A DNA stretch of 64,000 bases from Aeromonas aquatica (lineage in GTDB: Bacteria > Pseudomonadota > Gammaproteobacteria > Enterobacterales > Aeromonadaceae): assembly GCF_000764655.1 (NCBI RefSeq), contig NZ_JRGL01000021.1:1-64000 (forward strand), written 5' to 3'. This document shows, in pieces, positions 1 through 64,000 of the stretch (position 1 is the first letter of the stretch; each line of letters starts with the position of its first letter). Under the pieces are notes generated by a model. It worked only from the letters and a program-made list of their open reading frames with translations, did not search any database and was not told where the DNA came from. A program made the translations under genes and the position numbers.

Positions 1-1225
1 CAGCGTCATAGTGGTGCCCAACATGCTGGGTGTCGCGGGGTTTGAGCAGGGGCCGGTGTTCGTGGCGACCTGTTTGATCGCCGCCTTCGGATCCTTGCTG
101 ATGGGGCTCTGGGCCAAGCTGCCGATGGCCATAGGCTGCGCCATCTCACTCACCGCCTTCACCGCCTTCAGCCTAGTGCTGGGGCAGGGACTGAGCATCC
201 CGGTGGCCCTCGGCGCCATCTTTCTGATGGGGGTGCTGTTCACCCTGATCAGCGTGACCGGCGTGCGCCAGTGGATCCTGGACAACCTCCCCTCCGGCAT
301 CGCTCACGGCACCGGTATCGGCATCGGCCTGTTCCTGCTGCTGATCGCCACCAACGGCGTCGGCATGGTGATCAAGAACGAAGGGGCCGGCCTGCCGGTT
401 CAGCTAGGTGAGGTTACCTCTTTCCCCGTCATCATGACGGTGCTGGGTCTGGCTGCCATCTTCGGTCTGGAGCGCCGCAAGGTACCGGGCGGCATCCTGA
501 TGGTGATCATCGCCATTTCCGCACTGGGGCTGGCCTTCGATCCCAAGGTGACCTGGCAGGGCTTCTTCGCCATGCCGAGCCTGACCGGTGAGAAGGGCTC
601 TCTGGTTGGCAGCATGGATCTGCTGGGCGCCCTCAACCCCGTGGTGATCCCAACCGTGCTGGCGTTGGTGATGACTGCTGTGTTCGATGCGACCGGCACC
701 ATACGCGCCGTGGCGGGTCAGGCTGGCCTTATCAACGAACGTGGCCACATCATCAGCGGCGGCAAGGCCCTGACTGCCGACTCCGTCAGCAGCATGGTTG
801 CTGGCGTGGTGGGTGGTGCACCGGCAGCCGTGTACATCGAGTCTGCCGCTGGCACCGCCGCCGGTGGCAAGACAGGTCTGACCGCTGCGCTGGTTGGCGT
901 GCTGTTCCTGCTGATGATCTTCCTCTCCCCCCTGAGCTATCTGGTACCGGCTTACGCCACCGCACCAGCCCTGATGTACGTCGGTCTGCTGATGCTGGGC
1001 AACGTGACCAAGCTGGATTTCAGCGACTCGGTCGATGCGCTGTCGGGCATGTTGTGCGCCGTCTTCATAGTGCTGACCTGCAACATAGTCACCGGCATCA
1101 TGCTGGGCTTCGTGGCACTGGTGGTGGGTCGTCTGTTTGCCGCCGAGTGGAAGAAACTTAATCCTGGCACCGTCATCATTGCGATAGCTCTGGTGGTATT
1201 CTACGCCGGTGGCTGGGCCATCTAA
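1..1225 (+). CDS. NCS2-family purine permease (adenine permease type), 5' partial
   Basis: This is an inner-membrane proton symporter that probably imports adenine or a related purine. The frame is open to the left window edge, so the true start lies upstream; about 404 residues are visible, close to the full length of 430-450. The protein is a run of hydrophobic segments with the conserved stretch [16 protein letters not shown] near residue 75 and [12 protein letters not shown] near 95, which resemble E. coli AdeP/AdeQ more than uracil or xanthine carriers. A hairpin terminator follows the stop. Substrate choice within the adenine/guanine/hypoxanthine branch is inferred from similarity remembered, not tested. 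Confidence 0.85.
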
Positions 1226-1241
1226 GGCTTCCGGTTAGCGT

Positions 1242-1268
1242 GAAGGGCTCCTGCGGGGGCCCTTTTTC
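1242..1268 (+). terminator. Rho-independent terminator of the permease gene
   Basis: An 8-bp GC-rich stem (AGGGCTCC with GGGGCCCT, one G-U pair) is closed by a short loop and followed by five T residues. It lies 17 bases after the permease stop codon. Confidence 0.75.
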
Positions 1269-1324
1269 ATGGTTGTGAGCCAGCCAGCAGTTTCTCCCCA
1301 CTTTCTCTCCCCTTGTTTCAGATT

Positions 1325-1398
1325 GGAACGAAGCCGCGTCTCTTGCTGTTTCAAATCCGAACCGGAACGACCGTCATTTTTATCCCGTGTTATCCCGT
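1325..1398 (+). promoter_or_regulatory. Candidate dhaKLM control region with phased repeats
   Basis: Two GGAACGA copies (1325-1331 and 1364-1370) and two TATCCCGT copies spaced exactly 10 bp (1381-1388 and 1391-1398) lie upstream of dhaK. Spacing by one helical turn is typical of activator sites. DhaR, encoded just downstream of the operon, is the obvious candidate ligand, but that is inference and no -35/-10 pair stands out. Confidence 0.35.
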
Positions 1399-1456
1399 TA
1401 GACTGGCTTCATCAACCATCTGCCTACCCGTGCGGTGGCAAACCAAGGAGTGAGCC

Positions 1457-2527
1457 ATGAAAAAGCTGATCAATGCCGTCGATGCCGTGGTCCGTGAACA
1501 ACTGATGGGGATGGCTGCCGCCCACCCCGAGCTCAAGGTACGTATTGAACCCCACTACATCACCCGCGCCGACGCCCCCGTGATGGGCAAGGTGGCGCTG
1601 GTCTCCGGCGGTGGCAGCGGTCACGAACCCATGCACGGCGGTCTGGTGGGCAAAGGAATGCTGGATGGCGCCTGCCCCGGCGAAATTTTTACCTCCCCAA
1701 CCCCGGATCAGATGTACGAGTGCGGTCAGGCCGTTGATGGCGGCGCGGGCGTGCTGTTCCTGGTGAAGAACTACACCGGTGACGTGCTCAACTTCGAAAC
1801 CGCGGTCGAGCTGCTGCACGGCGACGGGGTCAAGGTGGGCTTCTCGCTGATCGATGACGACGTGGCGGTCAAAGACAGCCTCTATACCGCTGGTCGCCGT
1901 GGCGTTGCCACCACAGTGCTGTGCGAAAAACTGGTGGGGGCCGCCGCCGAAGCGGGCTATGACCTGAACCGCTGCGAAGCACTCGCCCGCCGCATCAACA
2001 ACCAGAGCCGCACCATAGGCGTCGCCATGCACGCCTGCACAGTGCCTGCCGCCGGCAAGCCCTCCTTCACCCTGGCAGACAACGAGATGGAGTTCGGCGT
2101 GGGCATCCACGGCGAACCGGGCATAGCGCGCCGCCCCTTCACCGACCTCAATACCCTGGTGGACGACATGTTCGAAGAGCTCTCTGACAACACTCCTTAT
2201 GGCCGAACCCTGCGCCACTGGGACAGAGCCTCCGGCAGCTGGCAGGAGGAGCACACCTTTATCGAGCCGCTGAATGCGGGCGATCGGGTCATCGCCCTGG
2301 TCAACAGCCTGGGCGGCACCCCCATCTCCGAGCTCTATGGCGTCTATGGCCGCCTCGCCACCCTGTGCGAAGAGGCGGGTATCCATCTGGTGCGCAACCT
2401 GATTGGCCCCTATTGCACCTCCCTCGACATGACCGGCATCTCCATCACCCTGCTCAAGGTGGATGACGAGCTGATGACCCTGTGGGATGCCCCCGTTCAC
2501 ACCCCAGCCCTGCGTCGCGGCTGCTAA
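1457..2527 (+). CDS. dhaK: PTS-dependent dihydroxyacetone kinase, substrate-binding subunit DhaK
   Basis: DhaK binds dihydroxyacetone covalently and receives phosphate from DhaL-ADP, producing dihydroxyacetone phosphate in the cytoplasm. The 356-residue length is that of the family. The N-terminal region carries VSGGGSGHEPMHGG, and His218 in the motif GIHGEPG is the residue that forms the hemiaminal bond with the substrate. The ATG is preceded by AAGGAG at a good distance. It is the first gene of dhaK-dhaL-dhaM, with dhaL 15 bases downstream. No glycerol dehydrogenase gene is visible beside it. Confidence 0.95.
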   Translation: MKKLINAVDAVVREQLMGMAAAHPELKVRIEPHYITRADAPVMGKVALVSGGGSGHEPMHGGLVGKGMLDGACPGEIFTSPTPDQMYECGQAVDGGAGVLFLVKNYTGDVLNFETAVELLHGDGVKVGFSLIDDDVAVKDSLYTAGRRGVATTVLCEKLVGAAAEAGYDLNRCEALARRINNQSRTIGVAMHACTVPAAGKPSFTLADNEMEFGVGIHGEPGIARRPFTDLNTLVDDMFEELSDNTPYGRTLRHWDRASGSWQEEHTFIEPLNAGDRVIALVNSLGGTPISELYGVYGRLATLCEEAGIHLVRNLIGPYCTSLDMTGISITLLKVDDELMTLWDAPVHTPALRRGC

Positions 2528-2542
2528 GGAGCCTTTATTCTC

Positions 2543-3172
2543 ATGCTAAGCAAACATCAGATCGTCAATTGGCTGCTCGACTGCGAGCATATCTTTGCCG
2601 AGCAGCGTGACTACCTCACGGCGCTGGATACCGACATCGGTGACGGCGACCACGGCCTCAACATGCAGCGCGGCTTTACCAAGGTGGCCGAGAAGCTGCC
2701 CGCGGTGGCGGACAAAGATATAGGTCAGGTGCTGAAAACCACCGGCATGACACTGCTCTCCTCGGTCGGCGGCGCCAGCGGCCCCCTCTACGGCACCTTC
2801 TTTATCCGGGCGGCGGCCAGTACCGACGCCTGTCAGAGCCTCAGCCTCAGCCAGCTTGGCAAGATGCTGAGTGACGGGGTCGAGGGGATAGTCTCCCGCG
2901 GCCGCGCCGAGCCAGGGGACAAGACAATGTGCGACGCCTGGTGGCCAGCGCTGGCCGCCCTGCAACAGGCCCAACAGCAAGAGCTCTCCCTCAATGATGC
3001 GCTGGACAAGGCAGTCGCGGCTGCCGCAGCCGGTACCGAGGCCACCATACAGATGCAGGCCCGCAAGGGGCGCGCCAGCTATCTGGGCGAGCGCAGCATA
3101 GGCCATCAGGATGCCGGGGCCACCTCGACCCTGTTGCTGCTGACCGCCCTGCGTGACAGAGCGAGGTTGTGA
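2543..3172 (+). CDS. dhaL: Dihydroxyacetone kinase ADP-binding subunit DhaL
   Basis: DhaL carries a tightly bound ADP that is rephosphorylated by DhaM and then donates phosphate to DhaK-bound dihydroxyacetone. The 209-residue protein has the magnesium-binding signature with Asp29, Asp34 and Asp36 in DTDIGDGDHG, equivalent to Asp30/35/37 of the E. coli protein. GGASGPLYGTFF near residue 75 is the conserved nucleotide-loop region. Its stop codon lies one base before the dhaM start, implying translational coupling. Confidence 0.95.
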   Translation: MLSKHQIVNWLLDCEHIFAEQRDYLTALDTDIGDGDHGLNMQRGFTKVAEKLPAVADKDIGQVLKTTGMTLLSSVGGASGPLYGTFFIRAAASTDACQSLSLSQLGKMLSDGVEGIVSRGRAEPGDKTMCDAWWPALAALQQAQQQELSLNDALDKAVAAAAAGTEATIQMQARKGRASYLGERSIGHQDAGATSTLLLLTALRDRARL

Positions 3173-3173
3173 C

Positions 3174-3890
3174 ATGATAGGAATCGTCGTTGTCTCTCAC
3201 AGCGCCATGCTGGCGGCCGGATTGAAAGCGCTGGCCGATCAGCTCGGCAGCCCGGCCAGATTGCTGCTGGCGGCCGGGGTCGATGACCCTGACCACCCCA
3301 TAGGCACGGACGCCATCGCCGTGATGAGTGCGATTGAAGAAGCGGATGACGGCAGCGGCGTGCTGGTGCTGATGGACTTGGGCAGCGCCCTGCTGAGCGC
3401 CGAGACCGCCCTCGAACTGCTGCCCCCCGAGTTAAGCGCCCGGGTACGACTCTGCCCCGCCCCGCTGGTCGAGGGCACCCTGGCCGCCGTGGTGGCGGCC
3501 GGTTCAGGTCTGACGCTGGATGAGGTGGCCACCGAAGCGCTCGGTGCCCTGGGCCCGAAACAGGCGATGCTGCCCGCCAGCGCGGCGCAGGCCGCCACTG
3601 AGACGGCACCGGCAACCGACGACGGCTGGCTGCACTGCGAGGTGGTGGTGGATAACCCTCACGGCCTGCATGTGCGCCCCGCCGCTCGTCTGGTGGCCGC
3701 CCTCAAGCCCTTTGCCGCTGAACTCAAGTTGCAAAAGGGGGACAAAGAGGCCAACCCCCGCAGCCTGACCCGGCTCGCCATGCTCAACGTGCGCCAGGGG
3801 GACAGACTCACCCTGCTGGCGCGTGGGGAGGATGCTGATGCGGCTTTGAGCTGCTTCCAGCAGCTGGCAGCGGAACGCTTCGGCGACTGA
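3174..3890 (+). CDS. dhaM: Dihydroxyacetone kinase phosphotransfer subunit DhaM (EIIA-HPr form)
   Basis: DhaM passes PTS phosphate to the ADP of DhaL. I start it at the ATG at 3174 rather than the in-frame GTG at 3153, because MIGIVVVSHS matches the family N-terminus and puts His9 at the EIIA phosphorylation site. Residues 1 to about 130 are the mannose-EIIA-like domain. Residues about 150-238 form an HPr-like domain with His166 in the motif HGLHVRPAA. The third, truncated enzyme I domain of E. coli DhaM is absent, so the 238-residue protein is the shorter two-domain form and depends on the cell's general enzyme I. A terminator follows at 3909. Confidence 0.92.
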   Translation: MIGIVVVSHSAMLAAGLKALADQLGSPARLLLAAGVDDPDHPIGTDAIAVMSAIEEADDGSGVLVLMDLGSALLSAETALELLPPELSARVRLCPAPLVEGTLAAVVAAGSGLTLDEVATEALGALGPKQAMLPASAAQAATETAPATDDGWLHCEVVVDNPHGLHVRPAARLVAALKPFAAELKLQKGDKEANPRSLTRLAMLNVRQGDRLTLLARGEDADAALSCFQQLAAERFGD

Positions 3891-3908
3891 GGCTCATATT
3901 GCTTTATC

Positions 3909-3942
3909 AAGGCCCCGCCAGTGCGGGGCCTTGTCGTTTTTT
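3909..3942 (+). terminator. Terminator between dhaM and dhaR
   Basis: A 10-bp perfect stem (AAGGCCCCGC with GCGGGGCCTT) is followed by a T-rich run. It separates the convergent dhaKLM and dhaR units. Confidence 0.85.
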
Positions 3943-3969
3943 CTGCAAGGGCGTTTCTGTGCGTGACAG

Positions 3970-5892
3970 TTATCCGTGATAGTCGGCGGGACCCAGACCG
4001 ATGAGCTTGAGCCGCCGCCAGAGGGTGGTGCGGCTGATGCCCAGTTGCCGGGCCATCAGGCTGACCTGTCCCTTGCAGGCGTGGGCGCTGCGCAAGATGG
4101 CTTGGCGCTCCAACTCCGCCAGGGTGAGCAGCGGCTGCCCCACCACCTCGTCCGCCACCAGCTGATGGCCGTGACGAATGGCGGCGGGCAGCGCCTCCGG
4201 CGGGATCAGCCCCTGACTGGCGTGGAGCAGCGCATGCTCGACCGCGCTGCGCAGCTCCCCCAGATTGCCGGGCCAGGGGTAGGCGAGCAGACAGTCGAGG
4301 GCCGCCGGACTGAACTGGCGCACCGGCTCGCGCCCCTGCGCCCCTAACTGCTGGCTGATAAGGCCGGGCAGATCGGCAGCGCGCTCCCGCAGCCCCGGCA
4401 GCCAGAGCTCGCAGGCTTGCAAGGCATAGAGCAACTGGCGACCGAACTGCCCCTCCTGCACCTTTTGCTCCAGCGGGGCGCTACTGGTCGCTATGATCCG
4501 CACCTTGAGCGGCAGCACGCGGGCCGAGTCGAAGCGCTGGATGCGGCCGGTCTTGAGCAGTTGCAGCAGCGCCGCCTGCATGGGGGCGGATAGACACTCC
4601 ACCTGCTCCAGCACCAGGGTACCGCCGTGGGCCAGCTCGAACTTGCCCGCCCGCTCCTGCCCCGCCTCGTCGGAGCCCATCAGCTCCAGCGCCATCCGCT
4701 CGCTCGGCAGCGCCTGACAGTTGAGAGTAATGAGGGGCCCGGCGGCCCGTTCGCTGCCAAAGTGGATGGCCTCCGCCAGCTGGGCCTTGCCTACCTCCTC
4801 TTCGCCGCGCAGCAGGATCGGCCCCTGACTCTGGGCCGCCTGTCTGGCGTGGCGCAGCAGCTTGCGCATGGCGCTCGATTCCCCCACCAGCGCCGACAGC
4901 TCGGGCACCGTCTGCCGTAGCTGGTGAATGGCCCGCAGCCGATCGACCGGGTGCAGCAGGGCGATAAAGCTGACCCCCTCCGGCCCCGGCAACGGCTTGA
5001 GGCTCACCAGCGCATTGATAAACTCCCCCTCCTGTCCGCCGAGCCGCTCCAGCGTCACCTCCACATGACTCAGTGGCGTCTGCCCCTTGATGGCCAGCTG
5101 CAACCGCTGGGGCAGCAGCAGGTGCTGCTCCAGGGGCTGGCCGAGACAGAGCGCCGGATCGAGCCGCAGTCGGTTGGCCGCCAGCGCGTTGAGGTAGCGC
5201 AGCCTGCCCTGGGGATCCCAGGCCAGCACGCCGTCATCCATGCCGTCGAGCAAAGCGTAAAGCTCGCTCAGATGGTGCTGGGACTCCTGCATCAGGGTCT
5301 CCATCTGCAGCAGATGGGCCAGCTCGCGACCGGCGCTGACGGTGAGCGCCAGATCCCCGACCGTTGCCTCCTCCACCCGGCAGACCAGGGCCATGATGGC
5401 GACCTGACGGCCGTTGCTGTTGTAGACCGGGCTGGCGCAGCTGTGCCAGGGGTGCAGGGTCTGGTTGAAATGCTGGGGGCCGCTGACGCAGAGCGGCACT
5501 CCCTCCAGCGCCGCCAGATTGATGGCATTGGTGCCGATGCGCCCCTCGCTAAAAAAAGCGCCGGGGCCAAAGCCCAGGGCTTCGAGTTCTGCCAGCGTGT
5601 CGGGGTGGCCGGTGCGGGCCAGCAGACAGCCGCTCTCGTCGGTGAGCAGCAGGGCGCAGGGGCGTCCTTCCATGAATTCGTAGAGATCCTCGAGGGCCAT
5701 CTCGCCTGTGGTGAGCAAGTCCCGCTTGCGCTGGCGCAGGCTCTGCAAGGTCTGCCCCTTGGCACTGTGGGGTGGATGCCAGAGGGTGGCGCTGGTCTGA
5801 TGGGCGCAGCGTAGCCAGGAGGCCTGTAGATAGTCTGGCCAGGTTGGTTGCGGCTGGGAGGAGGAAGACAGGGTCACGGTGATGTCCGGCAA
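3970..5892 (-). CDS. dhaR: Transcriptional activator DhaR of the dihydroxyacetone kinase operon
   Basis: DhaR senses the state of the kinase (DhaK and DhaL compete for it) and activates dhaKLM. The 640-residue length equals that of E. coli DhaR. Residues about 30-190 form a GAF-like sensor, about 205-315 a PAS region, about 330-550 an AAA+ module and about 595-635 a Fis-type helix-turn-helix (LMARQLGISRTTLWRRL). The AAA+ module is degenerate: the Walker A loop reads RGEEEVGKA, and the GAFTGA sigma-54 contact motif is missing from the stretch before ELAHGGTLVLEQVE. That is also true of E. coli DhaR, which works with sigma-70. It faces dhaKLM tail to tail. Confidence 0.9.
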   Translation of the reverse strand: MPDITVTLSSSSQPQPTWPDYLQASWLRCAHQTSATLWHPPHSAKGQTLQSLRQRKRDLLTTGEMALEDLYEFMEGRPCALLLTDESGCLLARTGHPDTLAELEALGFGPGAFFSEGRIGTNAINLAALEGVPLCVSGPQHFNQTLHPWHSCASPVYNSNGRQVAIMALVCRVEEATVGDLALTVSAGRELAHLLQMETLMQESQHHLSELYALLDGMDDGVLAWDPQGRLRYLNALAANRLRLDPALCLGQPLEQHLLLPQRLQLAIKGQTPLSHVEVTLERLGGQEGEFINALVSLKPLPGPEGVSFIALLHPVDRLRAIHQLRQTVPELSALVGESSAMRKLLRHARQAAQSQGPILLRGEEEVGKAQLAEAIHFGSERAAGPLITLNCQALPSERMALELMGSDEAGQERAGKFELAHGGTLVLEQVECLSAPMQAALLQLLKTGRIQRFDSARVLPLKVRIIATSSAPLEQKVQEGQFGRQLLYALQACELWLPGLRERAADLPGLISQQLGAQGREPVRQFSPAALDCLLAYPWPGNLGELRSAVEHALLHASQGLIPPEALPAAIRHGHQLVADEVVGQPLLTLAELERQAILRSAHACKGQVSLMARQLGISRTTLWRRLKLIGLGPADYHG

Positions 5893-5944
5893 GTGATAAG
5901 CCCTTCATTTAACCACGCCACCCCGGCGGATTCAGTGACCCGCC

Positions 5945-6838
5945 TCAGGGAGTCGTCTCCTCGTCCATGGCGATGGCCGCCTCGGCAAATTGCTGCTCGA
6001 GCCAGTGACAGAAGGCGCGGCACTCCGGCATCCCTTCGCTCTCCTGGTGGATAAGCAAGCTCCACTGGGGCCCCTTGACCCTGCAAGCGGAGAGCGGCAG
6101 CAACTGCCCCTGCTCCCTGGCTGGTTGGGAGAGCCGTTCGCTCACCAGCGCCACCCCGAGCCCGGCGCTGGCCGCCTCCAGCAGCAGGCCGGGGTCGGAG
6201 AAGTTGAGCCCCCGGGTCTGCAGTTGCAGATCCTCCCCCCCTTTCAACGTCCAGTGGTGCCAGTCCAGCTCTCGCTCCCCATGGAGGGTAGTGCGCTGTG
6301 CCGCCGGTTGAGCCAGCACGGCAGGCGCGGCCACCAGCAGCAACCTGTCCGCCAGCAGCGGTTGATGGCGACACTCGGCCTGCGGCGCGAGATCCCAGCG
6401 CAGGGCGAGGTCTATGGTCTGTTCGGCCAGAGCGGGCACCTCGTCGCTGGTGAAGAGCCAGAGATCGATGTCGGGGTGCTGGCGATGAAACGCCCCCAGT
6501 CGGGGCAGCAGCCAGTGGCGGGCGATGGCGGTGCTGGTGTTGAGCACCAGCTGGTTCGGCTTGCGGTACTGCTCGAGACGCTGGATCCCCACTGCCAGTT
6601 GCAGCAGCACGCTCTGGGTGGTCTCCAGCAGATCCTGCCCCGCATCGGTCAGGGTGACCGAGCGCCCCTGCCGGTGAAACAGCGGTTGGCCGAGCAGCTC
6701 CTCCAGGGAGCGGATCTGCTGGCTGATGGCGGACTGGGTGAGGTGCAGCTCCTGCGCCGCCTGATGAAAACTACCGAGTCTGGCCGCCGCCTCGAAGCCC
6801 CGCAGCACGTTGAGCGGGGGCCAGTGTTTGAACATCAT
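5945..6838 (-). CDS. LysR-family regulator (GcvA-like), divergent from the agmatine genes
   Basis: This 297-residue cytoplasmic regulator has an N-terminal winged helix (residues about 5-65, with GSFHQAAQELHLTQSAISQQIRSLE) and a C-terminal effector-binding domain of the GcvA/AmpR group. It is transcribed away from the agmatine deiminase gene at 6954 across a 115-bp gap that holds a perfect dyad at 6897-6913, so it probably controls that gene in response to agmatine or a polyamine. The target and effector are inferred only from divergence. Confidence 0.88.
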   Translation of the reverse strand: MMFKHWPPLNVLRGFEAAARLGSFHQAAQELHLTQSAISQQIRSLEELLGQPLFHRQGRSVTLTDAGQDLLETTQSVLLQLAVGIQRLEQYRKPNQLVLNTSTAIARHWLLPRLGAFHRQHPDIDLWLFTSDEVPALAEQTIDLALRWDLAPQAECRHQPLLADRLLLVAAPAVLAQPAAQRTTLHGERELDWHHWTLKGGEDLQLQTRGLNFSDPGLLLEAASAGLGVALVSERLSQPAREQGQLLPLSACRVKGPQWSLLIHQESEGMPECRAFCHWLEQQFAEAAIAMDEETTP

Positions 6839-6896
6839 TGATTAGCTCCACTTATCACTTGCACTGAAAATCGATCGTTTGTTCGCCGTGTTATGT

Positions 6897-6913
6897 GGGA
6901 ATAGTCTATTCCC
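6897..6913. promoter_or_regulatory. Perfect dyad upstream of agmatine deiminase; candidate operator
   Basis: GGGAATA, three bases, then TATTCCC forms a perfect 7-bp palindrome between the divergent LysR gene and aguA, 41 bases before the aguA start. It is the only strong dyad in the gap. It is a likely binding site for the neighbouring LysR protein. Confidence 0.5.
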
Positions 6914-6953
6914 ATCGTCAGCAACCTTAATAGTACCTAATCAGAGAGGGAAT

Positions 6954-8006
6954 ATGCGGGAACAGGGAATAGTGGCAAAGGGCTGGTTCATGCCCGCCGA
7001 ATGGTGCCAGCACGCCGCGACCTGGATGGTCTGGCCCCACAACAAGGCGCTGTGGGAATCCGGCTGGGGCGTCACCCTGGCCGAGGTGCAGCAGGACTTC
7101 GCCCGGGTGGTCAACGCCATTGTCCGGTTCGAACCGGTCAGGCTGGTGGTCGACCCTTCCGCGCTGGCCGAGGCGCGCGCCCTCTGTGACGGCAGGGTGA
7201 CCCTGATCCCCCTCCCGGTGGATGACAGCTGGTGCCGCGACTCAGGCCCCACCTTCATCTGCCACCCCGAACTGGGCAGTGCCGGGGTGAGCTGGCGCTT
7301 CAACGCCTGGGGCGGCAAGTCGGTCCATCAGCTGGACGAGGGGTTGGCTCGCCGCATCCTCAATAGCCTGGAGCTGGAGTGTATCGGCAGCTTTCTGGCC
7401 AACGAGGGGGGCGCCATCCATGTGGACGGCGAAGGCACCCTGATCACCACTGAGTCCGTGCTGCTCAACAGCAACCGCAACCCGGGGATCAGCAAGGGTG
7501 AGATCGAACAGATCTTCGGTCGCCTGCTCGGTATCGAGAAGACCATCTGGCTGCCGGGGGATCCCGACCACGTCACCGGCGACATGACCGACGGCCATGT
7601 GGACGGGGTCTGCGCCTTCAGTCGCCCCAGCCAGCTGCTGGTGGATGCCACCCGGGATGCCGCCTCGACCTACGGCCTTGTGGTACGGGAGAACCGCCGC
7701 GCCCTGACGCTGGCCACGGATGCCAGGGGGCGCGCCTTCGAGCTGCAGGATCTGTACGACGCGAGCGAGGCCGTAGACACGGAGGCCGAGGTGTTCTGCG
7801 CCTCCTACACCAACTTCTACCTCGCCAACGGCGCCGTCATCATGCCCGCCTACGGGGTGGCGAGCGACCGGGAGGCGGCGGCTGTGCTGCAAGGCGCCTT
7901 CCCGCAAAGGGCTGTGGTGCCGGTCTCGATCAACCGGCTGGCCCACGGCGGCGGCGGCATCCACTGCATCACCCAGCAGCAGCCCGCCTGGCCGCTGCGG
8001 GGCTGA
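6954..8006 (+). CDS. aguA: Agmatine deiminase, cytoplasmic paralogue
   Basis: It hydrolyses agmatine to N-carbamoylputrescine and ammonia. The ATG at 6954 is chosen over the frame's upstream end because it has a strong AGAGAGGGA ribosome site and starts the family-typical sequence before WFMPAEWCQHAATWMVWP. The 350-residue protein belongs to the Porphyromonas-type PAD family (PF04371). Conserved elements are DDSWCRDSGPTF, NEGGAIHVDGEG, DGHVDG and the C-terminal GGGGIHCIT containing the catalytic cysteine. No signal peptide is seen. The next enzyme of the pathway, N-carbamoylputrescine amidase (aguB), is not in the window. A second paralogue lies at 9179. Confidence 0.9.
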   Translation: MREQGIVAKGWFMPAEWCQHAATWMVWPHNKALWESGWGVTLAEVQQDFARVVNAIVRFEPVRLVVDPSALAEARALCDGRVTLIPLPVDDSWCRDSGPTFICHPELGSAGVSWRFNAWGGKSVHQLDEGLARRILNSLELECIGSFLANEGGAIHVDGEGTLITTESVLLNSNRNPGISKGEIEQIFGRLLGIEKTIWLPGDPDHVTGDMTDGHVDGVCAFSRPSQLLVDATRDAASTYGLVVRENRRALTLATDARGRAFELQDLYDASEAVDTEAEVFCASYTNFYLANGAVIMPAYGVASDREAAAVLQGAFPQRAVVPVSINRLAHGGGGIHCITQQQPAWPLRG

Positions 8007-8048
8007 ACGTTGCACGGCGGCGGCCAATCACAGGGGAGTAACCACATC

Positions 8049-9161
8049 ATGATCAGGAAGGCACTCGGGTGGATGGGCTGCCTGGCCCTGCTGCTGAGCC
8101 TTGCGGCCGAGGCCGGGGAGGCCGATGCGGCAACAGGGGAGGAGAAGGTGCTGCGGCTCTACAACTGGGCCGACTACTTCGCCCCCGATACCCTCAGCGC
8201 TTTTACCAAAGAGACAGGGATCCGGGTCATCTATGACGTCATGGACAGCAGCGAGACCCTGGAGGCCAAGTTGATGGCTGGTCGCAGCGGTTATGACCTC
8301 ATCTTTCCCGGCGATACGGTGGCGGAGCGGCTGATGCGGGCGGGCAGCCTGCAACCACTGGATCAGGGCAAGCTAGAGCACCTGGCGGACATAGAGCCCG
8401 GCTTGCGGCGGCTGCAGCAAGCCTATCCCCATTCACGGGATGCGGTAGTGCCCTACACCTGGGGCACCATAGGGCTCACCTATAACGCAGCCATGATCCG
8501 GCAGCGGATGGCGGATGCCCCGGTGGGCAGTCTCGACCTGCTGTTCAAGCCCGAACTGGCGGCAAAATTTGCCGACTGCGGCATCTCCATCATCGACTCC
8601 CCCGACGAGGTGCTGGCGGTGGTGCTGCACTATCTGGGGCGGGATCCCCACAGCGGCAAGGCCGAGGATCTGGATGCCGCGCTGGCGCTGCTCAAGGGGC
8701 TCAAGCCCCATATCCGCAAGTTCCAGTCCCAGCCGGTGACCCAGCTGGTCAACGGCGACCTCTGCCTGTCGCTGGGTTACAGCGGCGACATGACGCAAGC
8801 CAGGCGCGCTGCCGCCGAGGCGGGCAAGCGCAGCGACTTTGAATACCGGCTGCCGAAGGAGGGGAGCACCATCTGGATGGATACCATGGCGATCCCGGTG
8901 GATGCCCCCCATCCTGACTATGCCTACGCCTTCATCAATTTCGTGATGCGCCCGGCCAACATGGCGGCCATCACCAACAGCACCGGCTATCCTACCGCCA
9001 GTGCCAAGGCGAGATCCATGGTGGATGCCACCATGACGGCCAACCCGGATATCTATCTGGATGAGGCCAGCTACGGACGCCTCATCCCGGGCCAGGATCT
9101 GGCGCAATCCCAGATGCGTGCCCGCATGCGAGCCTGGACTCGCTTCAAGAGCAGCCTCTGA
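8049..9161 (+). CDS. Periplasmic polyamine-binding protein (PotF/PotD-like)
   Basis: This is a family-1 polyamine substrate-binding protein. The ATG at 8049 has a strong AGGGGAGT ribosome site and begins a signal peptide (hydrophobic about residues 5-22, cleavage near AEAGEADA). The mature part starts VLRLYNWADYFAPDTLSAFTKETGI, the hallmark of spermidine/putrescine-binding proteins. Further PotF-like stretches are GYDLIFPGD and WGTIGLTYN. It sits between two agmatine deiminase genes with gaps of 42 and 17 bases, so the ligand may be agmatine, N-carbamoylputrescine or putrescine. No permease or ATPase genes (potGHI type) accompany it, so it must share a transporter encoded elsewhere or act as a sensor. 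Confidence 0.88.
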   Translation: MIRKALGWMGCLALLLSLAAEAGEADAATGEEKVLRLYNWADYFAPDTLSAFTKETGIRVIYDVMDSSETLEAKLMAGRSGYDLIFPGDTVAERLMRAGSLQPLDQGKLEHLADIEPGLRRLQQAYPHSRDAVVPYTWGTIGLTYNAAMIRQRMADAPVGSLDLLFKPELAAKFADCGISIIDSPDEVLAVVLHYLGRDPHSGKAEDLDAALALLKGLKPHIRKFQSQPVTQLVNGDLCLSLGYSGDMTQARRAAAEAGKRSDFEYRLPKEGSTIWMDTMAIPVDAPHPDYAYAFINFVMRPANMAAITNSTGYPTASAKARSMVDATMTANPDIYLDEASYGRLIPGQDLAQSQMRARMRAWTRFKSSL

Positions 9162-9178
9162 ACCTCAGGAGTAGAAAG

Positions 9179-10300
9179 ATGTTTTCCCGACGCCACGTAT
9201 TGAAACAGCTGGTCGCCCTCGGCGCCATTGCCGGGTTCGGCAGCCTGCCCGGTGCCCGCTCGGCCTTCGCCGCCGGCGAGACTAGTGCCGCCGGCTGCTA
9301 TCACATGCCGGAGGAGTCCTCGCCCCAGGCCCAGGTTTGGGTGGCTTTCGGCGCCAACAGCGATATCTGGGGTCGCAACTACAAGGACGTACAGGCCACC
9401 ATAGGTCGGCTGGTCAGGGCCATGACCCCTTACACCCAGGTGTGCGTGCTCTGCCACGAGGAGGAAGAAGATCTGGCGCGCCAGCTGTGCGGCGAGCACA
9501 ACACCCGCTTCATCCACGCCGAGCTGGATGACATCTGGCTGCGGGACACCGGCGGCGTCTTCGTGCAGGACGAGCAGGGCGCGCTCGGGCTGGTGGACTT
9601 CAACTTCAACGGTTGGGGCGACAAGCAGGAGCACAGCTATGACGCCAGGGTAGCCGCCCTGGTGGGCCGGCAGACGGATGCCCACTATTTGCAGAGCGAG
9701 CTGATCGGCGAGGGGGGCGGCATAGAGGTGGATGGCAACGGCACCGCCATCATGACAGAGAGCAGCTGGATCAACAGCAACCGCAACCCGGGCCTCACCA
9801 AGGCGCAGGTGGAGGCGGAGCTGAAAGCCAACCTGGGGCTGCGCAAGATCATCTGGCTGCCGGGGATCAAGGGCAAAGACATCACCGATGCCCACGTGGA
9901 CTTCTACGCCCGCTTCGTGCGCCCCGGGGTGGTGGTGATCAACATGGATAACGATCCCGACTCCTACGATTACAAGGTGACCCGCCAGCATCTGGCCATC
10001 TTGCAGCAGGCGACGGACGCCGATGGCAACAAGCTGGAGCTGCATCAGCTGCCGCCCCCGCTGGGCGGGCGAGACAACAAATTCAGTCGCAGCCCGGACT
10101 TTGCCGCCGGTTACATCAACTACCTGCCCATCAACGGTGCCGTCATCGCCCCCCAGTTTGGGGATGCCAAGGCCGACCGTCATTGCCGGGATCTGCTGGC
10201 CCGCCTCTATCCGGGTCGCAAGATAGTGCAGATCGACATAGATCCGGTGGCCGCCGGGGGCGGTGGTATCCACTGCATTACCCTGCATCAGCCTGCCTGA
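9179..10300 (+). CDS. Agmatine deiminase paralogue with Tat signal peptide (exported)
   Basis: The 373-residue protein has the same fold as the aguA product at 6954: ELDDIWLRDTGGVF, GEGGGIEVDGNG, DAHVDFYARF and the catalytic-cysteine motif GGGGIHCITL are all present. It starts MFSRRHVLK, close to the twin-arginine consensus, followed by a moderately hydrophobic stretch and an AxA-type cleavage site near residue 31 (RSAFA-AG). It should therefore be exported folded to the periplasm. It probably converts agmatine outside the cytoplasm. It is the last gene of the agmatine cluster, 17 bases after the polyamine-binding protein gene. Export is inferred from motif only. Confidence 0.88.
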   Translation: MFSRRHVLKQLVALGAIAGFGSLPGARSAFAAGETSAAGCYHMPEESSPQAQVWVAFGANSDIWGRNYKDVQATIGRLVRAMTPYTQVCVLCHEEEEDLARQLCGEHNTRFIHAELDDIWLRDTGGVFVQDEQGALGLVDFNFNGWGDKQEHSYDARVAALVGRQTDAHYLQSELIGEGGGIEVDGNGTAIMTESSWINSNRNPGLTKAQVEAELKANLGLRKIIWLPGIKGKDITDAHVDFYARFVRPGVVVINMDNDPDSYDYKVTRQHLAILQQATDADGNKLELHQLPPPLGGRDNKFSRSPDFAAGYINYLPINGAVIAPQFGDAKADRHCRDLLARLYPGRKIVQIDIDPVAAGGGGIHCITLHQPA

Positions 10301-10339
10301 TGTTCTGACAAGGTTGATTCTTGCAGCGTGAAATACCAT

Positions 10340-10361
10340 ATGGGGCGCCTCGGCGCCCCAT
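10340..10361. terminator. Inverted repeat between convergent genes
   Basis: A perfect 10-bp stem (ATGGGGCGCC with GGCGCCCCAT) with a two-base centre lies between the agmatine deiminase and SDR genes. It has no T tract on either side, so its action as a terminator is uncertain. Confidence 0.45.
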
Positions 10362-10390
10362 GTCATTGCTGTCGTCCGATGGCGCCTTGG

Positions 10391-11095
10391 TCAGATCCCC
10401 GTCATGCCGATCTCGTCGAGCTGAACGTGGGCGGGCTGGCGCAGGGTGTAGAGCACGGCCTCGGCCAGATCCTCTACCTGCAACCAGCCTGGCTTGCGCT
10501 CAGCGGCGCAGGCCGGGGGCGGCACCTGTACCAGACCGGGGCAGAGGGTATGCACCCGGATGCCCTGATGTTGCACCTCTTCGCGCAGCGCCTTGGCGAA
10601 GCCCAGCACGGCAAACTTGGCGGCGCAGTAGACATTGGCCCTGGCATAGCCGTTCTTGGCGGCCTGAGAGGCGATGTTGATGATGGTGCCATGACGCCGG
10701 GCCAGCATGTCCGGCAGGCAGGCCTGAGTCAGCAGGAAGGTCCCCTTGGCGCAGGTATCCATGACCCTGTCCCACTCGGATTCCGGCAGATCCTGCACCA
10801 GATAGTCGCTGCCGACCCCGCTGTTGTTGATCAGCAGATCGATGGGACCGAGCAGGGCGCTGGCCTGGGCATGCTGGGCGCGCACCTGGGCGCCGTCGCA
10901 CACATCCAGCACCAGGGGCAGCACTCTCACCCCGTATTGAGCGCGAAGGCGATCGGCCTCTTGCTCCAGCAGGGACTGGCGGCGGGAGGCCAGGACCAGC
11001 TCCACTCCCTGACTGGCCAGTGCCTCGGCGATGGCCAGCCCTATGCCGCTGGCGCCGCCGGTGATCAGGGCGCGGGTTGCTCTCAGTTCGTTCAT
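10391..11095 (-). CDS. Short-chain dehydrogenase/reductase (SDR family)
   Basis: This is an NAD(P)-dependent oxidoreductase of unknown substrate. The start at 11095 is chosen because AGGAGG lies just upstream and MNELRATRALITGG begins a classical Rossmann fold. The cofactor loop is TGGASGIG (residues about 12-19), NNSG lies near 85, and the catalytic Ser-Tyr-Lys set reads NIASQAAKNGYARANVYCAAK, with Tyr-Cys-Ala-Ala-Lys as the YxxxK motif. The 234-residue length is normal. Two operator-like dyads lie upstream at 11173-11216. The gene is convergent with the agmatine cluster and probably unrelated to it. Confidence 0.88.
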   Translation of the reverse strand: MNELRATRALITGGASGIGLAIAEALASQGVELVLASRRQSLLEQEADRLRAQYGVRVLPLVLDVCDGAQVRAQHAQASALLGPIDLLINNSGVGSDYLVQDLPESEWDRVMDTCAKGTFLLTQACLPDMLARRHGTIINIASQAAKNGYARANVYCAAKFAVLGFAKALREEVQHQGIRVHTLCPGLVQVPPPACAAERKPGWLQVEDLAEAVLYTLRQPAHVQLDEIGMTGI

Positions 11096-11172
11096 CTTGT
11101 GTTCCTCCTGAATGATGGAGGCATTGTGGCGGGGGGCGACCGGGGAGGGTAGAGGGGAGGCGGCGTTGGCTC

Positions 11173-11216
11173 GAACCTTGGTTCGGATTTGGGCCAAGGA
11201 GTTCGAACTTTGGTTC
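11173..11216. promoter_or_regulatory. Paired GAAC-GGTTC dyads upstream of the SDR gene
   Basis: GAACCTTGGTTC (11173-11184) and GAACTTTGGTTC (11205-11216) are near-identical dyads with centres 32 bp apart, about three helical turns. They lie 78-121 bp upstream of the SDR start. This layout suggests cooperative binding by a dimeric regulator, which cannot be identified here. Confidence 0.45.
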
Positions 11217-11262
11217 TAGGACGGCGTTGAACCCTTCAGGCTCGGGGCATCAAGCTGGGGTA

Positions 11263-11292
11263 GAAAACGAGACGCCGCCCAGGGGCGGCGTC
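11263..11292 (-). terminator. Terminator of the AI-2E transporter transcript
   Basis: A 9-bp stem (GACGCCGCC with GGCGGCGTC) is followed, reading the minus strand, by a TTTT run. It lies directly after the stop codon at 11298. Confidence 0.75.
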
Positions 11293-11297
11293 TTGCA

Positions 11298-12389
11298 TCA
11301 GGGCATCGGTTTGTCCTGAGGCGGGGCGAGCGTCGGCTCGGTAGCCGGGTGTTCGTCCTCCTTGATCCAGGCCTCCAGCAGGGTGTAAGCCACCGCCAGC
11401 ACCACCGGGCCGATGAAGAGACCTATGATGCCCATGGCCAGTAGGCCGCCGATGACCCCGACCAGGATCAGGATCAGCGGCAGATCGGCCCCGCGCTTGA
11501 TAAGGAAGGGGCGCAGGAAGTTGTCCATGGTGCCTGCCAGCATGGACCACACCAGCAGGAAGGTGCCCCAGGTGGTGTCGCCGCTCCAGTAGAGATAGCC
11601 GACGCTGGCCAGCAGCACCGGGAAGGGGCCTATCTGGGCGACGATCAGCAGGAACATCAGCACTACCAGAATCATGGTGTAGGGAATGCCGGCAATCAAC
11701 AGGCCGAGCCCGGCCACCGAGGATTGCACTAGCGCCGTGACCACCACCCCCATGGCGACGGCCCGGATGGCCTGGGAGGCCAGCACGACGGCGTTGTCAC
11801 CGCGCTGGCCCGCCAGCCGGTGGGCGAAGCGACGAATGCCGTCGGCCGCCTTCTCCCCGGAGTGGTAGAGCAGGCCGCAGATGGCCACCGTCAGCAGGAA
11901 GTGGACCAGCAACAGGCCGAGATTGCCGGCCTGGGAGGCGAGCCAGCGTGCGGTCTGGCCGAAATAGGGGGTCAGCTTGGTGAACAGCACCTGACCGCCG
12001 CTCGCCAGGATCTGTTGCCAGAACTCATACAGCTTGCCGCCGACCAGCGGGAACTGTTGCAACCAGAGCAGCGCGGGGGGTGGGGAATGGCTGATGCGGG
12101 TGCCAAGCTCGATCAGCATGGGGGCCTTCTCCGCCACGTTGGCCAGCGCCATGAACAGCGGGATAACGAACATCAGCAGCAGTATGCCGCTCATCAGCAG
12201 GGCGGCCAGGGCCCGTTTGCCCCACAGCAGGCGCTGGGCCATCTGCATCAGCGGCCAGGTGGCGATGGTGATCATGGTGGCCCACACCAGGGCGGGCAGG
12301 AAGGGGCGCAGCACCATGAAGCACGAGATGATGAGCAGACTGAGGAACAGCACCCCCAGGGTTATCTTGGCCAAATCCACTTTTTTCAT
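11298..12389 (-). CDS. AI-2E family membrane transporter (YdiK-like)
   Basis: This 363-residue inner-membrane protein has about eight hydrophobic segments: two N-terminal pairs, a central soluble region, and the conserved C-terminal block with LIVAQIGPFPVLLASVGYLYWSG and DNFLRPFLIKRGADLPLILILVGVIGG. Family members export autoinducer-2 (TqsA), work as sodium/proton antiporters or have no known cargo; the sequence looks closest to YdiK. The start MKKVDLAKITLG at 12389 is preceded by AAAGGGA. The gene lies 16 bases after the Nudix-PAP2 gene and is likely co-transcribed with it. Confidence 0.85.
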   Translation of the reverse strand: MKKVDLAKITLGVLFLSLLIISCFMVLRPFLPALVWATMITIATWPLMQMAQRLLWGKRALAALLMSGILLLMFVIPLFMALANVAEKAPMLIELGTRISHSPPPALLWLQQFPLVGGKLYEFWQQILASGGQVLFTKLTPYFGQTARWLASQAGNLGLLLVHFLLTVAICGLLYHSGEKAADGIRRFAHRLAGQRGDNAVVLASQAIRAVAMGVVVTALVQSSVAGLGLLIAGIPYTMILVVLMFLLIVAQIGPFPVLLASVGYLYWSGDTTWGTFLLVWSMLAGTMDNFLRPFLIKRGADLPLILILVGVIGGLLAMGIIGLFIGPVVLAVAYTLLEAWIKEDEHPATEPTLAPPQDKPMP

Positions 12390-12405
12390 AGGTATTGCAT
12401 TCCCT

Positions 12406-13794
12406 TTAACGAGGGGTTGGGCCCCGGTGTGCGGAGCCGGGGTTGATGAGATCAAGGGACCACCAGAGGCCGGCGCTCAGCCAGAGCCCCAGGCTGCCGA
12501 CCAGCAATCCCTGCCCCGCCAGGATCAGCAGGGAGCTGCTGGTGAGCATGGGCAGGGCGAGCAGCAGGCCGCCGACACCCAGGCACCCTATCAGCGCCAG
12601 CAGGACGCAACGGATGGCGGGCACAGGGTGTCGTTCGAGTGGGAACAGAGTACCCGATACCAGCCCCAGGGTGAACATGGCCAGCGCCCCCAGGGCGCTG
12701 GATTGGGTGAATCCGGCCCCCAGCAGGCTGGCGAGGATCAGGCCCCACCAGGCGAGCCGGCTGTTCGCCAGGGTGCAGAGCGGCGAGCGCAGGGTCAGCA
12801 AGAGGGCGCCGAGGCCCAGGCCAACCACTACATCCGAGATGAAGTGCACCCCGAGCCAGACCCGGGCCAGGCCGGCCAGGGCCGCCAGCAACAGGGCGAG
12901 CAGGATGCCTTGCCAGGCCCTGAGCCCCGGCAGCCAGCCCAGCAGCAGGCCCCAGAACAGCAGGGTGGAGGCGGTGTGGCCGCTCGGCATGCCGAAGCCC
13001 TGAGCGCTTCGCTGCGCCAGCGCAGGATCCAGGTGGAATGGCCTGGGCCAGCCGATCCCCTCCTTGAGCAGCTGCACCAGCAGGGTGAGCAGCACCATGG
13101 CAAACAGCAGCCGGTAGAACCTCGGCCAACCGAGCAGGGGCAAGAGCAGCAGGGCCAGCCCAAGCTGGACCGGGGCGCTGCCGAGCAGGTTGCCGGCCAG
13201 GGGCCAGCGGGCGTGCGGGCCAAGCCAGCCTTGCAGGCGCTGGATCAGCGGCAGCTCGGCCCGGTGCAGGGCGCTGCTGGCTCCGGCGTCGGTGGCGCTG
13301 AAGTCGGCCTGCCACTGCACCGGACTCTCGGGCACCTCTGCGAGCCTGGGGCCGAGCCAGTCGAGCTGCGCCGGGAAGCGACGCTGGTTGTCTGGCAGCC
13401 GGGCCGGTTCGATCAGCCTGGCATTCTGGATCTCGCCGCCGAGGTTGGGGGCCTGCAGTATTGAGACGAAGCCCGTGCCGATCTGAGCCTGGATGGGATC
13501 CTGGGTCTGGCAGGCGAATAGTTGGGCCCGCTGCCAGCGCCCGAGATCGGCGGTGATGCGGCCGTGCAGCCCTGTCTCCTCGAACAATTCCCGCAGGGCC
13601 GCCTGCTCGGGGGTCTCCCCAGCATCTATATAGCCGCCGCTCAGGCTGTAGCGCCCGGAGATCCTGTCTTGCACCAGCAACAACTGTTGCTGGTGGCGGA
13701 TCACGCAGGCGGCCGCACTGGGGGCCGTTTGGGCGGCCTGGACGGCGAGCAGCGGCGACAGCAGCAGCAACAGGAAAAAAAAGGCGCGGATCAT
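12406..13794 (-). CDS. Exported Nudix hydrolase fused to PAP2 membrane phosphatase
   Basis: The 462-residue protein joins two hydrolases. Residues 1-20 are a signal peptide or anchor. Residues about 25-160 form a Nudix domain with a complete box (Gly54 to Leu76: G-x5-E-x7-RE-L-F-EE-T-G-L). Residues about 215-360 form a PAP2 domain with all three phosphatase motifs: KEGIGWPRP, MPSGHT and ARVWLGVHFISD. Several membrane segments follow to the C-terminus. An export signal before a Nudix domain implies action on a diphosphate substrate at the periplasmic face, with the PAP2 part removing the remaining phosphate. Undecaprenyl diphosphate or a lipid diphosphate is possible, but the substrate is unknown. 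Confidence 0.88.
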   Translation of the reverse strand: MIRAFFFLLLLLSPLLAVQAAQTAPSAAACVIRHQQQLLLVQDRISGRYSLSGGYIDAGETPEQAALRELFEETGLHGRITADLGRWQRAQLFACQTQDPIQAQIGTGFVSILQAPNLGGEIQNARLIEPARLPDNQRRFPAQLDWLGPRLAEVPESPVQWQADFSATDAGASSALHRAELPLIQRLQGWLGPHARWPLAGNLLGSAPVQLGLALLLLPLLGWPRFYRLLFAMVLLTLLVQLLKEGIGWPRPFHLDPALAQRSAQGFGMPSGHTASTLLFWGLLLGWLPGLRAWQGILLALLLAALAGLARVWLGVHFISDVVVGLGLGALLLTLRSPLCTLANSRLAWWGLILASLLGAGFTQSSALGALAMFTLGLVSGTLFPLERHPVPAIRCVLLALIGCLGVGGLLLALPMLTSSSLLILAGQGLLVGSLGLWLSAGLWWSLDLINPGSAHRGPTPR

Positions 13795-13988
13795 GGCGGG
13801 TCCATGGGGTTGACGACTGGGGCAAGGGTCACAGAAATCAGATACTTGGGCAATGAATTCCTGATGAAATCCCGGCCGAAGCGGCGCAGTTCGGGCCCAA
13901 ATCGAGCCACAAGGATTGCCGTCGGCCGAGGCAGTCCCTACTATTGGCGGCTATTGTTCTTCTCATTCAACACTGCTTGGGGCCTTCC

Positions 13989-14366
13989 ATGCGACAGATT
14001 GGTTTTTTCTTGGGGATAGGCATTGGCGTCATCCTGATACTCTTTGGCAGCATCGTCATCTTTCAGGCCTTGCCCGCCGCACTGGACGTGCTGGAGATGC
14101 CGAGCCGCATCCCCTTCGTGCGTGAGGTTTACACCTGGCTGATGACCAGCGCCAGCGGCCTCACCAACCAGCTCGAGCAGAATTTCCTGGAGGCATTCCA
14201 GACGGTGCTCAAGCTGATACTGCTGATCACCTTCCTGTGGGTCTGCGTCAAGCTGGTCAACATGGGGGTGTTGATCATCCGGGCCGGCGTCGACCTCATT
14301 CGCACCGCCATCGAGCACAGCGAAGGGGCCGAGACCAAGCAGGTCGAGCAGGATCGCCATCTTTAA
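13989..14366 (+). CDS. Small membrane protein of unknown function
   Basis: This 125-residue protein has two predicted membrane segments (about residues 4-26, and about 75-100 with LKLILLITFLWVCVKLVNMGVLII) joined by a polar region. The start MRQIGFFLG at 13989 is chosen because it begins directly with the first hydrophobic segment, although the ribosome site is weak. I do not recognise the family. The C-terminus is charged. It is followed by a bidirectional terminator shared with the repeat lipoprotein gene. Confidence 0.6.
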   Translation: MRQIGFFLGIGIGVILILFGSIVIFQALPAALDVLEMPSRIPFVREVYTWLMTSASGLTNQLEQNFLEAFQTVLKLILLITFLWVCVKLVNMGVLIIRAGVDLIRTAIEHSEGAETKQVEQDRHL

Positions 14367-14392
14367 GGATCCACTGCCTATACGCAGATAAA

Positions 14393-14423
14393 CAACAGGC
14401 CACCCCAGGGTGGCCTGTTTTCA
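14393..14423. terminator. Bidirectional terminator
   Basis: AACAGGCCACC and GGTGGCCTGTT form an 11-bp stem around a four-base loop, with T residues on both strands. It separates the convergent small membrane protein and repeat lipoprotein genes. Confidence 0.85.
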
Positions 14424-14445
14424 TGGTGGGATATTCCACCAGAAA

Positions 14446-15690
14446 TCAGTTCAGCAGTTTCTCGAGCTCTGCCTCGGCGTCTGCCCTGGCCTGGTCGCCC
14501 GGCTCTGCGGCCTTGACGGTATCGGCCAGGGCCTTGCTGGCTTGCTGCTGCACGGTGGCGGTAGCGTTGCTGACCGCCTGCTTGGCAGTGTCGGCGACGG
14601 CCTTGCTGGCCTGCTGCTGCGCCGTGGTGGTGGCATTGTCGGCCGCCTGCTTGGCGGGTTCGGTCACGGCCTTGCCGGCCTGTTGCTGCGCAGTGGAGGT
14701 AGCGTTGCTGACCGCCTGCTTGGCGGGTTCGGCCACGGCTTTGGCCGCCTGCTGCTGGGTGCTGGCGGCGGAGCTGCTAACGGCTTGCTTGGTGGTGTCG
14801 GCCATGGCTTTGGTCGTTTGCTGCTGCACCGTGGCGGTGGTGTCGCTGACCGCCGGTTTGGTTGTGTCGGCGACGGCCTTGCTGGCCTGCTGCTGCACAG
14901 TGGTGGTGGTGTTGCCGACCGCCTGCCTGGCGGTGTCGGCCACTGTCTTGGTCGCTTGCTGTTGGGTACTGGCAACGGCACTGCTCACCGCCAGCTTGGC
15001 GGAATCCGTCACGGCCTGGTTGGCCTGCTGCAGGGTGCCGGTGGCGCTCTTGCTCACTTGCTGCTGCACCGCGCCGGTGGCGCTGCCGACCGCTTGCCTG
15101 GCGGAGCCCGTTATCGCCTGGGCTGCGCTCTGCTGCAGGTTACCCATCATGTTGCCGAGCAGGGAACCTCCGGATCCTGTCATGGCCTGGCCGACGCCGT
15201 TGAGGGCGGTGGCCGTGGTGTCACTCTGGCTCTGCCAATCCTGCATGGCGCTCGGCCAGCTCGGGGTGGCCGCCGTCAGGTTCTCACCAAACACCTGGGT
15301 GGCGCCATCCTTCTTCTGCAGCATGACGGAGAGCTGGTTGGTCTCGGCGTTCCACACCATGCCCGCCTGCTTGGCGGCATCCGGCACCGGGGCGTAGCGA
15401 GAGACCACGTAGAACAGTGGCCCCTCCTGCTGCAACTCGTTGGCGGTCTTGAGCAGCTGCATGGTGCTGTCGTAATTGGGTCCCAGCATGGCGGTCATCC
15501 GATCCTTGATGATCGGCTGCTCGAACAGGTTGGCTTCGTTCGGATCGAAACCGACCAGGGGCTTGAGCAGTGCCCACATCAGCTGGCTGGTGGGGCTCAT
15601 CAGCAGCAGGGGGGCAACGCAGGCGGACAACATCAGGCTCAGGCAGGCAGCCTTGAGCAACGGCATGATACGCATCGACGACATATCCAA
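14446..15690 (-). CDS. Lipoprotein with nine 23-residue helical repeats
   Basis: The 414-residue protein begins with a lipoprotein signal whose lipobox is LSAC (Cys24), so it should be lipid-anchored, probably in the outer membrane. Residues 25-169 form a globular domain I do not recognise (FDPNEANLFEQPIIKDRM, FYVVSRYAPVPDAAKQ). Residues 170-387 are nine tandem 23-residue units of the type VADTAKQAVSNATATVQQQ-xxKA. One extra 11-residue half-unit (ATGTLQQANQA, 216-226) interrupts the array. The units are rich in Ala, Thr and Gln and lack Pro or aromatics, which suggests a long amphipathic helix like LEA or apolipoprotein repeats. A charged tail ends the protein. Function unknown. Confidence 0.75.
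   Translation of the reverse strand: MDMSSMRIMPLLKAACLSLMLSACVAPLLLMSPTSQLMWALLKPLVGFDPNEANLFEQPIIKDRMTAMLGPNYDSTMQLLKTANELQQEGPLFYVVSRYAPVPDAAKQAGMVWNAETNQLSVMLQKKDGATQVFGENLTAATPSWPSAMQDWQSQSDTTATALNGVGQAMTGSGGSLLGNMMGNLQQSAAQAITGSARQAVGSATGAVQQQVSKSATGTLQQANQAVTDSAKLAVSSAVASTQQQATKTVADTARQAVGNTTTTVQQQASKAVADTTKPAVSDTTATVQQQTTKAMADTTKQAVSSSAASTQQQAAKAVAEPAKQAVSNATSTAQQQAGKAVTEPAKQAADNATTTAQQQASKAVADTAKQAVSNATATVQQQASKALADTVKAAEPGDQARADAEAELEKLLN
14530..15183 (-). repeat. 69-bp in-frame tandem repeat array inside the lipoprotein gene
   Basis: Nine 69-bp units run in frame (for example CCTTGCTGG recurs at 14532 and 14601 on the plus strand). The seven C-terminal units are well conserved; the two N-terminal ones are degenerate and one is followed by a 33-bp half unit. 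The even period and sequence similarity make this region prone to copy-number change between strains. It also creates long spurious open frames on the opposite strand. Confidence 0.9.
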
Positions 15691-15898
15691 GTAATTATTT
15701 GATTAATATGGGGTTATGCTGTCATGTCCCGACAACATCACCTGAACTGGGCCGCCCCTTCCACCATGGAAGCGACGGGCGCAGGCAGGCTACCATATTG
15801 CTTCCGGAATGCCAGACGGGCCGACATTTATTGGTCAAGTCGGCGACCCGGATGGTCGCCTTGGGAGATCAGGCTTCCGTTGTCACAGGTGTTTTCCC

Positions 15899-16210
15899 AT
15901 GATCCGATCCTTGTTCTGTCTGCTTGCCCTGAGTGCTCTAACCCCCGCCCTTGCCGCCCCCAATACCCTGACCCATTCGGTGGGCACGGATCTGGTGCTG
16001 CCCCTCGGCTCACTGCCCGAGCGGGTCTGCTGGTATCAGGATCAGAAATACTTCCAGGGCGCCCGCATCCAGCAGGGGGATGTCTGGCTGGAGTGTGGTC
16101 CCCAGCACGTGCTGGAGAGCAAGGGCCCCCTGGCCTGGCACGAGCCTCAGCTGCGCCGGCCCGCCGCCGAAGAGAGTGGCAACCGGGAGACGATCAGGGC
16201 GGGTCAGTGA
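15899..16210 (+). CDS. Small exported protein, DUF1496-like (YnjH-like)
   Basis: The 103-residue product starts with a signal peptide (MIRSLFCLLALSALTPALA) and has a mature core LPERVCWYQDQKYFQGARIQQGDVWLEC. The CWYQ-D-x-Y-x-x-GA spacing with two cysteines resembles the DUF1496 family that includes E. coli YnjH, of unknown function. The cysteines probably form a disulfide in the periplasm. The ATG at 15899 starts exactly at the signal peptide, so the longer upstream frame is rejected. It is followed by a small basic protein gene. Confidence 0.6.
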   Translation: MIRSLFCLLALSALTPALAAPNTLTHSVGTDLVLPLGSLPERVCWYQDQKYFQGARIQQGDVWLECGPQHVLESKGPLAWHEPQLRRPAAEESGNRETIRAGQ

Positions 16211-16294
16211 GCCTTTTCTTGATCCAGCTACAGACATGGGCGTGACCTCTGTCGCATAATGCGGCTCTTTCTTCTCTTGGGTGGGATCTAAGCA

Positions 16295-16402
16295 ATGGCT
16301 CGTCGCTCTTCCAATATGCAACGTCGTCGTAGTAGCTGGTGGTACAAACGCCTATTGGTACGTGAGCGGGCAGAGCGCGAAGCGCGTTCCGTTCGGGATT
16401 AA
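16295..16402 (+). CDS. 35-residue arginine-rich small protein
   Basis: The short frame encodes MARRSSNMQRRRSSWWYKR followed by LLVRERAEREARSVRD. Arginine is by far the commonest residue, suggesting nucleic-acid, ribosome or membrane binding. A CATAAT -10-like hexamer lies at 16254-16259, and a strong terminator starts 12 bases after the stop, so the gene forms a compact unit of its own. A frame-broken tandem copy follows at 16465-16625. I do not recognise the family. The alternative is a small RNA whose sequence happens to be open. Confidence 0.55.
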   Translation: MARRSSNMQRRRSSWWYKRLLVRERAEREARSVRD

Positions 16403-16413
16403 TGATTAATTGG

Positions 16414-16441
16414 AAAACGGGGCCTTAGGGTCCCGTTTTTA
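16414..16441 (+). terminator. Terminator of the small arginine-rich gene
   Basis: AAAACGGG and CCCGTTTT form an 8-bp stem around a G/C-containing loop, followed by T residues. A mutated version of the same hairpin recurs at the end of the decayed copy (16590-16616). Confidence 0.8.
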
Positions 16442-16464
16442 TATCTTGTCCGTGGGTGGCAGGA

Positions 16465-16625
16465 GTTCGTCGCTCTTCCACTCCTTGTTGATATCCAACG
16501 TCGTCGCAGTGCTGGTGGTACAAACGCCTATTGGTACGGGAGCGGGCAGAGTGCGAGGGCGCTGTGTTTGGAATTGATGATTAATTGGAAAACGGGGCCT
16601 TAGGGGCCCGATTTTATATTTCGTT
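16465..16625 (+). pseudogene. Decayed tandem copy of the 35-residue gene and its terminator
   Basis: The segment matches 16298-16446 with an offset of 167 bases at the left end and 175-176 bases further on. CGTCGCTCTTCCA, a 25-base block around GGTGGTACAAACGCC and GATTAATTGGAAAACGGGG are shared. It has lost the ATG, gained about 9 bases, and runs into TGA in the original frame after 8 codons. The terminator stem is also mismatched. It is therefore a non-coding relic of a local duplication. Confidence 0.8.
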
Positions 16626-16632
16626 TAGAGCG

Positions 16633-16661
16633 TAAAAAGGAGGCCGATTGGCCTACTTTTT
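16633..16661. terminator. Terminator downstream of catalase
   Basis: An A-run, a GGCC/GGCC stem and a T-run (positions 16633-16661) form a symmetric hairpin that can terminate transcripts from either side. It lies 18 bases after the catalase stop. Confidence 0.75.
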
Positions 16662-16678
16662 TATTGTCTGTCAGAGGG

Positions 16679-18127
16679 TTAGCGCTGCAAGGCGGCCAGT
16701 GCCAGCGCAACCCGCTTGGCGTATTCCGGATCCGCCTGCTCGAAGTGCTTGAGCTGGGCCTGGACGATGGCGTCATCCTCCACATGGATGAGGGAGCGCG
16801 CCAGGTTGGCGGCGAGCCGCGAGCGCTGGCCCTCGTCCATGATACGGAACAGGTTGCCCGGCTGGCTGTAGTAGTCGTCATCGTAGTCACGAAAATCGTA
16901 GTGCAGGGCGGCTCCCTCCAGACTCAGGGCCGGCTCCTGCTGCCCGCTCGGTTGCTGGGTGCCGAAACGGTTCGGCTGGTAGTTCGGGCTGGCGCCGCCG
17001 TTGCTGTCCGCTCGCATGGCACCGTCGCGGTGGGCACCATGGTGGAAGGGGCAGCGGGGGGCGTTGACCGGCAGCAGGCCGTGGTTGACCCCGAGGCGGT
17101 AGCGCTGGGTATCGCCGTAGGAGAACAGCCGACCCTGTAACATACGATCCGGTGAAAAGCCGATGCCGGGCACCACGTTGGCCGGGGTGAAGGCCGCCTG
17201 CTCCACGTGGGCGAAGTAGTTGTCCGGGTTCTGGTTGAGCTCGAGCACCCCGACCGGGATCAGCGGGTAATCCTGGTGCGGCCACACCTTGGTGAGATCG
17301 AAGGGGTGGATCTCGTAGCTTTGGGCCTCGGCCTCCGGCATCACCTGCACATAGACCTTCCAGCGCGGGAAGTCGCCGCGATCGATGGCGTTGAACAGAT
17401 CCGCCTGGCTGCTCTCTCTATCCTGGCCGACAACGTTGGCGGCCTCCTCATCGGTGTAGAAGCTGTGGCCCTGCTCGGTCTTGAAGTGGAACTTGACCCA
17501 GAAGCGCTCGTTGGCGTCGTTGATAAAGCTGAAGGTGTGGCTGCCGTAGCCGTTCATCTCCCGCAGGCTCTTGGGGATGCCGCGATCGCTGAACAATGTG
17601 GTGATCTGGTGCAGGGATTCCGGGTGGCGGGACCAGAAGTCCCAGGCGGCGGTGGCGCTGCGCAGGTTGGTGCGGGGATCCCGCTTCTGGGTGTGGATGA
17701 AGTCCGGGAATTTCAACGGGTCGCGGATGAAGAACACCGGGGTGTTGTTGCCCACCAGATCCCAGTTGCCCTGCTCGGTGTAGAACTTCAGGGCGAAGCC
17801 GCGCACATCGCGCTCGGCATCGGCGGCCCCCTTCTCACCGGCGACCGTGGAGAAGCGCAGGAACACCGGGGTCTGCTTGCCGACAGCGTTGAACAGATCG
17901 GCCTTGCTGAACTGGCTGATGTCGTGGGTGACGGTGAAGGTGCCGTAGGCGCCCGAGCCCTTGGCGTGCACCACCCGCTCCGGGATCCGTTCCCGATCGA
18001 AGTGGGCCAGCTTTTCCATCAACCAGATGTCTTGCATCAGCACCGGGCCACGGGGGCCGGCGGTCAGGCTGTTGTTGTTGTCGACGACGGGGGCACCGTT
18101 GGCGCTGTGCAGGGTCTTGTCAGTCAT
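16679..18127 (-). CDS. Monofunctional heme catalase, small-subunit clade
   Basis: It dismutates hydrogen peroxide to water and oxygen in the cytoplasm or periplasm. The start at 18127 follows AAGGAGATG; 482 residues is the normal length of small-subunit (clade 3) catalases such as KatA/KatB. Distal heme residues are His54 in [12 protein letters not shown] and the Asn in [12 protein letters not shown]. The proximal tyrosine lies in [12 protein letters not shown]. The C-terminus [17 protein letters not shown] is typical. No signal peptide is seen. The gene is monocistronic with its own terminator; an OxyR-like site was not identified. Confidence 0.95.
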
Positions 18128-18287
18128 GGGGCATCTCCTTGTGATGATGGAGGCACGATACGGCAAGGGGCGCGAGCGGGGCCAATCGGTCAGCTCTAAG
18201 TGTTTGATAGGTAGCCCTAATGGAGTTGGCTACGGACACAAAGGGCGCTATTTTGGACGGACGTTCATGGATCAGGGAGGAGAGGGG

Positions 18288-18779
18288 ATGATTGATATCA
18301 GGATTCGTCAGGCGGAGGCCGGGGATGCCCAGGGGCTGCGGGATCTCTATGCCATGCCAAAGGCTCAGGCAGGCACCCTGCAGATGCCCTATCCGACCCT
18401 GGCCATGTGGCAGAAACGGTTGGCGGAGCGTAGCGGCTACGGCCTGGTGGCCATAGTGGATGAGCTGCTGGTCGGCGATCTGGGGCTCTGGCTCGAGCCG
18501 AATCCACGTCGTCGCCATGTGGCTGGCATCGGCATGGGGGTCCGGGATGACTGGGCCGGCCGCGGCGTGGGCTCGGCCCTGCTGGGGGCGGCGGTGGATC
18601 TGGCGGACAACTGGCTCAACCTGCAGCGGCTCGAGCTGACGGTCTACAGCGACAACGCGGCCGCCATCGCGCTCTACCACAAGTTCGGCTTCGAGCAGGA
18701 GGGGGGCTCGCCCGCCTATGCGTTTCGCGAAGGGCGTTTCGTCGATGTTTTGCATATGGGGCGGGTCCGCCTGCCGTGA
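18288..18779 (+). CDS. GNAT N-acetyltransferase, YhhY-like
   Basis: The 163-residue cytoplasmic enzyme uses acetyl-CoA. MIDIRIRQAEAGDAQGLRDLYAMPKAQAGTLQMPYPT and the later MWQKRLAER match the arrangement in E. coli YhhY, which acetylates amino groups of phenylalanine and methionine. The acetyl-CoA loop is DDWAGRGVGSALL (residues about 85-97), and NAAAIALYHKFGFE is motif B. The start at 18288 is favoured by GGAGGAGAGGGG directly upstream; an earlier ATG at 18267 is possible. It is divergent from the catalase gene. Confidence 0.85.
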   Translation: MIDIRIRQAEAGDAQGLRDLYAMPKAQAGTLQMPYPTLAMWQKRLAERSGYGLVAIVDELLVGDLGLWLEPNPRRRHVAGIGMGVRDDWAGRGVGSALLGAAVDLADNWLNLQRLELTVYSDNAAAIALYHKFGFEQEGGSPAYAFREGRFVDVLHMGRVRLP

Positions 18780-18813
18780 GAGCCAGTGAGAGTGCTATGA
18801 GAGTGAAGCAGCC

Positions 18814-18936
18814 ATGATTGACTGTCGTGCCTGTCAGAGATGCTCCCGCCATCAAGGGTCATATCACCAGTTCTACTGCGTCGATGCGCTAGAGAGTGGG
18901 ACTGATCTGATTGCCATAAGAGTGAAACAGCCATGA
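18814..18936 (+). CDS. 40-residue upstream ORF overlapping the AraC/GyrI gene (uncertain)
   Basis: A 40-codon frame begins MIDCRACQRC and ends in TGA that overlaps the next gene's ATG as ATGA. Its first 40 bases, including the AGTGAAGCAGCC leader, are an imperfect copy of the sequence around the start of that gene (18907-18952). It carries four cysteines, three of them as CxxCxxC. It may be a leader peptide coupling translation, or a relic of a duplicated 5' end. I lean to the relic, because the later codons show no family resemblance. Confidence 0.3.
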   Translation: MIDCRACQRCSRHQGSYHQFYCVDALESGTDLIAIRVKQP

Positions 18937-19793
18937 TCGATTATCGCGCCCGCCTGCGGCCCGCCATCCGGGCGCTGGAGCAGGATCCCGAGCTCTCCAT
19001 CGAGGCACTGGCGGCGCTGGCCTGCCTCTCCCTCTTCCACTTCCACCGGGTATTCACCGCCGTGGTGGGGGAGGCGCCGGGGGAGATGTGCCGGCGCCTG
19101 CGCATGCAGCGAGCGGCCTGGCAGCTGTGCTACACGGATGCCAGCGTCACGGCCATTGCGCTGGGAGCGGGGCTCGCCAGTTCCCAGGCCTTTGCCAAGG
19201 CATTTCGCCGCCACTACGGCTGTGCCCCCGGCGAGTTTCGCCGTGACAAGCGCAAGAATGGACACCAGGAGAGCAAGGATGGACACGCCTGGGACGGACT
19301 GCTCCCTTATGCTGAAGGCCACTCATCAGCAAGGAGCAACAACATGAAAACCGTCGAGATGGATGCCCGCACCCTGGCCTATATCCGGGTGACAGGCCCC
19401 TATGGGGAAGGCTATGACGTGGTCTGCGGCCGCCTGCATCAATGGGCTGCCGCGCGCGGACTCGAGGGCGGGGAGTGGATCTTCATCTACCACGACAACC
19501 CCGAGGTGACGCCGCCGGCCCAGTGCCGCACCGACATCGGCATCACTGTGCCGCCCCAGACCCGGGGCGAGGGGGAGGTGGAGGCTCAGCTCATTCCCGC
19601 CGGTCGCTACGCCCAGTCCCGCTATCTCATCACGGACAGAAGCCAGTACGGACCGCGCTGGCAGGAGCATATCAATGACATCGTCGCCGCCGGGCTGGAA
19701 TTTGGCAGTGGACCCTGCTTCGAGCTCTATCACAGCGTGAGCAACGATCCCCTGCGCGACGACGTCAGCTTCTGCTCCAGCGTTAAGGTCTGA
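18933..19793 (+). CDS. AraC-family regulator with C-terminal GyrI-like effector domain
   Basis: Residues about 8-110 form the double helix-turn-helix of AraC proteins (SIEALAALACLSLFHFHRVFTAVVGEAPGEMCRRLRMQRAAWQL and the second helix pair ending GCAPGEFRRDKR). Residues about 135-286 form a GyrI/SbmC-like ligand-binding domain beginning MKTVEMDARTLAYIRVTGPYGEGY. The layout is that of Rob and of multidrug-responsive activators. The 286-residue length is normal. A short duplicated 5' segment lies upstream. The target genes are unknown; the adjacent convergent EamA exporter is one possibility. Confidence 0.88.
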   Translation: MIDYRARLRPAIRALEQDPELSIEALAALACLSLFHFHRVFTAVVGEAPGEMCRRLRMQRAAWQLCYTDASVTAIALGAGLASSQAFAKAFRRHYGCAPGEFRRDKRKNGHQESKDGHAWDGLLPYAEGHSSARSNNMKTVEMDARTLAYIRVTGPYGEGYDVVCGRLHQWAAARGLEGGEWIFIYHDNPEVTPPAQCRTDIGITVPPQTRGEGEVEAQLIPAGRYAQSRYLITDRSQYGPRWQEHINDIVAAGLEFGSGPCFELYHSVSNDPLRDDVSFCSSVKV

Positions 19794-19847
19794 TAGTCAG
19801 GGCGACTGCCTCAAGATAAAAAAGCAGTGGATATACGAGATAAAACC

Positions 19848-19876
19848 AAGAGGAGCCAGTGATGGCTCCTCTTTGC
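19848..19876. terminator. Bidirectional terminator
   Basis: AAGAGGAGCCA and TGGCTCCTCTT form a perfect 11-bp stem around a GTGA loop, between the convergent AraC/GyrI and EamA genes. Confidence 0.85.
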
Positions 19877-19954
19877 ATTTGCGCTCGCGATCCCGCTTCG
19901 GCATGGTCGGCTATCACACCTCATCCATTAGGGAGCCTGTGGGGTAGCGTGGGG

Positions 19955-20866
19955 TCAGGACTGGCTGGGTACCTTGTCCCGACGGGATTTCCACCACCAG
20001 CGCAGCCGGATCTGGGAGATCAGCATACCCGCCAGCATCAGAGAGCAGCCGACGATAGCCCGTTCATCCAGGGTTTCGCCCAGCAGCAGCACGCCACCGA
20101 TGGCGGCAAACACCGTCTCCAGGCTGAGGATGATGGCGGCATGGGCCGGGTGGGCGCCACGCTGGCCCACCACCTGCAGGGTGTAGCCGATGCCGACCGA
20201 CACCAGCCCGGCATAGAGCAGCGCCTGCCAGCCCGCCACGGCACCACTCAGGGTCGGGGTCTCGATGAAGAAGGCGGTGGCCAGGCTCAACAGGCCGCAT
20301 ACCACGAACTGCACGCCGGCGAGGCGGATTGGGGCGACCCGGTTCGAGTAGTGATCCAGCAGCAACAGGTGAATGGCCCAGAACAGGGCGCCGACCACCT
20401 GCAGCAGATCCCCGTAGCCGATGGTGAAGTCGTCGGTCACGCTGAGGTAGTAGAGCCCGGCCATGGCGATGAGGGCGCCGACCCAGGTGTTGGCCCCGGT
20501 TTTGTGGCGCAGCAACAGGCCGATGACGGGCACCAGTATGATGTAGAGCCCGGTGATGAAACCCGCCTTGGCGGCCGTGGTGTAGAGCAGCCCCACCTGT
20601 TGCAGGGAGGCGGCGCTGAACAGCACGGTACCGGCGATGAGGCCGCCGGTCAGCAGCAGCCGGCGTTCGCCGGACGATGACCCGGATGGCGCGCTGGGCT
20701 GGCGCGACTTGAGCCACCACAACAGCGGCAGCAGCGAGAGGGCGCCGAGCAGGAAGCGCAGGCCGTTGAAGGTGAAGGGCCCCATGTGATCCATGCCCAG
20801 GCGCTGGGCCACGAAGCCCAGTCCCCAGATGGCGGCGGCCATCAATAACATCATGTTCGAACGCAT
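19955..20866 (-). CDS. EamA/DMT-family metabolite transporter
   Basis: The 303-residue inner-membrane protein has about ten hydrophobic segments arranged as two EamA repeats. The first begins MLLMAAAIWGLGFVAQRLG, the second near YGDLLQVVGALFWAIHLLLLDHY. The C-terminal motif LSLETVFAAIGGVLLLGETL is typical of the drug/metabolite superfamily, and the protein ends in a basic tail. The substrate cannot be told from sequence. It is monocistronic. Confidence 0.88.
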   Translation of the reverse strand: MRSNMMLLMAAAIWGLGFVAQRLGMDHMGPFTFNGLRFLLGALSLLPLLWWLKSRQPSAPSGSSSGERRLLLTGGLIAGTVLFSAASLQQVGLLYTTAAKAGFITGLYIILVPVIGLLLRHKTGANTWVGALIAMAGLYYLSVTDDFTIGYGDLLQVVGALFWAIHLLLLDHYSNRVAPIRLAGVQFVVCGLLSLATAFFIETPTLSGAVAGWQALLYAGLVSVGIGYTLQVVGQRGAHPAHAAIILSLETVFAAIGGVLLLGETLDERAIVGCSLMLAGMLISQIRLRWWWKSRRDKVPSQS

Positions 20867-20999
20867 ACGGATTCATCCCTGAAAAACAGTCACAGCGGCA
20901 CTCCACGGCCTCTGTCAGTACGATACCCGTCCGCGGGGGGAGTTGTCGCCAGCCATTTTCACTCTTTGATCTGCGGGTGGGGTGGCGCGTCAGGGGTTT

Positions 21000-21440
21000 T
21001 CAGCCATTGGCGAGCTTGGCCAGCAGGGGGATCAGGGCGAGCAAGAGCAGGTTGCCACGCAGGATCCAGACCACCCAGAATTGCTGCTGGATGGAGACCA
21101 TGGGGGCGCGCCCCTGACGCAGGGAGTGGCGCCAGCGCTGGAACAGCCGGCTGGGGTAGCCAAAACTGATGACCATGCAGAAGAACAGCAGCAGCTTGAT
21201 GCGATAGCCGGGATTGGCGAGCAGGACGCTCGGTGTCAGATCGTGGTTGAACACCTGCAACACGCCGGTGATGAAGATGAGCAACAGGGCCAGCGCCACC
21301 AGGCTGTCCGCGATCAGCAGCTTGCGCACCTGTTCGATGGACATGCCGCGGCGAAACAGAAAATATTCCGACGTCACGGCGCCGGTCAGGGTGATCACGG
21401 CACAATAATGGAGCGCCGTCAGCAGGTCCTGGTTCAACAT
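21000..21440 (-). CDS. DUF2214-like integral membrane protein
   Basis: The 146-residue protein has four hydrophobic segments: about 8-25 (LLTALHYCAVITLTGAV), 45-65, 75-95 and 125-143. A histidine in the first segment and YFLFRRGM after it recall DUF2214 and CopD-like four-helix proteins, some of which bind heme or copper. The start at 21440 is chosen because MLNQDLLTALHY follows an AAGGA site and begins the first helix, so the longer frame is rejected. Function unknown. Confidence 0.65.
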   Translation of the reverse strand: MLNQDLLTALHYCAVITLTGAVTSEYFLFRRGMSIEQVRKLLIADSLVALALLLIFITGVLQVFNHDLTPSVLLANPGYRIKLLLFFCMVISFGYPSRLFQRWRHSLRQGRAPMVSIQQQFWVVWILRGNLLLLALIPLLAKLANG

Positions 21441-21550
21441 CTGGGCAAATTCCTTCTCGTCCGGCACACCACAAGCTTCCTCTTGGACGCCATTAGGCGG
21501 GGCTGATATTCTCACACTACATCGCATCTGACGATAGCCGAGGGTCTGGA

Positions 21551-23170
21551 TTGGCCAAGCACGACACGCGGGTTGATATCACTCAACACTGGTCTCTGGT
21601 TGCCAGGATGCGACTGGGGCTGGCATTGCTTTTCCTGCCGGTGCTGATGCTGGGCAGTATCTACTACCTGCACATGGAGCGCAGCCTCCAAATCGATCTG
21701 CAGCAGCGCCTGCTCGCCACCAACAAGCAGTTGCAGCATACCTTCATCGAGCCCTACCTCAACGAGCTGGAACGCCAGTTCAATCTGATCTACGACCGGA
21801 CGCTGGTCGAGGACTTCAGTGGCGGCGGGCTGCGGCACGGGGAGCGCTATCTGCAGGAGTGGGCGCTCTACAAGGGGGTCATGGCCGATCTCGACTCCGC
21901 CTATGTCGGCACCGCCAAGGGCGATTTCCTCATCTACCCCAGACCCGAGGTACCCGCCGACTACGATCCCAGAACGCGCCCCTGGTATCGGCTGGCCAGC
22001 CAGCAGGCGGGCAAGCTGGTGTGGACGGACCCCTATCAGGGCTACGGTGAGCTGCACGACCAGCTGATGATCTCCCTGGCACGGACCCTGTCCGATCGGG
22101 AGGGCAAGATACAGGCCGTGGTGGCCATCGATGTGGTACTGGCCCCCTTCTCGGCCCAGCTGAACAAGCAGCCGGAGGCGGGCTACCAGATGATCATCAA
22201 CCAGTCCGGCAAGGTGCTGGCCTATCCGGACCCCGCCTGGCTGCTCAAGTCCATGCCCAGCCCCCACTGGCTCTCGCGTTTCGACAGCACAGAGGGCATC
22301 TTCCTCGACACCGAAACCCAGCAGTTTGTGGCCTATCGCCGGCTGCCCCACTGGAACTGGGTGCTGATCAGCGTGCAACCGGCGGCCAGCTTCCAGGCCG
22401 TGGTGGCGCGCGCCTCCTTCAACGTGCTGGGAGTGTTGGTGCTGGCCTGCGTGCTCTATGCGCTGCTGGCGCTGTTCTGGGCCCGCTACTTCAGGCGCAT
22501 GCTGGACGAGATCTCCACCATGATCCGCGCCAGCCGTCTGCAACCCGATGATGTGCCCCAGGGCGGCATGCGCGAGCTCAGGCATGTCTATGCGGAGCTG
22601 GCGGAGGTGAGCAAGGACTATCACGAGGTGCGCCAGCAGGCCAACCTGGACAAGCTGACCGGCCTCTACAACCGGCGCTTCTTCGATGAGCGGCTGCATC
22701 ATCTGTTGGTGGAGCAGCAGCCCTTCTGCCTGGCCATGCTGGATCTGGACAACTTCAAACGGGTCAATGACACCTATGGCCACCAGACCGGGGACGTGGT
22801 GCTCAAGCGGGTGGCTGCGCTCGGCAACCGGCTGCTGGGGGATCACGGCTGGGTCTTCCGCTACGGCGGTGAGGAGCTGACGGTGCTGCTGATCAACCCG
22901 GACATCCACTTCTGCCACCTGCTGCTGGAGCAGTTCCGAGTCGGGGTTGCTTCTCTGGACTGGCGCGAACCCGGCCTCGCCATCACCTTCAGCGGCGGGC
23001 TGGTGGCCAGTGCGCCGGGTCTGGATGCCAAGGCCTTGCTGGAGCTGGCGGATGCCGAGGTGTATCGCGCCAAACATGACGGCAAGAACCGTATCTACTT
23101 CGGCCAACCGCCGGGATCGGCGGGGGCGTCAGCGCTCAGGATCGCCACACTGAGCAACGAAGGGACCTGA
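21551..23170 (+). CDS. Diguanylate cyclase with periplasmic dCache-type sensor
   Basis: It makes cyclic di-GMP from two GTP. A membrane segment (about residues 20-42), a periplasmic Cache-like sensor to about 275 (DPRTRPWYRLA and WTDPYQGYGELHDQLMISLARTL are typical) and a second segment (about 290-315) precede a GGDEF domain (about 365-525). The active site is GGEEL at 439-443. The RxxD inhibitory site normally found just before it is absent (GDHGWVFRY), so product inhibition may be weak. The frame begins with TTG at 21551; ATG at 21608 (MRLGLALLF) is an alternative start. Confidence 0.88.
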   Translation: MAKHDTRVDITQHWSLVARMRLGLALLFLPVLMLGSIYYLHMERSLQIDLQQRLLATNKQLQHTFIEPYLNELERQFNLIYDRTLVEDFSGGGLRHGERYLQEWALYKGVMADLDSAYVGTAKGDFLIYPRPEVPADYDPRTRPWYRLASQQAGKLVWTDPYQGYGELHDQLMISLARTLSDREGKIQAVVAIDVVLAPFSAQLNKQPEAGYQMIINQSGKVLAYPDPAWLLKSMPSPHWLSRFDSTEGIFLDTETQQFVAYRRLPHWNWVLISVQPAASFQAVVARASFNVLGVLVLACVLYALLALFWARYFRRMLDEISTMIRASRLQPDDVPQGGMRELRHVYAELAEVSKDYHEVRQQANLDKLTGLYNRRFFDERLHHLLVEQQPFCLAMLDLDNFKRVNDTYGHQTGDVVLKRVAALGNRLLGDHGWVFRYGGEELTVLLINPDIHFCHLLLEQFRVGVASLDWREPGLAITFSGGLVASAPGLDAKALLELADAEVYRAKHDGKNRIYFGQPPGSAGASALRIATLSNEGT

Positions 23171-23185
23171 GGGTCCCTTCTGCGT

Positions 23186-23845
23186 TCAGGCCGTCAGCTG
23201 CCAGGCCAGGATCGGCCAGCGCTGCGCCTTGGCCACTTGGCGCAGGCCGGGGGCGGGATTGACCGCATAGGGATGAGTCACCGCCCGCAGCAGCGGCAGA
23301 TCGTTGTGGGAGTCGCTGTAGCCGTGACTCTCCTGCCAGATCCCGGACTGTCCGGCGAACAGCTGGTTGATGCGGGCCACCTTGCCCTCGCGAAAGCTGA
23401 GAGTGCCCCTGGTCTGGCCGGTCAGCATGCCGGCCTCCTCGTCCAGCAGGATGGCGACGCAGTGATCCATCCCCAGCATGCGGGCCATGGGGGCCACCAG
23501 GTGCTCGCCGGAGGCGGAGATCAGCACCAGCACATCGCCGCGCTCCCGGTGCCACTCGATGCGGGCCAGCCCTTCCGGGTAGAGCCGCTCCCGCAGCACT
23601 CCCTCGGCAAAGTGTTGGCACTGTTGCTCGAGCCAGGCCTGTGACTTGCCCACCAGGGGTTGCAGGGTGAAGGCCATGTACTGGTGCATGTCCATCTTGC
23701 CCTGATGGTAGAGGGACATCATGGCCTGCTCCTCGGCCACCATGGTCGCCGGGGCCAGCTCCTCGGCCACCATGTACTCCAGCCAGAGGCTGGCACAGTC
23801 TCCGGCGATCAGGGTCTCGTCCAAATCAAACAGTGCCAGTGCCAT
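23186..23845 (-). CDS. HAD-superfamily (SerB-like, IB) phosphatase
   Basis: The 219-residue cytoplasmic phosphatase has motif I as DLDETL (Asp7 nucleophile, Asp9 acid), motif II in LISASGEHL and motif IV in GYSDSHNDLPLL, typical of HAD-IB enzymes that act on small phosphomonoesters. It lies 86 bases after the phosphonate ABC ATPase gene on the same strand and may be the last gene of that operon, releasing phosphate from an imported organophosphate. A 30-bp in-frame duplication (MVAEE twice near residues 25-41) is visible. Confidence 0.82.
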   Translation of the reverse strand: MALALFDLDETLIAGDCASLWLEYMVAEELAPATMVAEEQAMMSLYHQGKMDMHQYMAFTLQPLVGKSQAWLEQQCQHFAEGVLRERLYPEGLARIEWHRERGDVLVLISASGEHLVAPMARMLGMDHCVAILLDEEAGMLTGQTRGTLSFREGKVARINQLFAGQSGIWQESHGYSDSHNDLPLLRAVTHPYAVNPAPGLRQVAKAQRWPILAWQLTA

Positions 23846-23931
23846 GTGGGCTCCTTGCTATCAAAACGGGGGATGATGAGGGGCCGCGCTCTGGCCGCGC
23901 AACCGCTGAAAAGAGAATGCAAACCATGGGC

Positions 23932-24939
23932 TTATGCTACCTCACACAGCTGATCCCGGGCCACCGCCAGGGTGACCCTGGTGCCCACCGCCAGCAGATC
24001 CCTGGCCGAGCGGTTGAGCACGTCCACCGTCAGCAGCCCGGCCTCGCATTCGACCTGGTAGCGGATGACGTTGCCGAGCAACTGCTGTTGGCGAATGATG
24101 CCGGGCAGGCTGTGTTCATGGCCCTCGGTGCCCGCCGGCAGCAGGCTGATGGACTCGGGGCGCAGGGCCAGCCGGCTATGTGTTCGCGGGCCGAGCAGTG
24201 ACTTGGCCTGCTCGGGATCCAGCAGGTTGTAGTGGCCGATGAAGCTCGCCACGAAGGCGTTGGCGGGCTGGGTGTAGATCTGCTCCGGGCTGCCGCTCTG
24301 CACTATGCGCCCCCTGTCCATCAGGAACACCCGATCCGACATGGTCAGCGCCTCCTCCTGATCGTGGGTGACGAACAATGTGGTCAGCTCGAGCCGTTGC
24401 TGGATCTCGCGGATCTGCTGGCGCAGGCTGCGGCGGATGCGGGCATCCAGCGCCGACAATGGCTCGTCCAGCAACAGGATGCGCGGTCGTACCACCAGGG
24501 CGCGGGCCAGGGCGACCCGCTGGCGCTGGCCGCCGGAGAGCTCGCTCGGGTAGCGCTTCGCCAGGTCTTCGAGCTCCACCAGTTCGAGCACCTCCCGCAC
24601 GCTGCCGGCCAGCTCCCGCCCCGGCTGGGGCTTCATGCGCAGGCCGAAGGCCACGTTGTCCCACACCGTCATGTTTGGGAACAGGGCATAGCTCTGGAAC
24701 ACCATGCCGATGCCGCGCTGCTGGGGGGCCTGCCAGGTGATGTCTTCACCGGCGACCCGGATCTGGCCGCCGTCGACCGGGGTCAGCCCGGCCAGGGCGC
24801 GCAGCAGGGTGGACTTGCCGCAGCCGGAGGGGCCGAGCAGGGTGACCAGCTCCCCCTTGCGGATGCCGAATTCGATCCCCTCGAACACCCGGGTCTCGCC
24901 GTAGGACTTGTGTAACTGATTGACTTCTAGATGAAACAT
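23932..24939 (-). CDS. ABC transporter ATPase, 2-aminoethylphosphonate type (PhnT-like)
   Basis: This peripheral membrane ATPase powers the importer encoded upstream. In 335 residues it shows Walker A GPSGCGKS (about 36-43), the Q-loop in VFQSYALFPNMT, the signature LSGGQRQR, Walker B ILLLDEP and the switch His in THDQEEA. Beyond residue 240 a TOBE-like domain follows (LALRPESISLLP). It belongs to the PotA/FbpC/PhnT group. The start lies 6 bases after the upstream permease stop. Confidence 0.88.
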   Translation of the reverse strand: MFHLEVNQLHKSYGETRVFEGIEFGIRKGELVTLLGPSGCGKSTLLRALAGLTPVDGGQIRVAGEDITWQAPQQRGIGMVFQSYALFPNMTVWDNVAFGLRMKPQPGRELAGSVREVLELVELEDLAKRYPSELSGGQRQRVALARALVVRPRILLLDEPLSALDARIRRSLRQQIREIQQRLELTTLFVTHDQEEALTMSDRVFLMDRGRIVQSGSPEQIYTQPANAFVASFIGHYNLLDPEQAKSLLGPRTHSRLALRPESISLLPAGTEGHEHSLPGIIRQQQLLGNVIRYQVECEAGLLTVDVLNRSARDLLAVGTRVTLAVARDQLCEVA

Positions 24940-24945
24940 CTTGGA

Positions 24946-25722
24946 TCACCGATGGAATCTGTTCGCCGCCCAGGTGAGCAGCAGGGTCAGCAGGAAGTAG
25001 CTCATCACCAGGGCGCTGGTGAAGTGCCCCGAGGTGGCGCGCATGTTGTAGAGATAGACCTGCAGGGTCTCGTAGCGGGTGCCCACCAGCATGTTGGCGA
25101 ACACAAATTCCCCGAGCAGGAAGGAGAGGGACAGGAACAGCGCCGCCAGCAAGCCCTTGCGCAGGCAGGGCAGTACCACCAGCGCGAAGGCGCGGGCGCT
25201 GCCGGCACCGAGCAGGTGGGCGGCGTCCATCAGATCCTTGAGGGGTATCCCTTGCAGGTTGTTGGCGAGCGCCCGGTACATGAAGGGCAGCACTATGGTG
25301 AACCAGGTGCCCACCAGGATCCACGGCGTGCCGATGAGGGGCAGGGGGCCGTCGGCGTAGATCTGCAGCAGGCCCACCGAGGAGACCACAGGCGGCACCG
25401 CGAAGGGCAGCAGGATCAGCAGATTCATCCAGGGATCCAGCTTCGGAAAGTAGTAAGCCACTACCAACACGGTGGGCACCAGCACGACTGTCCCCAGCAG
25501 CAGGGTGGCGAAGCAGACCAGCAAACTGCGGCCGAAGGCGGCCAGGAAGCGGGGATCTCCCCACAACTTCAGATACCAGTCGAGGGTGAAGCCGTCCGGC
25601 AGCAGGGTCGCCCCCCAGCGGGTGGAGATGGAGTAGATAAAGGTGGCCAGCAGGGGCAGCAGCAGGGTCGCCACCAGGGCGCCAAGCACCCACTTTGGCC
25701 AGCGGGGGTTGAGATCACGCAT
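24946..25722 (-). CDS. ABC permease subunit (PhnV-like)
   Basis: The 258-residue inner-membrane permease has six hydrophobic segments and the EAA loop that contacts the ATPase (DLMDAAHLLGAGSARAFALVVLPCLRKGL). It belongs to the binding-protein-dependent group serving polyamine, iron or 2-aminoethylphosphonate transporters. Its start overlaps the end of the preceding permease gene by 8 bases, so the two are translated together and probably form a heterodimer. Confidence 0.87.
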   Translation of the reverse strand: MRDLNPRWPKWVLGALVATLLLPLLATFIYSISTRWGATLLPDGFTLDWYLKLWGDPRFLAAFGRSLLVCFATLLLGTVVLVPTVLVVAYYFPKLDPWMNLLILLPFAVPPVVSSVGLLQIYADGPLPLIGTPWILVGTWFTIVLPFMYRALANNLQGIPLKDLMDAAHLLGAGSARAFALVVLPCLRKGLLAALFLSLSFLLGEFVFANMLVGTRYETLQVYLYNMRATSGHFTSALVMSYFLLTLLLTWAANRFHR

Positions 25723-26611
25723 GCTGGTTCCCCTTGTTCACATAGCTTCTTTTCAGCAGCCACTGGTTGGCGGCTGTGACGACCCCCAGCAGCACCATCA
25801 GGATCACCGCCAGCGCCGCCGCCAGGTTCGGTTCGAGGAAGATGTCGCCGGAGACCAGGCTGGCCACTCGTATGGTCACCAGGTTGAAGTTGCCGGTGGT
25901 GAGGGCGTAGGCGGAGGCATAGGCGCCTACCGCATTGGCAAACAGGATGATCAGGGTGCCGAGCAGGGCAGGGGTAAGCACCGGCAGCGCCACGTGCCAT
26001 ACATATTGCCGCTTGCTGGCGCCGAGCAGGGCGGCGGCCTGGGGCCAGTCATCCTGCAGGGCATCGAAGGCCGGGTAGAGCAGCAGCAGGGCCAGCGGTA
26101 TCTGGAAGTAGGTGTAGATGAGGATGAGGCCGCTGCCCGAGTAGAGGTTGAAGCCGTCGATCCAGCCCCAGGATTTCAGCAGCAGGGTGATGGCGCCGTT
26201 GATGCCGAGCACGATGATGAAGGCGAAGGCCAGCGGCACGCCGCTGAAGTTGCTGGTCATGGTGACAAACGCCAGCAGCAGGCGCTTGATCCCCTCGCCG
26301 CTATGACGCAGGGCCGCCGCCCCCAGGGTGCCGATGGCGAGCCCCGCCAGGCTGGCGATGCCGGCGATGCGAAACGAGTTGCCAAACGACTGCAGGTAGA
26401 AGGGGGAGCTCAGGATCTCCCGGTAATGGGCCAGTCCCCAGCCGTCTGGCGTCTGGAAGCTGCCCACCAGCACCCACACCATGGGGGCGAGCTGGAACAG
26501 TATCATCAGCAGGGCGAAGGGCAGCAGCACCAGGGCGGGCAGCCAGTGGCGGCGGGTGCGGCCCTGGTGTGCGTCTTGTGTTGTCAGGGTGTCAGTGGCG
26601 GCGGGCATCAT
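25715..26611 (-). CDS. ABC permease subunit (PhnU-like)
   Basis: The 298-residue partner permease has six or seven membrane segments and an EAA loop (PQAAALLGASKRQYVWHVALPVLTPALLG). The start at 26611 (MMPAATDT) overlaps the stop of the phosphodiesterase-like gene as ATGA, which indicates coupling; the much longer open frame upstream is a shadow of that gene. Together with the 24946 permease it forms the membrane channel. Confidence 0.87.
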   Translation of the reverse strand: MMPAATDTLTTQDAHQGRTRRHWLPALVLLPFALLMILFQLAPMVWVLVGSFQTPDGWGLAHYREILSSPFYLQSFGNSFRIAGIASLAGLAIGTLGAAALRHSGEGIKRLLLAFVTMTSNFSGVPLAFAFIIVLGINGAITLLLKSWGWIDGFNLYSGSGLILIYTYFQIPLALLLLYPAFDALQDDWPQAAALLGASKRQYVWHVALPVLTPALLGTLIILFANAVGAYASAYALTTGNFNLVTIRVASLVSGDIFLEPNLAAALAVILMVLLGVVTAANQWLLKRSYVNKGNQHA

Positions 26612-27444
26612 CAGTGCACCTCCCGCTGGTGGCTCGCCTTGAGCAGTTGGGGGCCGCTCGGCTTGTCGTGGGGCACCCCGAGCAGGTCCGCCATCAGGGC
26701 ACAGAGCTGGGTCTGTTGCAGTGCGGGACCGGCCGGCCACTGGGTCACGAAGGCTTCCCCAAACAGCCAGAGCGGCACGCCGCGCTCTTCGGGCAGGGTG
26801 CCACCGTGGCTGAGATCCTCGTTCATGCCGTGATCCGCGGTAATAAGCACCTGATAGCCCTCTCCTAGCCACTGGGGCAGCAGATCTGCCAGCAGGCTGT
26901 CCATGCGCCGTGCCTGATTGCGGTACTGGCGGGAATCCAGCCCGAAGCGATGGCCCGCGTCGTCCACCCCCATGGGATGGATCAGCAGGAAGTCGGGGTC
27001 GTACTGGCTGCGCAGCCATTCGCCGTCCAACAGCAGATGGCTGTCGGGGTAGCCGTCGTCCCAGTAGAAGCAGCCGTGCTGGATCGGCAGTTGCTCGTCA
27101 TGGGTGAAGCGATCCCGCAGCGGTTGCCAGGGGCTCTGGTTGTAGAGCTCGCTGACCCAGTGATAGGCCGCAGCGGCGGTGCCTTTGCCGGCGGCGCGGG
27201 CGAGATGGAAGATGGAGTCGTGTTGACTGAGGCGGCTGACACCGTTGTGGGTGATGCCGCTCGCCACGGGCGGCACGCCGGTCAGGATGCACTCGTAGAG
27301 CGGCCGGGAGAGGGAGGGCAGGGCGCACGTCAGGGTCGTGTAGAGCCCGCGCTCTGCCTCCACCATGCCAGCGAGGTAGCCCATGGTGTGGGCTACCTCG
27401 GCAGACAGGCCATCCACAAGTACCACTATCACCTTGTGTTGCAC
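26611..27444 (-). CDS. Alkaline-phosphatase-superfamily hydrolase in the phosphonate operon
   Basis: The 277-residue enzyme begins with a metal-binding core (VIVVLVDGLS, Asp11). HPMGVDDAGHRFG and TADHGMNEDLSHGG supply the other metal ligands, as in nucleotide pyrophosphatase/phosphodiesterase and phosphonoacetate hydrolase (PhnA) enzymes. No signal peptide is visible, so it should act in the cytoplasm on the imported compound. Its place inside the ABC operon, between the binding-protein and permease genes, supports organophosphate or phosphonate processing. The exact substrate is not known. Confidence 0.85.
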   Translation of the reverse strand: MQHKVIVVLVDGLSAEVAHTMGYLAGMVEAERGLYTTLTCALPSLSRPLYECILTGVPPVASGITHNGVSRLSQHDSIFHLARAAGKGTAAAAYHWVSELYNQSPWQPLRDRFTHDEQLPIQHGCFYWDDGYPDSHLLLDGEWLRSQYDPDFLLIHPMGVDDAGHRFGLDSRQYRNQARRMDSLLADLLPQWLGEGYQVLITADHGMNEDLSHGGTLPEERGVPLWLFGEAFVTQWPAGPALQQTQLCALMADLLGVPHDKPSGPQLLKASHQREVH

Positions 27445-27453
27445 AGGCTGTCC

Positions 27454-28503
27454 TTATTGCATGTTGATCATGACGGTTTCCTGCCACTGGCGCGGCAGGG
27501 CCTTGGAGCTCTGCTCCCAGGCGGCGTGATCCTGCACCGGCTTGGCGTTGGCGTATTGCTCCGCCGGCAGCAGCTTGGCCTTGACGTCATCCGGCAGGGT
27601 GACGTTGCCGCGGATGGGGCGGGCATAGCCACGAGCCAGGTTGATTTGCCCTGCGTCCGAGAGGATGTATTCCCGCGCCAGCTTGGCGGCGTTGGGGTTC
27701 TTGGCCCACTTGTTGATGATGGTGGTGTAGCCGGCGATGACGGAGCCGTCGCTCGGGATCACCACATCAAACTTCTTGGGATCGATCTGGTCGCGGTAGT
27801 TGAGGGCGTTGAAGTCCCACAGCACGCCCACCTCCACCTCACCCTTCTCGATGTTGGCTATGGTCGGGTCGTTCAGCGACAGGCGGCCCTGCTTGGCCAG
27901 CTGGCCGAACAGCTCCAGCGCGGGTTTGAGATCCTTTTCGCTGCCGCCGGTGGCATAGGCCGCCGCCAGCACGCCGTTGTTGGCCTGGGAGGCGACCCCC
28001 ACGTCTCCCAGGGTCACCTTGTAGTCACCGCCGAGCAGGGACTGCCAGCTGGTGGGGGCGGCCTTGACCAGATCCTTGTTGATCAGGAAGGCGATGGTGC
28101 CGGTATAGGCCAGCATCCAGTGGCCGTCCGCGTCCTTGGCCCAGTTCGGAATGTCCGCCCAGGTGGAGGGTTTGTAGGGCTGGGTGACCCCCTGCTTGAC
28201 CGCGACCGGGCCGAAGGCGCCACCCACGTCGCCGATGTCGGCGGTGGCATTGCTCTTCTCGGCGGCAAACTTGGCGATCTCCTGGGCCGAGCTCATGTCG
28301 GTGTCCTGGTGCTTGATGCCATAGACACTGCCGATCTGCTGCCAGGTGTCCTTCCAGTTGGCCCAGCTGTCGGGCATGCCGATGCTGTTGAGCTGGCCTT
28401 CACCGCGGGCGGCTTTTTCCAGATCCGCGATATTGTCGGCGGCAAACAGCGGTTGACTGATGGCCGCCAGGGCCAGTGCACTTGCGATCACGCTTTTCAT
28501 CAT
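27454..28503 (-). CDS. Periplasmic binding protein of the phosphonate-type ABC transporter (PhnS-like)
   Basis: This 349-residue solute-binding protein has a signal peptide with cleavage after LFA near residue 21. The mature domain (DNIADLEKAARGEGQLNSIGMPDSWANWKDTW) is of the iron/2-aminoethylphosphonate/polyamine-binding type. It is the first gene of the operon, which runs binding protein, hydrolase, two permeases, ATPase and probably the HAD phosphatase. It is divergent from the PhnR-like regulator gene. The ligand is inferred to be 2-aminoethylphosphonate or a related phospho-organic compound. Confidence 0.86.
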   Translation of the reverse strand: MMKSVIASALALAAISQPLFAADNIADLEKAARGEGQLNSIGMPDSWANWKDTWQQIGSVYGIKHQDTDMSSAQEIAKFAAEKSNATADIGDVGGAFGPVAVKQGVTQPYKPSTWADIPNWAKDADGHWMLAYTGTIAFLINKDLVKAAPTSWQSLLGGDYKVTLGDVGVASQANNGVLAAAYATGGSEKDLKPALELFGQLAKQGRLSLNDPTIANIEKGEVEVGVLWDFNALNYRDQIDPKKFDVVIPSDGSVIAGYTTIINKWAKNPNAAKLAREYILSDAGQINLARGYARPIRGNVTLPDDVKAKLLPAEQYANAKPVQDHAAWEQSSKALPRQWQETVMINMQ

Positions 28504-28532
28504 CCCATCCCTCTGGACTAGGTCAGTTAAGG

Positions 28533-28712
28533 TTCGAGAGGGATGCTAGAGGGGAAATATGACGGTGGCGGGGCATTTGAATGGCAGTTTGATGACAAAT
28601 GAGACCCGCGGCCTCTCGAAGGGCAGAGCTGCTTCAAGGTGTGGATAGGGCGGTGGCGGGCGCGTGTGTAGATAGCCGCTTGAAGACTGATGAGCCTGTC
28701 ACCTGGCTGTCA
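28533..28712. promoter_or_regulatory. Control region between phn-type operon and its GntR regulator
   Basis: Three symmetric features lie in the divergent gap: TTCGAGAGG (28533-28541) with its exact complement CCTCTCGAA (28612-28620), CATTTG (28574-28579) with CAAATG (28596-28601), and two direct CTGTCA copies (28696 and 28707) 11 bp apart. One of these is probably the operator of the PhnR-like regulator; which one cannot be decided by eye. Confidence 0.4.
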
Positions 28713-28763
28713 TCCCGCCGGGTTACAACTCATGGCCGAGAGCCGCTGGTCTACTCCAGCCGA

Positions 28764-29597
28764 ATGACTAACAGGGATGTGACAGTGAGAGAGCCGCGAC
28801 TGAGCGAGCAGGTGGTGGCCGATGGCCGAACCCCCTCCAAGAGTGAACAGATCTGCCAGACCCTGCGCCGCTATATCGGCAGCGGCCAGCTGGGGGCGGG
28901 GCAGCAGCTGCCCGCCGAGCGTGCCCTGAGCGAGCGTTTCGCCACCACCCGCATCACCGTCAAGGAGGCGCTGTCCAGCCTGGAAGCGGACGGTCTCATC
29001 TACAGAGCCGAGCGGCGCGGCTGGTTCGTGGCGCCCCCAAGGCTCACCTATGATCCCGCCATCCACACCCACTTCCACCAGTGGATCGGCGAGCAGCAGC
29101 GGGTGGCCGAGACCCGGGTGCTGGCCCACGGTGGCGCCCTGGCCAGCAGCGAGCTGTGCCGCTGGATGGGGCTGGCCCCCTTCACCCCGCTCTACGAGAT
29201 CCGCCGTCAGCGGCTGATCGACGGTCGCCCCGTGTTGCACGTCAGCCATCATCTGCTGGCGAGCCGTTTCCCCGACATCGCCAGCGCCCCCCTGGCGAGC
29301 TCCCTCACCGAGCTCTATCAGCAGCGCTATGGCATAGGCCAAGGCGGCGCCAGTCTGGAGATCACCCCCTCGGCGGCGCGAGGCCCCATCGCCCGCGCCC
29401 TCAACCTGGCACCGGGGAGCGCGGTGCTGCGACTGGTGCGGGTCAACTATGACGAGCAGGGGAGTCTGGTGGACTGCGACATCGAGCACTGGCGGCCGGA
29501 TGCGATCCGCATCTGCCTGGACACCCGGGCGCTCCTGCCCCCGTTGGGGACGAGAGCGGGAGCGCCAGTGGAGAGTCAGGGGAAGATCCGGGCATGA
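28764..29597 (+). CDS. GntR/UTRA transcriptional regulator, PhnR-like
   Basis: Residues about 20-90 form a GntR winged helix (QLPAERALSERFATTRITVKEALSSLEADGLIYRAERRGWFV), and about 100-255 a UTRA effector domain. The stretch AERRGWFVAPPRLTYDP-x5-HFHQW resembles Salmonella PhnR, regulator of 2-aminoethylphosphonate use, and the final DCDIEHWRPDAIRI also matches that group. It is divergent from the ABC operon. The ATG at 28764 lacks a clear ribosome site; a GTG a few codons downstream is an alternative. Confidence 0.85.
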   Translation: MTNRDVTVREPRLSEQVVADGRTPSKSEQICQTLRRYIGSGQLGAGQQLPAERALSERFATTRITVKEALSSLEADGLIYRAERRGWFVAPPRLTYDPAIHTHFHQWIGEQQRVAETRVLAHGGALASSELCRWMGLAPFTPLYEIRRQRLIDGRPVLHVSHHLLASRFPDIASAPLASSLTELYQQRYGIGQGGASLEITPSAARGPIARALNLAPGSAVLRLVRVNYDEQGSLVDCDIEHWRPDAIRICLDTRALLPPLGTRAGAPVESQGKIRA

Positions 29598-29668
29598 GGA
29601 AGGGGATCCTGTCCTGATGGGGGCAAGGATCCTGTACAGAGAGAGGATCCTCGCGCCCGGCCAGGGGA

Positions 29669-30433
29669 TCAGTTGTCGATATTGGGGATCAGATCGTCGA
29701 AGCTCTGGTAGCCGCAGTCCGCCAGTTGCAGGGACATGGTGTAGGTCTTGGTGTGCTCCCGCTGGCCGATGGCGGGGCGGTTCAGTTTGAGCTCCTGATG
29801 CCAGTACTCCTTCATCCGATCGATCAGCGCCATGGCCTCGGTCTCGTCCAGATGGAGCTGACAGAGCGCCATGTAGTTGTTGGACTTGTGCATGTTCTCC
29901 ACCAGATAGTCCCCCAGCACCGCCATGGCCTGGCGCGCCTGCTGGCGGGCGAAGCGGCTGTGCTGCTCGAAGCTGATGCGCTCGCTGATGAGAAAGTGGT
30001 AGCTGTTGTCGAGGCCGAGCTGCAGTATGCCGAGCCGCTCCAGCTTGCGCAGGTAGAGGTAGCAGGACGCATCGGTCAGGCCGTACTCCCGCTTCAGATC
30101 CACCAGGGCCTTGTCGCGCCAGAAGATGTTGGCGAGGAAGGCGTAGAGGCCAGGCTCCTTGTGGAATGCCTCGTCCTGCTCCTGGGTGAAGACGGCGCGC
30201 CGGCTCTGGGCATCCTGGGTGCGATCCAGCAGCTCCTCGAACGACAGGCCCACCAGGTGGCAGAGCTCCAGCAGGGTATCGAACGGCAGGGAAGACTTGT
30301 TCATCATCCGCTTGATGGTGGCGATGGAGACGCCCATGGCCTCCGCCAGGGTCTGGTAGCGGATCCCCTTGTCGGTCAGGGCCTTCTTCAGGGTGTCGAG
30401 AATCTGGTTGGCCAGGGTCTGGCTGTAGGTCAT
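29669..30433 (-). CDS. XRE-type helix-turn-helix regulator with long C-terminal domain
   Basis: The 254-residue protein has an N-terminal Cro/CI helix-turn-helix (residues about 18-70, with YQTLAEAMGVSIATIKRMMNKSSLPFDTLLELCHLVG). A C-terminal domain of about 170 residues, largely helical, follows and resembles no family I can name. A dyad upstream (30496-30526) could be its own operator. Neighbours on both sides are unrelated regulators, so the context gives no function. Confidence 0.75.
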   Translation of the reverse strand: MTYSQTLANQILDTLKKALTDKGIRYQTLAEAMGVSIATIKRMMNKSSLPFDTLLELCHLVGLSFEELLDRTQDAQSRRAVFTQEQDEAFHKEPGLYAFLANIFWRDKALVDLKREYGLTDASCYLYLRKLERLGILQLGLDNSYHFLISERISFEQHSRFARQQARQAMAVLGDYLVENMHKSNNYMALCQLHLDETEAMALIDRMKEYWHQELKLNRPAIGQREHTKTYTMSLQLADCGYQSFDDLIPNIDN

Positions 30434-30871
30434 GCAACTAATCCTTTATCTGCATTTTGTGTCGTGTCAGAGAGTGAGTTCTTTTTTTGTTTTGGGCTCA
30501 AGTTTTGACACCTGTCTAGCTTGAGCAAGATAAACCCGCCGGCAGAGACCGGCGTGGCCCGACCAGGAAGGAGGCCGGTGGCAGATAATGACACCTTGCG
30601 GTGCATATCCTTCAACCTTTCAACATTTTGCTGGTGATGCACGGCACATCGCACATAATCCGAACCGGATCGGATTCGCGGCCCCTGGGGCCTGGAAAAC
30701 GATTGTTTGCTTCCAAATTAAGGGTTTTTAAACCGCAAGGTTTTTTTTCTTTCCTGGCATTGAGCGGAACTCGCGAGAGATCCGCTTTTTCTTTTCTCCA
30801 AATCTGAGCCCGCCGTCAAGGCTGAGGCGCATCTTTCGATACTTCTCGCTGTCGGCCCTCAGTCGGCGGCC
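30434..30871. other. 438-bp intergenic region with two dyads
   Basis: No convincing gene is seen here. GCTCAAG (30496-30502) with CTTGAGC (30520-30526) is a 7-bp dyad 63 bases upstream of the XRE start and may be an autoregulatory site. CGCCGG-CAGAGA-CCGGCG (30537-30554) is a compact hairpin. The part from 30660 to 30830 is richer in T runs and may hold the end of the upstream LysR transcript. Confidence 0.5.
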
Positions 30872-31786
30872 TCATTCCCCCTTGCAGGGGAACAGCTTGG
30901 GGATCTCCCGCACCAGCCAGCTCTTGGCCTTGCCCATGGTATCCCGTCGCCAGGCCAGCGCGACCTGGATCTGGTGCCGATATTCGGGCCCTATCACCTT
31001 GAGCCGTCCCGCCTTGATGTCCTCCTCGATCCAGCTCTGGGGCATGGTGCCGACGCCGATGCCCGCCAGCAGGGCATCGCGCTTCTCGCTCATGGTACTG
31101 ACGGTGAGGCGCGGCTGCTTGTCCAGCAGGCGGTAGGTGAGCACCGGCTTGCGCAGGGCGGTGTCGGCGATGGCGATGGCGCGGTAGCGGCGCAGGGTAT
31201 CGTCCGCCAGAGGCTCGGCCTCCTGGTGCAGCGGGTGATCCGGGTGGGCGACGTAGAGCATCACCTCCTCCTGCAACAGCTGATGCTTGATGCCGGTCAG
31301 GGTCAGATCGGGGTTGAGGGAGGAGATGAGCAGGTCGGCGCGGCCATCCTCCAGACACTCCCAGCTGCCCGCCAGCACCTCGGCGCGAAACCGCAGACGG
31401 GTGTCGGTGAGCTCGGCCAGCCGCTCCACCAGCGGGTAGAGCGCCTGCACCGGCACCAGGGCATCGACGGCCACCGTGATGTCGGTCTCCCAACCGCGGG
31501 CCAGCGCCCGGGTCTCGCCCACCAGATGCTCGGCGGCCTCCAGCAGCACCCGGCCCTGCTCCAGCAGCATGCGCCCGGCCGGGGTGAACTTGGTGCGATG
31601 GCCGCTGCGATCGAACAGCATGGCGTCCAGCTCGTCCTCCAGCTTCTGCACCGTGTAGCTCAGCGCCGAGGGCACCTTGCCGAGTTCATCGGCGGCCGCC
31701 GCGAAGCTGCCACGACGGTCGATGGCATCCAGCACCCGGATGGCTTCCAGGGTCAGCGCCCGTTCCTTGTTGGTCTCCTTGGCCAT
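30872..31786 (-). CDS. LysR-family regulator, YhaJ-like
   Basis: The 304-residue regulator has an N-terminal helix-turn-helix (RRGSFAAAADELGKVPSALSYTVQKLEDEL) and a LysR effector domain. It is divergent from genes for a small exported protein, a pirin and a DoxX protein. In E. coli yhaJ likewise neighbours a pirin (yhaK) and a DoxX-like gene (yqjF), so this looks like a conserved regulatory neighbourhood. E. coli YhaJ responds to dinitrotoluene-like aromatics; whether that holds here is unknown. Confidence 0.85.
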   Translation of the reverse strand: MAKETNKERALTLEAIRVLDAIDRRGSFAAAADELGKVPSALSYTVQKLEDELDAMLFDRSGHRTKFTPAGRMLLEQGRVLLEAAEHLVGETRALARGWETDITVAVDALVPVQALYPLVERLAELTDTRLRFRAEVLAGSWECLEDGRADLLISSLNPDLTLTGIKHQLLQEEVMLYVAHPDHPLHQEAEPLADDTLRRYRAIAIADTALRKPVLTYRLLDKQPRLTVSTMSEKRDALLAGIGVGTMPQSWIEEDIKAGRLKVIGPEYRHQIQVALAWRRDTMGKAKSWLVREIPKLFPCKGE

Positions 31787-32045
31787 ATCTACCCTTCAAT
31801 TTTTTTGAACATGTTTGCCAGATTATCTCGCTAACAACTTAGGGCAAGTGACCTTAATATTCAACCAACGCTTCGGCAGGAAGGCCGAGCGGCCAAATAA
31901 GCGATAGTTCAGGACTGTGACACCCAAGATGAGATGTCTGATGTCAGTAAAAGAACAACACTATATTTGAATAACCTCTTGCATGGATGCATTGATTCGG
32001 GCCGACCCGGCCTTGGCAATGACATATAAAACAAGAGAGTGAAAC

Positions 32046-32372
32046 ATGAAAAACGTAATCAAGATGCTGGCCGTTGCAGGCCTGATGACCGCCGGTGTAG
32101 CTCAGGCTGCCGTTCCCGCCAACTTCAGCGCCGCCCCTGGCGTGCTGGTGGTCAACTGGCAGGCGGACGCCGCCATCGACGGCAAGGCCAACCCCATGCT
32201 GGAGGTGCGTGACGAGTCCGGTGATGTGCTGGCATCCGTCCATGCGAACCTGACGGGCACCCAGCTGGTACAGATCCCGAGCCGCACCCAGGGCAACCTG
32301 ACGGTCAGCCTGGGCAACGAGAACAGCAGCTACCGCATCCCGTTCGGTCTGGGTGACGGTCGCCAGCGTTAA
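32046..32372 (+). CDS. Small exported protein of unknown function
   Basis: The 108-residue product has a clean signal peptide (MKNVIKMLAVAGLMTAGVAQA-AV). The mature part is beta-rich, with alternating hydrophobic residues (VLVVNWQADAAIDGK, QLVQIPSRTQGNLTVSLG) and no cysteine. It follows AAGAGAGTG upstream of the ATG. It is the first gene of the group divergent from the YhaJ-like regulator, with pirin 30 bases downstream. I do not recognise the family. Confidence 0.7.
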   Translation: MKNVIKMLAVAGLMTAGVAQAAVPANFSAAPGVLVVNWQADAAIDGKANPMLEVRDESGDVLASVHANLTGTQLVQIPSRTQGNLTVSLGNENSSYRIPFGLGDGRQR

Positions 32373-32402
32373 GCAACCCTATTGGTACCTGAGGAGCACA
32401 CC

Positions 32403-33089
32403 ATGATGAAATTGAGAGCCGCAGAAGCGCGAGGCAAGGCCAACTTTGGCTGGCTGGATGCACGTCACAGCTTCTCGTTCGGTCATTACTATGACCCGGA
32501 CTGGATGGGACACTCTGTCCTGCGGGTCATCAACCAGGATCTGGTGTCGCCGGGTGGCGGCTTTGCCACCCACCCTCACGCCAACATGGAGATCCTGACC
32601 TGCGTGCTGAAAGGCACCATAGAGCACAGGGACAGCCTCGGCCATGCCGAGCAGATCCCGGCGGGGGATTTCCAGCTGATGAGCGCAGGGTCCGGCATCC
32701 GGCACAGCGAGTACAACCCCTCGCAGACCGAACCGCTCTCCCTGTTGCAGATCTGGATCGAGCCGAACGAAGTCGGCACGACACCGGGCTATCAGCAGAA
32801 GAAGATTGAAAACCAGCCCGGACTGACGCTGGTGGCGTCACCGGATGGCGAGGGGGGATCCTTCAGGATCCGCCAGCAGGCGAAGGTATGGCGGTTGCTG
32901 CTCGCCGAGGGGGAGACCCTCGAATGGGCATTGCAAGGACGACACGGATACCTGCAATTGATTTCAGGGGAGCTGACTGGCAACGGTCTGGCTGCCCGAC
33001 CCGGCGATGGCCTGCTCAGTCGTGACGAGCAGCGCTGGTCGCTCAGGGCCTCCCAAGGGAGTGAGGCTCTGCTGTTTGATCTGCCCTGA
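32403..33089 (+). CDS. Pirin family protein (YhaK-like)
   Basis: The 228-residue cupin protein has the pirin N-terminal metal site FATHPHANMEILTCVLKGTIEHRDSLG and MSAGSGIRHSEYNP, giving the three-His, one-Glu iron ligand set. Pirins act as redox-sensing cofactors or quercetinases; E. coli YhaK is a redox-sensitive member. The start at 32403 follows GAGGAG. The gene lies in the LysR-linked cluster with the DoxX gene. Confidence 0.9.
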   Translation: MMKLRAAEARGKANFGWLDARHSFSFGHYYDPDWMGHSVLRVINQDLVSPGGGFATHPHANMEILTCVLKGTIEHRDSLGHAEQIPAGDFQLMSAGSGIRHSEYNPSQTEPLSLLQIWIEPNEVGTTPGYQQKKIENQPGLTLVASPDGEGGSFRIRQQAKVWRLLLAEGETLEWALQGRHGYLQLISGELTGNGLAARPGDGLLSRDEQRWSLRASQGSEALLFDLP

Positions 33090-33172
33090 TAAATAAATCT
33101 CGGCAAAATGAATGAGTTAACAATTCGGTCTTACACTATTAACGAGTTACTGGTAATCAAAGGAATCTGAAA

Positions 33173-33565
33173 ATGGAAAAGATGAAAGACGTGGCACTGC
33201 TGGTGGGTCGTGTATTGCTGGCGCTGATGTTCGTGATTGCAGGCTGGGGCAAGATCAGCGGCTATGCCGGTACCCAGGGTTACATGGAAGCCATGGGGGT
33301 GCCCGGCGCCATACTGCCGCTGGTGATCCTGCTGGAGCTGGGGGGTGGCCTCGCCATCATGCTGGGCCTGTTTACCCGTAGCATCGCCGTGTTGATGGGT
33401 GGTTTCACCCTGATGGCCGCCTTTATTTTCCACTATCAGCCTGCCGAGCAGATGCAGATGCTGATGTTCATGAAGAACCTCTCCATTGCCGGTGGCTTCC
33501 TGGCCCTGGCGGCGGCCGGTGCCGGTGCCTTCAGCCTGGACGCCCGTCTCGGCAAGAACTGGTAA
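33173..33565 (+). CDS. DoxX family membrane protein
   Basis: The 130-residue inner-membrane protein has four hydrophobic segments and the DoxX signature at the first (VALLVGRVLLALMFVIAGWGKISGYAG) followed by LLELGGGLAIMLGLFTR. Family members are linked to quinone or thiosulfate redox and to oxidative stress. It ends the cluster with pirin and is followed by a strong terminator. Confidence 0.88.
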   Translation: MEKMKDVALLVGRVLLALMFVIAGWGKISGYAGTQGYMEAMGVPGAILPLVILLELGGGLAIMLGLFTRSIAVLMGGFTLMAAFIFHYQPAEQMQMLMFMKNLSIAGGFLALAAAGAGAFSLDARLGKNW

Positions 33566-33598
33566 GTCTCTGCAAGTTTAAGTTTTCCAACGCCTTTT

Positions 33599-33626
33599 GG
33601 CCGGTGCAGCTGCACCGGCCTTTTTA
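33599..33626 (+). terminator. Terminator after DoxX gene
   Basis: A perfect 22-base palindrome centred on AGCT (33599-33620) is followed by five T residues. Confidence 0.88.
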
Positions 33627-33807
33627 TTGGCTGCCTTTTGCCGCCCTCACGCTCCGTCCTTGATGAGGCTGTGATCCCCGCCGACAAGCGCCTTTTGCAT
33701 CTTCCCCCCCGATCCCTGACAATCCCATTTCGTGCGACGTGACGGCGGTCATTGCTGTTTGCCCCCTCACCTCATCCCTTGCATCGTTGAATTGGCGGGA
33801 CTTGCCC

Positions 33808-36800
33808 ATGTTTACCCTCTACCACTCCAATCAGCTGGATCTGCTCAAAGAGTTGCTGGTGGATCGCATCCGGCAGGCGCCGCTTGCCCACCCCTTCGAG
33901 CGGGAACAGATCCTGGTGCAGAGCCCGGGCATGGCCCAGTGGCTCAAGCTGGAGCTGGCCAAGGCATTCGGCATCGCCGCCAACATCGACTTTCCCCTGC
34001 CCGCCAGCTTCATTTGGGAGATGTTTACCCAGGTGCTGGCGGATGTGCCTTGCATAAGCCCCTACAACAAGGGGGCCATGAGCTGGCAGCTGATGACCAT
34101 ATTGCCGGCCCTGCTGGACAGACCTGCCTTCGCACCCCTGGCCGCCTATCTGGGGGGCGCCGATCGGCGAGCAGAAGATCAGCCGTCCGAACCGGACCAG
34201 GTGCGGCTCTGGCAGCTGTGCCAGAAGGTCGCGGATCTGTTCGACCAGTATCTGGTCTACCGGCCGGACTGGATCGCCCGTTGGGAAGAGGGAGAGGGTC
34301 TGGTCGGCACCGGCCGCCAGGAGCTGGCGGAGGTGAGCGGCCAGGACTGGCAGCCGGAGCTGTGGCGCGAGCTGGTGGCCCGCACCCTGGCGCTCGCGCC
34401 CAGCGGCTATCACAGAGCCAATCTCTACGAGGAATTTATCCACGAGCTGGCGCGCACCCGGGATCTGCCGGGCAAGCTGCCCCGGCGGGTGTTCGTGTTC
34501 GGCATCTCGGCGCTGCCGCCGCGCTACGTGGAGGCACTGCTGGCCCTCGGCAGTCGGGACGAGGTGGAGGTGCACCTGTTCGTCACCAACCCCTGCCGCT
34601 ACTACTGGGGGGATCTGCTCGATCGCAAGACGCTGGCGCGACTCGCCAACAAACTCAAGCCCGGCACCGACATAGAGGCGTTGCAGGGCCCGGCCAACCC
34701 GCTGCTCGCCTCCATGGGCAAGCTGGGGCGGGACTATCTGCACCAGCTGATGGAGCTGGAGGTGCCGCAGATAGAGGCCTTCGTCGATATCGACGAAACC
34801 AGCTTGCTGCATTGCATCCAGAAGGACGTGCTGGAGCTGGGATCCCGAGGGGAGGGTCAGTTCGAACTGGACAGCAGCCATCACAAGAGCCCCATCAATC
34901 CGGCGGATGGATCCCTGCAGATCCACGCCTGCCACGGCCCCATGCGCGAGCTGGAGGTGCTGCACGATCGACTGCTGGCGCTGTTCGAGCAAGACTCCAG
35001 CCTCACCCCGAAAGACGTGGTGGTGATGATGCCGGACGTGAACAGCTACGGCCCCTATATCCAGGCGGTCTTCGGCAAGGAGAAGCCGGGGGCGCGCGGG
35101 CACATCCCGTTCGCGGTGTCGGACAGGGCCGCCAGCCAGGAGAGCCCGTTGCTGCAAAGCTTTCTCGCTCTGCTCGGGCTGCCGAACGCCCGCTTCGGTG
35201 CGGGGGAGCTGCTCGCCATCCTGGAAGTGCCCGCCGTGCTACGCCGCTTCGAGCTCGATGACGACGAGTTCAACCAGCTGCGGCGCTGGGTGCAGGAGAC
35301 TGGCATCCGCTGGGGGCTGGACGATGCCTATCCCACCCGCTTCGCGCTGCCGCCGCTGTCCGGCAACAGCTGGCTGTTCGGCCTGCGTCGCATGTTGCTC
35401 GGCTTCGCCATGGGAGACGGGGAGCCGGTGGACGGCATACTGCCTTACGCTGACATCGAGGGTCAGCAGGGCCTGGCCCTCGGCAAGCTGGCCTGGTTTG
35501 TGGATTCCCTCGCCGAATTCCTGCCGCGCCTGCAACAGGCGCAGCGTCTGGGGGACTGGGTCGCCTGTCTCAACGCGCTGCTCGAGCGCTTCTACCTCGC
35601 CGATGAGGACGAAGAGCGGCTGCTGCAGCTCATCCGCACTGCCCTTGCGGACTGGCAAGAGGGGCTGGCCGAGGCGCGTTTCGAGCAGCCCATCAGCCCC
35701 GAGCTGCTACGGGATTACCTCGGCAGCGTGCTGGGGGAGTCGCGCTCCAGCCAGCGCTTCCTCGCCGGTCAGGTGAACTTCTGCACCCTGATGCCGATGC
35801 GCTCCATCCCCTTCCGCCAGGTCTGCCTGCTCGGCATGAACGACGGCGTCTATCCGCGCACTCTGGCCCCCATGGGCTTCGATCTGATGGCGGTAGCCTC
35901 CCGGCGCGGCGATCGATCCCGGCGGGACGATGACCGCTACCTCTTCCTCGAGGCGCTGCTCAGCGCCCAGCAGGGGCTCTATATCAGCTATCAGGGGTTC
36001 AGCGCCGAAGACAACAGCGAGAAGGTACCCTCCGTGTTGCTGGCGGAGCTCATCGACTATGTGCGCCAGGGCTTCGTGCTGGCGGGGGACGAGGCGCTCG
36101 ATGACGAGACCTCGGGGGAGCGGCTGCTCAAACACCTGATCATCGAACACCCGCTCACCCCTTACAGCCACAGCTACTTCTATCCCGAACCGGGGTCGCG
36201 GCTGTTCACCTATGCCGCCGACTGGCTGCCGGCCCTCAATCCCGTGCCGGGGGCAAGCAACTTCCAGAGCGGCGAGCTCCCGTTACCGCCCGAATGGGGC
36301 AAGGAGCAGGGGCTGGAGCTGGCCGAGCTGCTGCGCTTCTATCGTCAGCCCGCCAGGTACTTCCTCAATCGCCGCCTCAAGGTGTGGTTCGAACTCAACG
36401 AGGCGAACATCGAGGACAGCGAGCCGTTCGAACTGGACGGCCTGCAACATTATCAGCTCAAAGCCCTGCTGCTGGATGCCCACCTCGACGAGGGCAGCAG
36501 TGACGTGCGGCGCGAGCGGTTGCGGCTCAGCGGCCAGCTGCCACAAGGCTGGTTCGGCAACCTGCTGCTGGACGATCTGGACGAGCAGATGGGCGGCCTG
36601 GCCGCGCGGCTGCGACCCTGGATTGCCGGTGAGGGGGAGGATGAAAAACGGGCGGTGGAGATCGACATCGCCCTGGCCCAGGGTCAGCTGCAGGGCTGGA
36701 TTGATACCCAGAAGGGCCGGGCTCTGGTGATCAAACCCGGCAGCTTCAACGGCAAGGATCTGCTGCTGGGCTGGGTGCAACACCTCTGCCTCTGCCTGAG

Positions 36801-37179
36801 CGATTCCCCCGGCGACACCCTGCTGTTCGATGCCAAGCAGAGCTGGCGGCTGCCGGTGCTGCCCGCCGACGAGGCACGTCCCAGACTGGCGGCGCTGGTG
36901 GCGCTCTGGCAGCAGGGGATGAAGCGGCCGCTGCCCTTCTTCCCCAACACCGCCTGGGAGTGGCTCAAGGCGATGGAGAAGGATCCCGACAAACCGGAGG
37001 CCGCCGACAAGGTGGCGCTTGCCCGTTTCAACGGCGGCTACATGGTCACAGGGGAAGGGGAGGACGTCTACGTCGCCCGCTGCTTCCCCGAGCTCAACGA
37101 TGAGGTGCTGACCCAGCTGCGGGCCCTGGCCCGCGAACACCTGACTGCGCTGCACGACACCCTGGAGGCGCTCCCATAA
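33808..37179 (+). CDS. recC: RecBCD enzyme subunit RecC
   Basis: RecC holds RecB and RecD together and recognises Chi during double-strand-break processing. The 1123-residue length matches E. coli RecC (1122). It starts MFTLYHSNQLDLLKELL at 33808, the usual RecC N-terminus, and PGMAQWLKLELA follows at about residue 44. The inactive helicase and nuclease folds are not separable by eye. Its stop overlaps the recB start as TAATG. The protease gene ptrA, which lies between recC and recB in E. coli, is absent. Confidence 0.95.
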   Translation: MFTLYHSNQLDLLKELLVDRIRQAPLAHPFEREQILVQSPGMAQWLKLELAKAFGIAANIDFPLPASFIWEMFTQVLADVPCISPYNKGAMSWQLMTILPALLDRPAFAPLAAYLGGADRRAEDQPSEPDQVRLWQLCQKVADLFDQYLVYRPDWIARWEEGEGLVGTGRQELAEVSGQDWQPELWRELVARTLALAPSGYHRANLYEEFIHELARTRDLPGKLPRRVFVFGISALPPRYVEALLALGSRDEVEVHLFVTNPCRYYWGDLLDRKTLARLANKLKPGTDIEALQGPANPLLASMGKLGRDYLHQLMELEVPQIEAFVDIDETSLLHCIQKDVLELGSRGEGQFELDSSHHKSPINPADGSLQIHACHGPMRELEVLHDRLLALFEQDSSLTPKDVVVMMPDVNSYGPYIQAVFGKEKPGARGHIPFAVSDRAASQESPLLQSFLALLGLPNARFGAGELLAILEVPAVLRRFELDDDEFNQLRRWVQETGIRWGLDDAYPTRFALPPLSGNSWLFGLRRMLLGFAMGDGEPVDGILPYADIEGQQGLALGKLAWFVDSLAEFLPRLQQAQRLGDWVACLNALLERFYLADEDEERLLQLIRTALADWQEGLAEARFEQPISPELLRDYLGSVLGESRSSQRFLAGQVNFCTLMPMRSIPFRQVCLLGMNDGVYPRTLAPMGFDLMAVASRRGDRSRRDDDRYLFLEALLSAQQGLYISYQGFSAEDNSEKVPSVLLAELIDYVRQGFVLAGDEALDDETSGERLLKHLIIEHPLTPYSHSYFYPEPGSRLFTYAADWLPALNPVPGASNFQSGELPLPPEWGKEQGLELAELLRFYRQPARYFLNRRLKVWFELNEANIEDSEPFELDGLQHYQLKALLLDAHLDEGSSDVRRERLRLSGQLPQGWFGNLLLDDLDEQMGGLAARLRPWIAGEGEDEKRAVEIDIALAQGQLQGWIDTQKGRALVIKPGSFNGKDLLLGWVQHLCLCLSDSPGDTLLFDAKQSWRLPVLPADEARPRLAALVALWQQGMKRPLPFFPNTAWEWLKAMEKDPDKPEAADKVALARFNGGYMVTGEGEDVYVARCFPELNDEVLTQLRALAREHLTALHDTLEALP

Positions 37180-40100
37180 TGGCCAACCCGCTCAATACCC
37201 TGCGCTTTCCGCTCCACGGCGAGCGCCTGATCGAAGCCTCCGCCGGTACTGGCAAGACCTACACCATCGCCGGCCTCTATCTGCGCCTGCTGCTGGGCCA
37301 CGGCCCGCAGATCGAAGAGGGAGAGGACGCGGGCCAGCCCAGCGCCCACGAGCGGCCGCTGTCGGTGACCGAGATCCTGGTGGTGACCTTCACCGAGGCG
37401 GCCACCGCCGAGCTGCGGGGGCGGATCCGCGCCCGTATCCACGAGGCTCGGCTCGCCTTCCTGCGTGGCAGCATCGCCGATCCAGACAAGGATCCTTTGC
37501 TGGCGGGTCTGCTGGCAGAGGTCGAGGATCATGTCCTGGCGGCCAGCCGGTTGCTCGCCGCCGAGCGGCAGATGGACGAGGCGGCGGTCTTCACCATCCA
37601 CGGTTTCTGCCAGCGGATGCTCAAGCAGAACGCCTTCGAATCCGGCGCCCTGTTCGAAACGGAATTTCTGACCGACGACAGCCAGCTCAGGCTGCAGGCG
37701 GTGAGTGACTACTGGCGCGCCGAGTTCTATCCGGTGGACGAGGCGCTGGCCCGCGCCGTGCGCAAACACTGGCCCAGCCCCGCCGCCCTGCTGCGGGAGA
37801 TGAACGGCTGGCTCGACAACGGCGAGCTGGCGATCCGCCCCCAGCTGGGGGAGGAGACGCTCATCGAACGTCATCGGGAGGCCATGGCGCGCATCGAGGC
37901 CATCAAGGGGCAGTGGCTGGCGCAAACCGACGAGATCCGCCGCCAGACCGAGGGCCAGATCAAACTCTACACCGGCAAGAACTACGAAGGCTGGCTCGCC
38001 AAGGTAGGCGACTGGGCGCAGGATCCCGCCAGCGGCTACGCCATCCCCAAGGAGCTGGAACGCTTCGGCCAAGAGGTGCTGGAAGCCAAGCTGAGCAAGG
38101 GAAAGGCGCTGCCGACCCTGCCGCTGTTCACTCAAATAGACGCGCTGCTGGCCAGCCGCCCCGGCATCCGGGATCTGGTGCTGCAGCGGGCGGCGCGGGT
38201 GGTGCGTGAGCGGATGCAGGCCAGCAAGCGGCAGGCCCATCAGCTGTCGTTCGACGATCTGCTCAAGGATCTCGACGGGGCGCTTGGCTCTTCGCTGGGG
38301 GAGCGGCTGTGCGAGCGCATCCGGGCGAGCTACAGAGTCGCCATGATCGATGAGTTCCAGGACACGGACCCCCAGCAGTACCGCATCTTCCACCGCCTCT
38401 ATGGCGGAAAACAGGATACCGCGCTGCTGATGATCGGCGACCCCAAGCAGGCCATCTACGGTTTTCGCGGCGCCGATATCTTCACCTACATCCAGGCGCG
38501 CCGAAATGTGAGCGCCCACTACAGCCTCGGCCGTAACTACCGCTCCAGCGCGGCGCTGGTAGCGGCGGTCAACGGCCTGTTCGAGCGGGCGAAAGATCCC
38601 TTCATCTATGAGGCGGATATTCCCTTCCTGCCGGTCGAGGCGCAGGGCAAGGGTCGTGCGCTGATGCTGGAGGGGCAGGCCGCCCCCGTGCTGCACTGCT
38701 GGCAGCTTGGCGGTCAGCCCACCTTCAACCGGGGGGAGTACCAGAGCCTGATGGCCCGCGCCACCGCGGCGGAGATCCACCGCCTGCTGAGTCTGGCCCG
38801 GGAGGGCAAGGCCCTGCTGGGGGACCAGCCGGTCAAGGCGGGGGACGTGGCCGTGCTGGTGCGCACCGGCGCCGAGGGGCGGCTGGTGCAGCAGGAGCTG
38901 GCACGGCTCGCCATCGCCTCCGTCTATCTGTCGAATCGCGAGAGCGTGCTGGCCCAGGTGGAGGCGCGGGAGATCCTGCTGATCCTGCACGCCTGCCAGA
39001 ACCCGAGCGAGGAGCGCAGCCTGCGGGCGGCGCTCGCCACCGGCCTGTTCGATCTCGATGCCAGGGCGCTGGAGGCGCTTGCCTCGGACGAGCGGGCCTG
39101 GGAGAGTGCGGTGCAGGAGTTCATGGAGTACCGCAAGATCTGGCATCGCGGCGGCGTGTTGGCCATGCTGCGGGCCCTGCTGCAGCGGCGCAACCTGGCC
39201 GCCTCCCTGCTGGCGAGCCCCTATGGGGAGCGGCGACTGACCAACTTCCTTCATCTGGCGGAGCTGCTGCAACAGGCGAGCTGCGAGCTGGACGGGGAAT
39301 ACGCCCTGCTGCGCTGGCTGGGGGAGGCGGTGAGCCACCCCAACGGCCAGGTGGCGGAGCAGGTGCTGCGCCTCGAATCCGAGCGCAAGCTGGTGCAGAT
39401 AGTCACCATCCACAAATCCAAGGGGCTGGAGTACCCGCTGGTGTTCCTGCCCTTCATCTGCAGCCACCGCGCCGCCGAGACCCCGCTGTTCCACGAGGAA
39501 GTGGAGGGCCAGAACCGCAGCGTCCTGGATCTCACCGGGGCCGACGGCTCCCTGGCGCAGGCGGACAAGGAGCGCCTCGCCGAAGACCTGCGACTGCTCT
39601 ATGTGGCCCTGACCCGGGGCGTCTATGCCACCTGGCTCGGGCTGGCGCCGGTGCGATCCGGCAATGGCAAGTCGGAGCAGACCGACTTGCACCATACCGC
39701 CATCGGTTACCTGCTGCAGAAGGGAGAGGAAGGGGATGCCTCAACCCTGAACACGGCCCTCGGCGAGCTTGCCCAGGGGCTGCCCGGGGTGGCGGTCGGT
39801 GAGCCCTCGCTGACCCGGCCGGCCCCGCTGCCGCCGGAGCTGGAGCAGCTGGGTGAGCCCCAGGTGCGCCGCGTTGAGGGAACGCTTGAGCGAGACTGGT
39901 GGATCAGCTCCTACTCCGGGCTCGCGGCCCAGGGGCAGGGCCACAGCAAGGGGGTGCTGGCCAATCCCGGCTTCGATGATGAGGTGGTGACCGAATCCGC
40001 CGCCGGCGTGACCCCGGAGGAGGCTCCCGAGGCATCCATCTTTACCTTCCCCAAGGGGGCCCGTCCCGGCACCTTGCTGCACAGCCTGTTCGAGACCATC

Positions 40101-40793
40101 GATTTCCAAAGTGCAGGGGGCGAGGCACTGTGCACCCATATCGCCGAGCTGCTGGTGCGGGATGGCTTCGACCCGCACTGGGCTCCCCTGCTGCAACAGC
40201 AGGTGGAGGCGGTGCTGGACACCCCGCTGGAGACAGGGCTTGGGGCGCCGGTGCGGCTGCGGGATCTCGCGGCCGATCGCAAGCAGGTGGAGCTGGAGTT
40301 CTTCCTGCCCATGGGGCGGGTGACGGCTCCGGCCCTCACCGCCCTGTGCCAGCGCTTCGATCCGCTGTCGGCCGGCAACAAACCGTTAAGTTTCAGCACG
40401 GTACAGGGGATGCTCAAGGGCTTTATCGATCTGGTGTTCGAGTGGCAGGGGCGCTGGTATCTGCTCGACTACAAGTCCAATCACCTCGGCATGAGCGCGG
40501 CGGACTACGGCCGTCCGGCGCTGGAGCGCGCCATGTGTGATCATCGCTACGACCTGCAATATCAGCTCTACTCTCTCGCGCTGCATCGGCTGCTCTCCCT
40601 GCGGCTGCCGGGCTACGACTTCGACCAACACTTTGGTGGCGTCTTTTATCTGTTCCTGCGCGGCATGCCGGAGGGGGGCGTCTTCCATACCCGCCCGAGC
40701 CGGGATCTGGTGCTGGGGCTCGACAAGTTGTTTAGCCAAGGTGTGATGCCCGAGGGTTATCGTTTAGAAGAATCGAACAAGGTGGACGCATGA
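37179..40793 (+). CDS. recB: RecBCD enzyme subunit RecB (helicase-nuclease)
   Basis: RecB is the 3'-5' helicase and the only nuclease of RecBCD and loads RecA after Chi. Walker A is ASAGTGKT (Lys26); other helicase motifs are AMIDEFQDTDPQQYRIF, LIGDPKQAIYGFRGAD and VTIHKSKGLEYP. The C-terminal nuclease site reads LLDYKSN with Asp1097 and Lys1099, equivalent to Asp1080 and Lys1082 of E. coli. The 1204-residue length is normal. It overlaps recD by four bases. Confidence 0.96.
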   Translation: MANPLNTLRFPLHGERLIEASAGTGKTYTIAGLYLRLLLGHGPQIEEGEDAGQPSAHERPLSVTEILVVTFTEAATAELRGRIRARIHEARLAFLRGSIADPDKDPLLAGLLAEVEDHVLAASRLLAAERQMDEAAVFTIHGFCQRMLKQNAFESGALFETEFLTDDSQLRLQAVSDYWRAEFYPVDEALARAVRKHWPSPAALLREMNGWLDNGELAIRPQLGEETLIERHREAMARIEAIKGQWLAQTDEIRRQTEGQIKLYTGKNYEGWLAKVGDWAQDPASGYAIPKELERFGQEVLEAKLSKGKALPTLPLFTQIDALLASRPGIRDLVLQRAARVVRERMQASKRQAHQLSFDDLLKDLDGALGSSLGERLCERIRASYRVAMIDEFQDTDPQQYRIFHRLYGGKQDTALLMIGDPKQAIYGFRGADIFTYIQARRNVSAHYSLGRNYRSSAALVAAVNGLFERAKDPFIYEADIPFLPVEAQGKGRALMLEGQAAPVLHCWQLGGQPTFNRGEYQSLMARATAAEIHRLLSLAREGKALLGDQPVKAGDVAVLVRTGAEGRLVQQELARLAIASVYLSNRESVLAQVEAREILLILHACQNPSEERSLRAALATGLFDLDARALEALASDERAWESAVQEFMEYRKIWHRGGVLAMLRALLQRRNLAASLLASPYGERRLTNFLHLAELLQQASCELDGEYALLRWLGEAVSHPNGQVAEQVLRLESERKLVQIVTIHKSKGLEYPLVFLPFICSHRAAETPLFHEEVEGQNRSVLDLTGADGSLAQADKERLAEDLRLLYVALTRGVYATWLGLAPVRSGNGKSEQTDLHHTAIGYLLQKGEEGDASTLNTALGELAQGLPGVAVGEPSLTRPAPLPPELEQLGEPQVRRVEGTLERDWWISSYSGLAAQGQGHSKGVLANPGFDDEVVTESAAGVTPEEAPEASIFTFPKGARPGTLLHSLFETIDFQSAGGEALCTHIAELLVRDGFDPHWAPLLQQQVEAVLDTPLETGLGAPVRLRDLAADRKQVELEFFLPMGRVTAPALTALCQRFDPLSAGNKPLSFSTVQGMLKGFIDLVFEWQGRWYLLDYKSNHLGMSAADYGRPALERAMCDHRYDLQYQLYSLALHRLLSLRLPGYDFDQHFGGVFYLFLRGMPEGGVFHTRPSRDLVLGLDKLFSQGVMPEGYRLEESNKVDA

Positions 40794-42844
40794 CGGGCAC
40801 AGACATGATCGCGCGCTTGAAACAATTGGCCCTGGCGGGCCGCATTCGCCAGCTGGATCTGCAATTTTCCAAACTGGTGGCGGATCTCGGTGGCAGTCCC
40901 GAGCTGGTGCTGGGGGCGGCGCTCGCCTGCTTCGAGCTGGGCCGCGGCCACGTCTGCCTGCCGCTGGCACTGCTGACACACGACGGCCGGGACAAGGGAT
41001 CCTGGCGCCCGTTCGGGCTGGATCCGGATCAGAGCCGGGATCTGCTGGGGGATCTGGAAGCTCCAGCCCGCTGGCCCGCCTTGTTTGCGACCTGCCCCCT
41101 GGTCGGAACGCAGGAGCATGAAGGGGAAGCCCCCCGCTGGCCGCTGCGGCTGTGGCAGGGGCGGCTCTACCTCACCCGCTACCACGATTTTGAGCTGGGG
41201 GTGGCCCGCCATCTGCGCTTCTTGAGCGAAAAGGCCGAATGGCCGGAGATAGCCCCGGCTCTGTCGCGGCTGTTTGCCCGCGACTATGGACTCGTCTTCG
41301 GCGCCCTGCTGGACGCGCGCCTCTCCTCCGATTTTTCGGCTCGCCACTTCGTCGAGAAGTATCTGGATCTGGTGTCACCGGCCGAGGTGGACTGGCCTCG
41401 GGTCGAAGCCCTGCTGGCCAGCGCCCAGGCGGCGAGCGAGCTGAGCGCGCTCGATGCCCTGGTGCCCGAGGCGCTCTGTTGCAACGGCCAGAAGCTGGCG
41501 GCGGCCACGGCGGCGGCGCGCCCCTTCGCGGTGATCTCCGGCGGTCCCGGCACCGGCAAGACCACCACGGTCGCCAAGCTGCTCGCCATCCTGGTGGAGA
41601 CCGGCCTGCAGCAAGGCAAGGCAACCGCCATCCGGCTGGTGGCCCCCACCGGCAAGGCGGCGGCGCGGCTCACCGAGAGTATCGGCAGCGCCTTGCAGGG
41701 GCTGGATCTGGCCCCCGAGGTGGTGGCCGCCATCCCCACCGAGGCGGGCACCCTGCACCGGCTGCTCGGGGTCATCCCCGGTCGCAGTCAGTTCCGCCAT
41801 CACGCAGGTAACCCATTGCATCTGGACTTGCTGGTGGTGGATGAGGCCTCCATGGTCGACTTGCCCATGATGGCGCGCCTGCTGGACGCCCTGCCCAGGC
41901 ACGCCCGCCTGATCCTGCTCGGCGACAAGGATCAGCTCGCCTCGGTAGAGGCCGGGGCCGTGCTCGGCGATATCTGCAGCTTCACCGCTCAGGGGATGAG
42001 CCCCGAGCAGGCGGATTGGCTCTCCCGCCAGACCGGCTACCGGCTGCAGGGCAGGCCAGCAGGGGCTCCGGTGCGCGACAGCCTCTGCCTGCTCACCAAG
42101 AGCTGGCGCTTCGACCAGCATTCCGGCATCGGCCAGCTGGCGCGGGCCTGCAACGGCGGCGATGCCGCCGCGCTGGAGGCGGTCTGGAGTGCGGGATTCA
42201 AGGACATCAGCCTGCACCCCTGGGCGGGAGAGGCCTACGAGGCCCTGATTGCCCAGGGGGTGGCCGGTTACGGCGCCTATCTCAAGGCTGCCCGCGAGGG
42301 CATGGATCCCGCCGCCGTGTTCAAGGCGTTCAATGGCTTCCAGCTGCTCTGCGCCCTGCGGGACGGCCCCTTCGGGGTGCTGGGGCTTAACGAGCGCCTC
42401 GAATTGGCCCTGTCTCGGGCTGGCCTTATTCAGCGCGATGGCGACTGGTATGCCGGCCGCCCCGTGATGGTGGTGCGCAACGATCACGGCATCGGCCTCT
42501 ACAACGGCGACATGGGGCTCTGCCTGCCCGATGAAACCGGCCGGCTGAAGGTGTGGTTCGAGCAGCCGGACGGCAGTCTGCGCGCCCTGTTGCCGAGCCG
42601 GCTGCCACCTCACGAGACCGTCTATGCCATGACCATCCACAAATCCCAGGGCTCCGAGTTTGCCCACACAGTGCTGGTGCTGCCCGACAGCCCCAGCCCC
42701 CTGCTGACCCGCGAGCTGGTCTATACCGGCATCACCCGCGCCAAGGCGCGGCTCGATCTCTACGGCGATCGCGCCCTATTGGCACAGGCGGTACGGAAAA
42801 AGACCGAGCGGTATTCAGGATTGGCACAGAGGTTGGGGGAGTGA
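40790..42844 (+). CDS. recD: RecBCD enzyme subunit RecD (5'-3' helicase)
   Basis: RecD is the fast 5'-3' helicase motor of RecBCD. The 684-residue protein shows Walker A GGPGTGKTTT (Lys257), Walker B VVDEASMVDL, and the C-terminal motif MTIHKSQGSEFAHTVLVLP. The ATG overlaps the recB stop as ATGA. A weak hairpin (42854-42874) follows the stop, and the AT-rich defence island begins about 40 bases downstream. Confidence 0.95.
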   Translation: MTGTDMIARLKQLALAGRIRQLDLQFSKLVADLGGSPELVLGAALACFELGRGHVCLPLALLTHDGRDKGSWRPFGLDPDQSRDLLGDLEAPARWPALFATCPLVGTQEHEGEAPRWPLRLWQGRLYLTRYHDFELGVARHLRFLSEKAEWPEIAPALSRLFARDYGLVFGALLDARLSSDFSARHFVEKYLDLVSPAEVDWPRVEALLASAQAASELSALDALVPEALCCNGQKLAAATAAARPFAVISGGPGTGKTTTVAKLLAILVETGLQQGKATAIRLVAPTGKAAARLTESIGSALQGLDLAPEVVAAIPTEAGTLHRLLGVIPGRSQFRHHAGNPLHLDLLVVDEASMVDLPMMARLLDALPRHARLILLGDKDQLASVEAGAVLGDICSFTAQGMSPEQADWLSRQTGYRLQGRPAGAPVRDSLCLLTKSWRFDQHSGIGQLARACNGGDAAALEAVWSAGFKDISLHPWAGEAYEALIAQGVAGYGAYLKAAREGMDPAAVFKAFNGFQLLCALRDGPFGVLGLNERLELALSRAGLIQRDGDWYAGRPVMVVRNDHGIGLYNGDMGLCLPDETGRLKVWFEQPDGSLRALLPSRLPPHETVYAMTIHKSQGSEFAHTVLVLPDSPSPLLTRELVYTGITRAKARLDLYGDRALLAQAVRKKTERYSGLAQRLGE

Positions 42845-42906
42845 GCGATTGGACGGCGGTAAAGGGATTCGCCGCTGTCAACGTATAATTTTTTAGGAAT
42901 GAAATA

Positions 42907-44184
42907 TTATTTCTCATTTATTTCTTTAATAAGGCGCCCCCAAAGAGGCTTTAATTGCTTTCTGATCGCATTAGATCCCATTATATTCGCCGCCTTATGG
43001 CCATAGGTGATGAAATTTCTCTTGCTTAAATGCGAGTAACGCTCATAAATTTTCTTTTTAAATAGTGGTGTTTTAGCCACTCCTTCTTTTTCTTCAATGA
43101 GGTTGGCTTTTTGGTGTGTCTTTTTAGCTAACCTTATCCCAGCTTTCATTCTGCCTGAAAACCTAGCCAGGGCTGCTGATCTAATTAATTTTCTTTCGCC
43201 ATCATAAATAAAGCCTAAGTACTGTAGTGGCTTGTCGCATTTTTGAACTCCACAGTATGTATGGAAAGTTCTAACTTCTGTTTTTTTATCATTTATCTCT
43301 ATTTTTAGTTCGGAGATATGTTGTGTCACTAGAGAAATCAACTCGCTAGTTTTATCACTGTCGATGATAAAAAGCATATCGTCACAGTAGCGATAGTATT
43401 CTCCTGAAATAGATTTAACTATGTCTTTTATTTTCTTGTCAAAATCTAGCATATATATATTAGAAAGAAGGGCGCTTATAGATGTTCCTTGTGGTATGCC
43501 TCTCCCAGTCGAGTTGGTTTTTATTAACTCAAGGCCTCGCACTTTCTCTCTGAAGGTTTTTATATCGCAAAGCCTTAATCCTGCAGCTTTGGGGTTGTTT
43601 TTCGATATTTTAAGTGCTGTATACAATAGGTCTCTATTGACCACAGAAGATTTAGTTAGAGACCTATATATATTGAAGTGGTCATTGGGTAATGAATTCT
43701 TTTGGAGTAGTTTGCACCACATTGATTTGAGTATATCATGGTCTAAATTATCAAAAAAACCAGAGATATCCATCGCGATTGCAGTGCAATTACCATGGTC
43801 CTTTATTTTTTCAAAGGCTATGTTAGCAAAATCAATATTACTTTTCCCAAGAGTTCTAAAAGCAAGTACTGAGTCTTGCAGTTGTGATTTATCGAGAGCT
43901 TTTTCATATAAATCAGATAATAACTCTGCATAGTAAGAATAAATATGAGAGTCGATATGTGATGCGTATGAGATTGGTCTTGTTTTGATTTTTTTTAGAA
44001 CATTGCCATCTTTGTCTATTGATATTTTAAGACTTTGTATATCGTACTTGATTAGCGGAAAGAAAGCATGCTGGGCGATATTAAGAGGAGATTTGACTAT
44101 TTGACATGCTTTCCGTAATTTTACTGGAGAATCAAAATGTAAGTAGCCACGACTCCGAAACCATTTATTTTCTGAGTTCATCAT
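42907..44184 (-). CDS. drt2: Antiviral reverse transcriptase, DRT2 (UG2) type
   Basis: This 425-residue reverse transcriptase is expected to copy a neighbouring noncoding RNA into concatemeric cDNA during phage infection. Visible motifs are TAIAMDISGFFDNLDHDIL (motif A), GRGIPQGTSISALLSNIYMLDFD (motif B), YRYCDDMLFI with the catalytic Asp-Asp (motif C) and LQYLGFIYDG (motif D). The start WFRSRGYLHFDSP and the AYASHIDSHIYSYYAELL-type stretch near residue 75 recall UG2 proteins. There is no second protein domain. AAAGG lies 6 bases before the ATG. The gene is clearly AT-richer than its neighbours, a sign of transfer. A group II intron RT is unlikely: no maturase or intron domains are present. 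Confidence 0.88.
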   Translation of the reverse strand: MMNSENKWFRSRGYLHFDSPVKLRKACQIVKSPLNIAQHAFFPLIKYDIQSLKISIDKDGNVLKKIKTRPISYASHIDSHIYSYYAELLSDLYEKALDKSQLQDSVLAFRTLGKSNIDFANIAFEKIKDHGNCTAIAMDISGFFDNLDHDILKSMWCKLLQKNSLPNDHFNIYRSLTKSSVVNRDLLYTALKISKNNPKAAGLRLCDIKTFREKVRGLELIKTNSTGRGIPQGTSISALLSNIYMLDFDKKIKDIVKSISGEYYRYCDDMLFIIDSDKTSELISLVTQHISELKIEINDKKTEVRTFHTYCGVQKCDKPLQYLGFIYDGERKLIRSAALARFSGRMKAGIRLAKKTHQKANLIEEKEGVAKTPLFKKKIYERYSHLSKRNFITYGHKAANIMGSNAIRKQLKPLWGRLIKEINEK

Positions 44185-44457
44185 GTAGAGCCTTTAATTG
44201 CAAAACCCGGAAAGGTAAAGGACTGTGGCCATCCGATTCCCAATCCGGGCTTAACAAACGTACTTAAATACGCATTCACAACATCGATATGATGTCGGCC
44301 ACGAATGTCAGATATGATATATGATACCATCATCGCAGGAGTGTTCGACGTGAGTCTACTAGCCATCTGCGGCCATGCAAGTCGTCTGCTAGCCAGTGTA
44401 CTGGTGCGCGTTCTACTTGACAGCTTGTGATACACCTTACTTCCTAAATAAGTAAGC
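44185..44457 (-). ncRNA. Candidate DRT2 noncoding RNA (template for cDNA synthesis)
   Basis: Between a promoter at 44464-44492 and the RT start codon lies about 270 nt, the size I recall for the characterised Klebsiella DRT2 RNA (about 280 nt). The predicted 5' end opens with a hairpin of CTTACTT and AAGTAAG (44456-44436). Near the 3' end, CCCGGA pairs with TCCGGG (about 44248-44207), extended by A-T pairs. Two ACA triplets, at 44428-44426 and 44308-44306, lie exactly 120 nt apart. GGTGT just before the first can pair with ACATC after the second, which would bring them together. The ends are predictions; transcription has not been shown. Confidence 0.75.
44306..44425 (+). other. neo: Predicted neo repeat unit: 120-nt template encoding an endless 40-codon frame
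   Basis: Read on the strand opposite to the RNA, the frame beginning TCA at 44308 is open through the unit. In the chromosome it is closed at once by TGA (44428-44430) and upstream by TGA (44290-44292). If the RT jumps between the two ACA triplets, TTG-TGA becomes TTG-TCA and the frame continues without end, because 120 is divisible by 3. Each 40-residue repeat is hydrophobic and helix-prone (for example VSLLAICGHASRLLASVLV). The same joint builds a promoter (TTGACA at 44417-44422, 17 bases, TATGAT at 44320-44325). AGGAG (44338-44342) then precedes a GTG start at 44350. Expected role: a growth-arresting protein made only after infection. Confidence 0.72.
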
Positions 44458-44463
44458 GAAGTC

Positions 44464-44492
44464 ATAATAAATTGTGATGAGAGCTAACACAA
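44464..44492 (-). promoter_or_regulatory. Predicted promoter of the DRT2 RNA-RT transcript
   Basis: On the minus strand TTGTGT (44492-44487) and TATTAT (44469-44464) are separated by exactly 17 bases. The predicted start, near 44457, falls at the base of the first hairpin of the RNA, which supports both calls. Confidence 0.6.
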
Positions 44493-44568
44493 TAAAATAT
44501 TGTCTATATATATTGAGCTTTGCACTCCACCTCGTAAAACAACTTTTTATATTTTAAAAGTTTCGTAT

Positions 44569-44638
44569 GTTGGGCTTCGCAGGCTCAGCACCAACCTACC
44601 GATTGTGTAGGTTGTGGTTGAGCGAAGCGAAGCCCAAC
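44569..44638. repeat. REP-like palindromic element at the island edge
   Basis: GTTGGGCTTCGC (44569-44580) and its exact complement GCGAAGCCCAAC (44627-44638) enclose an inner dyad AACCTAC (44593-44599) / GTAGGTT (44607-44613). The whole can form a long cruciform. Elements with this TGGGCTTCGC core are common dispersed repeats in proteobacteria. It marks the right end of the AT-rich DRT2 island. Confidence 0.75.
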
Positions 44639-44663
44639 GTTTACCGTCAAATCTCTTTTTTCC

Positions 44664-44785
44664 TCCCCTCATCCCCAGCCCTTCTCCTCCTTTTTTAATA
44701 AACGGGAGAAGGGAGCAATACCGTTACCGCTGTCCGATTACGCTTCGCTAATCGAACTTACGAGAGGGCCAGGGTGAGGGGCCAA
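44664..44785. repeat. Imperfect inverted repeat, MITE- or REP-like
   Basis: CCCCTCATCCCCAGCCCTTCTC near 44664 faces GAGAGGGCCAGGGTGAGGGG ending near 44783, with an inner GGGAGAAGGGAGC. This is a dispersed type of non-coding element. Together with the neighbouring REP-like repeat it fills the gap to the VOC gene. No target-site duplication was established. Confidence 0.5.
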
Positions 44786-44793
44786 CCAAGGGG

Positions 44794-45192
44794 CTAAACA
44801 GTCAGCTCCAGCCGGTTGCCTTCGGGATCGAGGAAGGTGCTCTCGTAATAGCCATCGCCGGTCCAGCGGGGGCCGTCCAGGTGTTTCACCTCGGCCCCCT
44901 TCAGCAGCTTGAGGCGGGCTGTCATCTTGTCCACCGCCTCCGCGCTGCCGAGGGCGAAGGCGATATGGGCCAGCCCCTGCAGCGGGTGCGGCAGGCTCAA
45001 ATCCGCCGGGAAGAGGATGGGGGTGTGCATCAGCTCCAGGTTGGCGCCCTCCTCGAAGCGGATAAAGTAGGAGCTGAACTGCTTGGTCGGATTGTGGTAG
45101 CGCTCATTCGCCTGCCCGCCAAACAGGGTGCAGTAGAATGCCTTGAGTGCCTCCAGATCCTGCGCCCAGATGGCAACGTGATGGATGTGCAT
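44794..45192 (-). CDS. VOC-superfamily (glyoxalase/bleomycin resistance-like) protein
   Basis: The 132-residue protein starts MHIHHVAIWAQDLEALKAFYCTLFGG, a typical VOC first module with a metal-ligand histidine. It ends GYYESTFLDPEGNRLELTV, the second module with the Glu ligand. AAAGGAGA precedes the chosen start at 45192. Family members include glyoxalase I and dioxygenases; the reaction here is unknown. It is divergent from an AraC-family gene, which may regulate it. Confidence 0.85.
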   Translation of the reverse strand: MHIHHVAIWAQDLEALKAFYCTLFGGQANERYHNPTKQFSSYFIRFEEGANLELMHTPILFPADLSLPHPLQGLAHIAFALGSAEAVDKMTARLKLLKGAEVKHLDGPRWTGDGYYESTFLDPEGNRLELTV

Positions 45193-45249
45193 GGCCTGTC
45201 TCCTTTGAGTTGATGCCCTTGATGTTATGCTCTGGCCTAATCCTTCGAC

Positions 45250-46188
45250 ATGGCTGAGCCCGTCCTGATGATGTCTAAAACTGCCAATCTGGAAGTGATC
45301 GAAGTCTCCCCCGACTGCCGCGAGCAGATCTGCTGCGACAGCCTGTTGCCCGCGCTCGCACAAGAGCGGGTGTGGCTGGCGGGCCATTCCCGCTTGCAAA
45401 CCCACTATCGGATCGAACGCCGCTTCGCGGACGTGCACTGTTTCTTGATCACCCTGGGCGGTGAGGGGGAGGTGCTGATCGGTGAGCGCTATGAGCGGCT
45501 TGTCAGCGGAGAGTGGGCGCTGATCCCGGCGGGCCAGCCGCTCTACTATCGGTTAGCAGAGACGCAGTTGCCAGAGACCGGGTTACCGGAGCCGCAGTCC
45601 GTAGAGGAGAATGGCGGCTGGGATCTGCTATGGCTGCTGCTGCACAAGGGCTCCCCCTGGGATGCCTTCGCAAGCCATCCCCGCCTCGGCTGCACCTCCC
45701 AACAGGCCACCCTGCTGCATACCCTGGAGAACCTCTATGCGGAGCAGGAGCGCCATCAGGACCCGTTGCTCAGCGCACTCCTGGTGGAGCAACTCGGCTT
45801 CTATCTGCGCCGCCTGTTGCAAAAAGGGGAGGGGCAGAAGCGTGGCGAGCGGTTGGCACTGCGGCTGGAACTGTTATTGAAAGAGGCGCCGACCGAATGC
45901 TGGGACATAGGGCGGATGGCCGGGGCGCTGCACCTCTCCGAGCGCCAGCTCTATCGGCTCTGCCAGCAGCATTTTTCACTGGCCCCCATGGCGCTGCTGC
46001 AATGGCTGCGGTTGCAACGGGCCGCCCTGCTGCTGGCCAGTCGAGGCGATCCGGTCAAGGAAGTAGCGAGGCTGTGTGGCTTCAAGAACGAGTACCACTT
46101 CTCCACCGCCTTCAAGCGCCAGCACGGGCTGGCCCCCAGCCATTACCGCAACTTGCACCATCCCGGCTTTAAAACCGGACAGGGCTGA
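45250..46188 (+). CDS. AraC-family transcriptional regulator
   Basis: Residues about 25-120 form a cupin-like sensor (FLITLGGEGEVLIGERYERLVSGEWALIPAGQPLYYR), and about 205-305 the double helix-turn-helix (LHLSERQLYRLCQQHFSLAPMALLQWLRLQRAALLL and EVARLCGFKNEYHFSTAFKRQHGLAPSHYR). The layout is that of sugar- or effector-responsive AraC activators. The start could also be the ATG pair at 45268-45273, since no ribosome site is clear. It is divergent from the VOC gene. Confidence 0.86.
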   Translation: MAEPVLMMSKTANLEVIEVSPDCREQICCDSLLPALAQERVWLAGHSRLQTHYRIERRFADVHCFLITLGGEGEVLIGERYERLVSGEWALIPAGQPLYYRLAETQLPETGLPEPQSVEENGGWDLLWLLLHKGSPWDAFASHPRLGCTSQQATLLHTLENLYAEQERHQDPLLSALLVEQLGFYLRRLLQKGEGQKRGERLALRLELLLKEAPTECWDIGRMAGALHLSERQLYRLCQQHFSLAPMALLQWLRLQRAALLLASRGDPVKEVARLCGFKNEYHFSTAFKRQHGLAPSHYRNLHHPGFKTGQG

Positions 46189-46359
46189 GCGTTGCTGGCT
46201 GAATTTTGCTCACATGGATCTGGGTTTGGCCGATAACGATCACGACGGATCCCGGGGGATGTCACGAACAAGATGGGCTGGAGAAGATGCCTCGGGCTTC
46301 TACACTCAATGTTTGGATCTTCGCGCCGGCGGAGATTAAGAGGAAAAGGATGATCTCGC

Positions 46360-47361
46360 ATGGAGCTGGAAACGGACAGGATAAGGATTTCTGACGTCAG
46401 CGAGGGGGTGGTGCATGGCATCCTCGAGGTGATCAGTGAAGGCATCTGGGACTGGAATGCCAACACCGGCTTCGTCTACCGCAACCCCGGCTGGTACCGG
46501 ATGCTGGGGTATGAGCCGCATTCGCTCAACAACACCGTATTCACCTGGGAGAACGTGATCCATCCCGAGGATCTGGCGCGGGTGATGGCCTGCTTCGACG
46601 CCTACCTGAGCGGTGAGGCGGCCACTTACAAGGTCGAGTACCGTTGCCGCTGTCAGGGGGGCGACTTCGTCTGGATCGAGGATTACGGCCGGGTCATCAC
46701 GCGCAACCCCGATGGATCTGTGGCCCGCATGATAGGGGCACACCGCGATATTCATGCCCAGAAGCAGCTCTATGCAAGGCTGGAGCTGCACAACCGCTCG
46801 CTGGAGCAGCAAGTGGTGGAGCGCACCGCCGAGCTGGAGCGGCTCAACCGGGAGTTGCAACGCCAGGTGGAGGAGAATCGCCGTCTGGCGGAAACGGATT
46901 CCCTGACCGGTGCCGCCAGCCGTTATCGGCTGGAGCAGACTATACGGCTGGAATATGAGCGGGCCAGGCGCTTCAAGGAGCCTTTCTCCGTCGTCGCTAT
47001 GGATGTGGACAATTTCAAGCAGATCAACGATCGCTACGGCCACGGCGTCGGCGACCTGACCCTGATCGACATAGTGCGGCTGACGCGGGGCTGCATCCGC
47101 GAGATCGACTTGCTGGCCCGTTGGGGGGGCGACGAGTTCATGCTGGTCCTGCCCAATACCCGTCTGGTGGATGCCCATGTGGTTGCCGAGAAGCTGCGCC
47201 AGCAGCTGGGTCATGCCAGGGTCAAGGGGCAGGAGCCGATCACCATGAGCTTCGGTCTGGTCGAGTCTCAGCCGGAGGAGGCCCTGAGTCAGCTGATGGC
47301 GAGGGTAGACAGGGCGCTCTATCAGGCCAAGCTGGCGGGCAAGGATCAGCTCTGCGGTTAG
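46360..47361 (+). CDS. PAS-GGDEF diguanylate cyclase
   Basis: The 333-residue cytoplasmic enzyme has a PAS domain of the PAS_3 type (about 20-135, with WDWNANTGFVYRNPGWYRMLGYEP). A coiled-coil linker follows (about 140-180, LEQQVVERTAELERLNRELQRQVEENRRL), then a GGDEF domain. The active site is GGDEF at 256-260, and an intact RxxD inhibitory site (REID) precedes it, so it should be product-inhibited, unlike the cyclase at 21551. The input signal of the PAS domain is unknown. Confidence 0.9.
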   Translation: MELETDRIRISDVSEGVVHGILEVISEGIWDWNANTGFVYRNPGWYRMLGYEPHSLNNTVFTWENVIHPEDLARVMACFDAYLSGEAATYKVEYRCRCQGGDFVWIEDYGRVITRNPDGSVARMIGAHRDIHAQKQLYARLELHNRSLEQQVVERTAELERLNRELQRQVEENRRLAETDSLTGAASRYRLEQTIRLEYERARRFKEPFSVVAMDVDNFKQINDRYGHGVGDLTLIDIVRLTRGCIREIDLLARWGGDEFMLVLPNTRLVDAHVVAEKLRQQLGHARVKGQEPITMSFGLVESQPEEALSQLMARVDRALYQAKLAGKDQLCG

Positions 47362-47490
47362 GTTCTGTCTTTTGCCGCCATCAAGATGCACCCTTCCCCC
47401 CCGAATGCGGCTTGACCTTGGGTTCAACTTGACTCCGACCCGGCTCACTGGTCTGATGCGCGCTCTTTCATTCCTGTGAGATGTATCTTA

Positions 47491-47910
47491 ATGAAGAAGT
47501 GCCTCCTGATTGCCCTGACCGCCCTGCCTCTGGTTGCCCACGCCGGCCTGATGGATTCCCTGACCGATACCGTTACCAGCAGTGTCACCAGCAGCGCCAA
47601 GACGATGGCTGGCACCGCCATGGACAGCGCCTCCAACGAAGCGATCAAGAAAGCGCTGGATATCAAGGAAGGCGGCTCCAACAAGCAGGCCATCAAGGAC
47701 AAGCTGGGCGCCCCGGCCAGCACCCAGACCGAAGCCGGCCTGGAAGTGTGGACCTATGATCTGGGTGCCCTGAACAAGGTTTCCCCCATGTTGGCCGAGA
47801 CCACCAAGACCCTGTTCAAGGATACCGAAGCCGCTCAGAAGAACGTCCTCATCAAGTTCGAAGGCGAGACCGTCAAGACCCTGAATCTGGCTGACAAAAC
47901 CAAGGCCTGA
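47491..47910 (+). CDS. Small exported protein with SmpA/BamE-like segment
   Basis: The 139-residue product has a signal peptide (MKKCLLIALTALPLVAHA). A Ser/Thr/Ala-rich segment follows, then AIKDKLGAPASTQTEAGLEVWTYDLG, which resembles the fold signature of SmpA/OmlA (BamE-like) proteins. There is no lipobox, so it is probably soluble in the periplasm. The start at 47491 begins the signal peptide exactly. It is monocistronic with a strong terminator. Function unknown. Confidence 0.65.
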   Translation: MKKCLLIALTALPLVAHAGLMDSLTDTVTSSVTSSAKTMAGTAMDSASNEAIKKALDIKEGGSNKQAIKDKLGAPASTQTEAGLEVWTYDLGALNKVSPMLAETTKTLFKDTEAAQKNVLIKFEGETVKTLNLADKTKA

Positions 47911-47930
47911 GTCTGAACGACGTGCATGAG

Positions 47931-47957
47931 AAAGGGGCCAAGAGGCCCCTTTTTGCT
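47931..47957 (+). terminator. Terminator after the small exported protein gene
   Basis: AAAGGGGCC and GGCCCCTTT form a 9-bp stem around a four-base loop, followed by T residues. Confidence 0.88.
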
Positions 47958-48015
47958 GGTCGATGCTTACCGCTACCGCTGTTCGGTCTGCAACGGATGG
48001 GGGTCAGAAACGACA

Positions 48016-48037
48016 GAGGGTGGCCTTGGCCACCCTC
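48016..48037. terminator. Inverted repeat after the Met/His-rich protein gene
   Basis: GAGGGTGGCC and GGCCACCCTC form a perfect 10-bp stem with a TT centre, 19 bases downstream of the minus-strand stop at 48056. The T tract is weak. Confidence 0.65.
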
Positions 48038-48055
48038 TCTGGTATCCGGAGCTGC

Positions 48056-48421
48056 TTACTGGTTTGCTTCGGCGAACTGCTTCATCACTTCGGCGTGCTT
48101 GGTCATGCCATCGGCACGCAGGCCCAGGTTCTTGATGAACTCGGCCTTCTTGGCCGGATCCTCGATCTTGTCATAGCGCTGCTGCAGATGAGTCTGGATT
48201 TGCTCCGGGGTCATGTTCTGCATGCGGGCCATCTTGTCGTGGCGGCCCCCATGGTGTTTGCCGCCCATCATGCCGGAGCCATCCATGGGGCAACCCTCTG
48301 GTTTGGCCGTGGCGGCAGCTGCGGGCTGGGCCGTGGTCACGGCTTCGCTGGCGGCATAGGCGCCAAGGGGCAGGCCGAGGATCAGGGTGGCGGTCAGCAG
48401 GGTCTTGGTCAGATTTTTCAT
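48056..48421 (-). CDS. Exported Met/His-rich small protein
   Basis: The 121-residue product has a signal peptide (to about residue 23, GAYA-AS) and a Met/His/Gly-rich stretch (CPMDGSGMMGGKHHGGRHDKM, about 44-64). A charged helical region, MTPEQIQTHLQQRYDKIEDPAKKAEFIKNL, follows. The first part suggests metal binding. The second superficially recalls Spy/CpxP-type periplasmic chaperones, but the LTxxQ motifs are not clear. It is divergent from a two-component system, the arrangement seen for cpxP and cpxRA. Confidence 0.65.
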   Translation of the reverse strand: MKNLTKTLLTATLILGLPLGAYAASEAVTTAQPAAAATAKPEGCPMDGSGMMGGKHHGGRHDKMARMQNMTPEQIQTHLQQRYDKIEDPAKKAEFIKNLGLRADGMTKHAEVMKQFAEANQ

Positions 48422-48621
48422 GGGTAACTCCTGTCGGATGAATACGGGTAGAGGCTCTTTCGCCTTGGTATCCAGTAAACACCGTGGAAGTGTCTGAATT
48501 TTGCCAGTTGGAGCCTATTTTGTAGCAGAGTGTGGCATCCTGCCGCTCTGGCACAGTTTGACATAATACGCCCGGTTGATTTTCGTATAATCGCTCCAGC
48601 TCGAACACGGGAGAGACAGTG

Positions 48622-49344
48622 ATGAACCAAGGTAGCCCTCATATTCTGGTGGTCGATGACCACAGCGAGATCCGCGATCTGCTGAAACGCTTTCTGGAAC
48701 AACACGGGATGCGGGTCAGCTGTGCCCGCGATGGCAAGGAGATGAAGCGGCTGCTGGACGAGCGGGAATTCGATCTGCTGGTGCTGGATCTGATGATGCC
48801 AGGGGAAGATGGCCTGACCCTGTGCCGCGAGCTGCGGGTGAAATCCCGTCTGCCCATCATTATGCTCACCGCCATGGGAGAGGAGACGGATCGCATCATA
48901 GGGCTGGAGATGGGGGCCGATGACTATCTCGCCAAGCCGTTCAATCCCCGTGAGTTACTGGCCCGGATCAAGGCAGTGATGCGCCGCACTCAGGCTGAGC
49001 CCCAGCCTGCACCGGACACCCTGACCCGGGATCTGCGTTTCGATCGCTGGTTGCTCGATATCAATCGCCGGGAACTGGTGGATGAGGACGGTGTGGGAAT
49101 GAGCCTCTCCACCGCCGAGTTCGATCTGCTGAAGGTGTTCCTCGAGCGGCCCCAGCGGGTGCTGAGCCGGGATCAGTTGCTGGACTTAGCCCGTGGCCGT
49201 GAGGCGGTGGCCTTCGATCGCGCCGTCGATACCCTGGTGAGCCGGCTGCGGCGCAAGCTGGAGCGGGATCCCAAGAATCCCGAGCTCATCAAGACCATCT
49301 GGGGTGGCGGTTACCTGTTTGCCGCCGACGTGACGCAGGAGTGA
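48622..49344 (+). CDS. OmpR-family response regulator
   Basis: The 240-residue protein has a receiver domain (residues about 6-120) with the acidic pocket VVDD, phospho-acceptor Asp56 in LLVLDLMMPGEDG, Thr in MLTAMG and Lys in AKPF. A winged-helix DNA-binding domain follows (about 140-235, ending LIKTIWGGGYLFAADV). The ATG at 48622 is preferred over the GTG one codon earlier, given the GGAGAG spacing. The histidine kinase gene follows after 4 bases. The divergent Met/His-rich protein gene is its likeliest target. Confidence 0.92.
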   Translation: MNQGSPHILVVDDHSEIRDLLKRFLEQHGMRVSCARDGKEMKRLLDEREFDLLVLDLMMPGEDGLTLCRELRVKSRLPIIMLTAMGEETDRIIGLEMGADDYLAKPFNPRELLARIKAVMRRTQAEPQPAPDTLTRDLRFDRWLLDINRRELVDEDGVGMSLSTAEFDLLKVFLERPQRVLSRDQLLDLARGREAVAFDRAVDTLVSRLRRKLERDPKNPELIKTIWGGGYLFAADVTQE

Positions 49345-49348
49345 GCCG

Positions 49349-50740
49349 GTGGCCATGATCAAGCAACTCTGCTCCAGAGTCTTGCCAAAGGGGCTGACCG
49401 GCCAGATCGTGCTGGTTGCCCTGGTGGGGCTGGTGTTGATCCAACTGCTCAGCATCCAGATCTACCGCTCGGATCGGGAAGAGGCGCTCGGCTACGTCAA
49501 CAGTCGCAATGCCATGCAACGGATCGTCTCTGTGGTGCGGCTGCTCACCCTTTCGCCCCCCTCGCTCTATCACGAGATCCTGAAGGCGAGCCGCAGCGAA
49601 ACCTTGCTGCTGCGCCTCGCCGACGAGCCGTTGCAGCCGGATAACCGTAGCCCCCGTTTCGAGAAGCTGGTGCGGGCCAAGCTCGACTATCCGCCGCAGC
49701 TGGCGGTGGAGATCAGTGCCGAGCTGAAGCAGGAGTTCCAGCGCAGCCAGGCCTGGCGGCATCATAACCGCATGATGAAGGATCGCGGCGGCATGCCGCC
49801 ACCTCAGGACATGCGGCTCTATGGCTCCATCCAGTTGCCAAACGGCGGCTGGCTGCAATTCAGCTCTTTGGTGGACAAGGAGTCGGCGAGCTGGTCCTGG
49901 CAGACCACCCTCAACCTGCTGTTGGTGGCGAGCCTGGTGATAGGCCTGATGATCTGGCTGTTCCGCCGGGCCACCCTGCCGCTCAAGCTGCTGGCCGCCA
50001 ATGCGGATCGGCTGGGGCGCGGGGAGGACATAGAACCATTGCGCGAGGAGGGGCCGACCGAGATCCGCGAATCCATTCAGGCCTTCAACCGCATGCACAC
50101 CCGACTCGCTCGCTTCGTGCAGGACAGGACCCGCATGCTGGCCGCCATCTCCCACGATCTGCGTACCCCCATCACCAGCCTGCGGCTGCGCACCGAATTC
50201 CTGAACGACGGGGAGGACAAGGAGCGGATCCAGCAGACCCTGCAGCAGATGGAGCAGATGCTGGCGGCCACCCTGAGCTTTGCCCGGGAAGAGGGGCAAC
50301 AGGAGGCGACCCGTGAGCTGGATCTGGTCAGCCTGTTGGAGAGCCTGTGTGACGACTACGCCGATACCGGTCAGCCAGTCACCTGCCTGGCCGAGGGCAA
50401 GCAGGTCTATGCCTGCCGTGCCAATACCCTGCGGCGGGTGCTGCAAAACCTCATCGGCAATGCCATCAAGTACGCGGGCAGTGCCGAGGTGTCGCTGGAG
50501 CGCGGTGAGGATGAACTGCTGATCCGGGTTTGTGACAGGGGACCGGGCATAGCTGAAAGCCAGCTGGACGAGGTGTTCAAGCCCTTCGTGCGGCTCGATG
50601 AGGCCCGTAATACCGAGTCCGGCAGCGTGGGGCTAGGGCTCGCCATCGCCCGCACCCTGGTGCATCAGCATGGCGGGGAGCTCAGCCTGCACAACCGATC
50701 TCAGGGTGGACTGGAGGCGAGGATCCGCCTGCCGCTGTGA
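49349..50740 (+). CDS. Membrane sensor histidine kinase
   Basis: The 463-residue kinase has a membrane segment (about 17-38), a periplasmic loop (about 40-185) and a second segment (about 188-210). A HAMP linker follows, then a dimerisation domain with phospho-acceptor His269 in AAISHDLRTP, then an ATPase domain with N-box NLIGNAIKYAG, G1 DRGPGI and G2 GSVGLGLAI. The periplasmic loop contains HHNRMMKDRGGMPPPQDM, a His/Met-rich stretch that could sense a metal, matching the neighbouring Met/His-rich protein. The first codon may be GTG at 49349 or ATG at 49355. Confidence 0.9.
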   Translation: MAMIKQLCSRVLPKGLTGQIVLVALVGLVLIQLLSIQIYRSDREEALGYVNSRNAMQRIVSVVRLLTLSPPSLYHEILKASRSETLLLRLADEPLQPDNRSPRFEKLVRAKLDYPPQLAVEISAELKQEFQRSQAWRHHNRMMKDRGGMPPPQDMRLYGSIQLPNGGWLQFSSLVDKESASWSWQTTLNLLLVASLVIGLMIWLFRRATLPLKLLAANADRLGRGEDIEPLREEGPTEIRESIQAFNRMHTRLARFVQDRTRMLAAISHDLRTPITSLRLRTEFLNDGEDKERIQQTLQQMEQMLAATLSFAREEGQQEATRELDLVSLLESLCDDYADTGQPVTCLAEGKQVYACRANTLRRVLQNLIGNAIKYAGSAEVSLERGEDELLIRVCDRGPGIAESQLDEVFKPFVRLDEARNTESGSVGLGLAIARTLVHQHGGELSLHNRSQGGLEARIRLPL

Positions 50741-50761
50741 ACACTGGCCTCAGCAATCGAG

Positions 50762-50788
50762 AGGGTGCCCATCTGGGTGCCCTTTTTT
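50762..50788 (+). terminator. Terminator of the two-component operon
   Basis: AGGGTGCCCA and TGGGTGCCCT form a 10-bp stem with a two-base centre, followed by six T residues. Confidence 0.88.
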
Positions 50789-51030
50789 GTATCCGCGTCC
50801 TGCCCCTGGATGGCTGAGGCTGGCGATCTGGGGTGTAGTCTTCTGGGCGGCTGACTGTGGGAGCTAGCTGGCTGCGAAGCAACGGTCGATGCGAGCTATT
50901 TCGTATCTGGATGGGTAAGGCGGGCAAGCTTGGGCATAGTCACCCGGTGGCTGATCATGCGGTGTCACTGGTCGCGACATTGTGGCTGCCGGGAGGGGAC
51001 GTGAGGAGAGTGCGCCGAAAATCGGGCAAC

Positions 51031-51056
51031 AAAAAACCCGCCTAGGCGGGTTTTTT
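51031..51056. terminator. Terminator downstream of the cold-shock gene
   Basis: AAAAAACCCGCC and GGCGGGTTTTTT form a symmetric 12-bp hairpin with a two-base centre. It can act for the minus-strand csp gene and for anything arriving from the left. Confidence 0.9.
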
Positions 51057-51107
51057 CAATTCTTGCAGAAGGTCTTTCCGATGAACGGGAAGGCTTCCTG
51101 GCTTGAA

Positions 51108-51320
51108 TTACAGACCAACTACGTTGGCAGCAGCCGGGCCTTTCTGGCCTTGCTCGATGGTGAACTCAACGCGCTGACCTTCGTCCAGAGTTTTGAAGCT
51201 GGTGGACTGGATAGCGGAGAAGTGTACGAACACGTCTTTGCCACCGTCAGCAGGGGAGATGAAACCGAAGCCTTTCTCAGCGTTGAAGAACTTTACGGTA
51301 CCAGTCATTTTGTTAGACAT
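51108..51320 (-). CDS. Cold-shock protein of the CspA family
   Basis: The 70-residue single-domain OB-fold protein binds single-stranded RNA and DNA and melts mRNA structure in the cold. RNP1 is KGFGFI and RNP2 is VFVHF. It starts [20 protein letters not shown] at 51320 behind GGAAATTATT. A long untranslated leader rich in A and T is apparent upstream, as expected for cold-inducible csp genes. Which of the several Csp paralogues it is cannot be decided. Confidence 0.93.
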
Positions 51321-51710
51321 AATAATTTCCTTAATAGTGATATTGAAACGCCACGGTTGCGGCAATCCATGATTTTTCGTCAGCAATACGTATGAGGAGC
51401 ACTAAAGAAGGAAATTATTTGGCAAGAATCATCTGGGACAACTCTATACACAAATCACTGCTTTAAAATGACTGCCTAACATAATCAGGTCTGAACTACC
51501 GAACCATCGAGAGTGATTAAAACACGCTCTCCTCGTCATGGCAATCTTTATCTTGGTGTTAATTACCTCCACCCAGAGTGTTTGAAGGTGTTTGTTTTGT
51601 AAAAGTTGTTTTTCACCAGATAGTTATAGATGTGTTCAGGACGAAAATAGCGAGGATGGGTTGCCATGTCCGGACGGCAGGATAAGCGCCCGGACATGGG
51701 CATGAAGGGA
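51321..51710 (-). other. Leader and promoter region of the cold-shock gene, plus inverted repeat
   Basis: There is no gene here. The AT-rich part adjoining csp is probably its long 5' leader. CCATGTCCGG (51664-51673) and CCGGACATGG (51690-51699) form a perfect 10-bp inverted repeat with a 16-base loop, just after the stop of the next minus-strand gene. Without a T tract it is a possible but unproven terminator. Confidence 0.5.
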
Positions 51711-51995
51711 CTATCGTTTGCTGCGGTACTTGTTGCTGACGGAGTCGGCCCAGCTGAAGGTATCGGGTAATACCTGATTCTTGGCGCGCTCCTTGGCCTT
51801 TTCTCGTGCCAGTGCGGAGGCCACCTTGGCGACCTTTGCACGATCCGCTGCGATTTTCAGGCGCCCCTCTTCACGGATCTTGTTGCGTTCCCCATTGGTC
51901 AGGGTGTGATCGGCATTGGCCTGTGCCTTCTGCAGCAACAGGGTGATCTCGGCCTTCTCTGCCTCGGTGAGGTCTTTCATTTCCAGCTTTTTCAT
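51711..51995 (-). CDS. Small charged helical protein of unknown function
   Basis: The 94-residue protein starts MKKLEMKDLTEAEKAEITLLLQKAQ at 51995 behind AGGAGC. It is rich in Lys, Glu and Ala with heptad-like spacing through about residue 75, suggesting a coiled coil, and ends SWADSVSNKYRSKR. There is no signal peptide and no cysteine. I do not recognise a family. It appears monocistronic. Confidence 0.65.
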   Translation of the reverse strand: MKKLEMKDLTEAEKAEITLLLQKAQANADHTLTNGERNKIREEGRLKIAADRAKVAKVASALAREKAKERAKNQVLPDTFSWADSVSNKYRSKR

Positions 51996-52526
51996 GGCGC
52001 GCTCCTGCGGCAGGTGATGGTCCACCCTAGCACACTCCGGGGGCCGACTCTTATGCAATCGTCGACTTGCGATCAAAAGTGCAGGTTGAGTGCTATTTCT
52101 AGTCTGTTTTTACCCTGTTCCAGGCAACATCCGGTGGCTTGTGGTGCATGGACTTTGTGTTTCGCGAATGAGGGCATGGCCTGTGCAGCCCGAGCCAGGC
52201 CCATCCAGGAGCAAGTCAGGAGAGGGACCCGGTCACCATTCTTGGCAGAACGAGAGATTGAGCCGCTTGACGCTATCCAGGTTTGGACTCGATTTAGTCG
52301 ACTGTGGCTGCTGTGGGAGAGTTCCCTGAGGTTCATTCCATGGGGTCGATGCAGCCTCTGGCCGCTGATCTGCCGTTATCCTGAGAGGCTGGATCCGGGT
52401 AGGAGGTTAGGGGTATGCTGGTATCAGTGCGATCCCAGATCGTCACTGCAAGCGTACTGTGACCTATGATTCGGCTGACACGCTGGAACCCCGGTTCCAA
52501 CTGTCTGGGTAACATTTTGGAGTCTG
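51996..52526. other. Intergenic region with no recognised gene
   Basis: About 530 bases separate two divergent small-protein genes. Open frames exist on both strands, but none has a ribosome site or recognisable protein features. I see no tRNA, repeat or strong hairpin in it. Confidence 0.5.
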
Positions 52527-52529
52527 ATG

Positions 52530-52652
52530 ATGAGCAACAAAGAACAGCATCACGGCAAAGATGCCAAGAAAAAACCGCAGATGTCACTGAAAGAGAAGCG
52601 CGATGCTAAACGGCAGAAAGCCGACCTGAAAAATGGCAGCGCGATAAAGTAA
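52530..52652 (+). CDS. 40-residue lysine-rich small protein
   Basis: The frame encodes MSNKEQHHGKDAKKKPQMSL, then KEKRDAKRQKADLKNGSAIK. GGAG lies 7 bases before the ATG at 52530 (another ATG precedes it at 52527). A strong terminator follows 36 bases after the stop, so it forms a complete small gene. The composition, very basic and without hydrophobic residues, suggests RNA or ribosome association. Similar short lysine-rich proteins occur in related bacteria, but I know no function. Confidence 0.6.
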   Translation: MSNKEQHHGKDAKKKPQMSLKEKRDAKRQKADLKNGSAIK

Positions 52653-52688
52653 CGCTCCCCATGCTGTAGTTCCTTCGGAGCCAGTATC

Positions 52689-52717
52689 AAGCCAGCCTGT
52701 CATGGGCTGGCTTTTAT
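52689..52717 (+). terminator. Terminator after the lysine-rich small gene
   Basis: AAGCCAGCC and GGCTGGCTT form a 9-bp stem followed by T residues. It overlaps the end of the convergent binding-protein gene. Confidence 0.85.
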
Positions 52718-53470
52718 GTTTTTGGTCGATGAAGTCGTGCCGTAGGCGGCAAAGATCCGCTCATAGCGTCCGTCCTTTTTCATCCGGGTCAGCTCGCGAT
52801 CGAACCACTGTTGCTGCGTCGCCTGGCGAAAGGCGAAGTGATAGTGGGTGGGGGCGAACAGCTCGAATTGCCTTACCTGGTTGGGGTTATAGCGGCCGGA
52901 GTAGGGCTCACTGCCGCTCAGCTGCGCAAGGTAGTAATGGAACACCCTCTGTTCCAGGATCACGGCATCCGTGCGCCCCAGCAGCAACCGCTGCACCTGT
53001 CCTTCTTGTCTTGCGACCTCCTCATAGCGAGGATTCTGATCGACCACGCCAGCGAAATCCTCTCCCAGGATCTGCCGTGCCCGTTGGAAGGCGCTGACAC
53101 GCAATGACTTCAGATCCTCCAATGCGTGGATCCGGGTCTGGCCGAGGGTAAAGACCCGGTTGTGGAAGGTGATCACCGGTTGTGACAAATAGGCGTGGCT
53201 CAACATACCGGGTTTCACATTGATGATGGCGTCCAGCTTGCCGCTCTCCAGCATGCGGAAGGTGCGTTCCAGCGGCAGGTATTCGAATCGGATCTCGTCG
53301 CCACTGCCGGCAAATGCCTCCGTCAGCAGATCGAGTTCGATGCCGCGGCCCTGGTGCTTTATCACATAAGGAGGGATGGCAAAACTGACACCAACTCGCA
53401 GTGGCTCGGCGATCAGGGGGCCGATATGCAGCAGCAGGATGGCGCTTAGCAGGCGGTTGAAGGATCCCAT
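52700..53470 (-). CDS. Family-3 periplasmic amino-acid-type binding protein
   Basis: The 256-residue product starts MGSFNRLLSAILLLHIGPLIAEPLRVGVSF at 53470, with the signal peptide ending before EPLRVG. The mature part has the two-lobed SBP_bac_3 pattern (GRGIELDLLTEAFAGSGDEIRFEYLPLERTFRMLESGKLDAIIN). No permease or ATPase genes are nearby, so it is an orphan that may serve a remote transporter or a sensor. Confidence 0.82.
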   Translation of the reverse strand: MGSFNRLLSAILLLHIGPLIAEPLRVGVSFAIPPYVIKHQGRGIELDLLTEAFAGSGDEIRFEYLPLERTFRMLESGKLDAIINVKPGMLSHAYLSQPVITFHNRVFTLGQTRIHALEDLKSLRVSAFQRARQILGEDFAGVVDQNPRYEEVARQEGQVQRLLLGRTDAVILEQRVFHYYLAQLSGSEPYSGRYNPNQVRQFELFAPTHYHFAFRQATQQQWFDRELTRMKKDGRYERIFAAYGTTSSTKNIKASP

Positions 53471-53591
53471 GCATATTCTCAGGCGGATGACTCGCCCTGA
53501 TGATAACCACAGCCGAAGGCGGGGGAGACGAGACGGGAGGGATAGTCGCAATAACATGATGTGAGAGCGGGTGGCTGCGTCAGAAGTAGGC

Positions 53592-53620
53592 AAAAAAAGG
53601 CCCTGAACAGTCAGGGCCTG
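53592..53620 (-). terminator. Terminator of ssb
   Basis: AGGCCCTGA and TCAGGGCCT form a 9-bp stem, followed on the minus strand by seven T residues, just after the ssb stop. Confidence 0.9.
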
Positions 53621-53637
53621 GCAGTGATTTTGTCGGA

Positions 53638-54219
53638 TTAGAACGGAATGTCGTCGTCGAAATCCATCGGCGGTTCGTTGTAAACCGGCGGGGCAGACTG
53701 AGGTTGCTGCTGTTGCTGAGGACGGCTGTAGCCACCCTGTTGCTGCATGTTTTGTTGAGGAGCGGCGGCAGGGCGCTGCATGTTTTGCTGTGGCGCCGCC
53801 TGTTGTGGCTGGCCCCAGTTGCCCTGAGACTGTTGACCACCCATGCCCTGGCCAGCGCCGCCTTGCGGACGGCCACCCAGCATTTGCATCACGCCGGTGA
53901 AGCTATCGACCAGCACTTCGGTGGTGTAACGCTCCTGGCCACCCTGATCCTGCCACTTGCGGGTCTGCAGCTTGCCTTCGACATAGACCTGGGAGCCCTT
54001 CTTCAGGTACTCACCGGCGACTTCGGCCAGCTTGCCCATGAACACAACACGGTGCCATTCGGTGCGCTCTTTCTGCTCACCGGTCTGCTTGTCGCGCCAG
54101 GATTCGGAGGTGGCCAGGGTGATGTTAGTCACGGCACCGCCGCTCGGCATGTAGCGCACTTCCGGGTCTTGCCCCAGGTTACCGATCAGAATGACTTTAT
54201 TGATGCCTCGACTGGCCAT
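53638..54219 (-). CDS. ssb: Single-stranded DNA-binding protein SSB
   Basis: SSB coats single-stranded DNA and recruits repair enzymes. The start [25 protein letters not shown] at 54219 is the family N-terminus. Residues 1-112 form the OB fold, and residues about 113-183 a Gly/Gln/Pro-rich linker with repeated PQQNMQ units. The acidic tip MDFDDDIPF binds partner proteins. The 193-residue length is normal. In many relatives ssb is divergent from uvrA directly; here a CsgD-like gene lies between. Confidence 0.96.
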
Positions 54220-54729
54220 AATCTCTCTTCCACCTTTATATACCGGCCAGGCCTGATGCCCGGACCATTCAACATTCGTTTGCTGTCGGTGAGTGGCGCC
54301 CACTGTGGTGAGGCGCATCTTCACTCATGTCATGACGGTGTCCGATACAGAGTAGTGACTGGCCGTCCATCGCAGCGTTGGCCCGCAATAGTATCAGTTG
54401 GCGGGCATAATCGCACACCTTCACTGCCCGGAGTGCGCCAATCAATCGCTGGATTTCTGAGTAACTTACCCGAGGTGTGGGGCTGCCAGCAAGGGAGCAA
54501 CACCACAGAGTGCTGCGCCGACAGGGGAGGGCTGTTAAGGTGTGGGCTGGCACTAGTAGACCCCCCAAATGGGGAGGTCGTGCTAGTCATTTGTATTGGT
54601 TGAGAAATTACTAAGCTTCAAAGGGGTCGCTGCGGCGCCTAATACTTTTTTAATGCTGCAGCCAGGAAGGGGATTGGTACTCTTTCTTGCCGAAAAGCCC
54701 TGACCCGAATGTGCAAGGAAGTTTTCTTG
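54220..54729. other. 510-bp gap between ssb and the CsgD-like gene
   Basis: No gene is supported here. It must hold the ssb promoter and the promoter of the CsgD/VpsT-like gene. GACCCCCCAAATGGGGAGGTC (54559-54579) contains a dyad around AAAT. No clear LexA box is visible near ssb. Confidence 0.45.
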
Positions 54730-55368
54730 ATGACGCCCGAATATCCCCTAGTGCTGATCACCGAACATAATGCACAAGCCGTCAGTTTCCAGCGTCACCT
54801 CGGCGAGCAGCTTGGCTTGTCCATTTTGTTGGTCGGAGAGCTGGATGCGCTGCCTGCCCCCTCGGAGGCGGATAGTCAGCCGCTGTTCCTGATCGATCTG
54901 GATTACCTCAAGACGGCGCAGCAAGCCGACTGGAGCAAGGCGATCTGCGACCGCTTCGACAAGGCCAGCGCTGTGTTGCTCAATGCCCCGACCAGCACGG
55001 ACAGGGAGCTGTTGCTGATGTGGCCCCACACCAGCGGGCTCTTCTTCCGTCAGGACAGTCTGGATCGACTGGTTATCGGCATCGGCAAGGTGCTGCAGGG
55101 GGAGTACTGGATCCCGCGCCACCTGCTCTGTGATCTGGTGGATTACTACCGCAAGGGGAGCGGACAGCCGCTGCGCAATCAGACGCTGCTGACGGCCCGG
55201 GAGCAGGAGATCGTCCGCCACCTGATGACGGGGGCCTCCAACACCGAGATCGCCGACAGCCTGTTCGTGAGCGAGCATACCATCAAGTCCCACCTCTATA
55301 ACGTGTTCAAGAAACTGAACGTCAAGAACCGCCTGCAGGCGGTGAGCTGGGCCAAAGAATTTCTCTGA
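54730..55368 (+). CDS. LuxR-type regulator of the CsgD/VpsT biofilm family
   Basis: The 212-residue protein has an atypical receiver (residues 1 to about 125), then a LuxR helix-turn-helix (about 148-210, [55 protein letters not shown]). [10 protein letters not shown] and the C-terminus [13 protein letters not shown] match CsgD closely. In Vibrio VpsT a W[FLM][TS]R motif binds cyclic di-GMP; here the equivalent is WIPR at 127-130. It probably controls curli-like or exopolysaccharide genes. The start at 54730 is set by AAGGAAG upstream. Confidence 0.85.
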
Positions 55369-55393
55369 AAAGCAGGGTGAGGATGATAAAAAC

Positions 55394-55409
55394 CTGTCTA
55401 TTCATCCAG
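55394..55409. promoter_or_regulatory. Possible LexA (SOS) box upstream of uvrA
   Basis: CTGT, eight bases and CCAG match the CTGT-N8-ACAG LexA consensus at 7 of 8 fixed positions, with TA following as in strong boxes. It lies 55 bases before the uvrA start. uvrA is SOS-regulated in relatives, which supports the call. Confidence 0.45.
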
Positions 55410-55463
55410 TAGTCTCTATGCCATACTGATTCGCTCTGATTTGTGTATCGAGCGTGCAAGAAG

Positions 55464-58292
<2,829 letters not shown>

Positions 58293-58309
58293 ACAGACGG
58301 CAGACAGAC

Positions 58310-58332
58310 AAGGGGCTCAGGCCCCTTTTTTG
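58310..58332 (+). terminator. Terminator of uvrA
   Basis: AAGGGGC and GCCCCTT form a 7-bp stem with a short loop, followed by a T run. Confidence 0.85.
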
Positions 58333-58475
58333 TTGGGCGCGCAGCCCGCTCGCCACCACTGCTTGCGATTGCAGATCAGGGGATCGCCAGTCAGGGCGTT
58401 TTGAGCGAGGGTAAAACGGGGTCACCCGATCTCCGCCAGCAGCCGAGGTGCCGGCAGGGTCGAAAAAAGAAGGGA

Positions 58476-58601
58476 TCAGTGGACCAGCATCAGGAAGGCG
58501 AGGGCGAAAACAAAGCCAAGCAAGATAAACAGGAAGGAGCCTATGCCCCAGACGGCGGCCAGGATGCCGATGATTTTGTCTCTGCGTGTTTGTGGTTTCA
58601 T
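58476..58601 (-). CDS. 41-residue single-span membrane protein
   Basis: The short frame encodes MKPQTRRDKIIGILAAVWG, then IGSFLFILLGFVFALAFLMLVH. It has a basic head, one long hydrophobic segment of about 28 residues and almost no tail. That is the form of small inner-membrane regulators or a type II anchored peptide. The ribosome site is weak. I do not recognise a family; the coherent head-plus-helix layout is the evidence. Confidence 0.5.
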   Translation of the reverse strand: MKPQTRRDKIIGILAAVWGIGSFLFILLGFVFALAFLMLVH

Positions 58602-58922
58602 AAAGATTAAATTACAGCTCGGCTACATTGCTTTAATAAAATACGCGGATAATGCGTGTTAAACAACTACTGCACGGGGTTTTTAAGGGTTCAAAGGTGT
58701 ATTTGGTTTGTATTTATATGGAGGTCATATAACGTCAATGCTTTTTACTTTATTGTTTTATAAGGATAAATTGTTATTTGTTGATTGTTTTGCCATCAAT
58801 TAAAGCTATTGCGTACATCCATCTATTTCTTGATAACTATTGAGCTAAATCAATAACCGTTCATTCACATCCTTTTATAGTTTTCGGGCTTACAACATAG
58901 AACGAAAACAAAAAGGAAATAC
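58602..58922. other. AT-rich upstream region of ompW
   Basis: About 320 bases, strikingly richer in A and T than the surroundings, contain no gene. It holds an FNR-like site (58840-58853) and presumably the ompW promoter. High AT content makes it a plausible H-NS target. Confidence 0.5.
58840..58853. promoter_or_regulatory. FNR/CRP-type site upstream of ompW
   Basis: TTGAG-CTAA-ATCAA matches the FNR consensus TTGAT-N4-ATCAA at 9 of 10 positions, 86 bases before the ompW start. FNR control of ompW is known in enteric bacteria. Confidence 0.65.
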
Positions 58923-58925
58923 GTG

Positions 58926-59537
58926 ATGAAAAAGATCCTTCCTCTGCTGATCGCAGCCGTTGTTGCTTCCCCCGTCGCCATGGCTCACCAGGCCGGCGAT
59001 ATTCTGGTTCGTGGTGGCCTGGCATTTGTCTCCCCCCAGACCAGCAGTGACGATGTGCTGGGCACGGGCGAGCTGGATATCGACAGCAACATGCAGCTGG
59101 GGCTGACCCTCTCCTACATGCTCACCGACAACTGGGGGGTCGAGCTGCTGGCCGCCACGCCATTCTCTCACTCGGTATCGACGCCGGGGCTGGGCGAGGT
59201 CGCCAAGGTCAAACACCTGCCACCGACCCTGATGGCGCAGTACTACTTCGGGGATGCCAACAGCAAGGTGCGTCCTTACGTCGGTGCCGGCATCAACTAC
59301 ACGGTGTTCTTCGATGAAGAGGGGCGCGGTGCGCTGGCAGGGACGGATGTCAATGTCGACTCCTCCTGGGGACTGGCGGGTCAGGTGGGTCTGGACATGG
59401 CGATCAATGATCGCTGGTTCGTCAACGCCTCCGCCTGGATCATGGACATAGACACCGAGGTGCACACCGCGGTGGGTACCATCAATACCTCCATTGATCC
59501 GGTCGCCTTCATGGTCGGCGTCGGCTACCGCTTCTGA
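58926..59537 (+). CDS. ompW: Outer-membrane protein OmpW
   Basis: OmpW is an eight-stranded beta-barrel forming a small hydrophobic channel. The signal peptide is MKKILPLLIAAVVASPVAMA, cleaved before HQAGD. The mature part has the family pattern GDILVRGGLAFVSP near its start, LGLTLSYMLTDNWGVELLAATPF, HLPPTLMAQYYF, VRPYVGAGINYTVFF, and a C-terminal Phe (VGVGYRF) that targets Bam assembly. The 203-residue precursor is normal in length. The ATG at 58926 has AAGGAAA upstream; a GTG lies one codon earlier. Confidence 0.95.
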   Translation: MKKILPLLIAAVVASPVAMAHQAGDILVRGGLAFVSPQTSSDDVLGTGELDIDSNMQLGLTLSYMLTDNWGVELLAATPFSHSVSTPGLGEVAKVKHLPPTLMAQYYFGDANSKVRPYVGAGINYTVFFDEEGRGALAGTDVNVDSSWGLAGQVGLDMAINDRWFVNASAWIMDIDTEVHTAVGTINTSIDPVAFMVGVGYRF

Positions 59538-59589
59538 TGAGTTGAGAGGTCGGCCGCCTCAAGGCCGATATCAACATGTACGTCTCTTT

Positions 59590-59614
59590 GGCCCGGCTCT
59601 GTTCGGGCCCTTTT
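59590..59614 (+). terminator. Terminator of ompW
   Basis: GGCCCG and CGGGCC form a 6-bp stem with an eight-base loop, followed by T residues. Confidence 0.75.
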
Positions 59615-59740
59615 CTGTCCGAAACTGGGCATTATTCGTGATCTCATCCGTTATTAGCCCCACTTGCTACTCTCCCATCGCCTCCCCCTGCCGATAGTCT
59701 CTGCGTCCACGTCAATTTCCCAACGAGTGAGGATGTCTCT

Positions 59741-61720
59741 ATGGGTTTATCTATCGTGCAGCGGATCATCGCCGGATTTGTGCTGATGCTGTTGCTGCTG
59801 GTCCTGCTTGGCTTCATCAGTATCTTGAAGATCCGGGGCATCAACGAGGGGCTGTCCCAGGTGTCGGATCGCGCCACCCCTCTGGTGATCGCCGTCGCCG
59901 GGCTCAAGGGTGCGCTGCAGGACAGCAACCGCTGGGTGCTGACCTACAGAACCAGTGAAGATGCGGCCCAGTTGCCGCAGTTGGCCAGCCAGTTCAAGGC
60001 GCAGCAGGGGCAGTTCGTCACACTGAGCAAGGAGATGGCCAGGTTCACCGAAGTGGCGGAGGCCAACGCGCGCTTCCGTCAGGTGGATACCGCCACTCAG
60101 GGCTTCTACGGTCTGGCGGATCAGGTGCTGGCCCAGCATGGCCAGTGGGTCGCGGCCCTGGATCGCCGCCATCAGCTGGAGCTTGCCTTCATCCGGCTGG
60201 AGGACACCTACCAGTGGGCGGCGGATCTGCTGCTGCAACAGGCGTCCGCCAAGCGATCCATGCGCAACAAGGCCGAGCTCATCACCTCCGGGATCGCACG
60301 GGATCTGAAGAACATCCGTCGGGCCGACGCCAAGACAGATCTCAACGAGCTGGAGCGGGTGCTGGGCAAGGACATAGAGATGGCCCGCAAGCGGCTCGAG
60401 CGGGTGCTGGTCCCCGACGATGTGCGGCAGCGTTTCATCGTCAATCTGGATCGGATGCAGGAGCTGGCGCTCGGCCCGCAGGGGCTGCTGGCCACCATGC
60501 GCCATGCCCAGCAGCTTGCGGCTTCCTTGCAGAGCCTGAATCAGCAGCTCGATACCAGCCTGGTCAACAGCCTGGCGCTACTGGACGAGATGGGCAAGTC
60601 GGCGGGGAGCATCGCCAGCCAGAGCCGGATCGGTGCCGATGACGCCGTCAGCAGTGCCAGCTTCTGGATCCTGATCGTCTCCGCCATCTCCGCCGCCGCC
60701 GCGCTCATCATCGGTTACACCACGGCGCGCAGCATACAGCGCCCGTTGCAGCTGATCGATCGGGCACTGGATCGCATGGCCACCGGGGACATGACCCGGC
60801 GCATCGACTACCAGAGCCGCTGCGAATTCGGCAGCCTGACCCGCTCCATCAACACCCTGGCGGACAAGACGGGGGAGCTGCTCTCCCAGATCAACGCCGG
60901 CTCCCGCCATCTGGTGGAGGAGGCGAGCCGCGCCGCCGAGATCAGCGAGCGCGCCATGTCCAGGGTGCAGGATCAGAAGAGCCAGACCGACCAGGTCGCC
61001 GCCGCCATCACCGAGCTGGAAGTGAGCGCCACCGAGGTGGCCCGCTCCACCGACGGTACCAAGCGCGAGGTGGATCTGGCCGACGAGGAGGCTCGCGCCG
61101 GTCGCAAGCAGGTGGCGACCACGCGCCAGATCACCGAACAGCTGGCAGGCGCCATGGAGGAGGCGGTCGGCATCACCCACAAGCTGGGGGAATTCAGCAA
61201 CAACATCGGCAGCATTCTGGATGTGATCCGCAGCATTGCCGAGCAGACCAACCTGCTGGCACTGAATGCGGCCATCGAAGCGGCACGGGCCGGTGATGCC
61301 GGCCGCGGCTTTGCCGTGGTGGCGGACGAGGTGAGGGCGCTGGCAAACCGGACCCAGACCTCGACCGAGGAGATCCAGGCCATGATCGAGAACCTGCAGA
61401 ACTCGAGCCGGCAGGTGGTAGAGGTGATGGGCCGCAGCCAGGAGCAGACCCACCACTGCGTGGATCAGACCCGCGAGATGGATCTGGCACTGCAATCCAT
61501 CGCCGAGCGGATGAGCGCCATCAAGTCGATGGCGGATCAGGTGGCCCATGCGGCCCAGGAGCAGATCTCGGTCAGCCAGGGGGTGGCTCGTCATATCGCC
61601 GGCATTGCGGACGTGGCCTACGAGACCGAACGGGAGGCCCGTGAATCGGCAGGCAGCAGTGAAGTACTGGCGGAACTGGTCGCCAAGCAGCAGCAATTGA
61701 TCGCTCATTTCAAGGTGTAG
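59741..61720 (+). CDS. Methyl-accepting chemotaxis protein
   Basis: The 659-residue chemoreceptor has an N-terminal membrane segment (about 9-30), a long helical periplasmic sensor (to about 305) and a second segment (about 308-330). A HAMP domain ([22 protein letters not shown]) and a cytoplasmic signalling helix hairpin follow, with the conserved tip [35 protein letters not shown] near 500-535. It ends without the NWETF-type tether for CheR. It is 8 bases upstream of a solute-binding protein gene, suggesting that the protein encoded there presents the ligand. Confidence 0.93.
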
Positions 61721-61728
61721 GAGGACTT

Positions 61729-63201
61729 ATGGCTAACAAGTGGATCGGGGCCCTGAGTCTCCTGTTGTGTGGCCAGCTGATGGCCAGTGAGTTGGTGATC
61801 GAGAGCTGGCGCATCGATGACAAGACCCTGTGGGAGCAGAAGATCATCCCCGCCTTCGAGGCGGCCCATCCGGGCATAGAAGTGAAGTTCAACGGGGTGC
61901 AGAACGTCGACTACATGCCGACGCTCTGGACCAGCCTGAAGGAGGGCAAGGCGGGGGATCTCATCACCTGTCGCCCGTTCGATGACTCTCTGGCCCTGTT
62001 CAAGGCCGGTCATCTGGCGGAGCTGAGCGAGATGGCCGGGATGGAGAACTTCCCGAGTTTCGCCCAATCTCCCTGGCAGACGGATTCCGGGGCCCAGACC
62101 TTTTGCGTGCCCATGGCCTCCGTCATTCACGGTTTCTTCTATAACAAGCAGATCTTCAGCGAACTGGGCCTCTCGGTGCCGCAGACCCGCGACGACTTCT
62201 TCGCCGCCCTCGACAAGGTGAAGGCGGATGGTCGCTATGTGCCGCTGGCCATGAGCGGATCCGAGAGCTGGGTGGCGTCCGAGCTTGGCTTCCAGAACAT
62301 AGGCCCGAACTACTGGAAGGGGGAAGATGGCCGGCTGGCGCTGCTGGGTGGCCAGGAGCGGCTCGACAACCCGCAATACGTCAAGGTGTTCGAGGAGCTG
62401 GCCCGCTGGCGCTCCTACCTGGGGGAGGGCGGTGAGAGCCGTGACTACGCCACCACCAACGCCTTGTTCACCGCCGGCAAGGCCGCCTTCTATGCGGCCG
62501 GTTCCTGGGAGATAGCCCCCTTCACCGGCAAGGTCGAGTTCGGGGTCATGCGCCCGCCGGTGGCGAAACAGGGGGACGGCTGCTTCTTCACGGATCACAC
62601 CGACATCGGCATGGGGATGAACCCGGCCAGCAAGAACAAGGAGGCGGCCATGGCCTTCCTGCAGTGGCTGACCACCTCCCAGTTTGCCGAGCTCTATACC
62701 AACTCGTTGCCCGGGTTCTTCTCCCTCTCCAACCACTTCTTCGAGGTCACCAACCCGGCGGCGAAGGAGATGATGGAGTGGCGGGATCAGTGTGACTCCA
62801 CCATCCGGGTTGCCACCCAGATCCTCTCTCGCGGCACGCCCAAGCTAGGGGATGAGCTGGCTGAGGTGAGTCAGGGGGTATTGCTTGGCAAGCTGGCCCC
62901 CCTGGCGGCGGCGCAGCAACTGGAGCAAGGGCTGAAGGGCTGGTATCCCCCTCATCAGACGGAGCAAGCCAGGGGAGAGGAGTGTCAGTGTGCGGCCCCG
63001 GCCACTCCTGTCGCCGCTCCCGCTGCCCTGGGGGATGGCGCAGTTGTTGTCCCGTCGGCGGCCGGTGCGACGCTGCCCGCCTCCACCGAGGCGGCGCCGG
63101 CCATGACCCCGATCGCCTCGGCGGCGGTGGCACCAGTGCCGACCCCCTCGGCCGAGGTCGAGCAAGCCTTGTCCAACGAGTTGGAAACACCGCAGCAGTG
63201 A
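61729..63201 (+). CDS. Sugar-type periplasmic binding protein linked to the chemoreceptor
   Basis: The 490-residue family-1 binding protein has a signal peptide (MANKWIGALSLLLCGQLMA-SE). A two-lobed domain follows to about residue 405 (WEQKIIPAFEAAHPGIEVKFNGV near 35, GKAAFYAAGSWEIAPF near 250). An unusual Ala/Pro-rich tail of about 75 residues, starting after a CQC motif, follows. No ABC permease or ATPase genes are near. With the chemoreceptor gene 8 bases upstream it probably serves taxis toward a sugar or oligosaccharide. The tail may be a flexible tether. Confidence 0.85.
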   Translation: MANKWIGALSLLLCGQLMASELVIESWRIDDKTLWEQKIIPAFEAAHPGIEVKFNGVQNVDYMPTLWTSLKEGKAGDLITCRPFDDSLALFKAGHLAELSEMAGMENFPSFAQSPWQTDSGAQTFCVPMASVIHGFFYNKQIFSELGLSVPQTRDDFFAALDKVKADGRYVPLAMSGSESWVASELGFQNIGPNYWKGEDGRLALLGGQERLDNPQYVKVFEELARWRSYLGEGGESRDYATTNALFTAGKAAFYAAGSWEIAPFTGKVEFGVMRPPVAKQGDGCFFTDHTDIGMGMNPASKNKEAAMAFLQWLTTSQFAELYTNSLPGFFSLSNHFFEVTNPAAKEMMEWRDQCDSTIRVATQILSRGTPKLGDELAEVSQGVLLGKLAPLAAAQQLEQGLKGWYPPHQTEQARGEECQCAAPATPVAAPAALGDGAVVVPSAAGATLPASTEAAPAMTPIASAAVAPVPTPSAEVEQALSNELETPQQ

Positions 63202-63218
63202 CTTGAAGTAGCATAAAC

Positions 63219-63243
63219 AACGGGAGGCATAGCCTCCCGTTTT
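63219..63243. terminator. Bidirectional terminator
   Basis: AACGGGAGGC and GCCTCCCGTT form a 10-bp stem with a short loop, between the convergent binding-protein and GNAT genes. Confidence 0.85.
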
Positions 63244-63255
63244 CATTTCTATCTG

Positions 63256-64000
63256 TTATTGAGGCAAGTGCCAGCGGCACAGGCTGCCGATGCGGGCCAC
63301 CGGTGAGAAGCCCAGCGAGCGGTAGACACGCTGGGCATGGTAATGCTCGTCGGCCACTATGATGAGGCGCTCGGCCTGCGCCAGCCCCAGGCGCGCAACC
63401 TGGCTCAGCAACTGGCGGCAGAGCCCGCGATTGCGCCAATCCTGCCGGGTGCGCACCAGCTGAAAACGTCCCATATTGCCGGTGAAGAACAGCCCGCAGC
63501 TGGCGACCAGCCTGCCTTGCTGCCAGATCCCCCACCATTGCCCCAGCCCATCGGCGATCATGGCCTGATACAGACGGCGCCGTGACTGCAGATAAGGCAG
63601 ATAGTTTGCTTCCGAATGGCCGGGGTCGCGCTCATCCAGCTCCAACGCCAGCCAGTCATCCCAGTCGGCGGCATCGAAGGCCCGGGCAGGGCCGACAGTC
63701 GGCCCGGCCGGTGCTTGCCAGCTGCACTCGTCCAGCGCCAGCACCACGCACTCCATGTATTGGTAACCCGCCGCCACGAAGCCGGCGACCCGGCTGTTTT
63801 GTCCCTCGGCCAGCGGCCACTGGAAGGTGCGGTGCCGGATCCCGGGATCCTGACCTATCAGCTGGTCGAAGCTGGCCTCGAGCCAGCCCTTGTCGCGGTC
63901 ACTGGGCGGGGTCGGCAGCAGCAGATAGTTGCCGAAGTAGTAATCCGGGGCGGTCGGGGTTTTGACGGCCCAGAACCCTGCATGATCCGTCACCTCGCCC
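63256..64000 (-). CDS. GNAT-family acetyltransferase, possibly 5' partial
   Basis: The visible 245 residues end in a GNAT fold. LVASCGLFFTGNMGRFQLVRTRQDWRNRGLCRQLLSQVARLGL (about 160-205) carries the acetyl-CoA loop, and DEHYHAQRVYRSLGF is motif B. The N-terminal half (GFWAVKTPTAPDYYFGNYLLLP) is probably a second, degenerate GNAT half or a substrate domain. The first possible start is GTG at 63993, but the frame stays open to the window edge, so the gene may begin outside. Substrate unknown. Confidence 0.8.
   Translation of the reverse strand, partial: GEVTDHAGFWAVKTPTAPDYYFGNYLLLPTPPSDRDKGWLEASFDQLIGQDPGIRHRTFQWPLAEGQNSRVAGFVAAGYQYMECVVLALDECSWQAPAGPTVGPARAFDAADWDDWLALELDERDPGHSEANYLPYLQSRRRLYQAMIADGLGQWWGIWQQGRLVASCGLFFTGNMGRFQLVRTRQDWRNRGLCRQLLSQVARLGLAQAERLIIVADEHYHAQRVYRSLGFSPVARIGSLCRWHLPQ

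Follow-up and report, generated by a model that had tools for sequence, protein, structure and literature searches.

A DRT2 reverse transcriptase locus of Aeromonas aquatica with a predicted neo repeat gene, and the jump triplets and unit lengths of its relatives

The DRT2 locus and its genomic surroundings

The window, by which we mean the whole 64,000-nt stretch of Aeromonas aquatica DNA analysed here, carries a DRT2 locus (42880-44560) between recD and another gene, presumably of the VOC type. The gene of the DRT2 reverse transcriptase (RT; 42907..44184, minus strand) encodes 425 amino acids with YCDD at residues 266-269, and the predicted template RNA (ncRNA) lies just upstream of it on the same strand. 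The RT belongs to the Drt2 (UG2) family and has a YxDD active site. In the PADLOC comparison it matches the Drt2 model PDLC02173 over the whole length with 655.7 bits (E 9.1e-198), against 92.3 bits for the best other family, RT_UG17, and 54.4 bits for the Drt9 model, and by these scores it is a member of neither the UG17 (DRT10) nor the Drt9 family. A Pfam RVT_1 match and a nearly full-length match to the solved DRT2 chains in the PDB (E 1.5e-141) were also obtained. The closest relatives compared at the DNA level, L002-L005 from Rheinheimera, Alishewanella and Thalassobium, share 55-58% RT identity with the window. At the protein level there are closer ones in Aeromonas, with 92-97% identity.

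The RecD protein adjacent to the locus shows 99% identity to one assigned to A. aquatica, in line with the Aeromonas host. recD is matched in 36 of the 37 genomes of the genus, and its 3' side is a variable spot, with different reading frames there in the 26 loci examined; half of the ten tested proteins encoded 3' of recD match PADLOC defence models (PDC-S50, DzbA, PDC-S08, PtuA and, weakly, LmuB). An element with inverted self-matches, recurring in several related recD-side loci, occupies 44563-44715 of the window, and a cspA thermoregulator RNA (166.8 bits) is found on the minus strand at 51028-51490.

The template RNA and its scaffold

The predicted DRT2 template RNA extends over 44190..44457 on the minus strand, with both ends inferred; the 5' end was placed from the handle hairpin, from the -10 box and from the stretch of about 28 nt that precedes the K. 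pneumoniae template. Its scaffold is like that of the Rfam family RF03016 (RT-12), which matches 44197-44310 (minus strand) with model positions 1-117 and a score of 47.6 bits, little above the gathering score of 44.2. The model starts two bases ahead of the landing triplet described below and is therefore without the template and the 5' handle. This handle, a hairpin CUUACUU...AAGUAAG (44436..44456, minus strand), stands directly before the template; in L003 and L005 its stem has other letters with the pairing kept, as judged by eye. The structured RNA upstream of the RT includes a pseudoknot, formed by strand 1 GUGGC (44298..44302) and strand 2 GCCAC (44225..44229), which compensate each other relative to the commoner GCGGC/GCCGC, and a tower stem, with its 5' strand at 44240..44249 and its 3' strand at 44206-44215, all on the minus strand.

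The RNA scaffold is conserved and its pseudoknot covaries. In an alignment of 28 rows (the window plus 27 relatives, hand-picked for spread from the 58 with a unit), standard pairs fill 84.8% of 693 cells, a figure somewhat favoured by the structure having been drawn with the Rfam consensus in view, against 31-50% in versions with one side slid. The count covers the pseudoknot, tower, inner and outer stems; the buttress stem was left out because it is out of register between rows, and the outer stem was kept though it includes a pair that does not form in 24 of the 28 rows. At the pseudoknot pair 12/132, 17 rows have CG, 10 have UA (the window included) and one has something else. Taken as a whole, the RNA does not stand out in folding energy (z -1.44).

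A candidate promoter of the ncRNA was picked by eye on the minus strand: a -10 TATTAT (44464..44469) with five of six consensus letters and, 17 bp from it, a -35 TTGTGT (44487-44492) with three of six. A sigma-70 scan of 42800-44800, stricter than the eye, gave no match at this place.

A 120-nt unit that becomes an endless frame when joined

On the plus strand TGT, which is ACA in the RNA, stands at 44306-44308 and at 44426-44428, with a spacing of 120 nt, and the template is thus flanked by matching triplets: ACA-1 (44426..44428, minus strand), the predicted take-off triplet whose copy is the cDNA end TGT, and ACA-2 (44306..44308, minus strand), the predicted landing triplet. The repeat unit of the predicted concatemeric cDNA is 44309..44428 (plus strand), a single-occurrence sequence in the host genome, and the 40 codons of the predicted neo frame cover 44308-44427 (plus strand). 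This frame is open from TCA (44308-44310) to TTG (44425-44427) and is closed in the chromosome by TGA at 44428-44430. Joining base 44428 to base 44309 converts this TGA to TCA and leaves an unbroken 40-residue repeat (SDMIYDTIIAGVFDVSLLAICGHASRLLASVLVRVLLDSL); the unit length is divisible by three, and only this one of the three cDNA frames is open, and endless, once the unit is joined. An earlier sequence-only reading had named the same frame, and direct inspection of the sequence bore it out on the positions of the ACA triplets (right to the base), the extent of the open frame, its chromosomal stop and the exchange of TGA for TCA. That reading had also taken divisibility by three together with an open frame as its criterion, which holds here but had been given too much strength, since among 5000 dinucleotide shuffles of the 420-nt region upstream of the RT 27.7% contained two ACA triplets, spaced by 99-153 nt and by a multiple of three, whose joining gives an open frame; the criterion alone is therefore weak.

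The decisive feature, unnamed in that reading and carrying most of the weight, is a promoter at the junction. Its -35 TTGACA (44417-44422, plus strand) and its -10 TATGAT (44320-44325, plus strand; one mismatch) come to lie 17 bp apart once the ends are joined, and the promoter exists only across the predicted join. With at most one mismatch and a spacing of 16-18 allowed, a junction promoter arose in one of 20000 shuffles of the unit, and a junction promoter combined with an open frame in none of the 5000 shuffles of the region. Downstream follow, on the plus strand, AGGAG (44337-44341), the predicted ribosome-binding site of neo, and, 8 nt past it and in frame, GTG (44350-44352), the predicted start codon. 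GATAT (44311-44315, plus strand), adjoining the landing triplet, has the letters of the cDNA primer on the K. pneumoniae DRT2 RNA, the corresponding primer-binding site in the RNA being AUAUC; many relatives differ at this site, which is therefore better seen as a feature of K. pneumoniae than as a strict mark of the family.

The predicted repeat protein

The sequence-only reading described the repeat as hydrophobic and helical. It is hydrophobic, with a GRAVY of 1.27 (range over 59 units 0.16 to 1.34); the helical part is weakly supported by a model of one Neo unit as a single helix over residues 2-39 (pLDDT 76, pTM 0.35). The same reading regarded the repeat sequence as specific to this locus, which is partly right, but the units of L002-L005 are 48-53% identical to that of the window, with the likeness mostly in the N-terminal half, as seen by eye. 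These four relatives resemble the window in their ACA/ACA triplets, the 120-nt distance and the junction codon TCA, a codon recorded for L003 and L004 along with a GTG start; they differ from it in the C-terminal half of the repeat and, in L002 and L005, by an ATG at the position of the start codon.

Synonymous changes are not clearly favoured in neo: 18 pairs of relatives gave 69 synonymous changes and 157 others (90, 58 and 78 changes at codon positions 1, 2 and 3), and a control frame in the same pairs had the identical 69/157 split. The support that the relatives give to the neo frame covers its openness, its length and its control elements.

Unit lengths and open frames among relatives

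The first set of relatives comprised 88 loci (L002-L089), namely 80 genome loci, the best of 84, together with 8 of at least 80 viral loci. Units were anchored by a take-off motif and a landing motif 80-160 nt apart, a rule blind to divisibility and frame, and this succeeded for the window and 45 relatives; each of the 46 lengths is divisible by three, with the same frame open. Five of the remaining loci had poor anchors with no open frame and 38 had none; 26 of the 88 had no anchored unit by this rule or a second one, and laxer anchors later gave units in a few of those 26. Of 98 loci, five truncated or distant ones were set aside and the other 93 were submitted to a general rule, which uses the -35, a -10 at 17 bp and the pseudoknot and ignores triplets, divisibility and frame. 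This rule found all anchors in 64 loci and not in 29, and 61 of the 64 units are multiples of three and open. Six further loci were anchored, each with an open unit that is a multiple of three, and four retried loci had no anchors. L009 fits with an ACA at 129 nt, yet it was missed by the general rule.

The combined set of 70 units, window included, consists of 64 from the general rule and six from the first. Sixty-seven are multiples of three, and in all of these the same frame (frame 2) is open, as against none of 67 for frames 0 and 1. A start codon at ribosome-site spacing is found in the neo frame in 62 of the 70, in another frame in three and not at all in five. Close relatedness and shared units are common among these loci, so that the counts do not stand for independent events; a better argument than the number of loci is that the 67 units come in thirteen lengths, from 99 to 153 nt. 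The anchored relatives that break the multiple-of-three rule are three Pseudomonas loci (L050-L052), discussed below. A partial DNA match was seen in two of 5426 E. coli genomes.

Comparison with known systems

The mechanism of DRT2, a system described in 2024, and its conservation in relatives are in print (Tang et al., PMC11100668; Wilkinson et al., PMC12039810). As in the published descriptions of the K. pneumoniae system, the window has a Drt2 RT, an upstream RNA, a 120-nt unit between two ACA triplets, the GATAT primer site (in K. pneumoniae GATAT is the DNA primer on the RNA; PMC12039810), a junction promoter of the form TTGACA-17-(TATAAT-like), a ribosome site, a start codon and one open 40-codon frame (PMC11100668, PMC12039810); a pseudoknot is also common to the two (PMC11100668, PMC12039810, PMC12596737). 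The window differs from the K. pneumoniae system in its GTG start, its -10 TATGAT, its other 40-residue repeat and its Aeromonas host, and it is known from sequence alone. When the K. pneumoniae neo start was changed to GUG only part of the defence was kept (PMC11100668, PMC12039810), which implies that the start there is another codon. DRT9 and DRT10 likewise make RNA-templated repetitive cDNA; as these systems are published, the DRT9 product is a homopolymer cDNA, and DRT10 makes a tandem-repeat cDNA with an unclear immune role (PMC12483538, PMC12632851). The window RT matches the models of both, Drt9 and UG17, far less than that of Drt2.

The window is accordingly a new member of DRT2 that follows the published mechanism, not a new mechanism. 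A literature search, with supplements holding homolog tables outside its scope, brought up no Aeromonas DRT2 neo and no other jump triplets, and the main texts of PMC11100668 and PMC12039810, taken apart from their supplements, do not contain the words 'Aeromonas', 'GCA' or 'wobble'. Beyond the window, two features of the relatives look new: GCA and ATA landing triplets that still pair, and, in three Pseudomonas loci, units of 125 nt with a frame that passes over the junction a single time and ends where the next start codon lies.

Proposed mechanism at the window locus

We propose that the window very probably holds a DRT2 locus, likely an anti-phage one, whose RT copies 120 nt repeatedly into a promoter-bearing endless gene. 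The fit to the published DRT2 mechanism, already suggested by the sequence-only reading, is supported in each feature that sequence can test (RT, RNA, triplets, unit, promoter and start). By analogy with K. pneumoniae, cDNA synthesis would start at GATAT (44311) from the 3' end of the RNA. After copying ACA-1 (44428-44426) the RT would jump back to ACA-2 (44308-44306), where the cDNA end TGT would presumably anneal, as in K. pneumoniae, and be extended again. Joined in this way, the cDNA would have two things that are absent from the chromosome, a promoter and a reading frame without end. If the K. pneumoniae model applies, phage infection would lead to a double-stranded concatemer, and transcription from the junction promoter would yield a repetitive hydrophobic Neo that arrests growth. 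The locus adds an Aeromonas member, with a predicted junction between 44428 and 44309, to a system whose gene exists only after reverse transcription.

The open joined frame might be a coincidence, the cDNA being copied without being a gene, as for DRT9 or DRT10. The 27.7% of shuffles with an ACA pair, a length divisible by three and an open frame would allow for this, as would the 69/157 split of changes that neo has in common with its control frame, but a junction promoter with an open frame was met in no shuffle, the same frame is open in every one of the 67 units at thirteen lengths while the other frames never are, and the RT is of the Drt2 and not the Drt9 type (655.7 vs 54.4 bits); we consider coincidence highly improbable. 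It would be about as surprising to us if this were a DRT2 locus of the same design that is no longer active in the strain. Such a loss would agree with the distribution of the locus, which among the 37 genomes of the genus occurs only in that of the window and so was recently gained or is rarely kept, and with the non-consensus letters of the junction -10 and the proposed ncRNA -35; against it, the RT is full length with YCDD, its protein relatives at 96-97% identity are full length as well, and the RNA pairs, triplets, promoter and start are all intact. That the real product is a 94-aa ORF of the RNA strand (44181-44465, minus strand), a small protein gene coupled to the RT, was rejected as next to impossible. 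In its favour, the ORF is present with a stop that overlaps the RT start, and L006 has an uninterrupted RNA-strand frame across the corresponding stretch, at a distance to the RT that is equal modulo three. Against it, the other five of the six relatives compared have stops in all three RNA-strand frames and a spacing between ACA-1 and the RT that is not equal modulo three, and the stretch is occupied by an RNA family with a covarying pseudoknot.

Jump triplets other than ACA/ACA

In the 64 loci of the general rule the take-off/landing triplets are ACA/ACA (43), ACA/GCA (11), ACA/ATA (6), GCA/GCA (2) and ATA/ATA (2), and in all 64 the landing triplet is compatible with pairing to the cDNA end, with up to one G.T wobble accepted. 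Five ACA/GCA loci and one ACA/ACA locus read off later fit the same rule, giving 70 of 70, a set that overlaps the 70 combined units and is not identical with it. None of the 70 anchored loci has GCA/ACA or ATA/ACA, the combinations in which a C.A mismatch would remain. The loci that are not ACA/ACA are L014, L020, L022, L038, L041, L042, L045, L048, L050-L055, L058, L060, L063, L064, L087, L195, L196 and L205-L209.

Mapped on a quick RT tree (SH-aLRT support only), the five triplet labels need 8 changes. The GCA/GCA locus L055 adjoins the ACA/GCA locus L054, and the ATA/ATA loci (L053 and L195, with identical RTs) fall in one clade with ACA/ATA; the mixed ACA/GCA and ACA/ATA loci look like steps toward matched GCA/GCA and ATA/ATA. 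The other GCA/GCA locus, L038, has only ACA/ACA and no ACA/GCA neighbours on this tree, and no stepwise path is seen there. Since the pairing survives any single transition in ACA, the mixed class is by itself weak evidence; the loci with matched GCA/GCA or ATA/ATA weigh more but are few (three changes on the tree).

These variants support annealing of the cDNA end as the mechanism of the jump, and the relatives suggest which base pairs set it. By this model the landing triplet would drift to GCA or ATA through a G.T wobble with the cDNA end, and the take-off triplet would then follow, giving GCA/GCA or ATA/ATA. As a joint proposal, a jump set by three base pairs, a landing triplet that drifts by G.T wobble with the take-off triplet following and, in Pseudomonas, an array of finite 42-aa genes (see below) may be entertained, although we would sooner expect some part of it to fail than the whole to hold. 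The triplet comparison makes the annealing model of the template jump a testable prediction.

Pseudomonas units of 125 nt

L050-L052 are three Pseudomonas loci with different surroundings and 125-nt units. Their frame starts at an ATG at ribosome-site spacing, crosses the junction once and ends at a TGA that overlaps the next ATG (ATGA), with a predicted product of 42 aa. A 125-nt unit would turn the endless frame into an array of identical 42-aa genes, each crossing one junction, and this raises the question of whether Neo must be endless at all. When the units were shuffled with the control elements fixed, an ATGA ending was found in 364, 429 and 407 of 5000 shuffles (7-9%); with this frequency and three closely related RTs, the finite 42-aa frame is a lead rather than proof. 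Reading the units instead as 126 nt (with an extra base at the junction) or as 123 nt was rejected, the frame opening in L052 only.

A search of viral contigs with the L050 protein gave no more DRT2 loci. The 398 genomes of the family of G570 (likely Pseudomonadaceae) contained five more, none with a 125-nt unit; all five have endless units of 132 nt. As to the setting of other relatives (among L082-L087, L196 and L200), DRT2 loci were also seen on viral contigs, in E. coli close to genes of Cro/CI and YdaT, and beside an integrase gene on a conjugative plasmid of Photobacterium.
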